NCBI GenBank assembly: GCA_022578605.1
Contig: MU394077.1
Coordinates: 1 to 64,000 of the forward strand
Source of the DNA: Camillea tinctor
Taxonomy: Eukaryota; Ascomycota; Sordariomycetes; Xylariales; Xylariaceae
DNA length: 64,000 bases
Reading direction: 5' to 3'
The position numbers and the translations under genes are program-made. Below, piece by piece: positions 1 to 64,000 of this stretch. The notes under the pieces were generated by a model. That model ran no database searches and had not been told where the DNA came from. It saw nothing but the letters and a program-made list of their open reading frames with translations. Numbering within the stretch: position 1 is the first letter of the stretch; every line of letters begins with the position of its first letter.

Positions 1-1138
1 AAATAAAATAAAAATGAAATAAAATAAAAATAAATACTTGAAAATATGATTTAATTTTATATTTAAATAATTTGAAATTATTTGTTTAAATATTTCAAAA
101 ATATAAATACTAGTGTAATTAGTTATTAAATTTTTAAAACTAATTAATTTATAAATTAAATTAAAATTGGAATTAATAAATGAAATAACAATACCTATAA
201 AAGCAGTATTTAAATTTGAAGTCTAAATATTAAACATAATAAAAAACTTTTTAAAATTATTAATATTTAACTTTAGTTGGTTTTTAAAAATACTTTTAGT
301 ATTATTAAAATTTGTTTTTAAAATAGATTTAATTTTCTATTTATTTATAATAGGTGATTTTTTGTTAATTTATTAGTTTTAATTAAATAAATATTAAAAT
401 AAATAATAAATAAACTTACGGGTTATAATATTTTAAAAGATTTTGAAATGAATTTGAATTTAAAATACTAAAAGGTAAATTATTTTTAATAATAACTAAT
501 AATAACTTATTTAAAGCTTCGTCTTTAGTAAATAAATTAATATTATTATTATTATTGGAACTTTTGCCAATTGTATTTATTTGTAACCGTTTTTATGTTT
601 ATAAATTGAAAAAATTAAGGTTAATTTTTGAAAATTTAGATCTTAATTATTAAAAAAATAATTAATATAAAACTTTTTAATATAAAATTAATAACTTACT
701 TAATGTTTTTCTTTTTTTTTAGTTTTTTCGTTATAAGCAATATTAGGGTGTTTTGCATTATAATAACGTAAAAGATTTGAAGTTTGAAATCTTTTAACTA
801 CTGCAATTAATTTATAATCGCACTTAAATTTTAAAAATTAATATAAAAATTTTAAAAAATTAAAAATTAAAAAAAATAACTTATATTGTGTAAGCAATAG
901 CTATTTGCCTTGGTTTTGGCAAATTAATAGGCAGTAAAGTGCGTGAAAACAACCTATTTTTAAAAATATAAGCTTTAGATTCATTATTTGGTTTTAATTT
1001 AAAATCAGGTTTATTTTCTTTTCCAATAATATTAGTTTCTTCTAAATTACTATCAAAACTACCTATTTGTGAGGTATTTTCAATAGTAAAATTAGAAGTA
1101 ACAGATTTGGAATTATCGAAATCAGATGTAAAAGACAT
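1..1138 (-). pseudogene. hAT-family transposase relic (N-terminal part, cut by window edge)
   Basis: On the minus strand, separated by AT-rich introns or gaps, short stretches read like a hAT transposase in the right order. An ATG at 1138 opens about 85 codons down to 881. At about 830-700 is a BED-finger-like piece containing TSNLLRYYNAKHP. At about 545-418 is a segment with LPFSILNSNSFQNLLKYYNP, matching the hAT motif before the catalytic domain; it ends at a GTAAGT donor. At about 330-1 is a segment with stop-TSNLNTAFIGIVISFI, where hAT proteins have WTS-N-aFlgi. The missing Trp is a TAG, one G-to-A change from TGG. The catalytic C-terminal half and hAT dimerisation domain would lie outside the window. 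No complete open frame survives, so this is a dead copy. Confidence 0.75.
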
Positions 1139-1140
1139 TT

Positions 1141-1240
1141 TTATAAAAATAAATGTAATAAATGTAATAAATGTAATAAATGTAATAAATGTAATAAATG
1201 TAATAAATGTAATAAATGTAATAAATATAATAAATGTAAT
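1141..1240. repeat. 9-bp minisatellite (GTAATAAAT)n
   Basis: About ten near-perfect tandem copies of a 9-bp unit lie immediately upstream of the hAT relic's first ATG on its coding strand. Read through, they would encode a meaningless Phe-Ile-Thr repeat, so the transposase start is better placed at 1138, downstream of the array. Confidence 0.9.
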
Positions 1241-1436
1241 AAAATATAAAAATTTCAAATCAATTGAAATAAATAGTTATAAATAATAAATATAATAAAC
1301 TAATTTTAAATCAATTGAAAAAAGTATATAGTTATAAGTAAATAATAAAAGATTGCGTTATATTTTTTTAAATAAAAGTTAAAGAAAAAGCAATAGTTTA
1401 TATAAATGTTAATTAATAAAGAATTTAAAACTAAAA

Positions 1437-1850
1437 ATGAAAAATAATGAGTTATTAATACAAAATTTGAAACCGGAAAGCAATATATGAAACCGGAATA
1501 AAAATGTAAAACCAAAAATGAAAAATAATGAGTTATTAATACAAAATTTGAAACTGGAAAGCAATATATGAAACCGGAAAGTAAAAATAATGAATTATTA
1601 ATACAAAATTTGAAACTGGAAAGCAGTATATGAAACCGGAAAGTAAAAATAATGAATTATTAATATAAAATTTGAAACTGGAAAGCAATATATGAAACTG
1701 GAAAGTAAAAATAATGAATTATTAATATAACATTTGAAACCGGAAAGCAATATATGAAACCGGAAAGTAAAAATAATGAATTATTAATATAAAATTTAAA
1801 ACTGGAAAGCAATATATGGAATTAAAAAGTAAAATATAAAACTAAAAATA
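1437..1850. repeat. 62-bp tandem repeat array, about six copies
   Basis: The phrase AATGAATTATTAATA recurs at 1529, 1591, 1653, 1715 and 1777 with an exact 62-bp period. An earlier, longer unit starts near 1448 with 81-bp spacing. Each unit carries two GAAACCGGAAAG-like motifs. The array lies between the hAT relic's start and its putative terminus, so it may be subterminal or promoter repeats of that element (inference). Confidence 0.9.
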
Positions 1851-2185
1851 AAAAGAATAATTTTTTATAAAAGAAAGCTAAATTTTTTATTAATAAACCT
1901 TTATTTTTTTATTTCATTATTTAAATTTACTCTTTTAACCTTTACGGTATTACTATCTTTAAGTTTATATTATTTTATTATTATTTAAATTATTTAAAGT
2001 TTGTTGTTAAGTTTAAATAATTTCTTTTGTTATTTTATTTATTATTTATTACTTAAAGTTTGTTATTAAGTTTAAATATTTCTTTTGTTATTTAAATTAT
2101 TTAAATTTGCTCTTTAAATCCTTACGATATCGCTGTTTTTAAGTTTATATTTATATTTTATTATTATTTATAATTTATAATGTAA

Positions 2186-2221
<36 letters not shown>

Positions 2222-2844
2222 TTTTAATTAATATAAATTTTAGAAACAATTATTATAAGTTATTATATAATAATAAATTAAAATGAAAATAAAATATTAT
2301 TGTTATTATTGTAAGTTATTTTTACTATTTAATATTTTTATAATTTTTTATTAATATGTTTTTTAAAAATAAGTAATATAAAATAATTTATATTATATTA
2401 TTAATTATATAAAGTTAATTTTATTATTAATGTAAGTTATATTTATTTTATTTTATTTTTATTATAAATTTAAATTATAAAGCTAATATAAAAACAGTAT
2501 TTAAAATTAAATATATTAAATATAAAATTTATGTTAATTTTATATTAAAAAATAAAAACTTTAGCTATTAAATTAAAAGAGTTATTTAATTAATAAACTT
2601 AAACGTTTTTAAAAGCTTAATTGTAATTTTTAATAAACTTTAAAATTAAAAATTAAATAATTAAGTTAATATTAAATATAAAACTATATTTTTTAAAAAA
2701 TAAATTGTATAAAATTTTAATTTAATTGAATATATTAAATATAGTAAAAAATAATTTAAATTAATAAAATAAAAACCATTTTTTAAAATATATTAATTAA
2801 TATAATAAGTTTTAAATTTCCTTTTTAAAAAAATGGAGCTATTT

Positions 2845-3080
2845 TTGTAGTTTTTAGTTTTTTTGTAGTTACTAACTCGACTAACTCATGTAGTTTGTAG
2901 TTAGTTAAAGCCTTGACTAAAACTACATAAGTTAGTTAGCACCTTGACTAAAAACTACATGAGTTAGTTAATAAGCTGACTAAAACTACTGTAGTTAGTG
3001 GGTCCTGTAGTTAAAACTAACTAAATTAGTTAGTAACTAAAAAAAAACTAAAAACTAAAGTTTTTTATCACAACCCTGAT
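2845..3080. mobile_element. hAT-like terminal/subterminal region, or a small MITE
   Basis: A cluster of ACTACATGAGTTAGTTA-like short repeats is bounded by an inverted repeat of about 30 bp: TTTTTAGTTTTTTTGTAGTT at about 2851-2870 and its near complement at about 3028-3057. It ends in CACAACCCTG at 3069-3078, whose complement CAGGGTTGTG resembles fungal hAT terminal repeats. It could be the right end of the element carrying the transposase relic, or an independent MITE. The left terminus and the 8-bp duplication expected for hAT were not identified. Confidence 0.5.
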
Positions 3081-5336
3081 TTTACTTATACGATTACTAT
3101 TTATTTTTAAATATTTATTAAAATATTTATTAATTAAAGTTTAATATTGCCTTTTTTTAACTATAGATACCTTTGCTGCCTTTATATTTAGTATAATGCT
3201 TTAAAATATAATTTTTGCATATTAGTTAAAAATAAAAATAATATTAATATTAAAAATATTAATCGTTAAATTTATTACTTAATAAATTAATTTAACTTAA
3301 TATTAAAATATTTAATTATATAAATAAATTGCCGTTATATATTATTTGCTTTTTTATATATTTTATTTATATGTATTTTATTTTTTAATTTTTAATTTTA
3401 AAATTGTATTTTTAACTTTTTTGTAGTTTATTAAAAATGTTATATAATTTTTTTTACTTTACCTTTTTAATTTTTTCATTATAACTTTGTATTTTTTTAC
3501 TTTTGTTTAAAATGCTTAATTAACTAATACTTTTTCTTTTTACATACTTAACATTTGCGCTTTTATGTCTTTATTTATTATTTAAAATAGTACTTATTAC
3601 TTTTATTATTGTAATAATACTTATAATTAATATAAAATTAATAAGTTTTATTGTTATTATTATTATTGCTTTTTTTAATTATAAAATATTAATAAGCACT
3701 TTTAATATTTTTATAAATATTAATAAATGTTTTAAGCTTATTAACTAAGTTTTTAAATTAGTATGTTAGCTTAAAAAGTATATGTTATAATTAAGAAACG
3801 TTGCAGCATATTTAATATATAGTTGCAATTAGCTATTATTTTTTTCGAAACTTTGGTTTTAGTGCTTTTTAGTAAAGAAATAGTTTATTTAGTATAATTT
3901 AAAGTATTTTTAAGTTGGTTTTGTTTTTATTAGCTTTTTTTGCTTTTATGTTAAAAAATATAGTTGCTATTTAATTATAATAGTATTAAACTTTATTTTA
4001 TTTTATATTAAAGTAGCGCTTTATTGCGAAGTATATATTAGTAAAATATTAATACTTTAATATATTATAAAGAAAATATATTGCTGCTTAGCTTGTTAAA
4101 ATTATTAAAAATATAGCATAGAATTAGCTTTGCTAAATTTTAATTATGTAACACATATTTAAAAAGAACTTAAACTTATTTTTAAAGATATTATACGGTT
4201 TTTTTATGTAGTTGTTTTTTTTATTTTATGCTTTTTTAAACTGCTTAACAATTGTAAAAAAATATATGTTATTTACGACCTTTTTTAAGGAAATTATATA
4301 ATAAAATTGCTTTTTTTAGTTTTTAATTAGCATGTATGCTTATTTATGTTTATTACTTTTAAAAATAAATAGTTAACTTATTAAGAAAGAAAAACCGTAA
4401 CTTTTAAGGTTTTATGCGGGCTTTTATTTTTTGTTTAAGTAGCTTAAAAAAAGTGGTTAGTATAAAAAGCTTTAAGAATATTTTTATTTTAAAAAAACAT
4501 ATAGGTATAGTAATTGTGCATTTAGAGGTACGGCGCTTTTTTAGCTTTAGCTATTTTTTATAAGTAAGTATAGTTATGGGTATGCCAAAGTTTAATAAAG
4601 TATAAGTGCGAAAAAAAAGTATTAAAAAGGCGCGGTTTACTAACGTAGCACTTTAATATTATAAATAAGATTATACTTAAAAGTGTATTTTTTAATATAT
4701 TTTTAAGGAAAAAAAGAGAAAAAAAGGTTGCTATTTATATTAAGGTTTTTTTTAATGTAAAGAATACTTTGCATAACCTATATTGCTTGGCTTTATAGTT
4801 ATTTAAAAAGGTAAAGAAAAGGAAATAAAAAAAATATGCTTTAGTAGCAAAGTTAAAAGGTTTAATAGCATAAGTGGCATTATTGTGTGCATTGTAAGGA
4901 AGTTGTAAATAGTGCAATTATTTAGTAGTTTTAAAGCTCGTTGCGCTTAGTATTAAAGGTTAAATAAGGGGATTATTATAAATAAATTAGTTGTTTTAAA
5001 GTCGTAATTTTGCTTTTTTACGAGTAGTAAGTAGTTTAGCATAGTTGTTTTTATAAAGGTTTAAAATATTAATTTAAAGTTATATATTAAAGTTTTTAAA
5101 GCAGAACTTATTATTTATTAAAATTAAAAAAAAAAAAATTGTAAAGCTATTCTTTCTTTTCTTTATAAAACTTAAAAATAGTTATTTTTATATTAATTAA
5201 TAAAGCTACTTTTTTTTAGCTTTATATAAATCTTTTTTATATTAAAGTAGCATTAATGAGATTTTTTATTTTATTAATGCGTTAAAATGTGCTGTGTAAT
5301 TACCGTTAACTTTATTAACATAAATACTTTGTTTTA
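3081..5336. repeat. AT-rich decayed repeat DNA, unidentified
   Basis: No gene and no recognisable protein was found in any frame. Slightly higher GC around 3.8-5.0 kb, with scattered CG and GC words, suggests an old transposon erased by mutation. Its family cannot be named. Confidence 0.5.
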
Positions 5337-5349
5337 TTATAGCTGTATA
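5337..5349. repeat. 13-bp target-site duplication, left copy of retroposon 1
   Basis: TTATAGCTGTATA is found here and again, base for base, at 6199-6211. The two copies exactly bracket retroposon 1, as expected for target-primed retrotransposition. Confidence 0.88.
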
Positions 5350-5572
5350 TGATGATGATGATGATATATTTAACGTCCAGTGCAGGAGCCGGAACTGAAC
5401 TATTTACTATGGTATTTAGTTACACCCTGAGCCTGTATAAACTATGGGACGGCTGGAGTAAGGGGCTTATGCCTCTGTACCAGCGTGTTGAAAATTTATA
5501 TAGAAAATCTTCCGCGCTAGTAATAGCGCTTTACTGTTAGCTAGCCTTCTCCAAGGCCTTGCTAGTAAGTTG

Positions 5573-5860
5573 GTCGGTGACAGCACCCTATAGGAAGCCA
5601 CCCTATAGGAGGCTACCCTGTAGGGGGGGTGTCAGCGATGGTGGGGTTGGCGATGGGGGGTGTGTGGGTCGATAACAGCTACCCTATTGGATAAAGAGGT
5701 GTTAGCGATGGGGGGGTGTGTGGGTCGGCAACAGCACCTTGTAGGAAGCCACCCTATAAGAGGCTACCCTGTGGGGGGGTGTCAGCGATGGTGAGGTTCG
5801 TTGGTCGATAACAGCTGCTTTATTGGATAAAGAGGTGTTGGCGAAAGTGGGGTTGTTGGC
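5573..5860 (-). repeat. internal tandem duplication in retroposon 1 (unit about 151 bp)
   Basis: The block beginning GTCGGTGACAGCACCCTATA at 5573 recurs as GTCGGCAACAGCACCTTGTA at 5724. The second unit is slightly shortened. Shorter sub-repeats of the GTGTCAGCGATGG type occur inside. Copy 2 has a related internal repetition of about 62-66 bp, so array length probably varies within the family. Confidence 0.8.
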
Positions 5861-6115
5861 AACAGTTACCCTGTTAGTGGGGCTGTCGGCAGTGGATATT
5901 TCGGTCGCTAACATTGCCATTTGGCTAATGCTTTTTAGCTGCTTGGCAGCTCCATTTGCAGTGCTACTCTAAGATGTTGGCGGGGGAGGTGTGTATGCCG
6001 GCAATTAGCCGGCAATAATATGGGTGCTCGGCGAAAAGTTTTGCCAATAATGCTTTTATTGGCTATAAACAGCCAATAAAAAGTGTGTATGCCTTGAAAA
6101 AAGGGATAGTTAGTT

Positions 6116-6197
6116 GGACCACAATGGGATTCGAACCCATTACATTAATATTTTATACTAATGTCTGCCAGGCGCTTAACCACTGCGCCATGTGGCC
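6116..6197 (-). other. tRNA-like head with Pol III A and B boxes
   Basis: The minus strand folds as a tRNA: a 7-bp acceptor stem (GGCCACA with TGTGGTC), a D-arm closed by GCGC/GCGC, and a T-arm ATGGG-TTCGAAT-CCCAT. The A box TGGCGCAGTGG and B box GGTTCGAATCC fit the Pol III consensus. The anticodon arm is not canonical. In its place is a long hairpin, ACATTAGTAT-AAA-ATATTAATGT with one wobble. No anticodon can be assigned, so this is a SINE promoter head rather than a working tRNA gene. Confidence 0.8.
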
Positions 6198-6198
6198 G

Positions 6199-6211
6199 TT
6201 ATAGCTGTATA
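6199..6211. repeat. 13-bp target-site duplication, right copy of retroposon 1
   Basis: Exact match to 5337-5349. It directly follows the first base upstream of the tRNA-like head. Confidence 0.88.
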
Positions 6212-9200
6212 AAGTGTAAACTAAAATTACCGTAATATTTGCTTAAAGTTATATTATTTAAATTTTTTAAAGCATTTTTAATATTTTATTAATGCTTTTT
6301 TAAGTATAAAAGCTATTAAATAAAAGTCGTTATTTTCGATATTTTGTATAAAAATTAACGCTTACGTTGTTTTTTATTATAAGGTATTAGTTGCATAGTT
6401 AAGGGTTTTTTATTTTAATATTTAGGGGTTAAAGGTTTAAAAAACGCTTTGGTTTATTATAAGTAGTAATGTTACAAGTTTTTGTAATTAGTCCATATTT
6501 TTTAAGGCTATAGCATTTTTATCTTTAATAATTTCTTATTGTTTTTTTTTTTTAAACTGTTGTTATTATTATTGCTGGGTTTTTTGGGTTGACGGACTTG
6601 GTTGATTGTTGCTTAACATTGTAAATGGTGATAGCGTTAAAAAAAAAGGTAATATAGATCGTTATTTTTAAAAAAAAAGGAAATATAAGTTATACGTTAC
6701 AAAACGAAATGTTTAGAAAGCTTGTTTATTTAACATGTAAAAAAAAATGTTAGTGTCGTTACTGCTATATTTTATTTTGCTGTGTTTTTAAATAAAAGTA
6801 CTAAATACTAACAGTAGTTTTTCGTATTTACTTTAAATTGCTATGCTTTTAAATAAAAATATAAAATATTTAAAAAAACTTTTACTTTGCAAATCTATAT
6901 TGCTATATGTTTAGCAATATTAATCAGTGTTAATAAGTATATATACTAAAAAAATAAAAATAATAACAAGTATAAGAAACGGTTATGTATTTGTGTTTAA
7001 AAAAAAACTATCTAACTAAGGTTGCGTAGAAAAGCGCAACTTATTTATGTGCGGAGTATATTGTGACTTTTTATTTTTGTTATGCAACCATCATAGTAAA
7101 ACTAAAATTAACAATAGCGTTAAACTTAAAACCTGCTTTTATAAAAAAAACTAAAAAAAAAACAATATAATAATAATATAGCAAATAACTTTTTTTTTAA
7201 AAAAAAAGCTTAAAAAAATAAAAAATTTTATAAACAAAAAATAGTAAAACCGAAACTTTAAAAAGTTTAAAACTTTATAAAGTTAAGTAGCGTTTATAAA
7301 AAACGAAAAGATATTTTTTTGCAACATATACAAATAAATTAAAAAAACCAATACTTTAAAAAAAAATATAAAAAAAACAAACTTAAAATAGTAATTAGTA
7401 ACATTTTAATGTGCTTTTAAGCTTATTTTATTTTAATATAGTCTTTATAAGTATAGCTTTTTTTAAAATAATAAAACTATTATAATAATTATTAAGCTTT
7501 AATTTAATTAACTTTAAATAGTAATAATAGTGCTATAAAAATTTAACAGCTTAAATAAACGTTAAAAAAAGTAACTATACTTTTTTTAAGCTAACGTTTA
7601 AAAAAAATTATAAACTTATAATATAGTATTAAAAGCAGCAAATAGCGCTTAAATAAACATTATACTTATTTAAAAATTTTAAGTTAGTACTTAAAAAAAT
7701 AAAAAAATAACTAAAACTTATTTAAAATATAATGCTTTTTTTTTATTAAAAATTAAAAAAAATAAAAGCTTAAAGTTTTTATATATATATATATAAAAAA
7801 CTATACTTTTTAACGTTTTAATTAAAATTATTTATAACATTAAATATATGCGTAACAAAAATAAATAATATTATAATTTATAATATATATATAAATAAAA
7901 AGTTTTTGCAAAAATTTTTTTTAAAATTAAAAAATTAAAAACTTAAATTAAAAAAGGTATATAAAAACGATTTTAACGCAATTTATTAATTATAGCAATT
8001 TAAGCATAAATAAAAATATAATAAACTTAAATAATAAATTATAAACTAAATTATAAATTATAAGTTTAAAATATTAAACTTAAATAAACTTATTTATTAA
8101 GTAAAAAATATTATAAACTTAATATTATTTAATATTTTTAATAATATTATATAAATAAACTAAAAAATATATATTAAATTAAACTATTATATATTAAATT
8201 GTTAAGTATTAATAAGCATTTTAAAAACTATATTATTAAAGCGCTTTAGCTTTACGAAAAATGCTTTTTTAAAATATTTTTAATTGTTAATATTATATTA
8301 AATAATACTTTTTTTTTTTTAAACATAATAAAAAAAATAAAAAAATTTATAAACTTTTTTTAATACTTTTAATAAAGTTAAAAAAGCATTAAGTAAGCTT
8401 AAATATAATAAAAAGCGTAATGCTATTTAATAAAATAAAAAATACGTAAAATATATTAAAGCTTTACGTAAAGTAGTAAAAAAATAATTTAAAAATTAAT
8501 AATTACTTAATATAAAGCTTTTAAAAAAATTAAAAAAAAAATTAAAAAAAAATTAATAAAGCAAATAACAATAAAAACATTTTTAAAATTGTTAGCTAAT
8601 ATAAGCTTAAAAACAATTTTTGCTTTTTTTTTTTATATATAACGGTTTAACGGTTATAAATATTGTAAATAAAATATAGCTATTTTAAAATAAAGTATTT
8701 ATATTAAAAGTAAATAAAGAAAATATTATTAACTTATAACGGCTACTTATTTTTATAAATGTAGATTTTTTTATATTTAAAAAAAAAATTACAAAAAAAT
8801 AAAAATATTTTTTTATAAAATTAACACGTTTTGTTAAATAAAGTAAAATTAGTATATATTTATATTGCTTATATTTTTTTTAAAAAAAATAAGTTTATAG
8901 CTTTTTTTTTATAAAAAGCATAGTTAATTATAAACTTAATAATAAAAATGTTTTATAAAATATGCTTAAAATATAAGTATTATTTAATGCATTTTTAAAT
9001 AATTAAAATAATAATGCTATTAAAAGCTAAAAAAAAGATTTTATTATAATTAAGTTTTAAAAGCTAATATTATTACTTTTTTATTTTAAAAAAAATTAAA
9101 ATAGCTAATAGTTAAATATATAATAAACTTTATAATAAAAAAAGCGTTATTTATTATTAATAGTTTAAAGCTTTTTTTAAAAAAATAGTTATTAACTTTA

Positions 9201-9906
9201 TAGTTTACGTTATATATAATATAAAAAAAGTGCTTAATAAAAAAAAAGTATTATTTTTAATAATAAACGTATTTAAAACATTTAATATAATTTTTTAAAA
9301 AAAACTTATTTTATGTTTATAAAAGTAAAAATAGTTAAATAATATAATTAAATAAGTTAAATTTTATATAATAAATAAAAAAGTAGCAATTTATATAAAA
9401 AATGTTATAATTGCATTTACTTTACTTTTTTACAAAGTATTGTAAAAGTTTTTAGTTTTATTTATATTATTTATATTATTTATATTATATATTAAACTAG
9501 TTTTTAAAAAAGGCGCATTTAATATAAAGTTTAATTATGTAAATAATATAGCTATTTTTAAAGTAAAAAATTTAATTTAAAAAATTATAAAATAATTAAA
9601 AAAAACGTTAAAGTTATTTTAAGCTAAAAAAAGCATAATGCTTTTTTTTTAACTTTATTAAATATAAGCTTAAATATTTTTATAAAAAATACAATATAAA
9701 AAAAAATTAATATAAATTAAAAACTTTATTATATATTTTTTAAAAAAAAAACAGTTAAGTAGCTTAAAATATACTTTAATTTTAAATTGCGCTTTAAAAA
9801 TTACGTTATAATTTAAAAAATTAAAGCACTTTAAATAACTAATTATATTAAACACTTTAATAAAGTAATTAAAAGCGCTTTATTAAATAAAACAATTAAA
9901 GCAATT
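6212..9906. repeat. RIP-like AT-rich DNA without features
   Basis: Only A/T-rich sequence with strong TpA excess and short homopolymer runs. No coding stretch, tRNA or further retroposon copy was recognised. A short TA dinucleotide run lies near 7778-7794. Confidence 0.7.
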
Positions 9907-9919
9907 AAAATATATATAA
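9907..9919. repeat. 13-bp direct repeat, left flank of retroposon 2
   Basis: AAAATATATATAA here equals 10660-10672 exactly. Because the sequence is low complexity in an AT-rich setting it is weaker evidence than the duplication around copy 1, but its length and position match. Confidence 0.65.
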
Positions 9920-10659
9920 AGGCCACATAGCGCAGTGGTTAAGCGCTTAGCAAACATTAATGTAGAAATTAATGTAATAAGTTTAAATTTTATTGTAATT
10001 TAATTAACTATCCTTTTTTTTAAGGCATAATACTTTTTATTAGTTATTTTATAGCTAATAAAAGCACTATTAGCAAAACTTTTTGCTAAGTACCTACATT
10101 ATTGCTAGCTAATTATTAGCATATATATATATCTTGCTAATATCTTAAAATAGCACTGCAAATAGACTAAAAAGTATTAGTTAAATAAAAATGTCAGCAA
10201 CTAAAATCTTCACTACTAATAGCTTTATTAATAAGGTAATTATTGCTAATAATTAACCTTACTATTATTAACACTTTTTATAAAGTAGCCCTTTATAAAG
10301 TAACTATTACCGATTAACCTTACCATTATTAACACCTCCTTATTTAATAGGGTAGCTGTCGTCGACCCACATACCTATTGCTAACCTTACTATCGCTAAC
10401 ACCCCCTTACAAGGTAGCCCTTTATAGGGTAGCTGTTACCAACTAACCTACTAGCAAGGCCTTAAAGAAGGCTAGCTACGGTAAGGCGCATTAGCGCGGA
10501 GGATTTTCTATGTAAATTTTCAATACGCTGGTACGGGGGCTTTCGAGGCCCCTTATTTCTGCCATTCCATAGTCTATATAGGCTTAAAGTTGTAAATAGC
10601 TAGTTAGTTAGTTTTTATCGCCCGCCCCGGACGTAAAATATATTATTATCATTATTATC
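9920..10659 (+). mobile_element. tRNA-headed SINE-like retroposon, copy 2 (RIP-mutated)
   Basis: About 740 bp in the opposite orientation to copy 1 and collinear with it: tRNA-like head from 9921, hairpin block about 10015-10110, repeated middle, shared 3' body, and a tail of TATTATTATCATTATTATCA ending at 10659. The head keeps the A box (TAGCGCAGTGG). The B box has decayed from GTTCGAATC to GTTTAAATT by C-to-T and G-to-A changes only, so Pol III transcription is unlikely. The 5' half is heavily AT-mutated, while 10.4-10.65 kb is less so. Confidence 0.8.
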
Positions 10660-10672
10660 AAAATATATATAA
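10660..10672. repeat. 13-bp direct repeat, right flank of retroposon 2
   Basis: Exact copy of 9907-9919, immediately after the simple-repeat tail. Confidence 0.65.
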
Positions 10673-12026
10673 TATTAATAATAATATATATAGTAAAAAC
10701 ATAATAACTTAAATATTATTAATAAAATATTTTAAAAAATAAAGTAATACGTATTAATTATAAAGCTTAATTAATTATTTTTAATAAATTTTTTTAAAAT
10801 AGTAGTTAAAGCAATGCTATTAATATAAAAAATAATTAATATATTAATATTTTATAAAAAGTTAAATATTTTACTATTAAAAGTATTTTTTAAATAAATA
10901 CGTAATAAGTATTTAATTTAACTTAAAGCATTAAATTTTTAATATTTTTTAATAATAAAAGTAAACTTTAAAAATAACTTAAAAAAAATAAAATTATAAA
11001 TTATAAATATGTTAGTTTTTTTATGCTTATATTTCAATTTTTTTAATAAAAGTTAATTTAAAGCTTTTTTTTTATTTTGCAAAAAAAGTAATAAAAGTTA
11101 TAAAGTATAAATATTAATTTAAACACTTTTTTTTATTTAACTTAATTTTTTATTTAAATAAATTTAAAATTTTAAATATTTATATTAATTAAAAGTTTAT
11201 AACATATTAAAGTAATAAAAAGTTATATTTTTTTTTATAAACTTTTTAATTAAATAAAAGTTTTTAATATAAAAGTAATTATTGCGCAAAAAGCTATAAA
11301 ATAAATAAAAATAAAATAATATAATATTATTTTTACTTTTATTAGCTTTTATTTATATTTAAATAATATAGCGATAATTTAAAAACTTTTTAGCTATTTT
11401 TTTTAATAACTTTTAAGTTAATTTTGTTGCTTTTATAAAGACAATTAACTGTATTTATTTTTTTATTTATATTATATAATAGTTTTTTAAATATAAAAAC
11501 ATTTTTAAAAACAAAAAAGCAAACTAATAAGCTAAAAAAAGCATTAATTTTAATTATTTTAATTGCTTTTTTTTTTAATTTTTTTAAACTTTTTATTTTA
11601 ACTTATACTTAACGCATTAATAAGCTTAAAAAACATAATACTTTTATTAAGTAGTAAATATAAAATACTTTTTACTTATATTAAAAATAAAAGCTATTTA
11701 TAGTTTTTATTTTTAAAAAGCTTACGTTTAGTTATTAAACTTTATATTGGCTTTTTACTAAACGCATAAATTATAGTAACTTTGCAAATTATTACTAACG
11801 CTTTAACTATTTTAAAGCAATTAATTGCTATATATGTTAATATAGCTAAAAATAAAACTTTAACTATATTATAAAATGCTAACATACTTAACATACAATA
11901 TAAAAATTTAAAATTTGCTTAAAACGTAAATCTTATTATTTAGTTGGCTATAAAAGCTACCTTAACTTTATAACCTTTTTTGCGCAGGTTAACCTATATA
12001 AAAAATAAAAACTATAATATAACTAA
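10673..12026. repeat. RIP-like AT-rich DNA without features
   Basis: AT-rich filler with no recognised gene. The part just before 12,027 may hold the missing 5' portion of retroposon copy 3, mutated beyond recognition. Confidence 0.6.
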
Positions 12027-12291
12027 TAAGCAAGGCTTATAGAAGCTAATTACAATAAAGCAACTAACGTTGCAAAAAAAACACGGTTTAAATAAATAAA
12101 AAGCATAACTATAATCTTTAAAAAAAAAAAGTAAAAGGATCTTTTTTGTTTATTTTAATACGTAAGTACGAAAAACCCACTTTTACTGTCTTATAGTTTA
12201 TATAGGTTTAAGGTATAATTAAGTATTATAGTAGTTAATTTAGCTCCGGCTCCCACATTAAACGTTAAACATATTATTATCATTATCATTA
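12027..12291 (+). mobile_element. SINE-like retroposon, copy 3 (3' part only)
   Basis: The stretch from GCAAGGCTTATAGAAGCTA to the tail ATTATTATCATTATCATT aligns with the last 260 or so bases of copies 1 and 2. Shared landmarks are TATAGTTTATATAGG, GCTCCGGCTCCCAC before the tail, and the same ATT/ATC tail. No tRNA-like head is visible upstream: it is either a 5'-truncated insertion or its 5' part is lost to mutation. Orientation is the same as copy 2. Confidence 0.75.
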
Positions 12292-14540
12292 ATTTAAAAG
12301 TAAAGAGAAAAAGGTAAGGCTTACGATGCTATAAGTTTATATAGTGTAAAAGTTTTAGTAAAAGTTAAGAAAAAGTTGTAGGTGGGAAAGTGGATGAAAT
12401 TAATTATAAAATTTACAATAAAAAACTACTTATTATTATTAATAACTTTAAAGTTTAAAAATAATATTTAAAAAGTATTAAATATATAATTTAAGTATAT
12501 TTTAACTATTAAAACTTAATATATTTTTTAATAATTAAAGTATTAAATAAAAAGTAAGCTAAATAAGTCGGCAAAATAGCAAATATTAATTTTATTGTTT
12601 ACTATTAATTAAAAAAAACAATAGTAAATTAAACATATTTTTTAAGCGTTAAAAATATTGCCTTAATAAAAAAAAAGTAAATATTAACTTATAAAAACAA
12701 TATTATAAAAAAAATATTTTATTTTATTTATATTAATAGTTTTTATAAAATTTTAAAGTATTTTATATAAATAATAAAACATTTTTTTTATTAAAAATAT
12801 ATTAAATGCTACTAAAAAAAATAAGCTTTATTAAAAAAAACTTTAAAATCTTATAAATTAAAAATTAATATTAAATTAAAAATTGCTATATTATTAATAT
12901 AAACTTTAAATACTTAATAACTTTATACTTAAAAAAAATATTTTTAAGTTAAAATATAACTTTAAAATAGCAAGTTATATAAGTTAATTTAAAATAATTA
13001 AGCTTATTTAACAAAATTTTTAATAGCTTAAAATAAATAAAAAAATTATTTTAATTATTAAAAAAATAAAATACTTAAGTACTTTTTTTATAAAAAATTG
13101 CAACTTTTTAAATTATTATACTTATTATAGCAATTTATTTTTATAAACTTTATTATTAATTTTTTTATATTAAAAAAATATAATTAACTTTAAGTTATTA
13201 TTAATTAGTTTATTAAAATAATATATATATTTTTTTTAAAAAAAAAGCAAAGTATAAAGCATTTTATTAAAATTTTTGCTAAAAAAGTATAGTAAATATA
13301 TAATTTATTAAAAAACATAATTTTTAATTATAACTTAAAATTTATATTTAAATTTTAACAATTTTTTTTAAAGTTATTAAAAATTAAACTTTATATAAAT
13401 ATAGCGTTTTATTTTTAAATAAATAAATAAATTAAAAAAACTAACTAAACATTAAAATTGTATTTATAAACTTTTATAAACTAAAAAATAAATAATTAAT
13501 TTAATTTAATTTTTATTGCAAAATTTATATATAATAATGCTATTTTTATATTTATTAAAATTTTGCTTTTTTATGTTAATTATAAATATTACTTTATAGT
13601 TAATAATTTTTTAAAAGTAAAAATTAAAATTTTTATTAGTATATTATATATATATTAAATAATTAAACTATATAAAAAAACTTTAAAAATATTTAAATTA
13701 AGCAAAATAAATTATATAAATATATAAACTAAAAATAAATAAAAATACTTTATTACTAAATAAAAAATGCAATTATATTTAATAAATATAATATTAAAAC
13801 TTATAAATTTTTAAAAAAACTTAATTAAAAAATAATAAGTTTTTTTAAATATAAAAAAAAAATTTATTGCTATATAACTTAAGTTATTAATTAAATAGCA
13901 TATATATAATATTTTTTACATTTTTTATTAAATTATATTAATTAAATAAATAAGCTTTTTTAAACTTAAATTAAATATTAAAAAATATTAATAATATTTA
14001 AGTAATAAATAGTTATAACGTTAAAGCTATTATAAACTTAATTAATGTAAATAAAAAAGTATAATATTTAATTAAATAAAAAAATTTTTTAAAAAAGTTA
14101 AAATAAACTTAAAAACTTTTTAATTACTTTTTGAAAAAATGTATACATTTTTTTAAACTTAAAAAAAAAGTATTTTAATAAACTTTATAATAAAAAAGTT
14201 AAATAGGTTTTAAAGCAAATTTTAATTAAAAAAAAAGTAATGTTATAATGTAAATACTTTAATTTATAAATTTATATATTTTTAACGATTAAGCAATATG
14301 CTAATATGTAAAAATAAAAGCAAGTAAAAGGTTAAAATTAAAAAAATAAATAATAAGTTTAATATATTTAAGGAAGTTAGCGTTAGGCGTTAACATTTAT
14401 GCTTTGTATATTTAAAATATTAAAATACGCGCTAATAGTTAAAAGATTTTATAAGTAAAGGACTAAGTTATCCGTTTATATAAAGAGTAGGAAATCTCTT
14501 TGCGAAAGGGAGAGATGGATTTAGCATGGCTATTTTAAAA
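12292..14540. repeat. RIP-like AT-rich DNA up to the isochore edge
   Basis: No gene is seen. Composition stays nearly all A/T to about 14,460 and then changes within roughly 80 bp to ordinary sequence. Confidence 0.7.
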
Positions 14541-14772
14541 CAATTATTTTAGTTTTCGAATATAGGCATATTACCCCTTAACAGTGCTTAAGATTGGCTC
14601 TTTTAAGCCTTGAATGGGACAGCGGTATCTGCTTAGAATGACATAAATACGATGAAAGGCCTCTTTTTGTGTTGGTATTCAGGTTCAGTAAGGTCTTCTT
14701 TAGATCAATACTCATCATTTCTGATACAAACATTCGCCTAGGAAAGATTATTTTCCCTTGAAACCCCTGACC

Positions 14773-15223
14773 ATGCATTATTCTGCTCTCAGTTCCGTTG
14801 CGCTTCTCCTCCTTAGTGTGAGAGGCACGGCTGCTACCCCAGCACCTAATGGATATCTTGCCTTCTTCAGCACCTTCAATCATGCTGGCTGCGACATCCA
14901 GAGCTGGGGAATGACAACCGTTCCAGAGGCAGATATTAGTGATTGCCTGGCCTTTGAGTATCCAGCTTTATCAGTGAGTCTCGATTCGATTAAAGAAGGA
15001 TGTTTTGGTAAGTTGACGCCTACTTAACGCCTGACAGGGCAATGGAAGCTATAACAAAAGACGATCACATGATATAGAGAGAAAATCATCGGTAACCCCT
15101 TACTAACTGAATTTAGTGACATACTTCCCATACGCCGATTGTGGAGGACGACCTCAGTATGCAGATGGTCCGGGATGCTTTAATAGCGAGGAGATTATTA
15201 TGGCAGCTAGAGTGGAGTGTTAG
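14773..15223 (+). CDS. small secreted cysteine-rich protein (effector-like)
   Basis: Two exons, 14773-15007 and 15117-15223, are joined across a 109-bp intron with GTAAGT donor and TACTAAC branch point, giving 113 residues. The start is the ATG at 14773. The N-terminus has a Leu/Ala/Val-rich core ending in an Ala-rich stretch, a typical secretion signal of about 20 residues. The predicted mature chain of about 90 residues has six cysteines (in AGCDI, SDCLA, EGCFG, ADCGG, PGCFN and the C-terminal VEC), so three disulfides are possible. No known family was recognised. Small size, secretion, cysteines and position at the edge of a repeat block are the usual profile of a secreted effector or antimicrobial-type protein, but that role is inference. 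Confidence 0.7.
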
Positions 15224-17132
15224 ATACCAATGATTTAAGATTAGAAGATGGCTAGTTGTCAGCAATTATCTGCTGTTGGGGAATGGTTTAAGAAAAGGAA
15301 AACCTTTTGATCTCCTTCGTACGCTCTTTTTACTACATATGATTAAATTCTCAGTTCAATCTTCTTGATTGGATTAAACCGTTAAGTTCCTATACTAGAT
15401 GAAGGTATGGTATAGCTACGAATACAATGAAAACTACTCAGAGAAAAAACTCATGATCTAGTAAGCATGTTGTGACAGTGCTTTTTTTTACATTGTTTTT
15501 TTTTATACATGGAATCTAGTTTGGAACATTCGGTTTCCCCCCTCTTTTCAAATGCGCAGAATGGCGTTGACATAATCGGCTCGATCTAATCATATAATGC
15601 TAGTAAATATTAATGTGAAAAACAGAACAAAACAAACAATATTGTGTAAACTACACCATCTTTTGTTTTGATAAAGTTAATTTACACCCTAGCTATTCGT
15701 TTTACTGGTTTTAAGCCCATCTTAATCAATTCTGAGTTATTACTATTTCTTCCAACCCCTCTCCGCGTCCTAAGTACTTGTAGTTAGTCTTATTCGTTAC
15801 GATAAGTTGTTTACCATCTTTTGGCACCTTCTAAATTCCTTTCGAACAAAAGACTATATATAGCTGCCAAACTTGAAGATAGGCCTGCTCCTGGATCACT
15901 TCAGCTCTCACAACCTTTCACAACTGGTTCAATGACGCCCTGTTTCCCAAGAAAGGAACCACTTGGTTTCCTGAGCCAAATATATAGGGGTGGTCTTTGT
16001 TTGCTAAATGGTGAAACTCTTTTGATTAAATACCCAGTAGACGGACAAGTCCTTTCGAAAAAGTGCATTATTTCATCGTCCATCATGCTCACTTTCCAAT
16101 ACCAGTAAATTCCGACTGAGACATGGTGAAGTAAATGGAACTGAGCCTTGATTGATGGGCAGAGATTGTACTTTATAGGCTATCTGAATACCTGGGCTAG
16201 ATTTTATAGTTTTTCATTATGACGAGGGCCCTGTGTAGTAGAAAGGAGAAGATGTCCATCTCCCTTAAAACCTATATCAACGATAGTAGAGCCTTGGTTA
16301 TGTTATTAGATGTAGGTATTAAATATCCGTCTAAAGATATACTAACGAGGAAAACAAAAGTATAACCACCTATACTATATGGTAAGTATTTACCTAAAAA
16401 TAGCACATCAAGTAACTAATTTATATTCTTCTATATTTTATGTACAGACAAGACCCCTTTGTTCTCACAGCCGATACCTTAAATATGTAGGTTCATATTA
16501 TTGACACAATCTTACTAGGATATTCTCCACTACCTGGATCTACCCCCTCTGGCCCTTCAACCCCTCCAATTGGAACCTGCTAAGGTTAGGTATTGACCCA
16601 TAGTCTCCATAGTTCCGCTGGGTCGTATCATAAGCTACATGTATCTACACTACAACTACGGTTATCTAAGTAGTCTGGTAGTGCAGCATCTCTTGGATAA
16701 AGCCGGGTGACGCAATTAACCTATCATAGCCGCATAGGTACCTGCTTATCAATATGTGGCTAAGGGGTAACCTACAGTACTTACACAATGCGTTCCCACT
16801 CATCCAAGTCCCAATCTAGCACCGATCGTGGAGCTTCACATGTAAAAGTTGGCCACAATAATTGATATCTTTGGTATCAAAACCCTCCCGCCAGCCACTC
16901 AAATCGCCACGACATACCATACTATCGTACATACAGTAGATACGTATAAAAACAGGGGACCCAGTCAGCATATATCCAGTTTCTCACCGATGTTAGACAA
17001 AAATGTGTTGGCAGCTCAGACCATCCTTACAACACCGACATCGACATTGGTGTTGCTGGTTTATTGAACTGAAGTCATTCCCATAAAGATACCTAACCTA
17101 GGTGAAAGCATTAAGTATTTCTTCCAGAAACC
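15224..17132. other. intergenic, no supported gene
   Basis: Ordinary composition with stops in all frames. A 95-codon open stretch without ATG at 15821-16108 has no recognised domain and no splice partners. The last part before 17133 serves as the promoter of the transporter gene. Confidence 0.6.
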
Positions 17133-19313
17133 ATGGAATCTGGTCCTAGTCCCATTACACCCCTTTCGGGCCAGCCGTCCTACTTTGCTACGGGCCCCCA
17201 GACACCAGACCTGCCATCTGGTGTCGCTTCGCCCGACCCTTTGCTGGGTCCTTCCCGACCGCACACGCCGATTGATCGCAAAGCGCTCGCTCGAGCACTT
17301 ACAAAGACACAATCGCAGAAAGGCCAAAATAAAACCCATCAGGACACTCCCGACCACGATGGCAACATCTCAGGCGTCCTGATGGATCCGATGTTGGAGT
17401 TAGGCGCTATAAGAAGCCGAAGCACTGTTGGCCGCCGCCCTTCACACATCGGTCTGCCAGAAGAGCTCGGCAGTCCCACGGCACCTATCTCCCAGGGTAT
17501 CCCTCCGGAGCTTCCTAACTTTGCCGCCGAGATCGTTTTCGTGCTTGTATGTACTGCCGGTCAGATTGTCTTCTCGCTGACGTTTGGTCACGCCATGGTC
17601 ACCCAGATCCCTTTACGGGAAGCCCTGGGGATCTCTGCACCCCAAACCCCGTGGCTCAACGGCTCATCCTTGCTCGCAAGTGGCCTGTCGGTCGTCATTG
17701 CTGGATCACTGGCAGATCTGGCCGCTCCGAAACCTTTGATGGTGTTCGCATTCATCTGGGAGGCAGTATGGAACGCTGTCTGTGCGGGTGCTGGTAAGTT
17801 GAATCTGCAGTTATGCCCCAGCCCCCTGGAAGACACTTGAAGTGATAACTGTTCTGAATTGAACATCTGCTCTCCCTCAAAAAAACTTTTTTATTACCCA
17901 CTATGTGAGATAATTGCTAACGTGCCTGGGGCTGTTGAAGTAAGCCCCCGATTAAAAATCCTCTTCTTCATCGCGCGTGCTATGCAAGGCTTGTCGGTTG
18001 GCCTGCTCGTGTCAGCCTCTATGAGTATTTTAGGTCGAGTTTACAAACCGGGCATCCGAAAAACTCGTGTCTTCTCTCTTATGGCTGCTGGGGCGCCACT
18101 CGGATTCTGGATCGGCTGTCTTCAGGGTGGTGCTTTGAGCGACCACCTTCCCTGGATCTTTGGCAGCACCGCTTTGTTCTTGGGGTTATGTGCTGTTGCT
18201 GCCCAGCTCACCCTGCCTGATCTAAACCCCGCCAAAGATGGCATACACGGAGATGCCCCGTCCATGCGCCAGTTCGATTACCTTGGTGCTGTGATCTCCT
18301 CTCTAGGCTGTGGACTCATCCTTTTTGGTCTCACGCAAGGATCCGCAGCGCACTGGAACCCGTACACTTATACTCTTATTACAGTGGGCGTCTTAATGTT
18401 TGTTCTCTTCGCATTTGTCGAACGTCGCGTTGCGCGTCCTCTAATCCCGAACGGATTGGTACGTGATTTTTCGAGTCGTTTACTCCCCCCTTTGGCCTGT
18501 CGCGGGAGTCAAAATAAAATTGCTTATCACGGCCAAGCGTATGAGTTCATAGGAGTTAGAACTCCCAATACATGGTTTCTAGAGCGAAAATACGTCCAAA
18601 ATGATAATTACTGACTCCCATTGTTGTAGTGGAAAACACCTGGCTTTGTGGCCTTGCTAATTTCGTATTTCCTGGGGTTTGGGGGATATAGTGAGTGATC
18701 TGTCATTTCCAAAGAGAATAGATAATATCCTAACCTATTTTCACTAGGTGGATCGTGGCAGTTTTACGCGATCCAATTTTGGCAGCGATACCAAGGTGCG
18801 ACGCCGCTCACCGTAGCGCTATACTTCCTACCAAACGCAATCATTGGTGTGCTTGCTGCTTGGATAGTGTCGAAAACCCTTCATATATTCCCGGGCCATT
18901 GGATTTTCACGGCCAGCATGGTATGCTTTGCCATGGGTCCCGTTTTCTTTCTCCCTCAGACGCCTGACACATCTTATTGGGCCTTATCCATGCCAGGGGT
19001 AGCCCTTGCTACTTTTGGTCCCGACCTCAGTTTCGCGGCAGCAGCGATTTTCATTACGTCCAGCGTACCTAGATCGTATCAAGGGTCGGCTGGGGCCTTG
19101 TTAGTGACAGTGCAAAATCTCACGTCGGCCATCATGACCTCGATATCAGACTCGATTGGCGTCGAGGTTGATCAACTCCCTAGTGGCGAGGTTGGGCTAA
19201 AGGGGATTAGGATTATCTGGTGGTTCGGGCTCGCTTCATCTCTAAGCGGCGCTCTCATCACTGCACTAACTGTACGTATTCCCAAAGCTGAGGAGAAAGA
19301 GCATGTACAATGA
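17133..19313 (+). CDS. MFS transporter, drug:H+ antiporter type
   Basis: Four exons (17133-17793, 17941-18458, 18630-18690, 18748-19313) give 601 residues with consistent phases. The first 130 or so residues are a hydrophilic Pro/Ser/Thr-rich cytosolic extension. Hydrophobic helices follow, beginning near EIVFVLVCTAGQIVFSL. A helix with ARAMQGLSVGLLVS and a loop with GRVYKPGIRKTRVF resemble the helix-4 and loop region of the 14-TM DHA2 family. The C-terminus is short and charged. Such pumps export toxic compounds or a cell's own metabolites across the plasma membrane. Its substrate cannot be read from sequence. A P450 lies 1.1 kb downstream in the same direction. Confidence 0.85.
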
Positions 19314-20321
19314 GCGGGATTATGATATCATATTAAGATGTCGGATTTGTAGACTTATCTGAAAATTATGTTCAAGATAATGTCAGCTGTTCATCGCAAG
19401 GTAGCATCTATGCCAATAAATCAGCCCTGCGTACCTATGGCATTGTTGCAATTATGAATTTTCTTTTCTATGTTTGGCCACCCAAAACACCCCAAATGCC
19501 TACCAAGGTACTGAGCAGTTAGTTATATCGTGCGAATGCTGTGGAGTGTGATGTACCTCCAGTTTTCCCCAAGGTCCCGTGCGAATTCCCCTCAGCCTAC
19601 CTAGCTGGGAAACATGGAACCCCTCCAATGGGATTTACGCCGTAATATGCACCGCGGAGAGATTAATAATATATAGGGTTGAAGCGATCCCAAGTACAGC
19701 TGGCCATTATACTCTTGACGGGTTGTCGGTCGATCTAGGTCACCGATTCAACCTCCTCCACTCCACAACTCACCATTTCCCATGATATCTGCGGAGGCGT
19801 CGTTCGGACTTACGAGAGGTGAAAGTGCCTGTGCACTGATTAGGCAGGGTGTGGTGCCTAGTATATTGTTTGCCTGTCTCACCCTGCAGGGAACATAATG
19901 TAGAAGAGCTCAGGTAGTATTCGGAGGTTGTAACATAGCTTTCTCCTGACCGGGTATTTCCGACATGTATGAGACATTATAGTCCTTCCGAATTGACAAA
20001 TGAGTGCTGTCTCGGACTAATAGATATGCCAATGATTGGCGCTATTAAATGGCAACCAGTGTTGTTTAAGTCTGTGTCGTATACTGAGACTCCACATCAA
20101 GCCATCGATTGCTATGAGAGCCGATATTTCGAGCTTAATCACCAGCTGCCGACAGTATAGCAGACCAGTGTCAATACATTGGAGAGGGTCAGCAGGAATC
20201 GGTCGGTCGTGATGCCAATGCGAAAAATCCGACTATCCGATGGAGTCGGGATGCCCGATGGTATACGGAATAATAATTGGTCTGTAATGGGAATCTTTAA
20301 ACTGGGTGTAGATACTAAAAC

Positions 20322-20360
<39 letters not shown>

Positions 20361-20435
20361 GCTTGCTAGCAAGTCTCGGGGTAATGTCTCAACCAGCCTT
20401 GGATCTTGAATGATATCGCCAACAAACTCGTCAAG
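19314..20435. other. intergenic between MFS and P450 genes
   Basis: No supported gene. It contains a composite microsatellite, TA repeats running into about 13 GT repeats, at about 20,322-20,360, some 75 bp before the P450 start. Confidence 0.6.
20322..20360. repeat. (TA)n(TG)n microsatellite
   Basis: A run of alternating TA followed by TG dinucleotides lies within the presumed P450 promoter. Confidence 0.95.
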
Positions 20436-22241
20436 ATGGAAGCCACCTTCACACACAATTTTAAGTCTACATCCCCTTACCAATTGGGATGGGTTCTGCT
20501 AGGAATATTCACCGTGGTATGTATTCATTATGAGCGATGTAGTGAAAATTTTCTGACATTCTGCAGATACTCTTTCGTGGGATTTTAAGTCCCCTATTTA
20601 GAATACCCGGGCCTTGGTATACAAATTGGACTGGCCTGGTGTATAAATACGAAACAATTAAGGGCAGAGGACCTGATTATGTCCATACACTCCATAAGAG
20701 ATATGGTTGGTTCCGAAATGGTTCACAACAAATGCAGTATAGCTATACTGACTGTGTTGCTTTACGTACAATAGGCCCAGTAGTACGCGTAGCCCCTGGA
20801 AGCGTCGATTTCGCCGATGCTGAGGCTGTCCGGCAAATCCACACAGTCAAAGCGGACTATGTGAAAACGGATTTCTACAATAATCTCCCTCCGGACAAAA
20901 TCAGCCTTTTCACTACCACAGACCGTGAAACCCATCGCAGACATCGGAAACTTCTATCGCAGCCCATGTCAGAAAATGGGTTGAAGGTAGGGGAACCCGA
21001 AGGCCGCCCGACAACATGTGTTCTCTTTTCTAATTTGAGTATTGTATTTAGAGTATGATGCCGCAGATTGAAGAGAAAGTTTCTCTCGCCATAGAACGGA
21101 TGCGGGATGAGATGAAGACACGTGGTGCAGTAGATGTCTTCAAGTGGTGGATGTTTATGGCCACAGACGTGATAGGGCAACTCAGTTTTGGGGATTCATT
21201 CCACATGTTAGAAACTGGCAAGGTGAACAAATACGCATCCTAAAGACTCAGATGTCATCACGAGCTAACTGATATCACCAGAAAAACAAATACATCGAAG
21301 ATCTCGAAGGGGCTGGCTTTTCCGGCACAGTGACCACTCAGTTCCCGATACTTTACCAGCTCGTCTCTATCATCCCATTACCTGCCGTTCGAGCTGCTAA
21401 GGCAATCAACTCCCGATTATCAGCCTATGCTAATCAATCGCTTGAAAGGTACAGAGCTCAAGTAAAAAGCAGCGCAGAGGTTAAGCCCATGCTTTTCACG
21501 AGGTTGATGGAAGGGTTCACGGATGGAGAGTCTATATCACAGTTGGAAATCGTGAATAATGCCGAACTATACATTGTGGCAGGCAGTGACACTACGGCCA
21601 CTACACTAACCTACTTAACTTGGTCTCTTTGCCGGCACCCGGAGATTAAATCCAGACTTCTCAAAGAATTAGAGTCTCTCCCAGACGACTTCACCGACAA
21701 TCATCTCAAAGATCTGCCTTTTTTGAACAAATGTATTACCGAGACCCTCCGTCGGTACCCCGTTGTTCCAGCTGGACTGCCTCGTTATGTACCTAGTGGC
21801 GGTGCTGTTATAAAGGGATACTGGCTTCCGGGGGGCTCTGTGGTCACGACCCAAAATTGGAGCTTACACAGAGATCCCAAGATATTCCCAGATCCAGATA
21901 GATTCAATCCATCGAGGTGGGACAAGCCTACTAAGGGAATGAAGGATGTTTTCATGCCCTTTGGTGGGGGATCAAGAAGTAAGAACTCACGAGCTCCCCC
22001 TTTCCCTTTCCCTTTTCCTTTTCCTTTTAATAAAAAGACTCTACTAATATTATGGCGGGTAGTATGTATTGGCATGCACCTTGCTTTCATCGAGATACGG
22101 CTAGGGATTGCGCGGTTTTTCCGGGAATTTCCACAATCCAAAGTATCGACGCTTGAGGATATGAATGACAAAGAAATGAAACAGCTTTTGTTTTTCATCT
22201 CAGGTCCGAAAAGTCACCGGTGCCTCATAGAGGCGCGCTAG
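20436..22241 (+). CDS. cytochrome P450 monooxygenase
   Basis: Six exons (20436-20516, 20567-20705, 20775-20986, 21052-21222, 21282-21978, 22063-22241) give 492 residues, a normal P450 length. The N-terminal helix GWVLLGIFTVV anchors it in the ER, followed by the proline hinge FRIPGPWY. The I-helix oxygen-binding motif is AGSDTTATT. The ExxR motif is ETLRRYP, the PERF region is PDPDRFNPSRW, and the haem loop is FGGGSRICIGMHLA with its cysteine split by the last intron. That intron has a long CCCTTTT pyrimidine tract. Resemblance is to fungal secondary-metabolism P450s of the benzoate-4-hydroxylase/trichothecene oxygenase sort. The substrate is unknown. Proximity to the transporter hints at a shared pathway. 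Confidence 0.92.
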
Positions 22242-23756
22242 AGGGGTATTGTAGTGGGAGAGGTCTTTCGTTTAACCACTGCAGTCCCATATAAACTAGA
22301 CCAGCACCAACGAGTAACTACCCGATGATTTATGCCAGGGAAGAAAGCATATCGTGTACGATTATGAAGCACAGAGTGATAAGGGATAAAGAGATTGTTT
22401 TTATATAATAGTAGAACAGTTATATAGGTACCTAGTTTTAGTTTTATCTTTCTCCAGATGCTTTCATTTCCCATTTCTAGGGATGATTGTTATACTTAGG
22501 TATCTATCAAACATGGTAGGTATGATATAGTCGTTCTCATACGCAAAGATGTCGATATAGATAAACGTCCTCATGAAAACCTCGCTATTATGAAGGGATT
22601 AGTCTCGAGCAAGGCGGACATGACTCGAACGATTGCTTCAGCCAAGAGAACAGTTAATGCTACTTTACAACTACTAAACCCTCAGCGTGCTTCGGTGCTA
22701 CGAGGAGTAGGGGGTTCATATAAGATATATATATAGCATGTAAACCCTTCGTATAATATTTATATCGACGTGTATTGGAGGTGGTTTTGTGGAAGGGATA
22801 CTTTATTCTTTTCGCACAGCAGATGGCTGAAATTAATATTCTGGCATAATTGAAGTTGATATAAAGTATCTAGGGATGACTTAACTTGGCTGACTGGAGC
22901 CAAGGGTCTGGTTTCTCAATCATTCTCTTAAGGCGAGTGGAATGGAACTAGGCAAATTAGCCTCTAAGGCTGTTAATGACGAGCTTATAAGGCGACTTGA
23001 GAGAGATATGTAGTGAGTAGGACTCGGAATGCATTTAGAACATGCCCTATCAAGGTAGACAGCCACGAACATGTTGCTGTATTTAAACAAGCTTCTATTC
23101 ATAAACAGGTATCTCCCATTATCCTATACTATCATGTTGTAGGCCTTGATCGGTCCTTGTATCCTCTATCCCCCCCCCCCCCCCCCCCTCTCTCTCTCTC
23201 TATTCTCTGTCTTCTTACCTGTTGGAAGAAATTTATGCACATATGTACATATTGTGCTATTATAAAGAGCCAAAAAGGCACCCATTAGAGCAAGAGATAT
23301 AGCTGGTGTACACCAATGTCTTCCCGACTAAGACGATAAAAGGGGGTGCGAGGAAGAAAGAGATAGAGAAATATCGGCATGGAAAGCATGTGCTCGTAAG
23401 TAACACGTTATAAACGACTAGGTTAGGTATCATTGCCATTAGAAATTCACGTCCCCTCCTGCCCCCCTCCCCCATTCTACCTTCTCTCGACCATCTCGAA
23501 GCCACTCGCTCTTAGTTATGGACGAGACTGCCGTGATCCTCTCCGCTTTCTCCCTCAGAGAATGTACACACTCGTCTTCTAGCCCAACCTCATCCCTCTT
23601 ATAATTTAATATTCCTGCGTGCTCACTTTCTATTTCCTCTCGTCCCGCCCCATCTCATTGATTCGTTCATGTCTTAGATGAAAAGCCCTTTAGTCCGTTC
23701 CTAGTGATCATAGTTTCTCTGTACGCCTACACACACCCACACACAAGCGACCCCGC
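22242..23756. other. intergenic between convergent genes
   Basis: No supported gene. It holds a 19-base poly-C run at 23170-23188 followed by CT repeats. Confidence 0.6.
23170..23200. repeat. poly-C tract followed by (CT)n
   Basis: Nineteen consecutive C, then about six CT dinucleotides. The complementary G-run could form a quadruplex. Confidence 0.95.
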
Positions 23757-25133
<1,377 letters not shown>

Positions 25134-25820
25134 CTTGCTCTACTTATCAGTGCTGGATGTAGGAATTATAGAATTGCGATACTTAATGCTTGTGAAGGAC
25201 GGCGCATATGTCAATAGCAAAGCAAGAAGAAAAAGAAACAACAGTAAACAATTGTCCTTTCTCTCCCCCCCTCCAAAAGTCAGAGAGACGGAAAAAAAAA
25301 AAGGTCACGAAGTTATCGAATGATGTAGTGGTGTTGCTGACAAGAGCGTTCCGTTCGTCTAACTGGTATGTAAGTAGGTTAGTAGAAGTAGATTGATTCA
25401 ATCTAAGTGGGAGAGGATGTGCAACTAAACCTTAGCCTATGCTGAAATGCGATTAGTTTCACCTATTGCTTATCAGTGGATAAGCAGTGACGAAGTAAAG
25501 GCAGTTCCAGTGGCAGGGATCAGCGAATAGTAGTGCCGTACCTAGGTAGGTTAGGTAGGCAGGTAGGGTCTCAAAGCCGAGGCTTTGTGTAGTACATACT
25601 AACCTAGGTTAGGTATTTAATTATTGCTAATCTGCTGCTTCGTGATTGACCCTACATATCACTGGGCCAATCTTTTCGTCCCTTCTCGTCTCCCATGCCA
25701 TGTAATTGCATGCATCTCCGGATCTCATCTGGCTTCTCCAAAACAAACCCACAACCATTCATCCCCACAGACCTACCACCGGTTCAAACACTTTTTTTCC
25801 CTCTTACTTTCTAAAACGTG
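25134..25820. promoter_or_regulatory. divergent promoter between Rab and SDR genes
   Basis: A 687-bp spacer between two divergently transcribed genes. It contains two copies of the CCTAGG palindrome in a TACCTAGGTAGGTTAGGTAGG-like block (25539-25566) and AACCTAGGTT at 25601-25610. A pyrimidine-rich stretch precedes the plus-strand ATG. No open frame of note. Confidence 0.55.
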
Positions 25821-26964
25821 ATGAAGATCGAAGGCAGAACATTCGTCGTCTCAGGCGGGTCAGTACATACATCACTTATAGTTGCTCCGTCCCCCCTTCT
25901 CCTTTTGCCCCCCCTTTTCTGTAACCCATATCTAGGTACACTACCCACCGACCCTCATCATTCTACTATGTCACCTGCCAAAAATCTCTATGCAACCCAA
26001 GCCAAACTGGCATTGGCGGATAAAACCGCTCTTGCTCACTTATGATTACTCTATAGCGCATCGGGTCTAGGCCAAGCATGTGTCGAGGACATCTGTCGTT
26101 ACGGGGGTAACGTCGCAGTGCTGGATCTGAACGAGGAGCATGGCATCGCAGTAGTCCAGGGAGTCCCTCAACCGGGCACCGCCAAGTTCTTTGTGTGCGA
26201 CGTGCTCGACACGGGTAGCATAACCGCCGCCGTCAACGGGACTCTCGAGTGGATCCAGCAGACCGGGAAGCCCCTCGGAGGTGTTATCCCTGCTGCGGGA
26301 GTGGGCAACCCCGCTACAGTAAGTGTTTACAGAGACGAAACATAAAATCCCCACCGTTCCCGTATTCTTTTATACACTACACTAGTTACAAGAGTGTATA
26401 TAGGGTAGGACACATGGGTGGAGATGTATAACCATGGAACAACCGACTAACAGATGGGGGCTTCTGCAGATCTTGGATCGTGATGGTAATGCTTTCGACC
26501 TTGACAGCTTCGACTTCGTGATCAACATCAACCTCCGGGGCACTATCGACTTAGTTCGACAGTGCCTCGTTCATTTAGCCAAGACAGAGCCAGTAGGTGA
26601 TGATAACGAGCGTGGGGTCGTGGTGATGGTGGCTTCATGTGCTGCTTTTGATGGCCAGAAGGGACAGGTAGCTTACGCCGCCAGCAAAGGTGCAGTGGCT
26701 GCCATGACGCTACCGATGACGAGGGATCTAGCTCGATACGGTATCCGCTGCTTAACAATCGCCCCAGGTGTATTCGAATCGAGGATGACAGCAATGATGT
26801 CTAAAAAGGTTATGAGCAGCTTGCAGTCGGTGATGGAATTCCCCCGTCGTGCAGGTAAACCCCAAGAATTCGCCCAGTTGGTACGGCAGGCCATCGAGAA
26901 CCCTATGCTAAACGGCACTGTTCTAAGATTAGATGGGGGCTTAAGGATGCCTAGCAAGATCTGA
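25821..26964 (+). CDS. short-chain dehydrogenase, HSD10/3-hydroxyacyl-CoA dehydrogenase type 2-like
   Basis: Three exons (25821-25858, 26057-26318, 26470-26964) give 264 residues. The nucleotide-binding motif GGASGLG is split by intron 1. The active site is S (VASCAAF) and YAASK, and the C-terminus LNGTVLRLDGG closes the fold. The run FDFVININLRGTIDLVRQ and the C-terminal EFPRRAGKP follow fungal 3-hydroxyacyl-CoA dehydrogenase type 2 (SDR5C/HSD17B10 group), which oxidises short-chain hydroxyacyl-CoA or hydroxysteroids with NAD, usually in mitochondria. The usual NNAG motif reads IPAAGVG here, lacking the first Asn pair. The start is the ATG at 25821, since translation reads straight into the cofactor strand KIEGRTFVVSGG. 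Confidence 0.88.
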
Positions 26965-27244
26965 AAAAAAAAGATAATAACAATAACAACAACACAGTTT
27001 GGTCACTGCTAGAGATTGCTATATCGCAAATCAATCAAGGTCTTGCTAACGTGTCAGCTGTCCATACTACAAATCAAGTGGCTTATCAGCCCTGGAGCCT
27101 AACCTAAATACAAACAATTGATGCATCCACCAACAATAATGCAGCTCGAAATTCAATCTCATTCATCACACGACTCATTATACTAGCCACAGTGCTGTTG
27201 TGTGGTCTAGGCTTGAGCCTTTGGTGCGTAAGCCTGATACCCTT

Positions 27245-28839
27245 CTATAGGTCACTATGCTCGTAAGGTGGCCGATGGTGTCGCATGGGGGAACGCTCTC
27301 TATGAGCACGGTTAGGACACGGCGCTGGGGACCGCTCTCTCTGGTGGTACGCATAAGTGCAATGCTCTACGGGAGCCTTGGGAGCTTGGGGTGCTTGTAA
27401 GTGATCATAGTCAGCAGGTGGATAGTATGCTGACTCATGCAGTCTGCCACCCAACGCAAAGCCCTCTAGGAATGCTCGAGAAGCCAAGGGGTCGTTCAAA
27501 ACGGGCACGCTAGGTCCATCGGATCTGCCAAAGAGAGACCGAATGCGATCCATGAGAAATTTCAGTTCCTCGCGGCGACCAAACCCACTACCATACTCAC
27601 TAGTAGATCTGTAGTCATATTCTGCTGGGTCAGTGATATATCCACGGCCAAACCCAGGATCATATCCGACATAAGACTGGCCATGGGACAGAGTAGGCGT
27701 AGAAGGTGTGGTGGTGATAACCCCAGCAGATTTGGGGCATCCAATAGGGCCAGCACGAGGCCCATAAGTGCTTCGAACGGGCTCTGGCATGGGGCCACGT
27801 TCACTTCGGCTACGCATGTCATCAGACTTAGCTGCCGCATATCTGGCCTTCTCATGAGCCCTGGTGCTTGGGCTTAGACATGGCATTTTGCGAACGCGTG
27901 CAACGGCTTGTTTTGCCAAGTCATATTTTGCTTGTGTGGCCGTGCGAAAGCTACGGCTGCTTCTCATAATAATACCATTAAGGTCAACAGAGTATTTGAA
28001 CTCGCCATTTTCCGTGATATGCTCAGTGAAGGATGGATTGAAGCTACGCTTCTGGCACTCTTTACTTAGTGCTGTCGTAGGGGGGGTGCGCCAGCCACTA
28101 CCAATATTAGCCCTTGCAGTGCTAGGAGGTGCTGTAGTAGCACCCCTACCGGTGCGATTGACATGAGCAGTTCCAAAGGCACTGGTATTAGTAGTAGTAG
28201 TAGTGGGCCTGGGTTGAGCTGCAGGTGGCAGTTGGGACTTGTTGTCAGACTTGTCTATAGTTGCCAGGTTGGCACCAGGCGTAGCTTTATGTAGGGTAAA
28301 AGGGGGGGTAACAACAGTAGAATGCTCAGGGGCTGGGTAGAATATTGATGTTAGTAGGGAACAACTTTGGGATTCATACGGGAAAGCTTGCAGGACATAA
28401 CATACAGTAATGCAAGGAAGTGTTGTATGTTGCTTTAAGAGGAGCGATGGTTGGTAAAGGGTCCTTCTTATCTCTAAAGAGGGCAGAATCGCGAGAGGCC
28501 TGGATTATTTGTCGAAAACGATCTTGGCCAGAACCTTTCTGGGGACTAGGACCAGGTCGGGAAAATAAACCACTGGGTTTTTTAGAGGCCTGAGTTGTAG
28601 ACGAAGCGAAACTAGAATTGGATGATTCTACGCTGGAAACCGCAGCTGCTGGAGTAGGTATGGTGGGTGTTGCTGAAATAAAACAGTAAATAGGACTTAG
28701 GTTAGCCAAGTTCTTTTCTATAACGACAACAGGGACTATGGGATCAGGTAGATATGTGTAGATATGTGTAGATAGCTTCCCTACCTCTGCGTTCCTCCTT
28801 GCCCGTAGAACCGACTTCTGTGGTGTCCATGACAGCCAT
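27245..28839 (-). CDS. protein with probable divergent dsRNA-binding (dsRBM-like) domain
   Basis: Three exons (28839-28785, 28672-28406, 28332-27245) with consistent phases give 469 residues. The first 185 or so residues are Ser/Thr/Pro-rich and look disordered. Residues of about 188-250 match the alpha-beta-beta-beta-alpha spacing of a double-stranded-RNA-binding motif: an ALSKECQ helix, FNPSF, GEFKYSVDLNG, a loop, then FRTATQAKYDLAKQAVARV, which resembles the dsRBM C-terminal helix with the AK-AA pattern. The remainder is rich in Arg, Ser, Tyr and Pro, with a short FLMDRIRSLFG helix and RERSP motifs. The domain is recognised by pattern only. The strongly conserved KK of canonical dsRBMs is absent, so RNA binding is not assured. 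Function is unknown. Confidence 0.7.
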
Positions 28840-29434
28840 GGCTCCGGTACGGGAGACCTAACAACGCAACTCAAGTATTGAGCACGAGCTTGGTCGATGG
28901 AGATACCAACCTGGTATATCTTGAAATGTAAATGAGAAGCGGGGATACTTGAGATTGGCTTTGGTAGAGGAAGAATATTAGGATTGGGAGAAGGAAGGGG
29001 AATGTAGATGATGCTTGAAAGCGTTTATAGGTACAAACCCTAGGTACCTAAGTAACCCACCTACTACATAGTAGGTACCTAGGTAGGTATATATGTAGGG
29101 CAACAGCAATAACAGCAAGTACAACAATGGATTTGCTCCTTCCTGTATACTTACTACTAGTGCCTAGAAGCATACTAACTATATAGTATTGCAAACCCAA
29201 ATCATTATTTTTGTACCACCAATGCTTCTCCCCTTTTATGTCTTGGCACTTAACTAACTACCTAACCTAGGTTAAATAGGTTCATTCCTAGTAGTACTTT
29301 GCTTTTCCTTCTCTCTTTAAACTTCAATTAATTGAACCTCTTTACCATACCTAACCAACCATTGGAATAGGATACGACTCCTTCATCCAACACTGCTGCA
29401 ACAAACAATATGTTCAGCCACAGGTTCTATTCTC
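28840..29434. promoter_or_regulatory. upstream region of the dsRBM-like gene
   Basis: No open frame. At about 29,038-29,092 it contains a dense group of TAGGTACCTA and TACCTAGGTAGGTA palindromes, and at about 29,268-29,276 ACCTAGGTT. The 3' end of the next minus-strand gene lies at 29435. Confidence 0.5.
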
Positions 29435-30575
29435 TTAGTATCCGTTGTCTTTGAACAGTGTTGTCAGTGCTTCTCCTTTCTGCCATCTCAGGATGTTCTC
29501 GACCTGTTGTTCGTACCAATGCCCGAGGGTCTCCTCTTCGACATAGCCCATGTGTGGACTCAGTACTACTTGGCTTTTGCCTCCTTCTCCCCATTTGGTA
29601 GTCCTCCACTGACTATCCTCGAGCAGTGGTTCAATCTCATATACATCAAGTGCTATACCACGGATTCTGCCCTTCCTGGCAGTATCCAGTAGATCTTCTT
29701 CCACTACTATTGGTCCCCGAGATGTATTAACAAAAAGCGCCGATTTCTTCATTTTACCTAGATCATCTACCGTAATGAGCCCCCTCGATCTATCGGATAA
29801 TACGAGCTGCACGCTGACTACATCTGCGGTGCTGAAGAGCTCGTCGCGGCTCACCACCTTGAAAGTCTTCTCACCATTCTCATCCTCGACTGGCAGGCCC
29901 GTTGCTTTTGCCTTCTCGTCGGCCGCTTCCTGGTTGAGGCTGGTGCTCCAGGCTATCACCTTCATACCGAAGGCGACGTGCATAATCCTCGCTACTGATC
30001 CGCCCAGCCGGCCTAAGCCGATTGTGCCAAAAACTTTACCTGCTAGCTCTGTCGCTGTGGTAGTCTGCCACCCTCCCAATTTTACCGTGGCGTCATCCTG
30101 GGGGATATTACGAGCGAGCGACAGGATAAGCGCAACGCAGTGTTGGGTGGTACTATCTGGTGTTTGTGAAGCATGGGTAGTACCGGCTACTTGTATTCCA
30201 CGAGAATGACATGCTTGGACGTCGATTGAAGCATTCCGAGGGCCTGTTGTGAGAAGTAATTTCAGATTTGGCAATTTGTTGACTAGCTCTTCGGGGAATG
30301 GTGTCCGCTCTCTCATTGAACCTATATACCGGCATGTTAAACCAGATGTCCTGCTCAGACTACATTGCTGCTCTTCCAGACTTACAGATAATGTCGAACG
30401 GTTCTAAACGCCTCACTAACTCGTCCTTGACATTTGGAGGGGTATTCGGGTGGTTGTATGGTAGAAGGGTATCGGTAAATGTCGTCACCTGGTAGCCAGA
30501 AGACGCCAATCTATTGAAGAGGGGCACGGATACCCGTTGGTAATCGTCTAGAACAGCAATCCTAGGAAGCGACAT
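29435..30575 (-). CDS. D-isomer-specific 2-hydroxyacid dehydrogenase
   Basis: Two exons (30575-30386, 30321-29435) with a 64-bp intron give 358 residues, standard for the family. An N-terminal catalytic-domain start (PRIAVLDDYQ) precedes an NAD-binding Rossmann core with GLGRLGGSV. The catalytic triad of the family is present: Arg in NTSRGP, Glu in DVYEIEP, His in LSPHMGY. These enzymes reduce 2-keto acids to D-2-hydroxy acids, or the reverse, with NAD(P)H. The exact substrate is not predictable. The start MSLPRIAVLDDY is the first ATG after a promoter carrying the TACCTAGG motif 140 bp upstream. Confidence 0.92.
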
Positions 30576-32752
30576 GTTCTTAATGCAAATAGAGCCTACT
30601 ACCTAGTAATGGGAGGTGGGATGCATAGGTAATATATAAAAGGGGATGAAGTAGCTGTGTAGGAAGTTGCTGCCGTTTAAGCCGTCCTGGTTTATATTAG
30701 GCGAAGTAAATACCTACCTACCTAGGTAAGTAGTACATAATCCATTGCTTCTTTGTAATGCGGATGAAATCAGACCCGCAGAGGCTTGTCTTATGCCGGG
30801 GGCCGATGCCGGTTCAATTCTCGGCCTTCAGACTAATCGGCCGCTAGTGGGTCCAATTGTGAACTACTTATCAAGTATGTATGTACATGCATTGGGTCTA
30901 CTAGCACTGTTTCCTTCTTTTGACGATTTATATTCGCCTGTTCTTTATACAGACTACATGCAGTGTTTACCTTCAAGATTAAAAATAGAATCAAGAATCA
31001 AGGGAAAATGAAGTTATCTACAGTGTATTACGGGCTTATTTGAACCTATGTAAGCTTCTCATAAAGACTAGAACAGCCTAGGAACATCGATAACTGGAAA
31101 ATTCGTGCTATTGAAATATGAGGTAACCTACCCCACTCTATAGTCCTATATAGCCTTCTACATACATACACACTTAGAGTACATACACGCTCACATATAT
31201 ACACACAACATATATATATATATATATATATATAACTTATGTAGCTACATACTAGAAGCTTCGCCTATATCTATGTATGCTGGCTTTGTTGTAACCTAAT
31301 GGTCTTCAATCAACTAGCTCTTGTACTATTTATTTACCTAAGAAATAGGCATCATTCCCTATCCAGTCTTCCTACCTATCACACCATAAATTCATTACCA
31401 ACCTACGTAAGTAGGCGGTTTTTGTTTGAACGATTATAAGGTCGTACCAAAGCCTCATAAATATTAATACATACGGACCTCTACCCATAGGTATATAGGT
31501 TATATAAATCTGTTTATATATTCTAAATACATCGGATTATATTGATGCTTATATATAGGTGCCGCAGACACCCCTCAAGGGTTTATGATCTGTGTTTATA
31601 TAACCAGCCGGTCCCATCGCCATAGAGTGATATGTCGCCGGTGGGACAAAACATCATCGAATCAGGAGAGAGCCGGTTAAGCAATATACAAGCGGACCTA
31701 ACGCCATATAGCTCGGAGCTTAGACCTTCGACGGAATTCCAACAGCAGGACGCTAGCGTTCAGGGAGATGACCGCGAACTCGGTTCCTGCAGCTTTTGTT
31801 GCTGTCGTTGCGCGTGGTGGTACAGTGGTTGTGGTTTCAAACTCACTGGATGTCATTGTAAACTCCCGCCGGATGACGGATGTTGTTCTATAAATAGGGG
31901 GCTGTAGTCGTATTGTCCGTATTGTATGTCTGTCAACCATATTCCCCTGACTCGGCTTGCCTAGATCGTTGTGAGGCTATCTTTGTTCTGGTAGTACCAT
32001 AGACGAGGTTGTTCCTCAAGGGTTCAGACCCACTGAGGCAACCAAAGAATAACATTACTACTAGGATCCTAGGGTTCAAGGCTTCCAATCCCGCGCAAAC
32101 AATATAAGTTCTGATGCTTCATGTGCTGTAGGCCGGAGAAGTAGATGCTCTTGTGATTTCGCTATGGTTTGTTACCGGAAATTTGGGATAGAAGTCTCAA
32201 GCGAATATCAATAGCAATAAAGGGTATCTAGATAATATAACATGATACTAGAGAACCGATGTCGTAAATGGTCGCCAAGAGAGGGAAAGAATATGCATGG
32301 TGCGATGTCTTCTCTTGGAAAAGAATCTAAGGGTTTAATATGTTATAAAGGTAATGCCTGAATGTATGTTCAGTATGAGTACCCGAACCGAAAACTGTAT
32401 CGCAATAGCCTAACCAATATTTTATCCAGTCAATATGTATGCAACGTAAACAGAGTACTCCATACAACAGCACAAACCATCGATCGAATCTGGTTGTATG
32501 CAACTACCAAATGGTATCATTACCCATTAGTAATATCCATAAATGGTAATAGACCGCCCCCCGCGTCATATGTAATTTATACTTGGGGTATTTTCTAATT
32601 ATCCTAACCATAAATTGCCTATTTAAAGTTGCTGGTTGTCACTGCGTTATATATAATAATGATGCTTACGAGGTTTGCAAATGTATTTGACGAAGGTTTT
32701 AGGTAAATAATCACTATCAAGCAGATATTTAACGGCTACAATTTGATCTATA
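30576..32752. other. long divergent intergenic region, no supported gene
   Basis: TACCTACCTACCTAGGTAAG at 30711-30730 lies near the dehydrogenase start. A TA microsatellite occupies about 31,211-31,233. Open stretches at about 31,630-31,940 on both strands (80-91 codons) have no recognisable domain and overlap each other. The rest is AT-leaning spacer. Confidence 0.5.
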
Positions 32753-33721
32753 ATGGTTCGACAAAACTGGAACATCCTCAGTGGGATAGTTGTTACGCTG
32801 GGTCTGCAAATTTTCTCCGTCCAAGCACAATGTACTCGCGAAGAGTTACTTGCAGCGGCCAGTAATTATATCGTCGCGCAAACCAGCGGCAGTCTTAGTG
32901 GTTTGAGTTTGTCTACAGATAATTTTACATACCAAGAAAACAATGAAGTTGCCAACATCTCTACTGGCGTGCTCAGTCAACCCCTGAAAATCGACCTCAA
33001 CCGGACGTCCGCTGACGTTGTAGGTTGCGCGAGCTACACAATGTTGATCTCTGCAAGCGGCAATACCCCATATGTTATTGCTACACAGCTTAGACATGCT
33101 GGGGAGGATACAAGCTCGATTGCCATGATCGACACTATCGCAGCTACTACCGGTTCCCTATTCTTCAACGCTCAACGCACGCTAGAATATATCCAGGGGG
33201 AAAACTGGAATACTCTCAATGAAGACCAACGAGTGGATAGAGATGAACTCAAAAGAGTGGGCGATGCATATCTGGATATGTGGACGGATGCGAACGCTGC
33301 TGACTCCATCCCTTGGGGTACGGACTGTGAGCGTGTTGAAGGTTCCATGTTAACGAAACCGTGCGGTGCTTCGTTGCCGAGAGGTGGTAGCACTAGACCA
33401 AATGGCAACCGACGATAGTAAGTGATTTTGGATGATAAATTCCTCCCCCTTCTTTCATTTCATCTATCTCGAGAGTTATAATTTTTTTTCTCCTAGTTGG
33501 GCGTATGGGTGTTTCATTCCCAAGACATAATGTCAATAGTAAAAGCTTGACTACCATAGTAATTACTAACCGTTTACCGTAGTGTGATCGATGAGACTAT
33601 AGGCTCGGTCGATGTTCTATGTTCATTCGATTCGTTGGGCAATATGCCTGACTCGCATGAAGTTCGGCTTGAGAGTGGCAAGGTTAAATATGTTCATACG
33701 GTCACAGTAATTGGTAGCTGA
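32753..33721 (+). CDS. secreted DUF8021-family protein
   Basis: Two exons (32753-33417, 33583-33721) joined through a 165-bp intron with TACTAAC branch point give 267 residues. The N-terminus is a signal peptide ending near FSVQAQ. The mature start [14 protein letters not shown], followed by [20 protein letters not shown] and CASYTML, is characteristic of the fungal secreted DUF8021 family. The second exon adds [27 protein letters not shown], the conserved C-terminal part, which strongly supports the splice. No biochemical role is established for the domain itself as far as I know. It occurs alone or attached to other secreted modules. Confidence 0.82.
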
Positions 33722-34313
33722 GTGCACTTTTCTTTAGCGGTGATATATTTAAATCCGAGGTAGGATCAGGACACCGAATATCTTATCTCTTTTATTGACC
33801 CCTTTACCGACTGTTGGACCTTGGGAGTATGAGAGGATTCGATAGTTGAAATCTGGGAGCTCTGTGAGGCCTTGGATTTGGAAGCATAGGGCACAGAAGC
33901 ACGGGTCAATAAAGAATTCGTTGTGCTTGTACCTACGTTTTGCAACACCATTCACACGTAGGCTTACTTATTTACGTAATAATAAATATCTAGGTGAATT
34001 TACTTCCACATAGTTGTAATAATATATGCAACACGATCGGAAGACTGTTTTATGTTAGGTCTGTGATACCGAAGCTTTGTTTGGTAGGTACATATCTGGA
34101 ATAGGTAATGATCCTTATTTGAGACTTGTAGAATCACATGCGTGTGAGTATGTCTTGTAGATACACCTCGGCCCCCTTTCTTGAAAGGAGTACGTTGCTG
34201 CCTAGGAAAGCATCCAAGCTGCGATAAACTGGTGTTAGTATAAAGTCTAAGATATCGTTTATATATCGATGAAGATGAGCGCACTGTCACAATGCTACTA
34301 CTAATATATCACA
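33722..34313. other. intergenic
   Basis: No supported gene. It holds the terminator side of the DUF8021 gene and the promoter of the F-box gene. Confidence 0.5.
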
Positions 34314-35618
34314 ATGGCTCGTGGTATAACAACCCAAAACCCCGGACGCGTTCTTCGGTCTACCAGAAATTCGAAAGTGCACAAGCCCACAAAATCGAGG
34401 AATCCTACTAATAATGGCAATGCACTAGCCCGTGTTCGTCTTCGAAAGACAGTCGTACAGAATCAAGATCCAAACCCGAGGACTCCGAAATCGAAATCCA
34501 AAAATCCGCTTCCGTCTTATCTTATTTGGTCCGAAAGCAATGTACTTACCGATCCAAATAGGCATACATGGCTATTTGATTTTCCCGTGGAGATCGTTCA
34601 AAGGGTTGCGTCCTTTCTGCCTCTTGAATCGACAGTCTGCCTTACACTTAGCTGTAAGCTCGCTCTTCATATCCTGGGCACGACATCCTGGACGACTGAT
34701 AGCATTCGAAAGCGTTGGCATCGCGACCCCGATAGTGGTGAAGTTCATCGAACGCACCTTATAGAGTTACTGTCCCGTGATGTAAAAGATCTTGGTATCA
34801 AGAGCTGCACACGATGTAATACTCTACACCCACCCTTGAAAAAACCAAATGAACATCAATATACGCCCTTGACTAAGTATTGCTGGGGACAAAATGCTGT
34901 CATCGACTATTTACCTCAAGGCCTAAATGGGACAGGTTACGGGCTCGTTTTAGAGCATATCAAGCACGTCCTGAACTCCACATTACCAGATTCAAGCTCG
35001 CCTATTGAGTACCTTTCCGGCTGGTACCAGGCCCCAAACCCTCGCTTTCATTACAGCATCTCATCGTCTGGCCGGTATGTCAATCGTAACATTATCATAC
35101 AGAGGGATCACATCTTCCAACCTCTGTCAGCTAAGACATCGGTGAGAGTGGAAGATATTCTGAACCTTCCGCTTAGGATATGCCCTCACCAGTCGACAAC
35201 AATTGAGGAACCGCCAGAGAGCCGGTATCTCAGCGACAACAGACGAAACGGCCCACTGCTAACTTGGACTGTCATAACGGCTTTCCCTCTTTCCAAGAGA
35301 CCTAGAGTTCTCAAATCTGGTGGCTTCCGCGATCCGACAGCGTTAGAGCAGCGCATGATGTCGGAAGCTGATCGAGGTCTAGACGTCACCTATAGATGCC
35401 GATCATGTGCAACAAAATGGAGAGTTGAATATGGACCTAACAGTAATAGCGGTGGTCTTCGAATTAGTGTATTCCACTGCTTTTATAAGGAGCTTTATAC
35501 AGCATCTGTAGCATGGACTCATCTCGTGAGACGTGAGGGACGTCTACTAGGGAAGGACAAGCGAAACAGCGAATTCTGGAGCCGCTCAAAAAGTTCACCG
35601 GACTTTAGGATTGATTAG
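34314..35618 (+). CDS. F-box domain protein
   Basis: An uninterrupted 434-codon frame. A basic, low-complexity N-terminus of about 85 residues precedes an F-box at about 88-125 (FDFPVEIVQRVASFLPLESTVCLTLSCK). The remainder has no repeat domain such as WD40 or LRR. Two CxxC pairs (CTRCNTLHPP near 167 and CRSCATKW near 363) could together bind a metal. F-box proteins link substrates to Skp1-cullin ubiquitin ligases, and the substrate-binding part here is of a fungus-specific type common in large F-box families. Single-exon structure is noteworthy beside its intron-rich neighbours. Confidence 0.82.
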   Translation: MARGITTQNPGRVLRSTRNSKVHKPTKSRNPTNNGNALARVRLRKTVVQNQDPNPRTPKSKSKNPLPSYLIWSESNVLTDPNRHTWLFDFPVEIVQRVASFLPLESTVCLTLSCKLALHILGTTSWTTDSIRKRWHRDPDSGEVHRTHLIELLSRDVKDLGIKSCTRCNTLHPPLKKPNEHQYTPLTKYCWGQNAVIDYLPQGLNGTGYGLVLEHIKHVLNSTLPDSSSPIEYLSGWYQAPNPRFHYSISSSGRYVNRNIIIQRDHIFQPLSAKTSVRVEDILNLPLRICPHQSTTIEEPPESRYLSDNRRNGPLLTWTVITAFPLSKRPRVLKSGGFRDPTALEQRMMSEADRGLDVTYRCRSCATKWRVEYGPNSNSGGLRISVFHCFYKELYTASVAWTHLVRREGRLLGKDKRNSEFWSRSKSSPDFRID

Positions 35619-36018
35619 GAGGCATAAATACGCAGATGGACCCGAAGTGAAGTATAATGTCGTAAGTGCCCAAGTAGCGAGGTTGATAAGTTATGTGTTT
35701 TGGTAAACGTGAAAACAGAAAGGGGGAAGGAGGGGGGAGGGGGAGAGTGAGGATAGGACATGTATCTAGACGGTACTGAATCATTGTGTCAATCCCCAAA
35801 AAGTACATTTGTATTCGAGCCCGCATGCTTTCGCATGCTTTGAACCCTAGTCTTTCCTCATACAGATCTTGAAATTGTCTAAATTAGCAGTCACATTCAA
35901 CCAAGTATCCTAATATCATAATTTCTATTGCTATAGCCAAAAACTATCTATATTCTTGAACTGATTAACAATTCTCCTTGATTTCATAACCTCCAAACAA
36001 TTATCCAGTCGATGCACT

Positions 36019-37115
36019 TTATATTGTAGTAGCAGTGATACACCAACCGACATTTCCTCGTACAAACGTAGCTATATCATCAATCTCATCTGGGGCTCTA
36101 TATTGGTGTGCTTGATTATTGTAGACTTTCCAAATAACTTCGCGTCCGACTAGCTTTAATCCTTTATAAGAACCTTCCCCAAAAGAGCGATTAACGAGCT
36201 CATCACTTGCTTCATGCCCAAGAAGTATAGGAGTGGATACGGGGTAGGCGCGTGTATCGGTTGAAATACCAATGCCGGCAACAACACATAACTTATCTCT
36301 GTAGAAATCGACAACACTAGCAGCGAGACTTAGGTCAATAGAACGAGACTTGGAGAGATCAACTATATCGGAATCATCAGGATTGTTGTCATCACTCTGG
36401 AGGAACTTTCCAGATGATTGATACCAACTTCACTTTCCACAAAATGTTCGACTGCGAACCGAAATGGTAGCCAGCCATCCATCCCAATAAACCCCCCTGA
36501 AAGTAAGTTCATGGCCATCAAGCACGCTGTAGCCATTGCGCAACTTGATTGATACCACCGAGGATGATGTTTCCCAAGGGAACCTCCTGTGCTGTCTCCT
36601 TTACCAAGTTATGGATGTCTTTATACAATGCAGCAAGTCCTCTTATCTGTGTATATTCTTGATGTCAGGGGGTTGTCTAGCGAGGCTAGATTGAACCACT
36701 GTTGGAACTTTTCTGGTTGGTCGATACGGGATATATTACGTCACCGCTGATGACTCAGTAGGCCTAGTTATTAGTTCTCCTTCTTTTGGGTTTCATCATT
36801 TTCTCTCTCTCTCTTTCTCTCATACACACACACACACACGTATAGCTGCATAGCACGGCAATATATCCCGTTGTGCCCGGAGCCCTGAGTGTGTCCTAGG
36901 GGGTTATCCCTCACAGGATAAGTATTTTTTACCAGTAGAGAATACGAATTTTGCGTCGGAAAATATATCGATTGACCTTTTACCGTCAGATGACTTGGCC
37001 CTCTCGAGGAATTCTTGACCGAACTCCTTCCCAGTAGATTCCAGGCCATGAAGTAAAATGAAGGTATAAGTATGGTTCCATGTTGGCTTAACGATGAATA
37101 ATGTGTTACATTGCT
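36019..37115 (-). pseudogene. carboxylesterase/acyl-protein thioesterase-like pseudogene
   Basis: On the minus strand the three frames together spell an alpha/beta-hydrolase of the phospholipase/carboxylesterase (APT) family. In order: TLFIVKPTWNHTYTFILLHG at about 37,115-37,050; GKEFGQEFLERAKSSDGK; QWFNLASLDNP (about 36,700); VPLGNIILGGINQ; SGGFIGMDGWLPFR (about 36,480); and a 133-codon C-terminal stretch with GHEASDELV and NQAHQY, ending in TAA at 36019-36021. It is broken by an in-frame stop after the N-terminal block, frameshifts, and a CT/CA microsatellite at 36,788-36,840. The nucleophile motif GISQG has become GINQ with a one-base deletion next to it, so the serine is gone. Catalytic Asp and His codons remain. 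Clearly dead. Confidence 0.88.
36788..36840. repeat. (CT)n/(AC)n microsatellite inside the pseudogene
   Basis: CTCTCTCTCTCT then ACACACACACACAC, located where the functional relatives encode the segment between the N-terminal strands and QWF motif. It may derive from an expanded intron. Confidence 0.9.
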
Positions 37116-38760
37116 CTATTGTATGTGATTCATTTAAGGAATATAGGGTGTATACTTGAGAGTATGATGCGTTTGATACGAGTTGGAAAATTTGTCATAG
37201 ACGTGTAATTTATATCACCACAACTTGATATCTTACGGCTATTGGCGGGCTAAATATGTCAATCTATACGTGACGAGATAATGCCATGTTAGAATATATT
37301 AACTTGGATGGCTATTCTGAAAAGCTTGCTGATTTCAATTCGTAAGTTATAACTACTCCTCTATTTATCACATCTGCACCGTTGCAGCCTATCACATCCT
37401 AAAATACAACAGGCTTCAGCCTACTTCATATCAGTGTTGGTGCAATATCCCTAGAATTTATTATCGTCTATCGCCTTCCCATACGTACATTACACTTGTC
37501 CTATTTGTCCTAATGCCTACCCTTGGAATCCATGTAGCAATTGTATCAAAAACAAGAGGCACGCAGATACCGGGGGCTCCCACATGTATAGAGGTCTCAT
37601 GGAATGTAACATCCCCCCCCCCCCTTCCCCCGAACCATCACCACCCCCCTTTTACGAGGGACCAAGCAAGTGCTTAGGTAATCAACCTCTTGTTGTGCAA
37701 GGAATCTAGACTACAACTACAGATGTCGCTATTACCTATATATAAGAACCTTCTTTGTCCCTTCCTAACCCCTGATAATAGGGCTCAGCGCGAAGGACAT
37801 GGTCGTCATCAATAATTAGACACGGGATTATCGCAGGATGAGGGTTCCCTCAAGGCCCGGAGGCTTTGTTTCCCCTATTCACGATATCTGACTACCATAA
37901 CATATCTAATGACATTGCAATCCTGTTTGCACAAAATAAGCATGAATATGGAAGCACATGTTCAAAATACTTGACATAATGCAAGGAATGGGTGTGAGAG
38001 GAGAAGGATGGATATGGCTAGAAGACAAAACTGTACGCTATAACAAGCCCAAAACTAGCAACACCACCCTCCGTAGATTTTAATATACCCACATCGACGT
38101 ACCGGATATACCGCAGAATATGTAAGTAAAAATACAGATGAGTTCAGAGTAGCTAAGTATTGAAAATAAGGCAATAGTTTATCCATCATTGAAGCCAAGA
38201 CCCCTTAATTAGCAAGAGGAACTCTCAGAATGGGAACACGCCTTACATCTCAGCTCGTTAAATCCTGCAGGCATCGCGTTTGTGACCAATTATGCTCTCA
38301 TACGCGATATTTTGAACTTATATATAAGAGGGCGTCTAGTTTTCGAACGTTCCTCTTTCAGCTCGTATGGTTTGCGTGGTCAAACGAGATCATAACTCAA
38401 AAAATTGCAAATCTGCAGAAAATCTTGGGTATTCCTAATCTTGGCTTGCCGCATCGGAACAAATCTCACCGCATTTACCAACTATGATTCCCTACGCCGT
38501 ATTTGGCTATGGGAGCCTCGATGAGGGTTTTTGGACAAAGCTGAACAGCAAGACTATCATTTCCTAGAAAATATGTGATATATTAATATTAGCAGTTCGA
38601 TCAATGTTTTCAATATTATGCAGGACTATAATAATAAGGCTTGAGAGGGTGTTCAATGGCGACATTGATTATATATAAGATTATTCCAATCTCCATTTCC
38701 CATCCTCGAGCCCGAGATATTCCCCAAGATCAGTTCTATCTGGATAATATACATCATACA
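37116..38760. other. intergenic upstream of galactose oxidase
   Basis: No supported gene. It contains a 12-base C run at 37613-37624. An 85-codon open stretch at 38230-38487 has no recognisable features. Confidence 0.5.
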
Positions 38761-40934
38761 ATGCATTTCCACAGCAATTTCTGGACCTTCAAGGTTCTCT
38801 GTCTTCAAACCATTCTGACCTTATCGCAATTTGTCTCTGCCCAGTACTCCTGGGCGTCCTCTATCGATCGTACGGGATGGACAGCTACTGCGGATAGTTA
38901 CCAGGAAGGCTATGAGCCAGCAAAGGTTCTTGACGGAGACCCCCAGACCATCTGGCATACTCCATGGAACCCTACCAATAAATCATTGCCTCATTGGATC
39001 CAGATAGACATGAAAAAGGCCTATGTCGTCAATGGTTTTAGATATAAGCCACGCTTTGACCACGGCAGCAACGGAAATATCGGTCAACACACCATTACGC
39101 TGAGCAACGACGAGTCTACATGGAGTAATCCTATTCAGTTCGGCACATATCTGAATGATAATACTACTAAAACGACCTTCTTTTCAAGCACTACTGCTAG
39201 ATGTACGTAATCCACATTTCTCATTCGACCCCATATATCTTTCTTCCCTAGAGAACTAGACCAATACTGGTGGATTTTGGGAGTTTTACTACTAAATATT
39301 GTTTGGGTCTCCTGAAACGCCTGAATTTTCCAACGTATAAGTTCATTGCTGACCCTTATTTCACTACAGATATTCGTCTCACAGCGCTGACCGAGGCCCA
39401 GGGACAGAATAATCCATGGTCTAGTGTAGCAGAAATCGAGGTGTACAGCCCCGATGCTTCGATGGATCCATCAGAGTTTGCACCGCCACCCACGAGCCAA
39501 GGGAGATGGGATGTGACTGTATCTATGCCTATTGTCCCCGTAGCCGGGGCGTTAACGGAAACTGGAGACATCGTATTCTGGTCTGCATATCTCCCAGACG
39601 AGTTTGGAGGCGGTACAGGCTCAACACAAACTTCAGTCTGGAACCCCGAGTCGCAGATAGTGACACCACGTACGATCAGTAATACTCAGCACGACATGTT
39701 TTGTCCAGGCATTTCGCTAGATGCCAATGGACGAATCACTGTGATGGGGGGTAATGATAACAAGAGAACGAGCATATATAGCCCTGACTCGTCCGGTTGG
39801 ATAGCTGCTGCACCTCTGAATGTTGGTCGTGGGTATCAATCTAGTGCGACAGTGGCTGATGGTCGGATCTTCACTATCGGAGGTTCCTGGAGCGGTGGAC
39901 ATGGCGGCAAGAACGGGGAAATATACGATCCGGGGAGCAACACCTGGACCCTTCTCTCTGGGTGTGATGTGGAACCTATGCTCACAAACGATGCAGGGGG
40001 TGTCTACCGAGCCGATAACCATGCTTGGCTATTTGCCTACAAGTCGAGCTCCGTCTTTCAAGCCGGACCCAGCCGGAAGATGAACTGGTACAACGTAAGC
40101 GGGGATACTGGATCCTGGAAAGCTGCGGGTACGCGAGCCTCAGATCCGGACTCTATGTGTGGTAACGCCGTCATGTTCGATGCGGTAAACGGACTCATCC
40201 TCACGGCGGGTGGTTCGCCCAACTACTCAGACTCAGACGCGACAGCGAACACACACCTAATTGAGCTTGGCGCTGTGGGCGACGCGCCTGCAGTAACCCA
40301 GCTCCCAAGCATGTCGCATGCTCGTGCGTTCGCCAACGGTGTCGCTCTACCTGACGGTACCGTACTTATTGTAGGCGGACAGTCTCACGCGGAGCCATTT
40401 ACAGATACTACGCCTGTGTTTGCAACGGAGCTCTTCAACCCTTCGACGCGCGAGTGGACAACGCTAGCAAATATCGCCGTCCCTCGCACGTACCACAGCA
40501 TTGCGCTTTTGTTGCCTGATGCCACTGTGCTCTCGGGTGGCGGAGGCCTGAATGGCCACGATCGTCCTGAGAACCACTTCGATCTGCAGGTATTCTCGCC
40601 ACCATATCTATTTAAAGATGACGGGACGCGGGCCGTACGTCCAGTCGTCGTGCTTGTATCGCAGACCGAGATGACGCCCGGACAGGCGTTCACGGTTACA
40701 ACGGACGGGGTGATTGCGACATTTTCGCTAGTAAGGTACGGCTCCGCAACACACACAGTCAACACGGACCAGAGGCGTGTTCCGCTTGAAGTTAGCGGAC
40801 GGCTCGGCACAGTGCACTCGCTGACGCTACCGGAGGACCCCGGAGTGCTGATTCCTGGATATTGGATGCTGTTTGCGATCAATGAAGCTGGGGTGCCGAG
40901 CGTGGCTACCAAGATCAAGGTTCTGCCTCCATAA
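38761..40934 (+). CDS. galactose oxidase-type copper radical oxidase with discoidin domain (AA5_2)
   Basis: Two exons (38761-39202, 39370-40934) joined by a 167-bp intron give 668 residues. Signal peptide of about 27 residues, F5/8 type C (discoidin) domain (about 30-175), seven-bladed Kelch-type propeller, and C-terminal DUF1929 domain. All galactose-oxidase active-site residues can be placed: Cys in MFCPGIS with Tyr in GRGYQSS (thioether pair), stacking Trp in GGSWSGG, Tyr-His in PRTYHS, and copper His in SATHTVN. It should therefore oxidise primary alcohols of galactosides or other alcohols to aldehydes, releasing H2O2 outside the cell. The start at 38761 is chosen because the signal peptide begins there. 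Confidence 0.94.
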
Positions 40935-41374
40935 GTTTAGGGATCACATGATGACTGTCAGTTCTGTGAAGACAACAGTGAGAAATCGCATCATGGAATA
41001 CTGGATCAGCTGAAGTCTCAATTGGATGGTATGCTACCTTAGCAGGGTCATTTCCCCCATACCTTGACCCCCTTATTTCCCTTCAACAGCCCCTCATTAG
41101 TTTATTCTATTCCTGAAAACCACAGTTATTTGTTGTTTAGTTTGATTTGATACAAGATACTAATTACACCAAGTATATTCTCACTACTATAAACAATATA
41201 CTCCGAGAACAAGCCAATGATACATTCTCCTATATATATTAGCATCTACGATATCTGATGATAGCACACGGTATAACCAATTATTCCTCTATCTTTAGGC
41301 ACAGCAATAAATATGTGTGCGGTGGCTGGCTTTGTTAAAGGAGAGAACATACGAAGCCCCTTGTAAAAAGGCAT
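40935..41374. other. intergenic between convergent genes
   Basis: Shared 3' flank of the galactose oxidase and the HAD gene. Nothing further seen. Confidence 0.5.
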
Positions 41375-42241
41375 TTATTTTTGTTCTTTTGTAGCGAAGT
41401 GCCTCTCTACCTCGTCTGCAAAATCTCCTATAGTTTCGAATTGCCACTCAAACGCTGTCTTGCTTTTCAGTAGCTCGTAATCGCCGCCAACCCCTTGCCC
41501 GGTCTTTGTATCTCCTCCCCTAGAGATCCAAACGCTTCTGAGCCCCAACTCCTTAGCAGGTACATGATCAGCCCTCAAACTACGCGCAACGTGCAGCAAA
41601 TCCCCCCTTTCCCAGTCGACACCGAGATCGTGACGCGCGTGCTCGAATAGGTACTCAAAATTTCGATGCGCAGGTTTGTAGCTACCAATGTCCTGCGCTG
41701 TGTACACTGCGGCGAAACGCACGGGACTCAGCTGCTTCTCCACTGTCGCTGCGATGTTGGAGTTGTCCACATTTGACAAGATGATAAGCTTATAATGCGT
41801 CGCAAGCTTTTCCAGTCCTGCGATTGTGTCTGTAAATGCAGCCCAAGTACCCGGCGAGTTGCCAAACGGCTCGCTAATGCTGTCCGCAAGTGGGAGCCCG
41901 AGTTCTTGCGCTAGGTCCGTAAGCGACTCTACTAGCAGCTCGTTGTAGGGTAGGGTCGGCTGCGTGCGCTCTCGCTCACGGGAAATAGCGTCGAGGCGCT
42001 GGAGCGCTTTGATAGGGGGGTCAGTGTTGAGCTCATGGGTCGCTGGGAGCCGGGTAGTAATTATACGAATAGTGTTGAGCATGCCAGTCTCCCAGTCTAT
42101 AAGCGTACCGTAGCAGTCGAAGCTATGTAGGTTATGTACATTAGTTGAGTATTCTCGACGACGGCTGTTTTGGGTAGAAATATTTTTTTGCAGTTACCTC
42201 AAGGCTTTGAACGAGGTCAAGTCTGGGTAGCGGGACGTCAT
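41375..42241 (-). CDS. HAD-superfamily hydrolase, haloacid dehalogenase type II-like
   Basis: Exon 1 is very short (42241-42198) and a 75-bp intron leads to exon 2 (42122-41375), giving 263 residues. Splicing creates the HAD motif I: FKALSFDCYGTLIDWE with the nucleophilic Asp. Motif II is ILSNVD, the motif III Lys lies in YKPAHRNF, and HVARSLRADHVPAKELGLRSVWI is the conserved C-terminal block of the L-2-haloacid dehalogenase type. Family members hydrolyse 2-haloacids or, more often in fungi, unidentified phosphate esters. The real substrate is unknown. It is convergent with the galactose oxidase gene. Confidence 0.88.
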
Positions 42242-43694
42242 TTTTTCTTGTTGGTATTGATGTTGCGTTATCTATTGTGTTTGTAGACAATGATGAACTG
42301 ATGTTCCGAAAGCTGGGTTTGGTCTCTTTTAGCCGTGTCTGATATTTTCACGAGCAGTGGCACATATGTAGTCTCTTGCGTGTATCATAGTTACCCGTGA
42401 ATGGTACCCATAAAGTGGACATGATGTGAGTGAGATCACCCTTGATGAGGAGACCCCTCACTTATGTCGCTTATGTGAATCTTAGATCAGCTACATATAT
42501 CGATGCATATATTTAGAACACTAAGTTCTCCAATTATTCACCTACCGAACCTGATACTGTATCGTCTCCAACTCTCGGTCTTGATATGTGTGCCTCCCTC
42601 CTCTGCTGCGTCTGTAGCGCCTCGAGGGTTGCGTTACTTACCATATATTAGGAGATACGTTTGCTAGCCAAAGCGCAGTATCGAATCTTATGATGTAATA
42701 TACTCATGTTCCTCTACGAAGAAGTTGTGTGTTATACAAAAATTGGGAAGTGTCCTCAATACTGTCATGCTCCTAGATATCCAGCACCTTTAAATAATAC
42801 ATCTCTAACCTTAGGTAGGTTAGCAAAAATATTACGTGTAGCACCTTCGAACTTGTTCTTGTTCTGTTTCGATATACAAATTTGTAGTGACATAAATGAG
42901 ACCTACATTGCTAGTGGTTAGTCTGTAGTGGCTGTAGAGACATGAAGGGGTGGGTGGGTTGAAGCATACGTAGATTATTGATATGTAGATGCCTTTCACA
43001 TAGAGCAGGACTGAACCATGTATGTATCAGACTACGAACCCGAGAAATATTAATTTTATTTTCTTGCTTAATAGTAATGTTTATAGGTTTTTCTCAAGTT
43101 ATGTCTCATTACTCCAACCGTCCGGTCATTGTCTGCTTCCCCTGCACTTGACTTCCCGTTATTGCGGGATGAGCCGTGTTCAATAGTTGGACGACGTTAT
43201 CACTAGTTAATTTGCCAATGTTTTGATTTTCCGATAGTTCTTGATCTATGCTCAAGCTTGGCCGACCAACTAGTGGGCCGTCTGGCCGGACGAACTGGAC
43301 GAGGCGTACGTAGCGTGTGCAAACATCTACGCCACAGCTCAAGATCTACATAAACAATACTTTATTCGGAGTGAAACTAGACCCGAGAACTACTGTCAAT
43401 CTGAAAAAGAAATAATTTACAATGAGAAAGCTTCGCAGAAAGCTTGATAGAGTCGCTCTCAAGGAGATATAGCATCTCAACAACATCGAGTTTGATTATA
43501 ATGTCAAACGCTTATGTATTGTTCCGCAAGTCTATAAAAACCTTTCCATCCCCCTCTCATAATGATGAACTTATGTCTATCACCATCGTCTGCTTCATCC
43601 ATATCAGTCACATTTCCAACGCAGTTATCATTTGACGCACTCTGATATATTCCTTATCCCGGTCTCTCTTGACTTCTCTCCACCAGAATTTAAA
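42242..43694. other. intergenic between divergent HAD and CFEM genes
   Basis: No supported gene. A 77-codon open stretch on the minus strand at 43342-43109 contains YVRLVQFVRPDGPLVGRP, vaguely like the start of fumarylacetoacetate-hydrolase-family proteins, but nothing continues it. Confidence 0.45.
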
Positions 43695-44258
43695 ATGAAG
43701 GCTGCTAATACTTTCACTATCATCTTTTCTGCCCTTGCTGCTGCCGGTGTCATTCCTTATAACGACAAGGACAACAAGCAAGATGATAAAGGTCTCGAGT
43801 TGCCGAGCTGTGCTAAGAAGTGCGCCAAGAAATTTTACAAGGAAGCCCAATGCCAAGGCGAGGATGACCATGAATGTCTCTGCTTGTGAGTGATCTCCTA
43901 AAGTTTGATACCAGAAACAAAATATAGACGAATTCAACCTTAAAGATAACGACTAACATGAATGGTGGTATTTAGCTCCAATACCTTCCACCAGCTGGCT
44001 GGTCCTTGTATTGAGGAGAAATGCGACAAGCATAACGAACTGTAAGTATAGACAATAGTGGAGGTATCATTATGTAGAATTTGACTGACCTAAAGATTTA
44101 ATAATAGCGCGGAACTGAGCGAGTTTGTCAAGCAGACTTGTGGGATGTCCTGGAGCAAGGAGCCTGAGACTCAGCCTCCTGCTCAATCCTCTGTCCAGAC
44201 CCCTACTCAGCATATGCCCGAGCCGACGCCTCAGCCCATGCCCCAGTCTGGCTATTGA
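43695..44258 (+). CDS. CFEM-domain secreted protein
   Basis: Three exons (43695-43885, 43976-44041, 44108-44258) encode 135 residues. A short signal peptide (start MKAANTFTIIFSALAAAG) is followed by an eight-cysteine CFEM domain: SCAKKC, AQC, HECLC, GPC, EKC and QTC. The acidic Asp before HECLC corresponds to the haem-iron ligand position of CFEM proteins such as Csa2. The C-terminal 35 residues are Pro/Gln-rich. No clear GPI-attachment tail is present, so it is probably secreted or wall-associated rather than GPI-anchored. CFEM proteins function in haem/iron capture, wall structure or host interaction. Here the role is unassigned. Confidence 0.86.
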
Positions 44259-44659
44259 GTGGCTCGAAAAATGTTAGGCAATATAGACGATCCCCTAGTC
44301 AGAAATGTTGAACATGTGATCATAAGGATATTTACGGATACTATGCAAGGGCTCACAGATGCTGGAAACATAGGTAGTTTTTCTCTAGTTTGGGAATTAC
44401 GTTCCTAGCTTTTAATATATTTATACGCACACCCTTCTTTATACGATAAATACCATAAGTTCAGGAGATAACGCAACCTAGCCGGTAAGACAAGAACAGG
44501 GGCCTATCTGTCAGAGATGCTTTCCACGGCATAGATATATCAACTAGCTATGTAACTAATACGGGCAATACTCTGAGAATTATTTGTGACTATTTTTAAA
44601 TAGCTGTCACAACGGGCCTTGCCTGTGACATAGCATTATCCCATGACAACAAACATCCT
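44259..44659. other. intergenic between convergent genes
   Basis: 3' flanks of the CFEM and SDR genes only. Confidence 0.5.
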
Positions 44660-45606
44660 TTATTTATCAATTGACACGTTGTTAGTAATACTTCCGAACA
44701 CCTCCAAGCTGTGCAGCAGACTTTGTGCTTGTGATTTGATACGGGCTGTCATATCTTTGCCTAGGGGTAAAAGTTTCTCAGCTTCGTGTCCTGTAGCAAA
44801 GCCCTCGCCCACCACGACCTCGTAAACCGCCTTCATTGCCTTATCCTTATCACCATCAACAGGAAAATTTCCTTTGGAGATATACTGGATCATCTGTTCG
44901 ACCATGGTTCCCTTGTAATCATCGGGGCGGGTATTTTTTCCAAACGCTGCAACGTGAGGCATGTTTGTGTTAAAACCCCCGAGCACGACAGTCAAAGTTC
45001 TGATGTTAAACATAGCGACCTCTTTGGCTAGTACCTTGGTCACAGCTGTGGCGAGATAAATCAAAATATTAGTGGACGTATATTGTGCAGTGCTAAGAGT
45101 CACTACATACCGTCCACTGCCGCCTTGGCTCCGGCGTAGGGCCCCATAGTCTCCCTCCCGTCGATGGAAGCACCGCTGCTGAAGTTGGTGATGATTCCAA
45201 ACCTCCTCTCACGCATATATGGAACCACAGCCCTTATGAGACGCAATGCACCGAAGTACATAGTTTCCATTTGAGCGCGGATCTCGTCTTCTGTGGAAGA
45301 TTCTACCGGGGCATATATTGAGAAACCGGCATTGTTGACTAGAACATCAATCTTAACCCCTGATTTCTCGAGATTGTCGATCACCTTCGGGCTGTTGTGA
45401 CTATCGACATCGAGCTGAATCCATCTCCCACCTTTGCCCTCGACTTCGGCAACGAGCTCGGGTGTGCGCGAGGGATTGCGTGATGTCGCGATAAGAGTAT
45501 GTCCCCCTGTTTGGACGAAACGGGCAAGCGAAAGGCCAAAACCAGAAGAGCAGCCGGTGATTAGCCAAGTGAGCTTCCGCTGAGGCATACAGAAAGTTGC
45601 GGACAT
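44660..45606 (-). CDS. classical short-chain dehydrogenase/reductase
   Basis: Two exons (45606-45111, 45045-44660) with a 65-bp intron give 293 residues. Cofactor motif TGCSSGFG, NNAG (VLVNNAGFSIYAPVE), catalytic Ser in FSSGAS and YAGAK. The arginine in ATSRNP after strand 2 suggests NADP preference. The C-terminal part (DGDKDKAMKAVYEVVVGEG) resembles the fungal retinol/oxidoreductase-like SDRs acting on lipids or polyketide ketones. Substrate not predictable. An ATG six codons downstream is a possible alternative start. Confidence 0.9.
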
Positions 45607-46590
45607 CCTTTTTAATACATATATTCTATGCAGGTATGTATTAGTTCATATGTGTATGTATGTATAAATGAAAATGATAATGTAGAGTGATGGAATAAGC
45701 TTGTGAGGTTGTGAGCTATGAAGGGAGTCGGGCACATAGATTAATCCATTATATATACATTCTTGTCCATCCAGTATGAATACGCCCCTAGACGTTAACT
45801 CCGCTACGATCACTGAGCTTTCATGTCATTGAGCCTGCTGGGTCCGGAGAATGAACCGGGATAACGGATATATTGTATGCTGACCCGGGGATTGTCATGC
45901 TATCTTCTAGGTTTACGTCGGACTTAGGAACCAAAATGTCCATGCCACGATGTACTAGAACAAGGTTGTCTCACGAGAGAGTGAAATATTCAACTACGTC
46001 TCTTCTACCATTCTATAGGCAAGCAGCCTCTCAAGACAAATTAGATTTTGTGATCATTCTCACTAAGGCCAAAAGTGACCACCAAGATTAACAGCTCCTA
46101 TTAGATACAATAGTGGTGCTCTATATGCGGTAGTTGTTACTCGGCTGGTTCTTAAAATTATCGATATAGGAGTAGCAAAATATTTCCCACCAGCACTGTG
46201 GGAAACCACCAGGCTAGGACCTCCTAGGACTGCCACGGAAATCCTCTTTAATACGTCATATGATGATGTAGTATACCTAATGTATATTACAAGATCCCAT
46301 TTACCTAATCTACATTGACTAAACCCAGCGGATGATCCCATCGGTATATTAGGGATATATATCACGTGATAAACACTATATCACGAGCGCCATCATATTC
46401 GTGAATAGCCTCATCTAGAGTGCTGGTATAGTAAATAAGTGTCTTTCGATGTTCAATCTCAGTAGGGCGACTTGGGGTACTATGGTTATCCTCTGAAAAG
46501 GTACGTTTCCCGAATGAGCTAAAGCTATGCAAAGTGTACTTGCTTTAAGAACCTTGTGCTGGCTAGGAAATAATGCCTCAGCTTATCGTC
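45607..46590. other. intergenic, no supported gene
   Basis: AT-leaning spacer with scattered short open stretches lacking any recognisable domain. Confidence 0.5.
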
Positions 46591-47385
46591 TTACTGCACC
46601 AAATGCAGCGATGGAATATTGCTTCCATGAGGAGAAAGGCGGCCTTGACTGAAAGGGGGCGGAGGTGGCGAGCCCATCTCACCCCTAGACGCAACAGTCG
46701 CATCTAGCTCCGAGTAACGCCGAGTATTTCCGGAAGCCCCGTGGATACCGGTTCCTGGATCTGATGGCCCCTTGTTGTGTTGATTATACGCCGGACTTAG
46801 GCTTAGATGAGGTGGAGATCCTGCTGCATATAAGTCTCTGTATGGCTCAACGTTGCTAGCCTGTGTTGAGGCTGGCACATTGAGTTTTTCGACTAATTGG
46901 CGGTTGAGTGACTTGTTTCTTGTAAAAAGCTAGGCCACTGTACCAATGAAACTATAACCACCACACCAAGGATTACGACTAAAGCAATAATGGGATTCTT
47001 GTAGTGGTCCGCTGGTAGCGATCTGGGATCCGTGTCGTTTGGCAACACTACTCCTGGCTACAGGAACAGCAACAGAAGAGTCAGTACAAATATTCACACA
47101 TGTTGCACTGTTCCAAGTAGGATCGGTACAGGATTCTCGTCGGATCACCCCATTATTCAGACAAAGTCCGGTTGTTGCGCAGAGATCTCTCTGATCAGGG
47201 TCGCCATCTAGAGCGCAGCAACTCGAGTAGACACCGGCTTGGGTAATCCCAAGCTTATTGCAAGGAACGTAGGTATCGTTGGACGCAATTGTGACTCCAT
47301 ATGGGGCATAACAGACTACCCCGTCGGCTCGCACCGTGAGGCGAAAGCCCGCGACCCACAGGATTAATAGAATCGTCGTCAACAT
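46591..47385 (-). pseudogene. cysteine-rich single-pass membrane protein gene with two apparent frameshifts
   Basis: A signal peptide (MLTTILLILWVAGF) and a cysteine-rich ectodomain (VVCYAP, YVPC, YSSCC, GLC, ESCTDPTWNSATCVNIC) read in one frame from 47385. The natural continuation, LPNDTDPRSLPADHYKN plus a transmembrane helix PIIALVVILGVVVIVSLV, is in the next frame. The cytoplasmic tail (RNKSLNRQLVEKLNVP to the stop before 46591) is back in the first frame. The first frame otherwise hits one TAG at 46930-46932. The candidate introns are too short (30-42 bp), and the second shift coincides with a TTTTT run. The gene is therefore either recently broken or affected by sequencing errors. The family is the fungal CTD-x-W-x-C membrane glycoproteins of unknown role. 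Confidence 0.55.
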
Positions 47386-48144
47386 TGAGTGTAATTCTTG
47401 GGGCTCTCGAACTAAAGACCATTACACAACCGACGAAAATAAGGAGAAAATGTGAATAAGAAAGGATAATGAAGTAGAGGCGGGGATGAGCAGATAAAGC
47501 ACATTATACTTTGAGGGAAGCCTTGTGAATTTATCGTGAGTCCAGGCCAATAGGAGAGCTGCGTATGTACCCCCCCCCCCCCCCCCCAAATGGCCGGTAC
47601 ACTGCATGACTGACATCACATAGAAACAAGGCTATAATATATATATATATATGTATGTGCGTGGTAAGACGAGAAATAGGGGGAAAGGCGGGGGGTTAGC
47701 TATAAGCCTCCTCGCGAACCGTGTCCCACACATATCTTTAACTGTGCTAAGGTACTCTTAGGAGGGATGTATAACGGATTTCTTTATCACAACAGATAGT
47801 TCAGGAATAAGGCCATTCTTACTCTTTGCTATAGTTTTCCAGGAATTCAATTTAAGGCTCAGGGTTACAGGCCACAGGGAGACAAGAAAACCTTGTATAG
47901 CATAATGATATGAAACCTTTTAAACATGCCATACCTAGTACCCTCGCCCCCATAAGAAAGTATAAGGTCCAATACTATAGTCTGTTCGTTTATTAATTTT
48001 GGGGATATATCACCCTCCCGCCTTCGGGGTCTAGGGACTTCGCCATGTCGTCCAAGTATACTCTAGATAATATAGCCATACTTCTCCCTCTGAAAGAACC
48101 ACGCGTCTAATATTGCTTCCTTATCTACCCACCCACACCCTACC
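47386..48144. other. intergenic with poly-C and TA tracts
   Basis: An 18-base C run at 47570-47587 and a TA run at about 47,637-47,653. No gene. Confidence 0.55.
47570..47587. repeat. 18-base poly-C tract
   Basis: Uninterrupted C run, about 185 bp upstream of the membrane-protein start codon. Confidence 0.95.
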
Positions 48145-50383
48145 TCACACATTACGTTCATCGCCATCCTCCCTTTCAAACCTTCTCTCACGCTTGACCC
48201 TCACCGTCTTACCTCCCTCACCATCCTTATCCTCCTCGCTTCCTCTCCTTACCCATACCCGTCCCCGACTTCTTCCCCTCGTCCTCGGCTCCTCCGCAAT
48301 ATCCCCCGCTCTCCAACCAGGGCGCATCTTAACCGGCTTCAGGAACCCGTCTACATGCACAGCGCCGTACATCTCATCTTCGCTATCTACGTCTGCTTCA
48401 CCCCCCGCAACCGCGCCTGTACCCCCGATACCACTGCCACTATCCGCAGTAGCTATGGTAGCAGCAGTCGTAGCGACACCGTGCACCAGCTTCATATGCC
48501 TTGACATGTTTGACCGCCTCGCGAACCCGTCGACTGCGCGGGGGCAGTCGGTAAACGGACAGAAATGAGCACCGCCACAGCTGGCGGAGGACGACACCGC
48601 CGATCGGGAGCGGGATCGACGGCCGGCAGCGGGCGTGCGGGCGCGTCCGTGTGAGAGCGAGCGCCGTGGGGTGGTGACAGTAGCGGTATTGCCATCCAAT
48701 CTGGAGCGGGAGCGGGAGCGGGAGCGGGAGCGGCGCGCGATGTGCAGCGCAACATCCTTTTCGTCTCTGTCCTCGTCCGCATCTTCGTGCTCGCTACTCG
48801 GTGCTAGTAGTGGCATGCCTGGTTCGTAGCACGTAATTATCTTTCCCGGCACGGGCGTTCGGCCGACCGGTGCTGCTTCGGGCAGAGTTTGGAGGATAGC
48901 GGGCTGGCCGAAGAGGTCGGCGCACCGACGGGCCGTGCGATCGAGCACCGAGACTGGGAAGCCGGCTAGGGCGGCGGCGCCGAGGATGTCATGCCAATCT
49001 CTGAGGCCTATTCTTGCCCTCCCCTTACCCTTAATGGTAGATGTATCTTTGCGTGTTTTAGGCGACTGTTTCTCCGTCCTCTTGCGTTTTAACTTGGATT
49101 TCTTTTCTATGCCCTCCTCGGCGGAGCTATCCCTTCCAGACCCAGCACTGTAACTGGGATCTTGAGTCTGCATAGGTTCTACTCCTGACCTCTCCTCCGG
49201 TTCCACGTCTGGCTCTGCAAAGAAGGGAATTGGTTCCTTGCGCAGTCGCGCGACACGGATAGTATACTCTTGGTCCGTCTCATCGGCTAGCCTGGGATAT
49301 AGTTTCCGCGGCCTCCCAGCTTTCTTCCTCCCGTGCTCCGGCATTTCTGGCGGCACCGAGCTTCTGACTTGAGAAGGCTCTCGAGATTTGGGAGGTCTCC
49401 CTCGTTTCTTCGTACCCGTTTGGGACCGGCTGCGCGACGATCTCTGGCCACGACGAGATGAATCTGACACGTCCGAGTCCGCCGAGTCGGATTGGTAATT
49501 GAACATTGAATCCTGCGCCTTATGAAGTATCATGAGCGTTTTGTCAAAGTTAGATAGAACATGCCGAATAGATGGACGTAAAATGGTGTGCGAAATATCA
49601 TCGTCGGTAGCGAAAATAGGTTCATAAAACCGCTTCTCAAGCGGGACGATAGGTGGTAGTTTGGTTTCGACGTTGTCTATTTCCATTTCATCATCTTCAG
49701 CTGCGCTGTTGTATCTGGTCGATGTCGACCCGGACCTTGCGCGCTTGGCGGTTGAGAAGATATCTGCACTGGGCCCATCGTCGCCACCGCCTTCGAACCC
49801 GTAGTCAAGACCTCCAGTAACTAGCTCGGCGTGGGGCCGGGCCTTGAATTTTTCTTTCGCGACGCGTAGAACAGCGGCAGTCAATGTCTCTTCTAGAGCA
49901 GTGCTCGGCATTTCTTGCACGGCCTTTCTCAACGTCGACTTTTCGTCCAAGTCATTTGTTCTCCTCATGAATACCTGATGCGGGACCTTATCCGCGCGCA
50001 TCGGCCAGGCGGTCCATGATCGATGGGGAATCCAAGCATCTGGCTCAATAGTCTGCCCTGTCGCAACGTTGATGTCCTACGAGAAGAGCTTAGTTTTGAG
50101 AGATTCTTTTTGTGGTATAGAGAGATTTGGTGAATACCTTTCCAGCGACCGGTGCCTTTATATTTTGAGCTTTATCATGTCTCTGCTTCAGCGCGAATGC
50201 ATTATATAAATGAATTGATAGGTCTTGATTGCGAATCTCGTTGAGGGCGGTAAATGTATCAATCTCTGCGTTGTTTAATTGCTGCCAAGTAGACGAGGGC
50301 CCTACCCACCGATTTGGACGTTCCTCGTATTCAGAGTCACTAGAAGGTAGATACTCATCTGAATCGTTTGTTCTAAACGCCAT
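48145..50383 (-). CDS. RRN9: Rrn9-domain protein, RNA polymerase I transcription factor
   Basis: Two exons (50383-50138, 50076-48145) give 725 residues. The N-terminal 130 residues carry the Rrn9 homology region: LYNAFALKQRHD before the intron, then AWIPHRSWTAWPMRADKVP after it. In yeast Rrn9 is part of the upstream activating factor that recruits Pol I to rDNA promoters. The long middle region is basic and low complexity, with an AT-hook-like KKRGRPPK and two further basic R/K-G-RP clusters. A run of about eight Arg-Ser dipeptides precedes a C2H2 zinc finger near residue 585 (CPFTDC with H-MKLVH). The C-terminus is Arg-rich. The Rrn9 call is from motif memory, and the finger and RS run are directly visible. 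It sits head-to-tail with NOP7. Confidence 0.75.
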
Positions 50384-50674
50384 TCTCCTTTTCTAAAATG
50401 CTGATGGAGATGGTAAAGTAGGAAGTGTGAGACTATGCAGGTGAATTTGGTGGGGGCCTCGGGGGAAAAAAAAATTTAATAGCCCAGCATAAAATACAGA
50501 ACATCCTTTTCAAGCCTCAAAACTTAGTTCTTAGTTGTGGCAATGTCAAGATATCACTTTAACTACGAGAGATTTGTATATTGAACAGCAACAAAGTATG
50601 ACCCTGTGATATCTATTATTGTAGGTAGGTATGCGCATATCTATAGCCCGTCCTTCAAGTCTCCTAGGTTAGAT

Positions 50675-52830
50675 TTACGCCTTTCCCTTAGCTTTCTGTT
50701 TTTCCAACTTTCTCCTTTTTGCCCTCAGTTTCTGATCTTCTGCACTCTTCTTATTATTACTATATTGCATTTGCTCGAAAAGCTTTCGCTTCTTCTTGCT
50801 CAGCATGCCCTTTGCTCTCTCAAGCTCCTCCTCCTCTTCCTTAGCCTGTTTGGCTAACTTCTTCTTTGCCTCCATCTTCGCCTTGGTCCGTGGGTTCGTG
50901 GCTGCCTGCTTGATAGGTTTCCCAGTCAATTCAGCCTCGAGTTCCCTTTGGTACTGTAGTTCAGCGTCTCGGTCTTCGTCCTCAATCTCATTTTCATCAT
51001 CCTCGTCACCAGGCTTCTCCTCATCCGAGAAGCCCCCGAAGGTATCATCACCTCCATCCTCTTCATCCTCCTCAGATTCGGCGACATCCATCCCATCCGC
51101 AGTATCTTGTACCTTTTTCACGGCGAGGTTATCATCATCCTCGTCCACGTCCTCGTCACTGTCATCCAGAGCTTCGCCCTCAGGCTCCTGATCTTCTAAG
51201 GGCATTGTTGGATCATACGCGCCTTGAGTGTTCTGCACAAACGGGCTTAGATGAGGTGGCAGTTGGGCACCTGGTGCATATAGATCTGGGCGCTTCATTT
51301 CTTCGTCGTTTATACTATCCCAGACCCATTGTGGCTGCACGTAAATACGCCCAGGTACTCTTTGGTTGGGCGCGAGCCTTTGAGACGTCTGGCTGTCCTC
51401 GCCATCGCCATCGCCATCGCCAGTCTCTTCTCTTGCGGCCTGAATGACGGGGCGATCTACAATTTGGTGGGTGATAGATGGATCCAGTTCGTTGGTGGTG
51501 TATGCGCCCTCTCCCAGCACCCCATCCCAGCCCACACGTTTGCAACCAAAAGCGCGGAGAATGAATTCGAGAGGTTGTCTTGGGGTCTCACGAGAGAGGA
51601 AGAATGTGCAGTTTGCGAACATGGACTCAGGCTCGCTGCTGGAATAGCTGGGCTGGGGTAGCACATCGCCACCGGGGGCAGCTGGCTCAAATTTGTCAAT
51701 TGCATCTGTGGAATCCTCCTTTTCTGAGTCGTTTTGGTTCCGGTCACCATCAACATCCGTCTCTTTCATCTGTCGAATAAGTTTATTCACCTCGGCCTGT
51801 GTCTTAGGGTCTGGCCCGGTTTCAGATTCACTATTGGCCAGTTGTGCCGGTTCGCTCGCGATAGCAGCTGCATTGTTGGTTTCGAGCCGGAGTGCTCCAA
51901 GCTCGGCTGCCCCGTCATCCTTGGCCTGGTCAAACCTGGGTGGGTATTTTAGCCCGGCAGAGGTATACAGCCGGAAGTTCACGAACCCCAGAAGGGTCAT
52001 GTAAAACTCCACAAAGGTACCCATAATCCTGAAATCGATATCGCCAATGACTCTTTGGTTGAACTTGTAGGGCACAAGCCACAGAATGTCCTCGCCTTGA
52101 ATGCTAGCCTGGTAATAGATTCCCTTGATCGACAGGAAAGATTTGCGCAAGCTCTGCGACGTAATGATGTAGTGCTGAAATTCGAGGCACAAGCGTTCAC
52201 AACGAGCAATCATCTTGGCGGGGACTGTGGAGGTGGAGGGGAGATTGGCGAACAGGAAAAGCATGGATAAACAGTCGTCGAGATCACGCAGGGCATCCAC
52301 GAATGTTGGATATCGTTCTCGGATGACATGGTCCAGAGTATATCGTGGCTTGCCTGTCTTCTCTGGTCTCGAAGCATTGCGCTCGAGGCGGCTCGCGTCG
52401 CTGACATCTCCACGACCAAGGGCTCTTGAAATCTTCTTCTCAAGTACCTTCTGCTCTCTGAACTTCTGTAGCAATGGTTCATGTAAGAGGTACTGTATGT
52501 CTTTGGCGTAGTAAAAGGTGGTGGAAGCGGTTAAACTCTTGGTAACCTTCTTCTTGTTCCTTGGCTCGCGCGGGAAGATGCTAGAGATTGTGATTGTTCT
52601 CAGATTAGTCCAAGCATACCAATTGTTGCTCATTACTTTCCTCAAGGCGAGCTAATGTACAGACAGCAAGAGAGAGAGAGAGAGAGGGGAAAAAAAAAGA
52701 TTCCATACCCTTTCCAAATGCATAGTTTTCGAAAGTCTGGAAGACTAATCTGTAGCTTTTTGACAGCTTGTGTTCGGGTGATGTAGTTTTTAGCGTTTCC
52801 CGCCTCGCCCTTCTTTTTTATCCTGGCCAT
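50675..52830 (-). CDS. NOP7: Pescadillo homologue NOP7, 60S ribosome assembly factor
   Basis: Two exons (52830-52709, 52580-50675) give 675 residues. Start [19 protein letters not shown], then [28 protein letters not shown] across the intron, is the highly conserved Pescadillo N-terminus. The Pescadillo domain continues through [28 protein letters not shown] domain lies at about 345-460 with the conserved late Trp ([11 protein letters not shown]), interrupted by an acidic loop. The C-terminus has acidic stretches and a Lys-rich coiled coil ending in KAKGKA. NOP7 works with Erb1 and Ytm1 (PeBoW) in 27S pre-rRNA processing in the nucleolus. Its promoter is shared with the divergent PIG-U gene. 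Confidence 0.96.
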
Positions 52831-53375
52831 GTTCGTATAGTTTCTATCACTACTAATTTTATGTTATCGAAAGAGATAGTTGATGATCCGAATCCCATGT
52901 ACTAAAAGGAAAAAAAAAAAAAAAAGAATTGAGAAGTAGTTTAGGAAGACTTTCACTGCGCAAATGCACTTGAATCCTTTTTAGTGGGGCACCAACTTTT
53001 TTTTTCCTTCTAAGTTCAATCTGATGAACATTTTACGTATTGCCATACATGACCGCTTTCTGGGGTCTGTTGCTATACTAAATACAGGCTAGCGTGGATT
53101 ACTTGAGTGTCTGCAGGGTCCACAACTGGAACTTCAGGGTTGCCGACCTGCCGACCTGACCTGACCATAAGGTTGGAACCAGCCTGCCAAACCTACTTAC
53201 TTACTACTACCTACTAAGTAAGTACACTAAAGTCAGCAAATATTTGGCCACCTGTTGTTGGCGCCATAAAGCTTCCCTCCTTCCAATTCATTCCCAGTAA
53301 CGACACCTCAAGTTAAAAACATAACATCACCCGGCCACAATTCCACCCTCGCATATCCGACGATGGAATTGCACT
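52831..53375. promoter_or_regulatory. divergent promoter between NOP7 and PIG-U
   Basis: A 545-bp region with poly-A/T runs at 52,909-52,924 and 52,998-53,006, GACCTGCCGACCTGACCTGACC repeats near 53,143-53,165, and ACCTACTTACTTACTACTACC at about 53,190. The TTAGGT-like words resemble the CTAGGTA family seen at other housekeeping promoters here, but a full palindrome is not present. Confidence 0.5.
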
Positions 53376-54842
53376 ATGAACCACGGTAAAATGCAAACTC
53401 AGGCGACGGTTGGCCTCTATGCTGCTGCCTCCGCCCTACGACTCTCGCTCTTCATACTATTCCCAGCTCTACCAGATCTACTAACCGGCCGGGTGGAAAT
53501 ATCGACGCCCGTGACGAGCTTCAAAAGATGTAAGCCAGCCAGCCAGCCAGCCAACTAACGAGCCAACTAGCTAGCTAGCCATGGACGTGGATGTGGACGT
53601 CGCATGAATGACATTCAATGGGAACGCCAGCTAACTATGTACACTCGTAGTCCAAGAGGGATTGTTCCTATACAACCACAATGTCTCGCCATACGACGGC
53701 GGTGTCTACCACCAGGCCCCGTTACTTCTACCACTCTTCTCACTACTCCCGGACCCTGCCGCCTATCCCATCTTCACCTACCTATTGTATATCGTAGTCG
53801 ACCTACTCAGTGCCTATGCGCTGTACCAAATTGCCGAGTCCGGGGAAGCAGCCTCGTCAAAGCTGTTTACTTCCCCGCGCAAGGACAAGAGATGGAGTGG
53901 TTATGTCGTTGCTGCCAGGTAGGTTCTACACAACAACCTGAGCTCCGCCTCTTATCTTCTTGTGGAGACTTACCAAGTCTTCTCAGCTTTCTTTTTAGTC
54001 CCTTCACTATCGCGACATGCCTAGCCCGTCCGACAAGTGTGTTCACTACGTGCGCCATTCTGCACGCCATAGCGAAGGCCATAGCCGGCTATCCACTTAC
54101 CTCGATGCTCGCCCTCTCCTTCGGGGCCTACCTCTCCATGTATCCGACCCTTCTCCTCCCGCCTTTAGTACTCCTCGCCTACGACCGGCAACGCGTGGAT
54201 AATACGACACCTTCCCTACTTCAATTTGCTAGTAGATGCGTCGCCACGGTCTCCCTATGCGTCTCACTGCTGTTTTCCGTCTCTTACCTCGTAACTGGAT
54301 CCTGGGAATTCATTCCTTCAACTTACGGCATTCAACTGACCTTGACGGACCTTACACCCAACGTCGGACTCTGGTGGTACTTTTTTATAGAGATGTTCGA
54401 CAGTTTCCGGTCTTTCTTTCTTGGCGTATTTTGGTTGCACCTATCTTCCTACGTCGGTGGGCTTTCAATCCGGATTCGTTCTCAGCCTCTTGTGGTACTC
54501 ACACTGCTTCTTGGCATCTTTGCCATATTCAAACCGTACCCTAGCATTTCGGACGCAAGTTTGTTTCTTGCCGTATTGCCATTGTTCAGACATGTATTCC
54601 CTCTCATGAGGTATAGTTTTCTAACTGCATCCACCATCCTATACTCGACTTGCCTGGGGCCCGCCTTCTATCATCTATGGATTTACGCTGGTAGCGGAAA
54701 TGCCAATTTCTTCTACGCCATCACTCTGGTCTGGAGTTTGGGATTAAGCTTGTTAGTCAGCGATTTGACATTTGCTGTGCTCAGAGACGAATGGGAGGTG
54801 GAACGACCCGAGATGGTCGGCAAAGAAATTAGACAAATTTAG
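53376..54842 (+). CDS. GPI transamidase subunit PIG-U/Gab1
   Basis: Three exons (53376-53529, 53651-53918, 53987-54842) give 425 residues, normal for PIG-U. Many hydrophobic helices. Diagnostic segments are FQEGLFLYNHNVSPYDGGVYHQAPLLL, FLFSPFTIATCLARPTS, and WYFFIEMFDSFRSFF with the FxxPY-like KPYPSISD after it. PIG-U (yeast Gab1, formerly Cdc91) is a multispanning ER subunit that helps the transamidase recognise the GPI lipid. Intron 1 contains a CCAG tetranucleotide repeat (about 53,534-53,552). The upstream ATG at 53363 meets a stop after eight codons and is probably a tiny upstream frame. Confidence 0.95.
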
Positions 54843-54899
54843 AGCGCGAGGTCATTCTGGGCCTCCGTGGTTAGCAATCCGGAAACACTCTGGGAAGAA

Positions 54900-54901
<2 letters not shown>

Positions 54902-54978
<77 letters not shown>
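54902..54978. repeat. (TTA)n microsatellite, about 25 units
   Basis: Perfect trinucleotide run starting about 60 bp after the PIG-U stop codon, so probably inside its 3' UTR. Confidence 0.98.
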
Positions 54979-56082
54979 TGAAAGACAAAATCATGTAATA
55001 CACAGAACATGATTTATGGTAAATATACCTACCTAGGTACCTATATATATATGTTGCAATCAAGATGAACATGACTTAGAACATTTGGTAGTGTGACATT
55101 ATATCTTAAATATGTACTTGCAATTATATCATTACTAATGGTCAATATATATACCTTTCTCTTTGTAGCCCTCACTAGCTAATTGTAAATATGAAGACCC
55201 TTCCGTTCTGAACACTTTCAGGAGGCAAGGGGTGTGATAGGCTATCGTGTGATTCAAACGGGGTCGATAATGTTGAGGTGGAAAGAAATAATAACAGAGG
55301 GTGATATAAGATACCTTGACGATTTTCGATAAATCGCTTTAAGCCACCTAGATAGTGATAACGACAAGTTGAGAAAAACTGCAAGGTTAGGGTCTTTATA
55401 ATATTTAAGAGACCACAAGGCATCCCCCTATTCATGGTCTTATATTGTCTTAAGGATGAGGAATGGACCCAAAATATGCATGACAGAGAGACAATGGGAA
55501 GTCTAATATATGGTGTAGGGATGTAGACGTTTATACGTACGTACCTAGAGAGCTAAGCCGATTTGTCCTTTCCCCCCCTTTTTTTTCATCTAAGCTCACG
55601 TTGCAACCCAAATCTCGTGATGCAAAGATCACTTCTTTAATCACAGTATTGTCCTAGGATTAAATACTTGAACTGTTCCTAATTGCTCTATTTCTCCGCA
55701 GGGCGTAAATAATTCGTACTTAAGTAGGTGCCTACATGCAATAATTGATCCTGCTCCATACACTAACCTAGGTCAGGCGAGTATATATACTCTAATTAGT
55801 TGTTTTCCATCCCATCATATCGATACACTTCCTTATCTTGCATATATGAGGTAATAGATCTTGTCGGGGGACCGAAAGATTTGGCTTAGATCTACTCCCA
55901 TATATCGGATACAGCCCGAAACAGAGGTAGAATAAAACTAATAGATAAATCATCATCCGCAAATTAAATTTATTGTAGGAAAACTTCACATAGAGGGTTT
56001 TTTATTGGATGAATCCTAGAGCGATAGGAGGAAGAACTCAATTCGCGAATGATGTGGCAACTCTCCCTATCCTACCATACCC

Positions 56083-56110
56083 ACCTACCTACCTACCTAC
56101 CTACCTACCT
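56083..56110. repeat. (CCTA)n tetranucleotide repeat
   Basis: About six to seven tandem CCTA/CTAC units. Compositionally it matches half of the dispersed TACCTAGGTA palindrome. Confidence 0.9.
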
Positions 56111-57071
56111 CCTTACCAGCCAAATCATGCACTCCAGACAGTCGTTAACCAGTTGCTTAGTAGTTTCCATATATCATGTCCCTCTCCTGTTCACCTAACG
56201 AATAAACAAAGCCTAACCTGTCAAACCGCCTGTACCAAGAATAAAATGTAGCTTCTTTCCTGCCCTCTTCCTTAGCGATGTAGGCCCCCCATGTTTTTGT
56301 TCTTTAGCTCTGTGTCTAACAGAAATACGAAAGTAAAAGCTTTTTCCAAGGGCCGGGAGCTTAGGTTTCATATTCTCTCACTACCCTTACCCTTATTTCA
56401 TCTCTCTTTCTTTTACCCCGACTGTCGGCACCTTAGACCGCTCGCTCTTCCGTTGGTATAGACAGACAAGAGAATAGGTTTCTAACAGAATCTGGCAAGA
56501 TGCTCTTAACGGACCTACGGAAGCCCGGGATCAAGAAACAGGGTTCGTAAAATAGCGATGGGGAAAAAGCATATCGACAACATGACAAATGGCACCCATT
56601 GTCTAATTGGGATAGTATGATAATAGTCTGAGGTTTTGTAAAGGTAAGACATAGCCAACCTTTGCAAAAGGAAGTAGAAAAGATTTTTTTTTTTTTACCG
56701 AGAATCGAAGTAGGCGGGTCAGAAAGGAGGTATCAATAAACGATTAAATAAATGGAGGAATATGAACAAGAGATAAATGTTGCTTAAATATGCCACAAAA
56801 CGCCAACAGAAACGCCATTTGAACGCCGTCTTGGAGGTTCTGTGCGTTGACATAAAGTTGTTTAGATAAGTCTCAAGATAGGGGTAGTCGTTGTTTGAGG
56901 GTAATCGTGTTGGTTTTGGCTAGCGGTCAGAATCGACCAATATGGAATAAGTGTGATGGGAACGTATGTAGCGAGCGAGATCAATAATCCATTTAGTTGG
57001 TTCGTGACTCGATGTTTGGAGAGGTACTCTCGATGAAGCTTCACAGAAAGCCGGCTATCTTTCCATGACAT

Positions 57072-58488
57072 CTATTTCTTCAGCACCGCATCGTAGATGC
57101 TGAGGATGCCGCTAATGGCAGTGCCGACAAGGACACCCTTATAGCCCCCATATATGGCTGTATTGATACGAGAGATCGACGTCTTGTCGATCCAGCCACC
57201 AAAGGTGACGCCCTGGCCATAGACGACAAACGAGATCAGGGCCTTGATGATACTGAAAGTCAAGGGGTCTACGGTCGAATCCGGCACAGGGGTGCGACGC
57301 TGCTGACGGCCTTGCTGAGGGCCAGCATTCAAGTTGACAAAGTAACCAACTGTGCTTGGAAGGATGGCGCTTGTGAAGGTCCAAAGCAACGCGGGGGACC
57401 AGAAAGAGTAGGTGAAGAGCAGAAACAAATCCGGGACGAAGACGGGATAGTCATGAGTGCCGAGGAAGGAGACAGCGGGGATGGTGAAGGCGTACTTGTC
57501 GGAGAGGATCTCAGGACGCAGAAAATAAAGCTCGAAAGCAGAGATGGCGAGGAGAACCGAGTTGACTGTGGACAAGCTCTCGCGCGTGGCATGGGTAACC
57601 TCTGAAATGCCCGACTCCTTGTATAGCGAAGCCACGCGGGTCCTCACTGCGACGGTGGAACGGTCGACGGCATCAACGACGTCGGCAGGAGTCGTAGGTA
57701 GAGGAATGCGGCTTGCAAGCGAGAGTGCGCGGGCAGGAGTGCGCGTCACCGCAGTCGAGGTGTTGCTAGGCTCTTCCTCAGACCTGGGTAAATAGTTAGT
57801 TAGACGCGTCGCAAAGCGCAAGAGGGACCGTCGCAAACAAGACTTACTCAGGAGGGGGTGAGACGTCAGTGACTTTGGTAGCGCGGCGCTTGATGACCTT
57901 GGGCTTCTCAACAGGCGCATCGATGTCCTTCTTAATGGGAGAGCCGATGGTCCGGGCGCGACTCGCATAGTAGTTGGCAAGCTTGGGGTCGACCGAGAAG
58001 GTGGTCGAATTTTCGGCAAGGTATTCGTCCAGTGCTAATTCGAGCTCAGGCTTTCTTAGCGACTCATAACTGTGTCGCAGAAGATCATGTTAGCCATGTG
58101 GCATTTGTCTCATGAAGCTCGGGACGGCGCGCATGTTTTGCCCTATATGTCTCTCTCTCTCTCTATCTCTTTTGATGCTGCATTCCAAAGGGCGGTAGCA
58201 ACAGTACTGATGGTGGATGCGCGTGGTCGATACTACGCCACGTCATATCCGATCGCATCACCGCCATATTGAAATCGAGCCCCCCCAAAAGAAGGAAAAA
58301 GGATAGAATCGAAGGGATCACACGAGGGGAAAAAGAAGAAAAAAAAAACCAGTACACTGCAAATGCAATACGATGGAATACACCCATTGCTTCCAACCAG
58401 TTACTTACTTCTTAAGGCCAGTGTGTTGGGCCAGTTCTGTGAGATCTGTCTTCCGCTGCCTCTGCAGCCAATTGTTTGCGCCCGACAT
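57072..58488 (-). CDS. SAP/HeH-like domain membrane protein
   Basis: Three exons (58488-58409, 58069-57848, 57783-57072) give 337 residues. The first 45 residues, split by intron 1 of 339 bp, form a helix-extension-helix/SAP-like unit (WLQRQRKTDLTELAQHTGLKN, then SLRKPELELALDEYL). A basic linker follows (KVIKRRATKV). The C-terminal 170 residues have about four hydrophobic helices (including TVNSVLLAISAFELYFL and FVPDLFLLFTYSFWSPALLWTF). This layout, a DNA-binding-like N-terminus plus membrane helices, resembles inner nuclear membrane proteins such as Heh1/Src1, but the Man1/Src1 C-terminal domain is not present. Location at the nuclear envelope is inference. I recognise it only as a conserved fungal protein. 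Confidence 0.78.
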
Positions 58489-59147
58489 TTTCCTCAAGGA
58501 TTTAGGATATAGAAATCAGTATTGATGGGTATCAGGTTGATCGCGGAGAATTTGCGATTAAAATGCAACGATTTGTTCGTCAAAGTACTAGCTTATGGCC
58601 CGTGATGGACTGGGGAGGGTGTTATCTTTGAAGATAAGTTGAGGATTTAAATAGTGTGCGGTGCGATGCAAAGAGGAGGGGGGTGGGAGAAATTGGGAGA
58701 TGGTGCTGTTGTTTATGTTTTCTTTTTCTGCTTCGGGTTTGTTTTGGCACAACCTTGCAGATGAACAGCATTCGGGGGAAAATATTACAGGGATGAGGTC
58801 ACCAGGCTTTTGCTATGTTAGTAGCAGGTCATGGCTCTAACCTCCATTTTATGCATTACATGGAGAGGAGAGAGAGAGAAAAATGGGGAGTCTGGGTGGG
58901 TCTACCGGTGTAGATATCTACCTAACCTAGGTAGTACCTAAAAAGCTTCTATCCCATCTCTTATTATTGTTCCTGAATGGTGAGATGGAAGTAATGTGCG
59001 GGGAATACTAGGCTAAGCTGGCTAAGGCACCTTAAAGCTTAGTATATTAGGTACTACCTAATACTAGTAGTGTTTATACATTCTCTTAAGCTGCATGTTC
59101 TTTTCCAAAATACCTTTGTAGTCGTATATGTACAGCTTCACCAATAC
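58489..59147. promoter_or_regulatory. upstream region of the SAP-like gene
   Basis: No gene. It contains TACCTAACCTAGGTAGTACCTA at about 58,919-58,940 and AGGTACTACCTAATACTAG at about 59,050, again next to a conserved gene. Confidence 0.5.
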
Positions 59148-61343
59148 TCAATCCTGCATTCCCTCGTCCATCCAGTTTACAAACCTCTCCCTTCCTCTGG
59201 GCACTAATCTCATGGGGACATACTTATCCCTATGCAACTTGAGCGTGATCCCCGACGATGCACCATCGATTGTCTGCCTCGACTTTTCTTGTGCCTTCTT
59301 GTAAACCCGTGCCTTTTCCTCCCGACTCATAATATCCACGTCAGCATCGGTAGCCCACTCATCTACCGCAAGCTCGACGCTATACTTTTGGAATATCACC
59401 GCCAGTGCTGATACCAATTCCACAAGTGCAATGCGCCGCCCGAGGCAAGCTCGGGCACCATCCGAGAATGGGATGAACGACCCCCGAGGCGGGTGATACA
59501 ACTGTGCGCTGGTATCTGATCCCGCAAACCCGCCAAAGTCCTCAGTATCAGCTCCCACAACTGCCGTCGCCGAATTTTCGCTCTTATTATCCGTTTGAAA
59601 CCATCGCTCAGGTACAAAGTCGTCGATATCTGTTTCTGCGTTGCTAATTTTGCTTGCCTTGGTTGGCCAGTATCTAGGGTTGCGCTGCGCCGCCACCGTC
59701 GCCATGCCTATGGTCGCACCCTTTGGTAGTAGATGACTTACTCCTCCCAAAGTGATGGGTTGATCTTGGCTTGGTGAGACCATCTTCGGGATACTGACCA
59801 CCGGCGGTACTAACCGAATAGCCTCGTTAATACAGGCACCTACCATCGATGCCTGGAGTGCGTTCATATCAGCCTCGTAATCCCATGTTTTCGGGTCATT
59901 GCCACCCAAAAGATCATCCACATCTCTCTGCAGACGGCGTTGGCTGGCGGGGTTTATGGCCAACTCGGCCAGAGAAAAATGCAACACATTAGCAGTTGAC
60001 TCGTGTCCTGCTACGATGTTGATGAAGGCATTGCCAATAATCTCCGCGTCTGTTAGTGCGGGAACCTGAGCGCCTTTCTTGCTCTGTCCGGCGCCTGGCG
60101 CTGAGCCATTCACCGTCTTGTCCCCGTAGCTGGTTCGAACAAGAGAGCCCATGATATCCATCCCCTCTTCGTTGATATCTCCTTTCCGCACGTCTTCTAT
60201 CTTCTCCTGGAGAAACTCGTGCAGATATCCAACAAAGTTGTTTTCGGCTTCCAAGGCCTGTTTCGCATGTTTTGACGGGACGATTCCTGCAATATATGTA
60301 TTAGCACTACTAGGTGTAACCTTATGTATCTTCCTCGCCCAACATACTGAGTAACCATTTCGGTGCAATAAGCAGTAAGATGAGGTAGTCGAGGGTCCGT
60401 GCCAATGCGTTTACGAAGCTCATCGAGTGGCCTTCGGGGGCGTCATGGGTAGCGTATTTAGCCAATCTCGGATCTGCGTCTGGTGGGAACTCTTGCCCTG
60501 GCCACAAAATCTTTAACCCGAAACCGATGTTCGCAATGATATTCAGCATAAGTGAAGCTGTGTCCTTTTCGAGAGTGTCAAATGTTTTGTCCCCTAGACC
60601 ATCTGGACCTAGCCACAAATCAATAAGACCCTGGGTCTGCCGGATTGACTCCTTAAACACCAGTGCATTGTTCTTCTCGTTGAACGAAGCTGACACCACC
60701 TTTCGATGCATACGCCACGCAGCACCTTCAAGAGTTACTACATTGTCGCCGTATTGACCAAGAATGGCGTATGCTTCAAGTGGCTTTGGGAAAGCTTCTC
60801 GTTTAGAAGTGATTTGGTGAATCGCCTCTGCATTCTCGGTGAAGATGGTGAGTCTGTCTGGTGCTACGACTATAAAACAATCTCCTAATTTTGCGAACAA
60901 TTTGTGGTTTTCGTTATAGTGCCAATCGCGTTTTAGAAGGCTGTGGTGGAGGTGCATATATTAACAAATGATCCATTCACCTTTGGAATGGTTATTGAAA
61001 CGAGATCTCTAGTATGGGCTGACTTACGGTTCAACATCCTCCCAATACTTTCGAGGAAGCAATTGGAATAAGGGGACCCAGATACCAGCTGTTATCTGCC
61101 CAATTCGATTCCATGGGCTTATAGCTATGGCGAAATATATCTCATCAGTTATGATATAGCAACTAATCGACCATTTGCTAGTCATGGCCTGACCGGCATG
61201 AGAGACAATAGTAACTTACGAAGAATATAGTAAGGCAAGCCAGATCGTTTTGCAGCAGCAAGATTACTCGAGAGACCCGAGATCACCTTGAAGCAGCCAT
61301 ACGCAATAATACCACTAAGGAGCAGCAATATAGTGTATAACAT
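59148..61343 (-). CDS. long cytochrome P450 monooxygenase
   Basis: Four exons (61343-61220, 61124-61028, 60940-60348, 60286-59148) give 650 residues, well above the usual 500-530. N-terminal membrane anchor TILLLLSGIIA. Early motif LPYYILPISPWNRIG. The I-helix is VAGHESTAN, ExxR is EAIR, PERW is followed by a Gly/Ser/Asp-rich insertion of about 30 residues, and the haem loop is FSDGARACLGRR (Cys near residue 550). Further extra length is in a loop between F/G helices and I-helix (GSAPGAGQSKKGAQ) and in a C-terminal extension after the haem domain. It resembles fungal P450s with ARACLGRR haem loops. Substrate unknown. Confidence 0.9.
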
Positions 61344-63768
61344 ATTGCACTATCTTAACGTGAAACGCTGCAGATGTTCATGAAAGCACCAACTAGAGCA
61401 CTACGCACGCCGTGGACGTTTCTTGATATGAACCTCCAAGGCTCACCTGGCAAACACAATGGGCTGTCTCGAAGGTAGATGGTGAAGTCAGGACCACCAA
61501 ATGTTGCGGGACGTATTTGTAATGGAGAAAAGTTATTCGGGATAGATAGAGAGATGCATCGAAACACTAAGCGGGCAAATGATCCATAAATGCGAAATTC
61601 CGCCCTGTTCTACATGGCCGAGGGGGAGGATTTTGTCTGGACTAGTTCTCGCAAATCGCAGGCCTAGAATTCATACTGTCGAATAGGAAGGACGTTTCGT
61701 TTTGTTTCAGGCTCGGATCTCAAAGATTCCGGCTCGCTTGGGGGTGAAGGAGGGCGGGCCGCGGAGCTAATAATACGAGATAGAGGATCCTTGCCACATA
61801 ACAGCCCGGACTACGGACTCTCAGTGCAGTACAAGACCGGGTCCAGATTCGACCGCACGCACCTGTACATAGATCAGCTAGATCAGCATCGAATACCCCA
61901 TACATTAGTGTCTCTAGGTTGTCTTGTTCCGATCGTGGAATTTCATCGTAGACTAAGTTTGGGGGACGGGGGGAGGCTTGCCTACCAGTTACTCCGTGCA
62001 ATGTTATATATTATAAGCTACCTAGGTACTTAGGTATATATCTAGGCAAAACTGCGTTTGGTAGGAAAAAAAACTATTGTTCAAGACTTACACAAGGGAT
62101 CGTTGAGGTAAACACGCTAGCTTTATCTAGGTATACGGTCAAATTGATGATTTAGGAAAGATAGCTACAATACAAAGTACCTTGGCGAGCGACTTGCCAG
62201 ATGTGGAAAATGACGACTACTTAAGTAGTGTAGAACAAATGATGATTCGGATCGACTCTGGGCCGGGGAGCACATGCTTTCAACCACTCCCACCGTTAGC
62301 GGGGAACAATATCAACTAATACTCTTATTAGCCTGGCCTCGAGGAAACTGACATAAGACTTTCAGCCGAGAAACAAATTCATTCTCGTTTGACACCTCAC
62401 TTCGCAAGACTTCATCGCAGAGTATTATCAGGATGGGTGTTTTCTATCCCACATAGCTACATTGTAGTAAAAATGAGGCTTAAAAATCATCCTCTATGTC
62501 ATGGAACTAAGTATCTAAGAGGAGGATTGTTTTAAACTCTTAGATGACATAACCTTAATTTGAACACCCTCTCTGCTTATAGTGTGGTTTCTAATGCCAA
62601 TTTTAGCAGAACTATGAGATTTGTCCCCAACTTAATAAACGCTACTACCGAACAATCGAAGCTTAAATTCTCTCGAAGACGTGCCCATCCGATTAGGTTT
62701 ATTCTTTTTTTTTTTTTCAACCCAACCTCTAAGCTACCCTGTACCGTACCCCGCCATTACCAGCCTAATTAAGCACTTACTTGTACAACTATGTTCATCA
62801 ACTCCTGACTTCAAAGTTATTACAGTAACCTACCTAAGCAGCCCCTTCCCCCCTCCTTGGTATTGATAGGGCACATGAGCAGCGTGGTCGACGTACACAT
62901 CAACTTACCATCATAAACAGAAATCGTTTAAAAAGAAAAAAGAAAACAAATCTACCAGTTTCTTCCATAGGTAGTTTTCTGTATAGATATATGCTCTTAT
63001 AACTTAGAAAGAAGGGCTAAGATCAGGTTCTAGATATAGGTCATTAATTTGATCTCTATTTCTTTCTGCCCGGTTTTTTATTTCGTTTATTCTAAGCTGT
63101 ATTGATTACATTGTTCGATATTCGAATGTCTCTCTTGCAGCTCTTAATCGCCATTGATAAGTATTATACTTAGGTATAATAAATCGTAAAAGAAGAAGTA
63201 CAACTACCAGTACATTAAAATAGCTATGGGTTGTTGTTGATTCACATTTAATTGGGGTGAGTGCATCAGTATCGTTATCGTAATAATATAAGCTATAATA
63301 TTCATTTAAAAGCAAGACTATTATCAAATGCATAGAGTTACATTATCTGAGGTCTACCTAGGTACCTCCAGGGCTATGCGGTTGAGCTCCGTTCGAGCAC
63401 GTTGAATCACAGGTTGCATCCTCTCCCTATTACGCGTACACTACAAAACAAGTGCGCATACCTTAAGCTCAGAACCTAGCATCAAGCTTATTAGATTGCA
63501 TCCATTTCTTACCTAGCCCCCTTATCTATCTGCGTGCATAATTACCTAAATAACAAGAAACCAAAATCAGAAATAACCTATATACTTATGTACATAGGTA
63601 AATTATATGTTGAACAGAACGGCAACGGACTCGGAACTGGAATCGGCAGTCGGATTGATTACCTACTAACCTGGGTACTTATCTACCTAGGATAGTTCCT
63701 ATGCCGGAAGAGGATCTCGGGGAAAAAAGAGAAGGCATAAGGGAAAAGGAAGCCATCTAATACCTATC
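61344..63768. other. long divergent intergenic region
   Basis: No supported gene in 2.4 kb. TACCTAGGTACTTAGGTA at about 62,019-62,036, CTACCTAGGTACCTCC at 63,355-63,369 and CTACCTAGGATAG at about 63,683 are copies of the dispersed palindrome. The last is about 85 bp before the MOT1 start. Confidence 0.5.
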
Positions 63769-64000
63769 ATGGCTTTCGTCTCCAACATCAGGCGCTTCTA
63801 CCGCAATAATGTGGCCACACTGCGCAGCTCGCCGCTCGCTGAGATATCCGGTGCCCTTGGCGACCTCGGCACCCTGCTTCCGCTAATGATCACGCTCGCG
63901 GTCAACGGCTCAATCTCGCTCTCCACCACCCTTGTCTTCTCCGGCCTGTTCAACATCATCACCGGGGTCGTTTTCGGCATCCCGCTACCCGTGCAGCCGA
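63769..64000 (+). CDS. MOT1-family molybdate transporter (5' part)
   Basis: The first 77 codons from an ATG at 63769 run off the window. After a basic N-terminus, the segment ISGALGDLGTLLPLMITLAV and then FNIITGVVFGIPLPVQP match the two signature blocks of MOT1 molybdate transporters, a branch of the SLC26/SulP-like group. These import molybdate for molybdenum cofactor enzymes such as nitrate reductase, at the plasma membrane or vacuole. The rest of the protein is outside the window. Confidence 0.87.
   Translation, partial: MAFVSNIRRFYRNNVATLRSSPLAEISGALGDLGTLLPLMITLAVNGSISLSTTLVFSGLFNIITGVVFGIPLPVQP

Follow-up and report, generated by a model that had tools for sequence, protein, structure and literature searches.

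The 849-bp element near the start of the window, by which we mean the whole 64,000-nucleotide stretch of Camillea tinctor DNA analyzed here, is a full-length copy of a tRNA-derived SINE that we name SINE-A. Its tRNA-like head contains A and B boxes, it belongs to a dispersed multicopy family with common ends, and the duplications that flank its copies differ from one insertion to the next. The joint explanation that we favor, with a probability of roughly 0.9, is that of a tRNA-headed SINE whose predicted Pol III transcript is copied by a LINE via a tail shared between the two elements, the copies then decaying by RIP (repeat-induced point mutation). RNA polymerase III would transcribe SINE-A from its A and B boxes, the reverse transcriptase of the LINE would recognize the shared tail of the SINE RNA, the LINE enzyme would copy this RNA by target-primed reverse transcription at a nicked target site and the fungus would afterwards mutate the copies by RIP. 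Transcription of SINEs by polymerase III is described in an excerpt of PMC5063351, and an excerpt of PMC3747384 describes many SINEs whose 3' end is common to a partner LINE and is recognized by 'stringent' LINEs.

Structure of SINE-A in the Window

The features of the element and of its surroundings are collected in Table 1. The window lies on a contig of 512,150 bases (C27) in a genome of 44.7 Mb and 154 contigs. Its GC content is 17.2% over the first 14 kb and 46.3% from 15 kb onward, which places SINE-A within an AT-rich block at the contig start. The same block contains, at 1415-1853, an AT-rich tandem array with periods of 20, 62 and 81 bp that includes AAACCGGAAAG.

Table 1. Positions of SINE-A and of associated features in the window
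Feature	Position	Strand	Basis
Full-length SINE-A, 849 bp	5350-6198	minus	family copies and alignment
Target-site duplication, copy 1, TTATAGCTGTATA	5337-5349	no strand	identical to copy 2
Target-site duplication, copy 2, TTATAGCTGTATA, 13 bp	6199-6211	no strand	identical to copy 1
tRNA-like head	6116-6197	minus	Rfam RF00005; consensus fold of 14 heads
A box TGGCGCAGTGG	6180-6190	minus	read in sequence; pattern match at agreeing position
B box GGTTCGAATCC	6127-6137	minus	read in sequence
Tandem-repeat core, unit spacings of 151 and 136 bp	5569-5854	minus	repeat families D1-D3
3' tail common to the LINE, terminating in (TCA)5	5350-5512	minus	alignment
RIP-degraded LINE copy, 3' end with shared tail, SINE-split (repeat unit at least to 7358)	at least 7358-12286	plus	sequence comparison
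RT motifs of the LINE (DxxxAFD, GxPQGSPxSP, YADD), in-frame, RIP-compatible	9266-9547	plus	motif test
Second full-length SINE-A, RIP-mutated, nested in the LINE	9921-10655	plus	alignment
Duplication of nested SINE, copy 1, 16 bp, differing from copy 2 by a single C/T	9904-9919		
Duplication of nested SINE, copy 2, 16 bp	10657-10672		

Read on the minus strand, the window copy starts with CGGCCACATGGCGCAGTGGTTAAGCGCC and terminates in (TCA)5 at 5364-5350, the ATC-type tail that an earlier note on this DNA had described. That note had also recorded a perfect 13-bp target duplication, a tRNA-like head, A and B boxes whose strand it did not state and a length of 849 bp with internal tandem units, and all of these are borne out. 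The two copies of the duplication are identical, both boxes lie on the minus strand (6190-6180 and 6137-6127) and the head covers the full length of the Rfam tRNA model with 39.2 bits (E 3e-06, cut-off 29). It folds with acceptor, D and T arms and has a longer hairpin in place of the anticodon arm. ARAGORN calls no tRNA gene within the window. The tandem core is built from two pairs of units, one of 2 x 60 nt, 151 bp apart and 88% identical, and the other of 2 x 59 nt, 136 bp apart and 83% identical. Judged by ORF size alone SINE-A has no protein-coding capacity, with only two ORFs of at least 50 aa (63 and 72 aa) touching it, and the repeat analysis reported no terminal repeats for it.

Both boxes are intact in the window copy, and G-to-A changes distinguish the intervening loop from that of young copies. 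In the 16 SINE-A copies whose GC is 0.47 or higher, runs of 5-7 T follow right after the tRNA head, near position 95 in 15/16 and near position 115 in 16/16; the corresponding runs in the window copy are T6 and T5. These runs could end Pol III transcripts ahead of the tail.

Dispersal, Target-Site Duplications and Empty Sites

The genome holds at least 92 pieces that match SINE-A, copies and fragments together, and these are clustered in nests. From the stretches retrieved we have aligned 43 copies that are complete, or almost complete, at either end, a sample biased to the best matches and to nests, with lengths of 709-921 bp. Flanking duplications scoring at least 12 were found for 26 of the 43, as against 2 of 252 control pairs in which the left flank of one copy was joined with the right flank of another, a difference that rules out chance duplication. 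The duplications differ among copies and vary in length around 14 bp, the commonest value. The remaining 17 copies have no duplication at this score, which decay and nesting may explain in part. The AT-rich targets of SINE-A are ambiguous with regard to a target-site motif. The earlier note had reasoned that a single-copy element, or one whose other copies were devoid of flanking duplications and of a common tail, would not be a SINE; when this is applied to the 43 copies, 17 of them without a duplication at this score, its proposal of a tRNA-headed fungal SINE family stands, the element being multicopy, flanked by target duplications and provided with a common tail.

These data also bear on a quite different origin of the window element, namely a genuine tRNA gene or pseudogene that happens to lie beside an unrelated tandem repeat and a chance direct repeat. 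While the head does score above the Rfam tRNA cut-off, ARAGORN does not call it, and head, core and tail recur jointly in 43 full-length copies whose duplications in many cases differ. Such an arrangement is refuted by these copies with their distinct flanks, and we give it practically no credence.

Insertion into previously uninterrupted DNA can be followed directly at many of the sites. For 15 of the 26 SINE-A insertions with duplications an uninterrupted homologue, in which the flanks are joined, was found at 80% identity or better. Seven of the 15 have at least nine matches each and are counted as solid, and the single matches for C20_535001_2315 and C42_68001_8882, which lie at their own locus, should be discounted. 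All of these figures come from a stricter search, the first version having been too permissive in AT-rich DNA. Among the 26 sites tested that of the SINE-A copy at 5350-6198 has no uninterrupted homologue; the second copy in the window, nested in the LINE, has nine such matches.

Of the 43 copies, 41 are flanked by DNA with GC below 0.30. LINE sequence is present on both sides of 10/43 and on one side of 8/43, and on neither side of the copy at 5350-6198. One AT-rich LINE/SINE nest, at about 537-560 kb of contig C20, and read over all but 545-549 kb, is internal to the contig and has DNA of normal GC to either side; it may represent a repeat island or centromeric DNA.

The strong clustering of SINE-A in nests, the many fragments and the likeness over 5 kb of two LINE/SINE blocks, on contigs C45 and C64, are what would be expected had segmental duplication or recombination within AT-rich nests, rather than retroposition, been the chief means by which the copies multiplied. 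However, the SINEs of these very blocks have different duplications, each with uninterrupted homologues, and the listed duplications differ from copy to copy. Segmental duplication can explain some fragments but hardly full-length copies with duplications of their own, and as the main route of spread we consider it improbable. The LINE copy in the window is itself an uninterrupted homologue for the SINE-A insertions on C45 and C64.

A Probable Partner LINE

Fragments that match just the last ∼160 bases of SINE-A recur in the genome, many of them beginning at query positions 687-690. Upstream of the tail several of the fragments are mutually alike for kilobases and are unlike SINE-A. The shared stretch aligns from about a GGATTTC motif through the ATC repeat, and the 3' end of SINE-A is homologous to that of a longer element in the same genome, which we identify below as a LINE. 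GC contents of 12.8-22.7% were obtained for five stretches of this element, the highest value coming from a stretch that includes SINE pieces, and no Pfam domain was found in a read-through of one copy.

A RIP-aware test was used in which codons compatible with reverse transcriptase motifs after C-to-T or G-to-A changes are sought in order and in frame, the motifs being DxxxAFD, GxPQGSPxSP and YADD, which we take to be those of reverse transcriptases. The core motif GxPQGSPxSPxLFxxY was found in 7 of nine LINE stretches in the sense direction and in 0/9 in the antisense direction, the nine including one (C27_3) that comprises the 3' part only. The ordered, in-frame triple is present in 4/9 stretches, as compared with 0 of 300 simulated sequences drawn from the composition of one LINE stretch. 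Because RIP-compatible motifs occur in order and in frame we conclude from them that the longer element is a LINE encoding a reverse transcriptase, and we infer that it belongs to the Tad1 clade. With its shared tail it is the probable helper of SINE-A.

SINE-A copies are of two kinds over their last ∼70 bp, one reading ...GACGTTAAATATATC and the other ...GACGTAAAATATATC. The 16 aligned LINE ends resemble the former, so that a second LINE family may exist.

The tail is also relevant to whether SINE-A could be a non-autonomous element that captured a tRNA-like promoter and was moved by the machinery of LTR elements or DNA transposons. Two long open frames with reverse transcriptase do occur elsewhere in the genome and could be thought to supply such machinery. 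Set against this are duplications whose length varies around 14 bp, a one-sided trinucleotide tail common to a LINE and the lack of terminal repeats in the repeat analysis, all of which disfavor a derivative of this kind and make it very improbable.

Decay of the RIP Type

Relative to the majority state of 17 GC-rich copies the changes in AT-rich SINE-A copies are almost all C-to-T or G-to-A, and these copies qualify as targets of RIP. One of them has 175 C:G to T:A changes, 0 in the reverse direction and 1 transversion. All CpN contexts are mutated, with CpA giving the top raw count in most copies and CpC or CpT in some. GC contents form a continuum, from 0.53 down to 0.20.

At the GC-rich end reverse transitions and transversions make up a sizeable share of the changes, as for the copy at C64_231001:1903 with 12 RIP-type changes, 8 reverse changes and 14 transversions. 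We read these as subfamily differences, and RIP is therefore not the sole source of divergence among GC-rich copies. When the 16 copies whose GC is 0.47 or higher are compared, the two most similar show 97.2% identity. Measured against the GC-rich majority over 735 positions the window copy at 5350-6198 has 40 RIP-type changes, 5 reverse changes and 3 transversions; it is fairly young, outside the least mutated group, which includes copies on C42, C11 and C21.

Search for an Intact Helper

The final 211 bases of SINE-A, used as a query, gave at least 44 matches (40 of 98 candidates scored). Among the matches listed, those of 82% identity or more extend back beyond the shared stretch and are SINE-like; one at C64:225619, of 81% identity, covers the shared part alone and is LINE-like. 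No un-RIPped tail of the partner LINE is present among the 44 matches listed, although the assembly may lack some repeats. Taken with the number of RIP-type transitions in the window copy and the identity of the closest pair, this leaves unsupported the suggestion of the earlier note that the family is possibly still active.

SINE-A might have outlived its helper, in the sense that the LINEs with matching tails would all be RIP-dead and the near-intact SINEs would postdate the decay of the LINEs that host them, but we put this forward tentatively and think it rather unlikely. If true, the SINEs would have been moved by a LINE copy that has since disappeared or is absent from the assembly; alternatively another LINE, for example one on contig C78, would have acted in trans.

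The C78 element, at about 2.9-7.2 kb, is an un-RIPped LINE whose frame is apparently broken; it has endonuclease and RT domains and terminates in TTTAAATATA followed by a CTT repeat. With this CTT tail and with no BLASTN match to SINE-A at E 1 or better it was rejected as the tail-homologous partner. By eye, the TTTAAATATA at its end resembles the terminal motif of SINE-A. Two further RT matches, at C26:39685 and C14:683221, fall within open frames 1248 and 1200 aa long; on the basis of the short RT match alone these are probably LTR-type elements that escaped RIP.

A Shorter SINE and the Origin of the Head

In a survey for the parent tRNA we inspected 19 tRNA-model matches out of the 59 listed, the latter being a scored fraction of 1531 candidates. 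Three of those inspected, on contigs C3, C44 and C147, are heads of a second, shorter SINE of about 365-415 bp, and no obvious parent tRNA of SINE-A was found among the remaining matches inspected. By eye alone, the D arm of SINE-A is most like that of a tRNA-Ile (C30).

Seven copies of the shorter SINE match nearly the whole of a 123-base query. The three that were read with their flanks (C3:72998, C22:246513 and C101:39912) each lie between a pair of 13-14-bp repeats; the pairs match exactly in C3 and C22 and show, by eye, a mismatch in C101. The right flanks are of ordinary GC, 0.45-0.48. The two SINEs are 81% identical over 81 nt of the head and 71% identical over 164 nt of the tail, and no similarity was found between head and tail, where the bodies of the elements lie. 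As judged by eye from the alignment, pairing in the head hairpin and in the T arm is kept through two-sided changes between the families.

Relation to Known Fungal SINEs

The earlier note had regarded the element as far longer than most SINEs, but such a length is not unusual among fungi. In excerpts of PMC5063351 fungal SINEs range from 472 to 900 bp and include mgsr1 (800 bp), Egr1 (700 bp) and egh1 (900 bp), which we liken to SINE-A by length alone. Both a length of ∼850 bp and partnership with a LINE are already known kinds of property in fungi (excerpts of PMC5063351 and PMC3747384); with SINEs of 700-900 bp and SINE/LINE pairs in print, SINE-A belongs to a known kind. We found no name for the family in the literature among the matches listed, nor did any of the listed titles or abstract openings deal with SINEs from Camillea or Xylariales, the taxa being named in part of the search only.

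Several described elements come close. Mg-SINE of Magnaporthe is, like SINE-A, tRNA-derived and has a partner LINE, MgL/MGR583, with a common 3' end (excerpt of PMC3747384); compared by description it differs in being 472 bp (excerpt of PMC5063351) rather than 709-921 bp. Also by description, SINE2-1_BG of Blumeria is similar as a fungal tRNA SINE paired with a Tad1 LINE, Tad1-24_BG (excerpt of PMC3747384). Blumeria hordei is without RIP according to an excerpt of PMC10648671, in contrast to the heavy RIP-type mutation of SINE-A. AfuSINE2-1a of Aspergillus fumigatus, with the LINE I-1_AF, has in common with SINE-A a 3' end like that of a Tad-clade LINE and short trinucleotide repeats, but its 3' repeat is ACT as opposed to ATC and its LINE-like stretch is at 210-335 (excerpt of PMC5063351).

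Beyond what the earlier note had described, the present analysis adds a probable helper LINE, a second SINE and a RIP series. A fungal SINE/LINE pair is thereby added to what seems to be a short list, with two fungal rows in a table of PMC3747384, as excerpted, and AfuSINE2-1a. The two SINEs, of very different sizes and with a common type of head and a LINE tail, illustrate modular assembly clearly, and the SINE-A copies, ranging from near-unmutated to saturated, form a natural series for the race of RIP versus SINE amplification.
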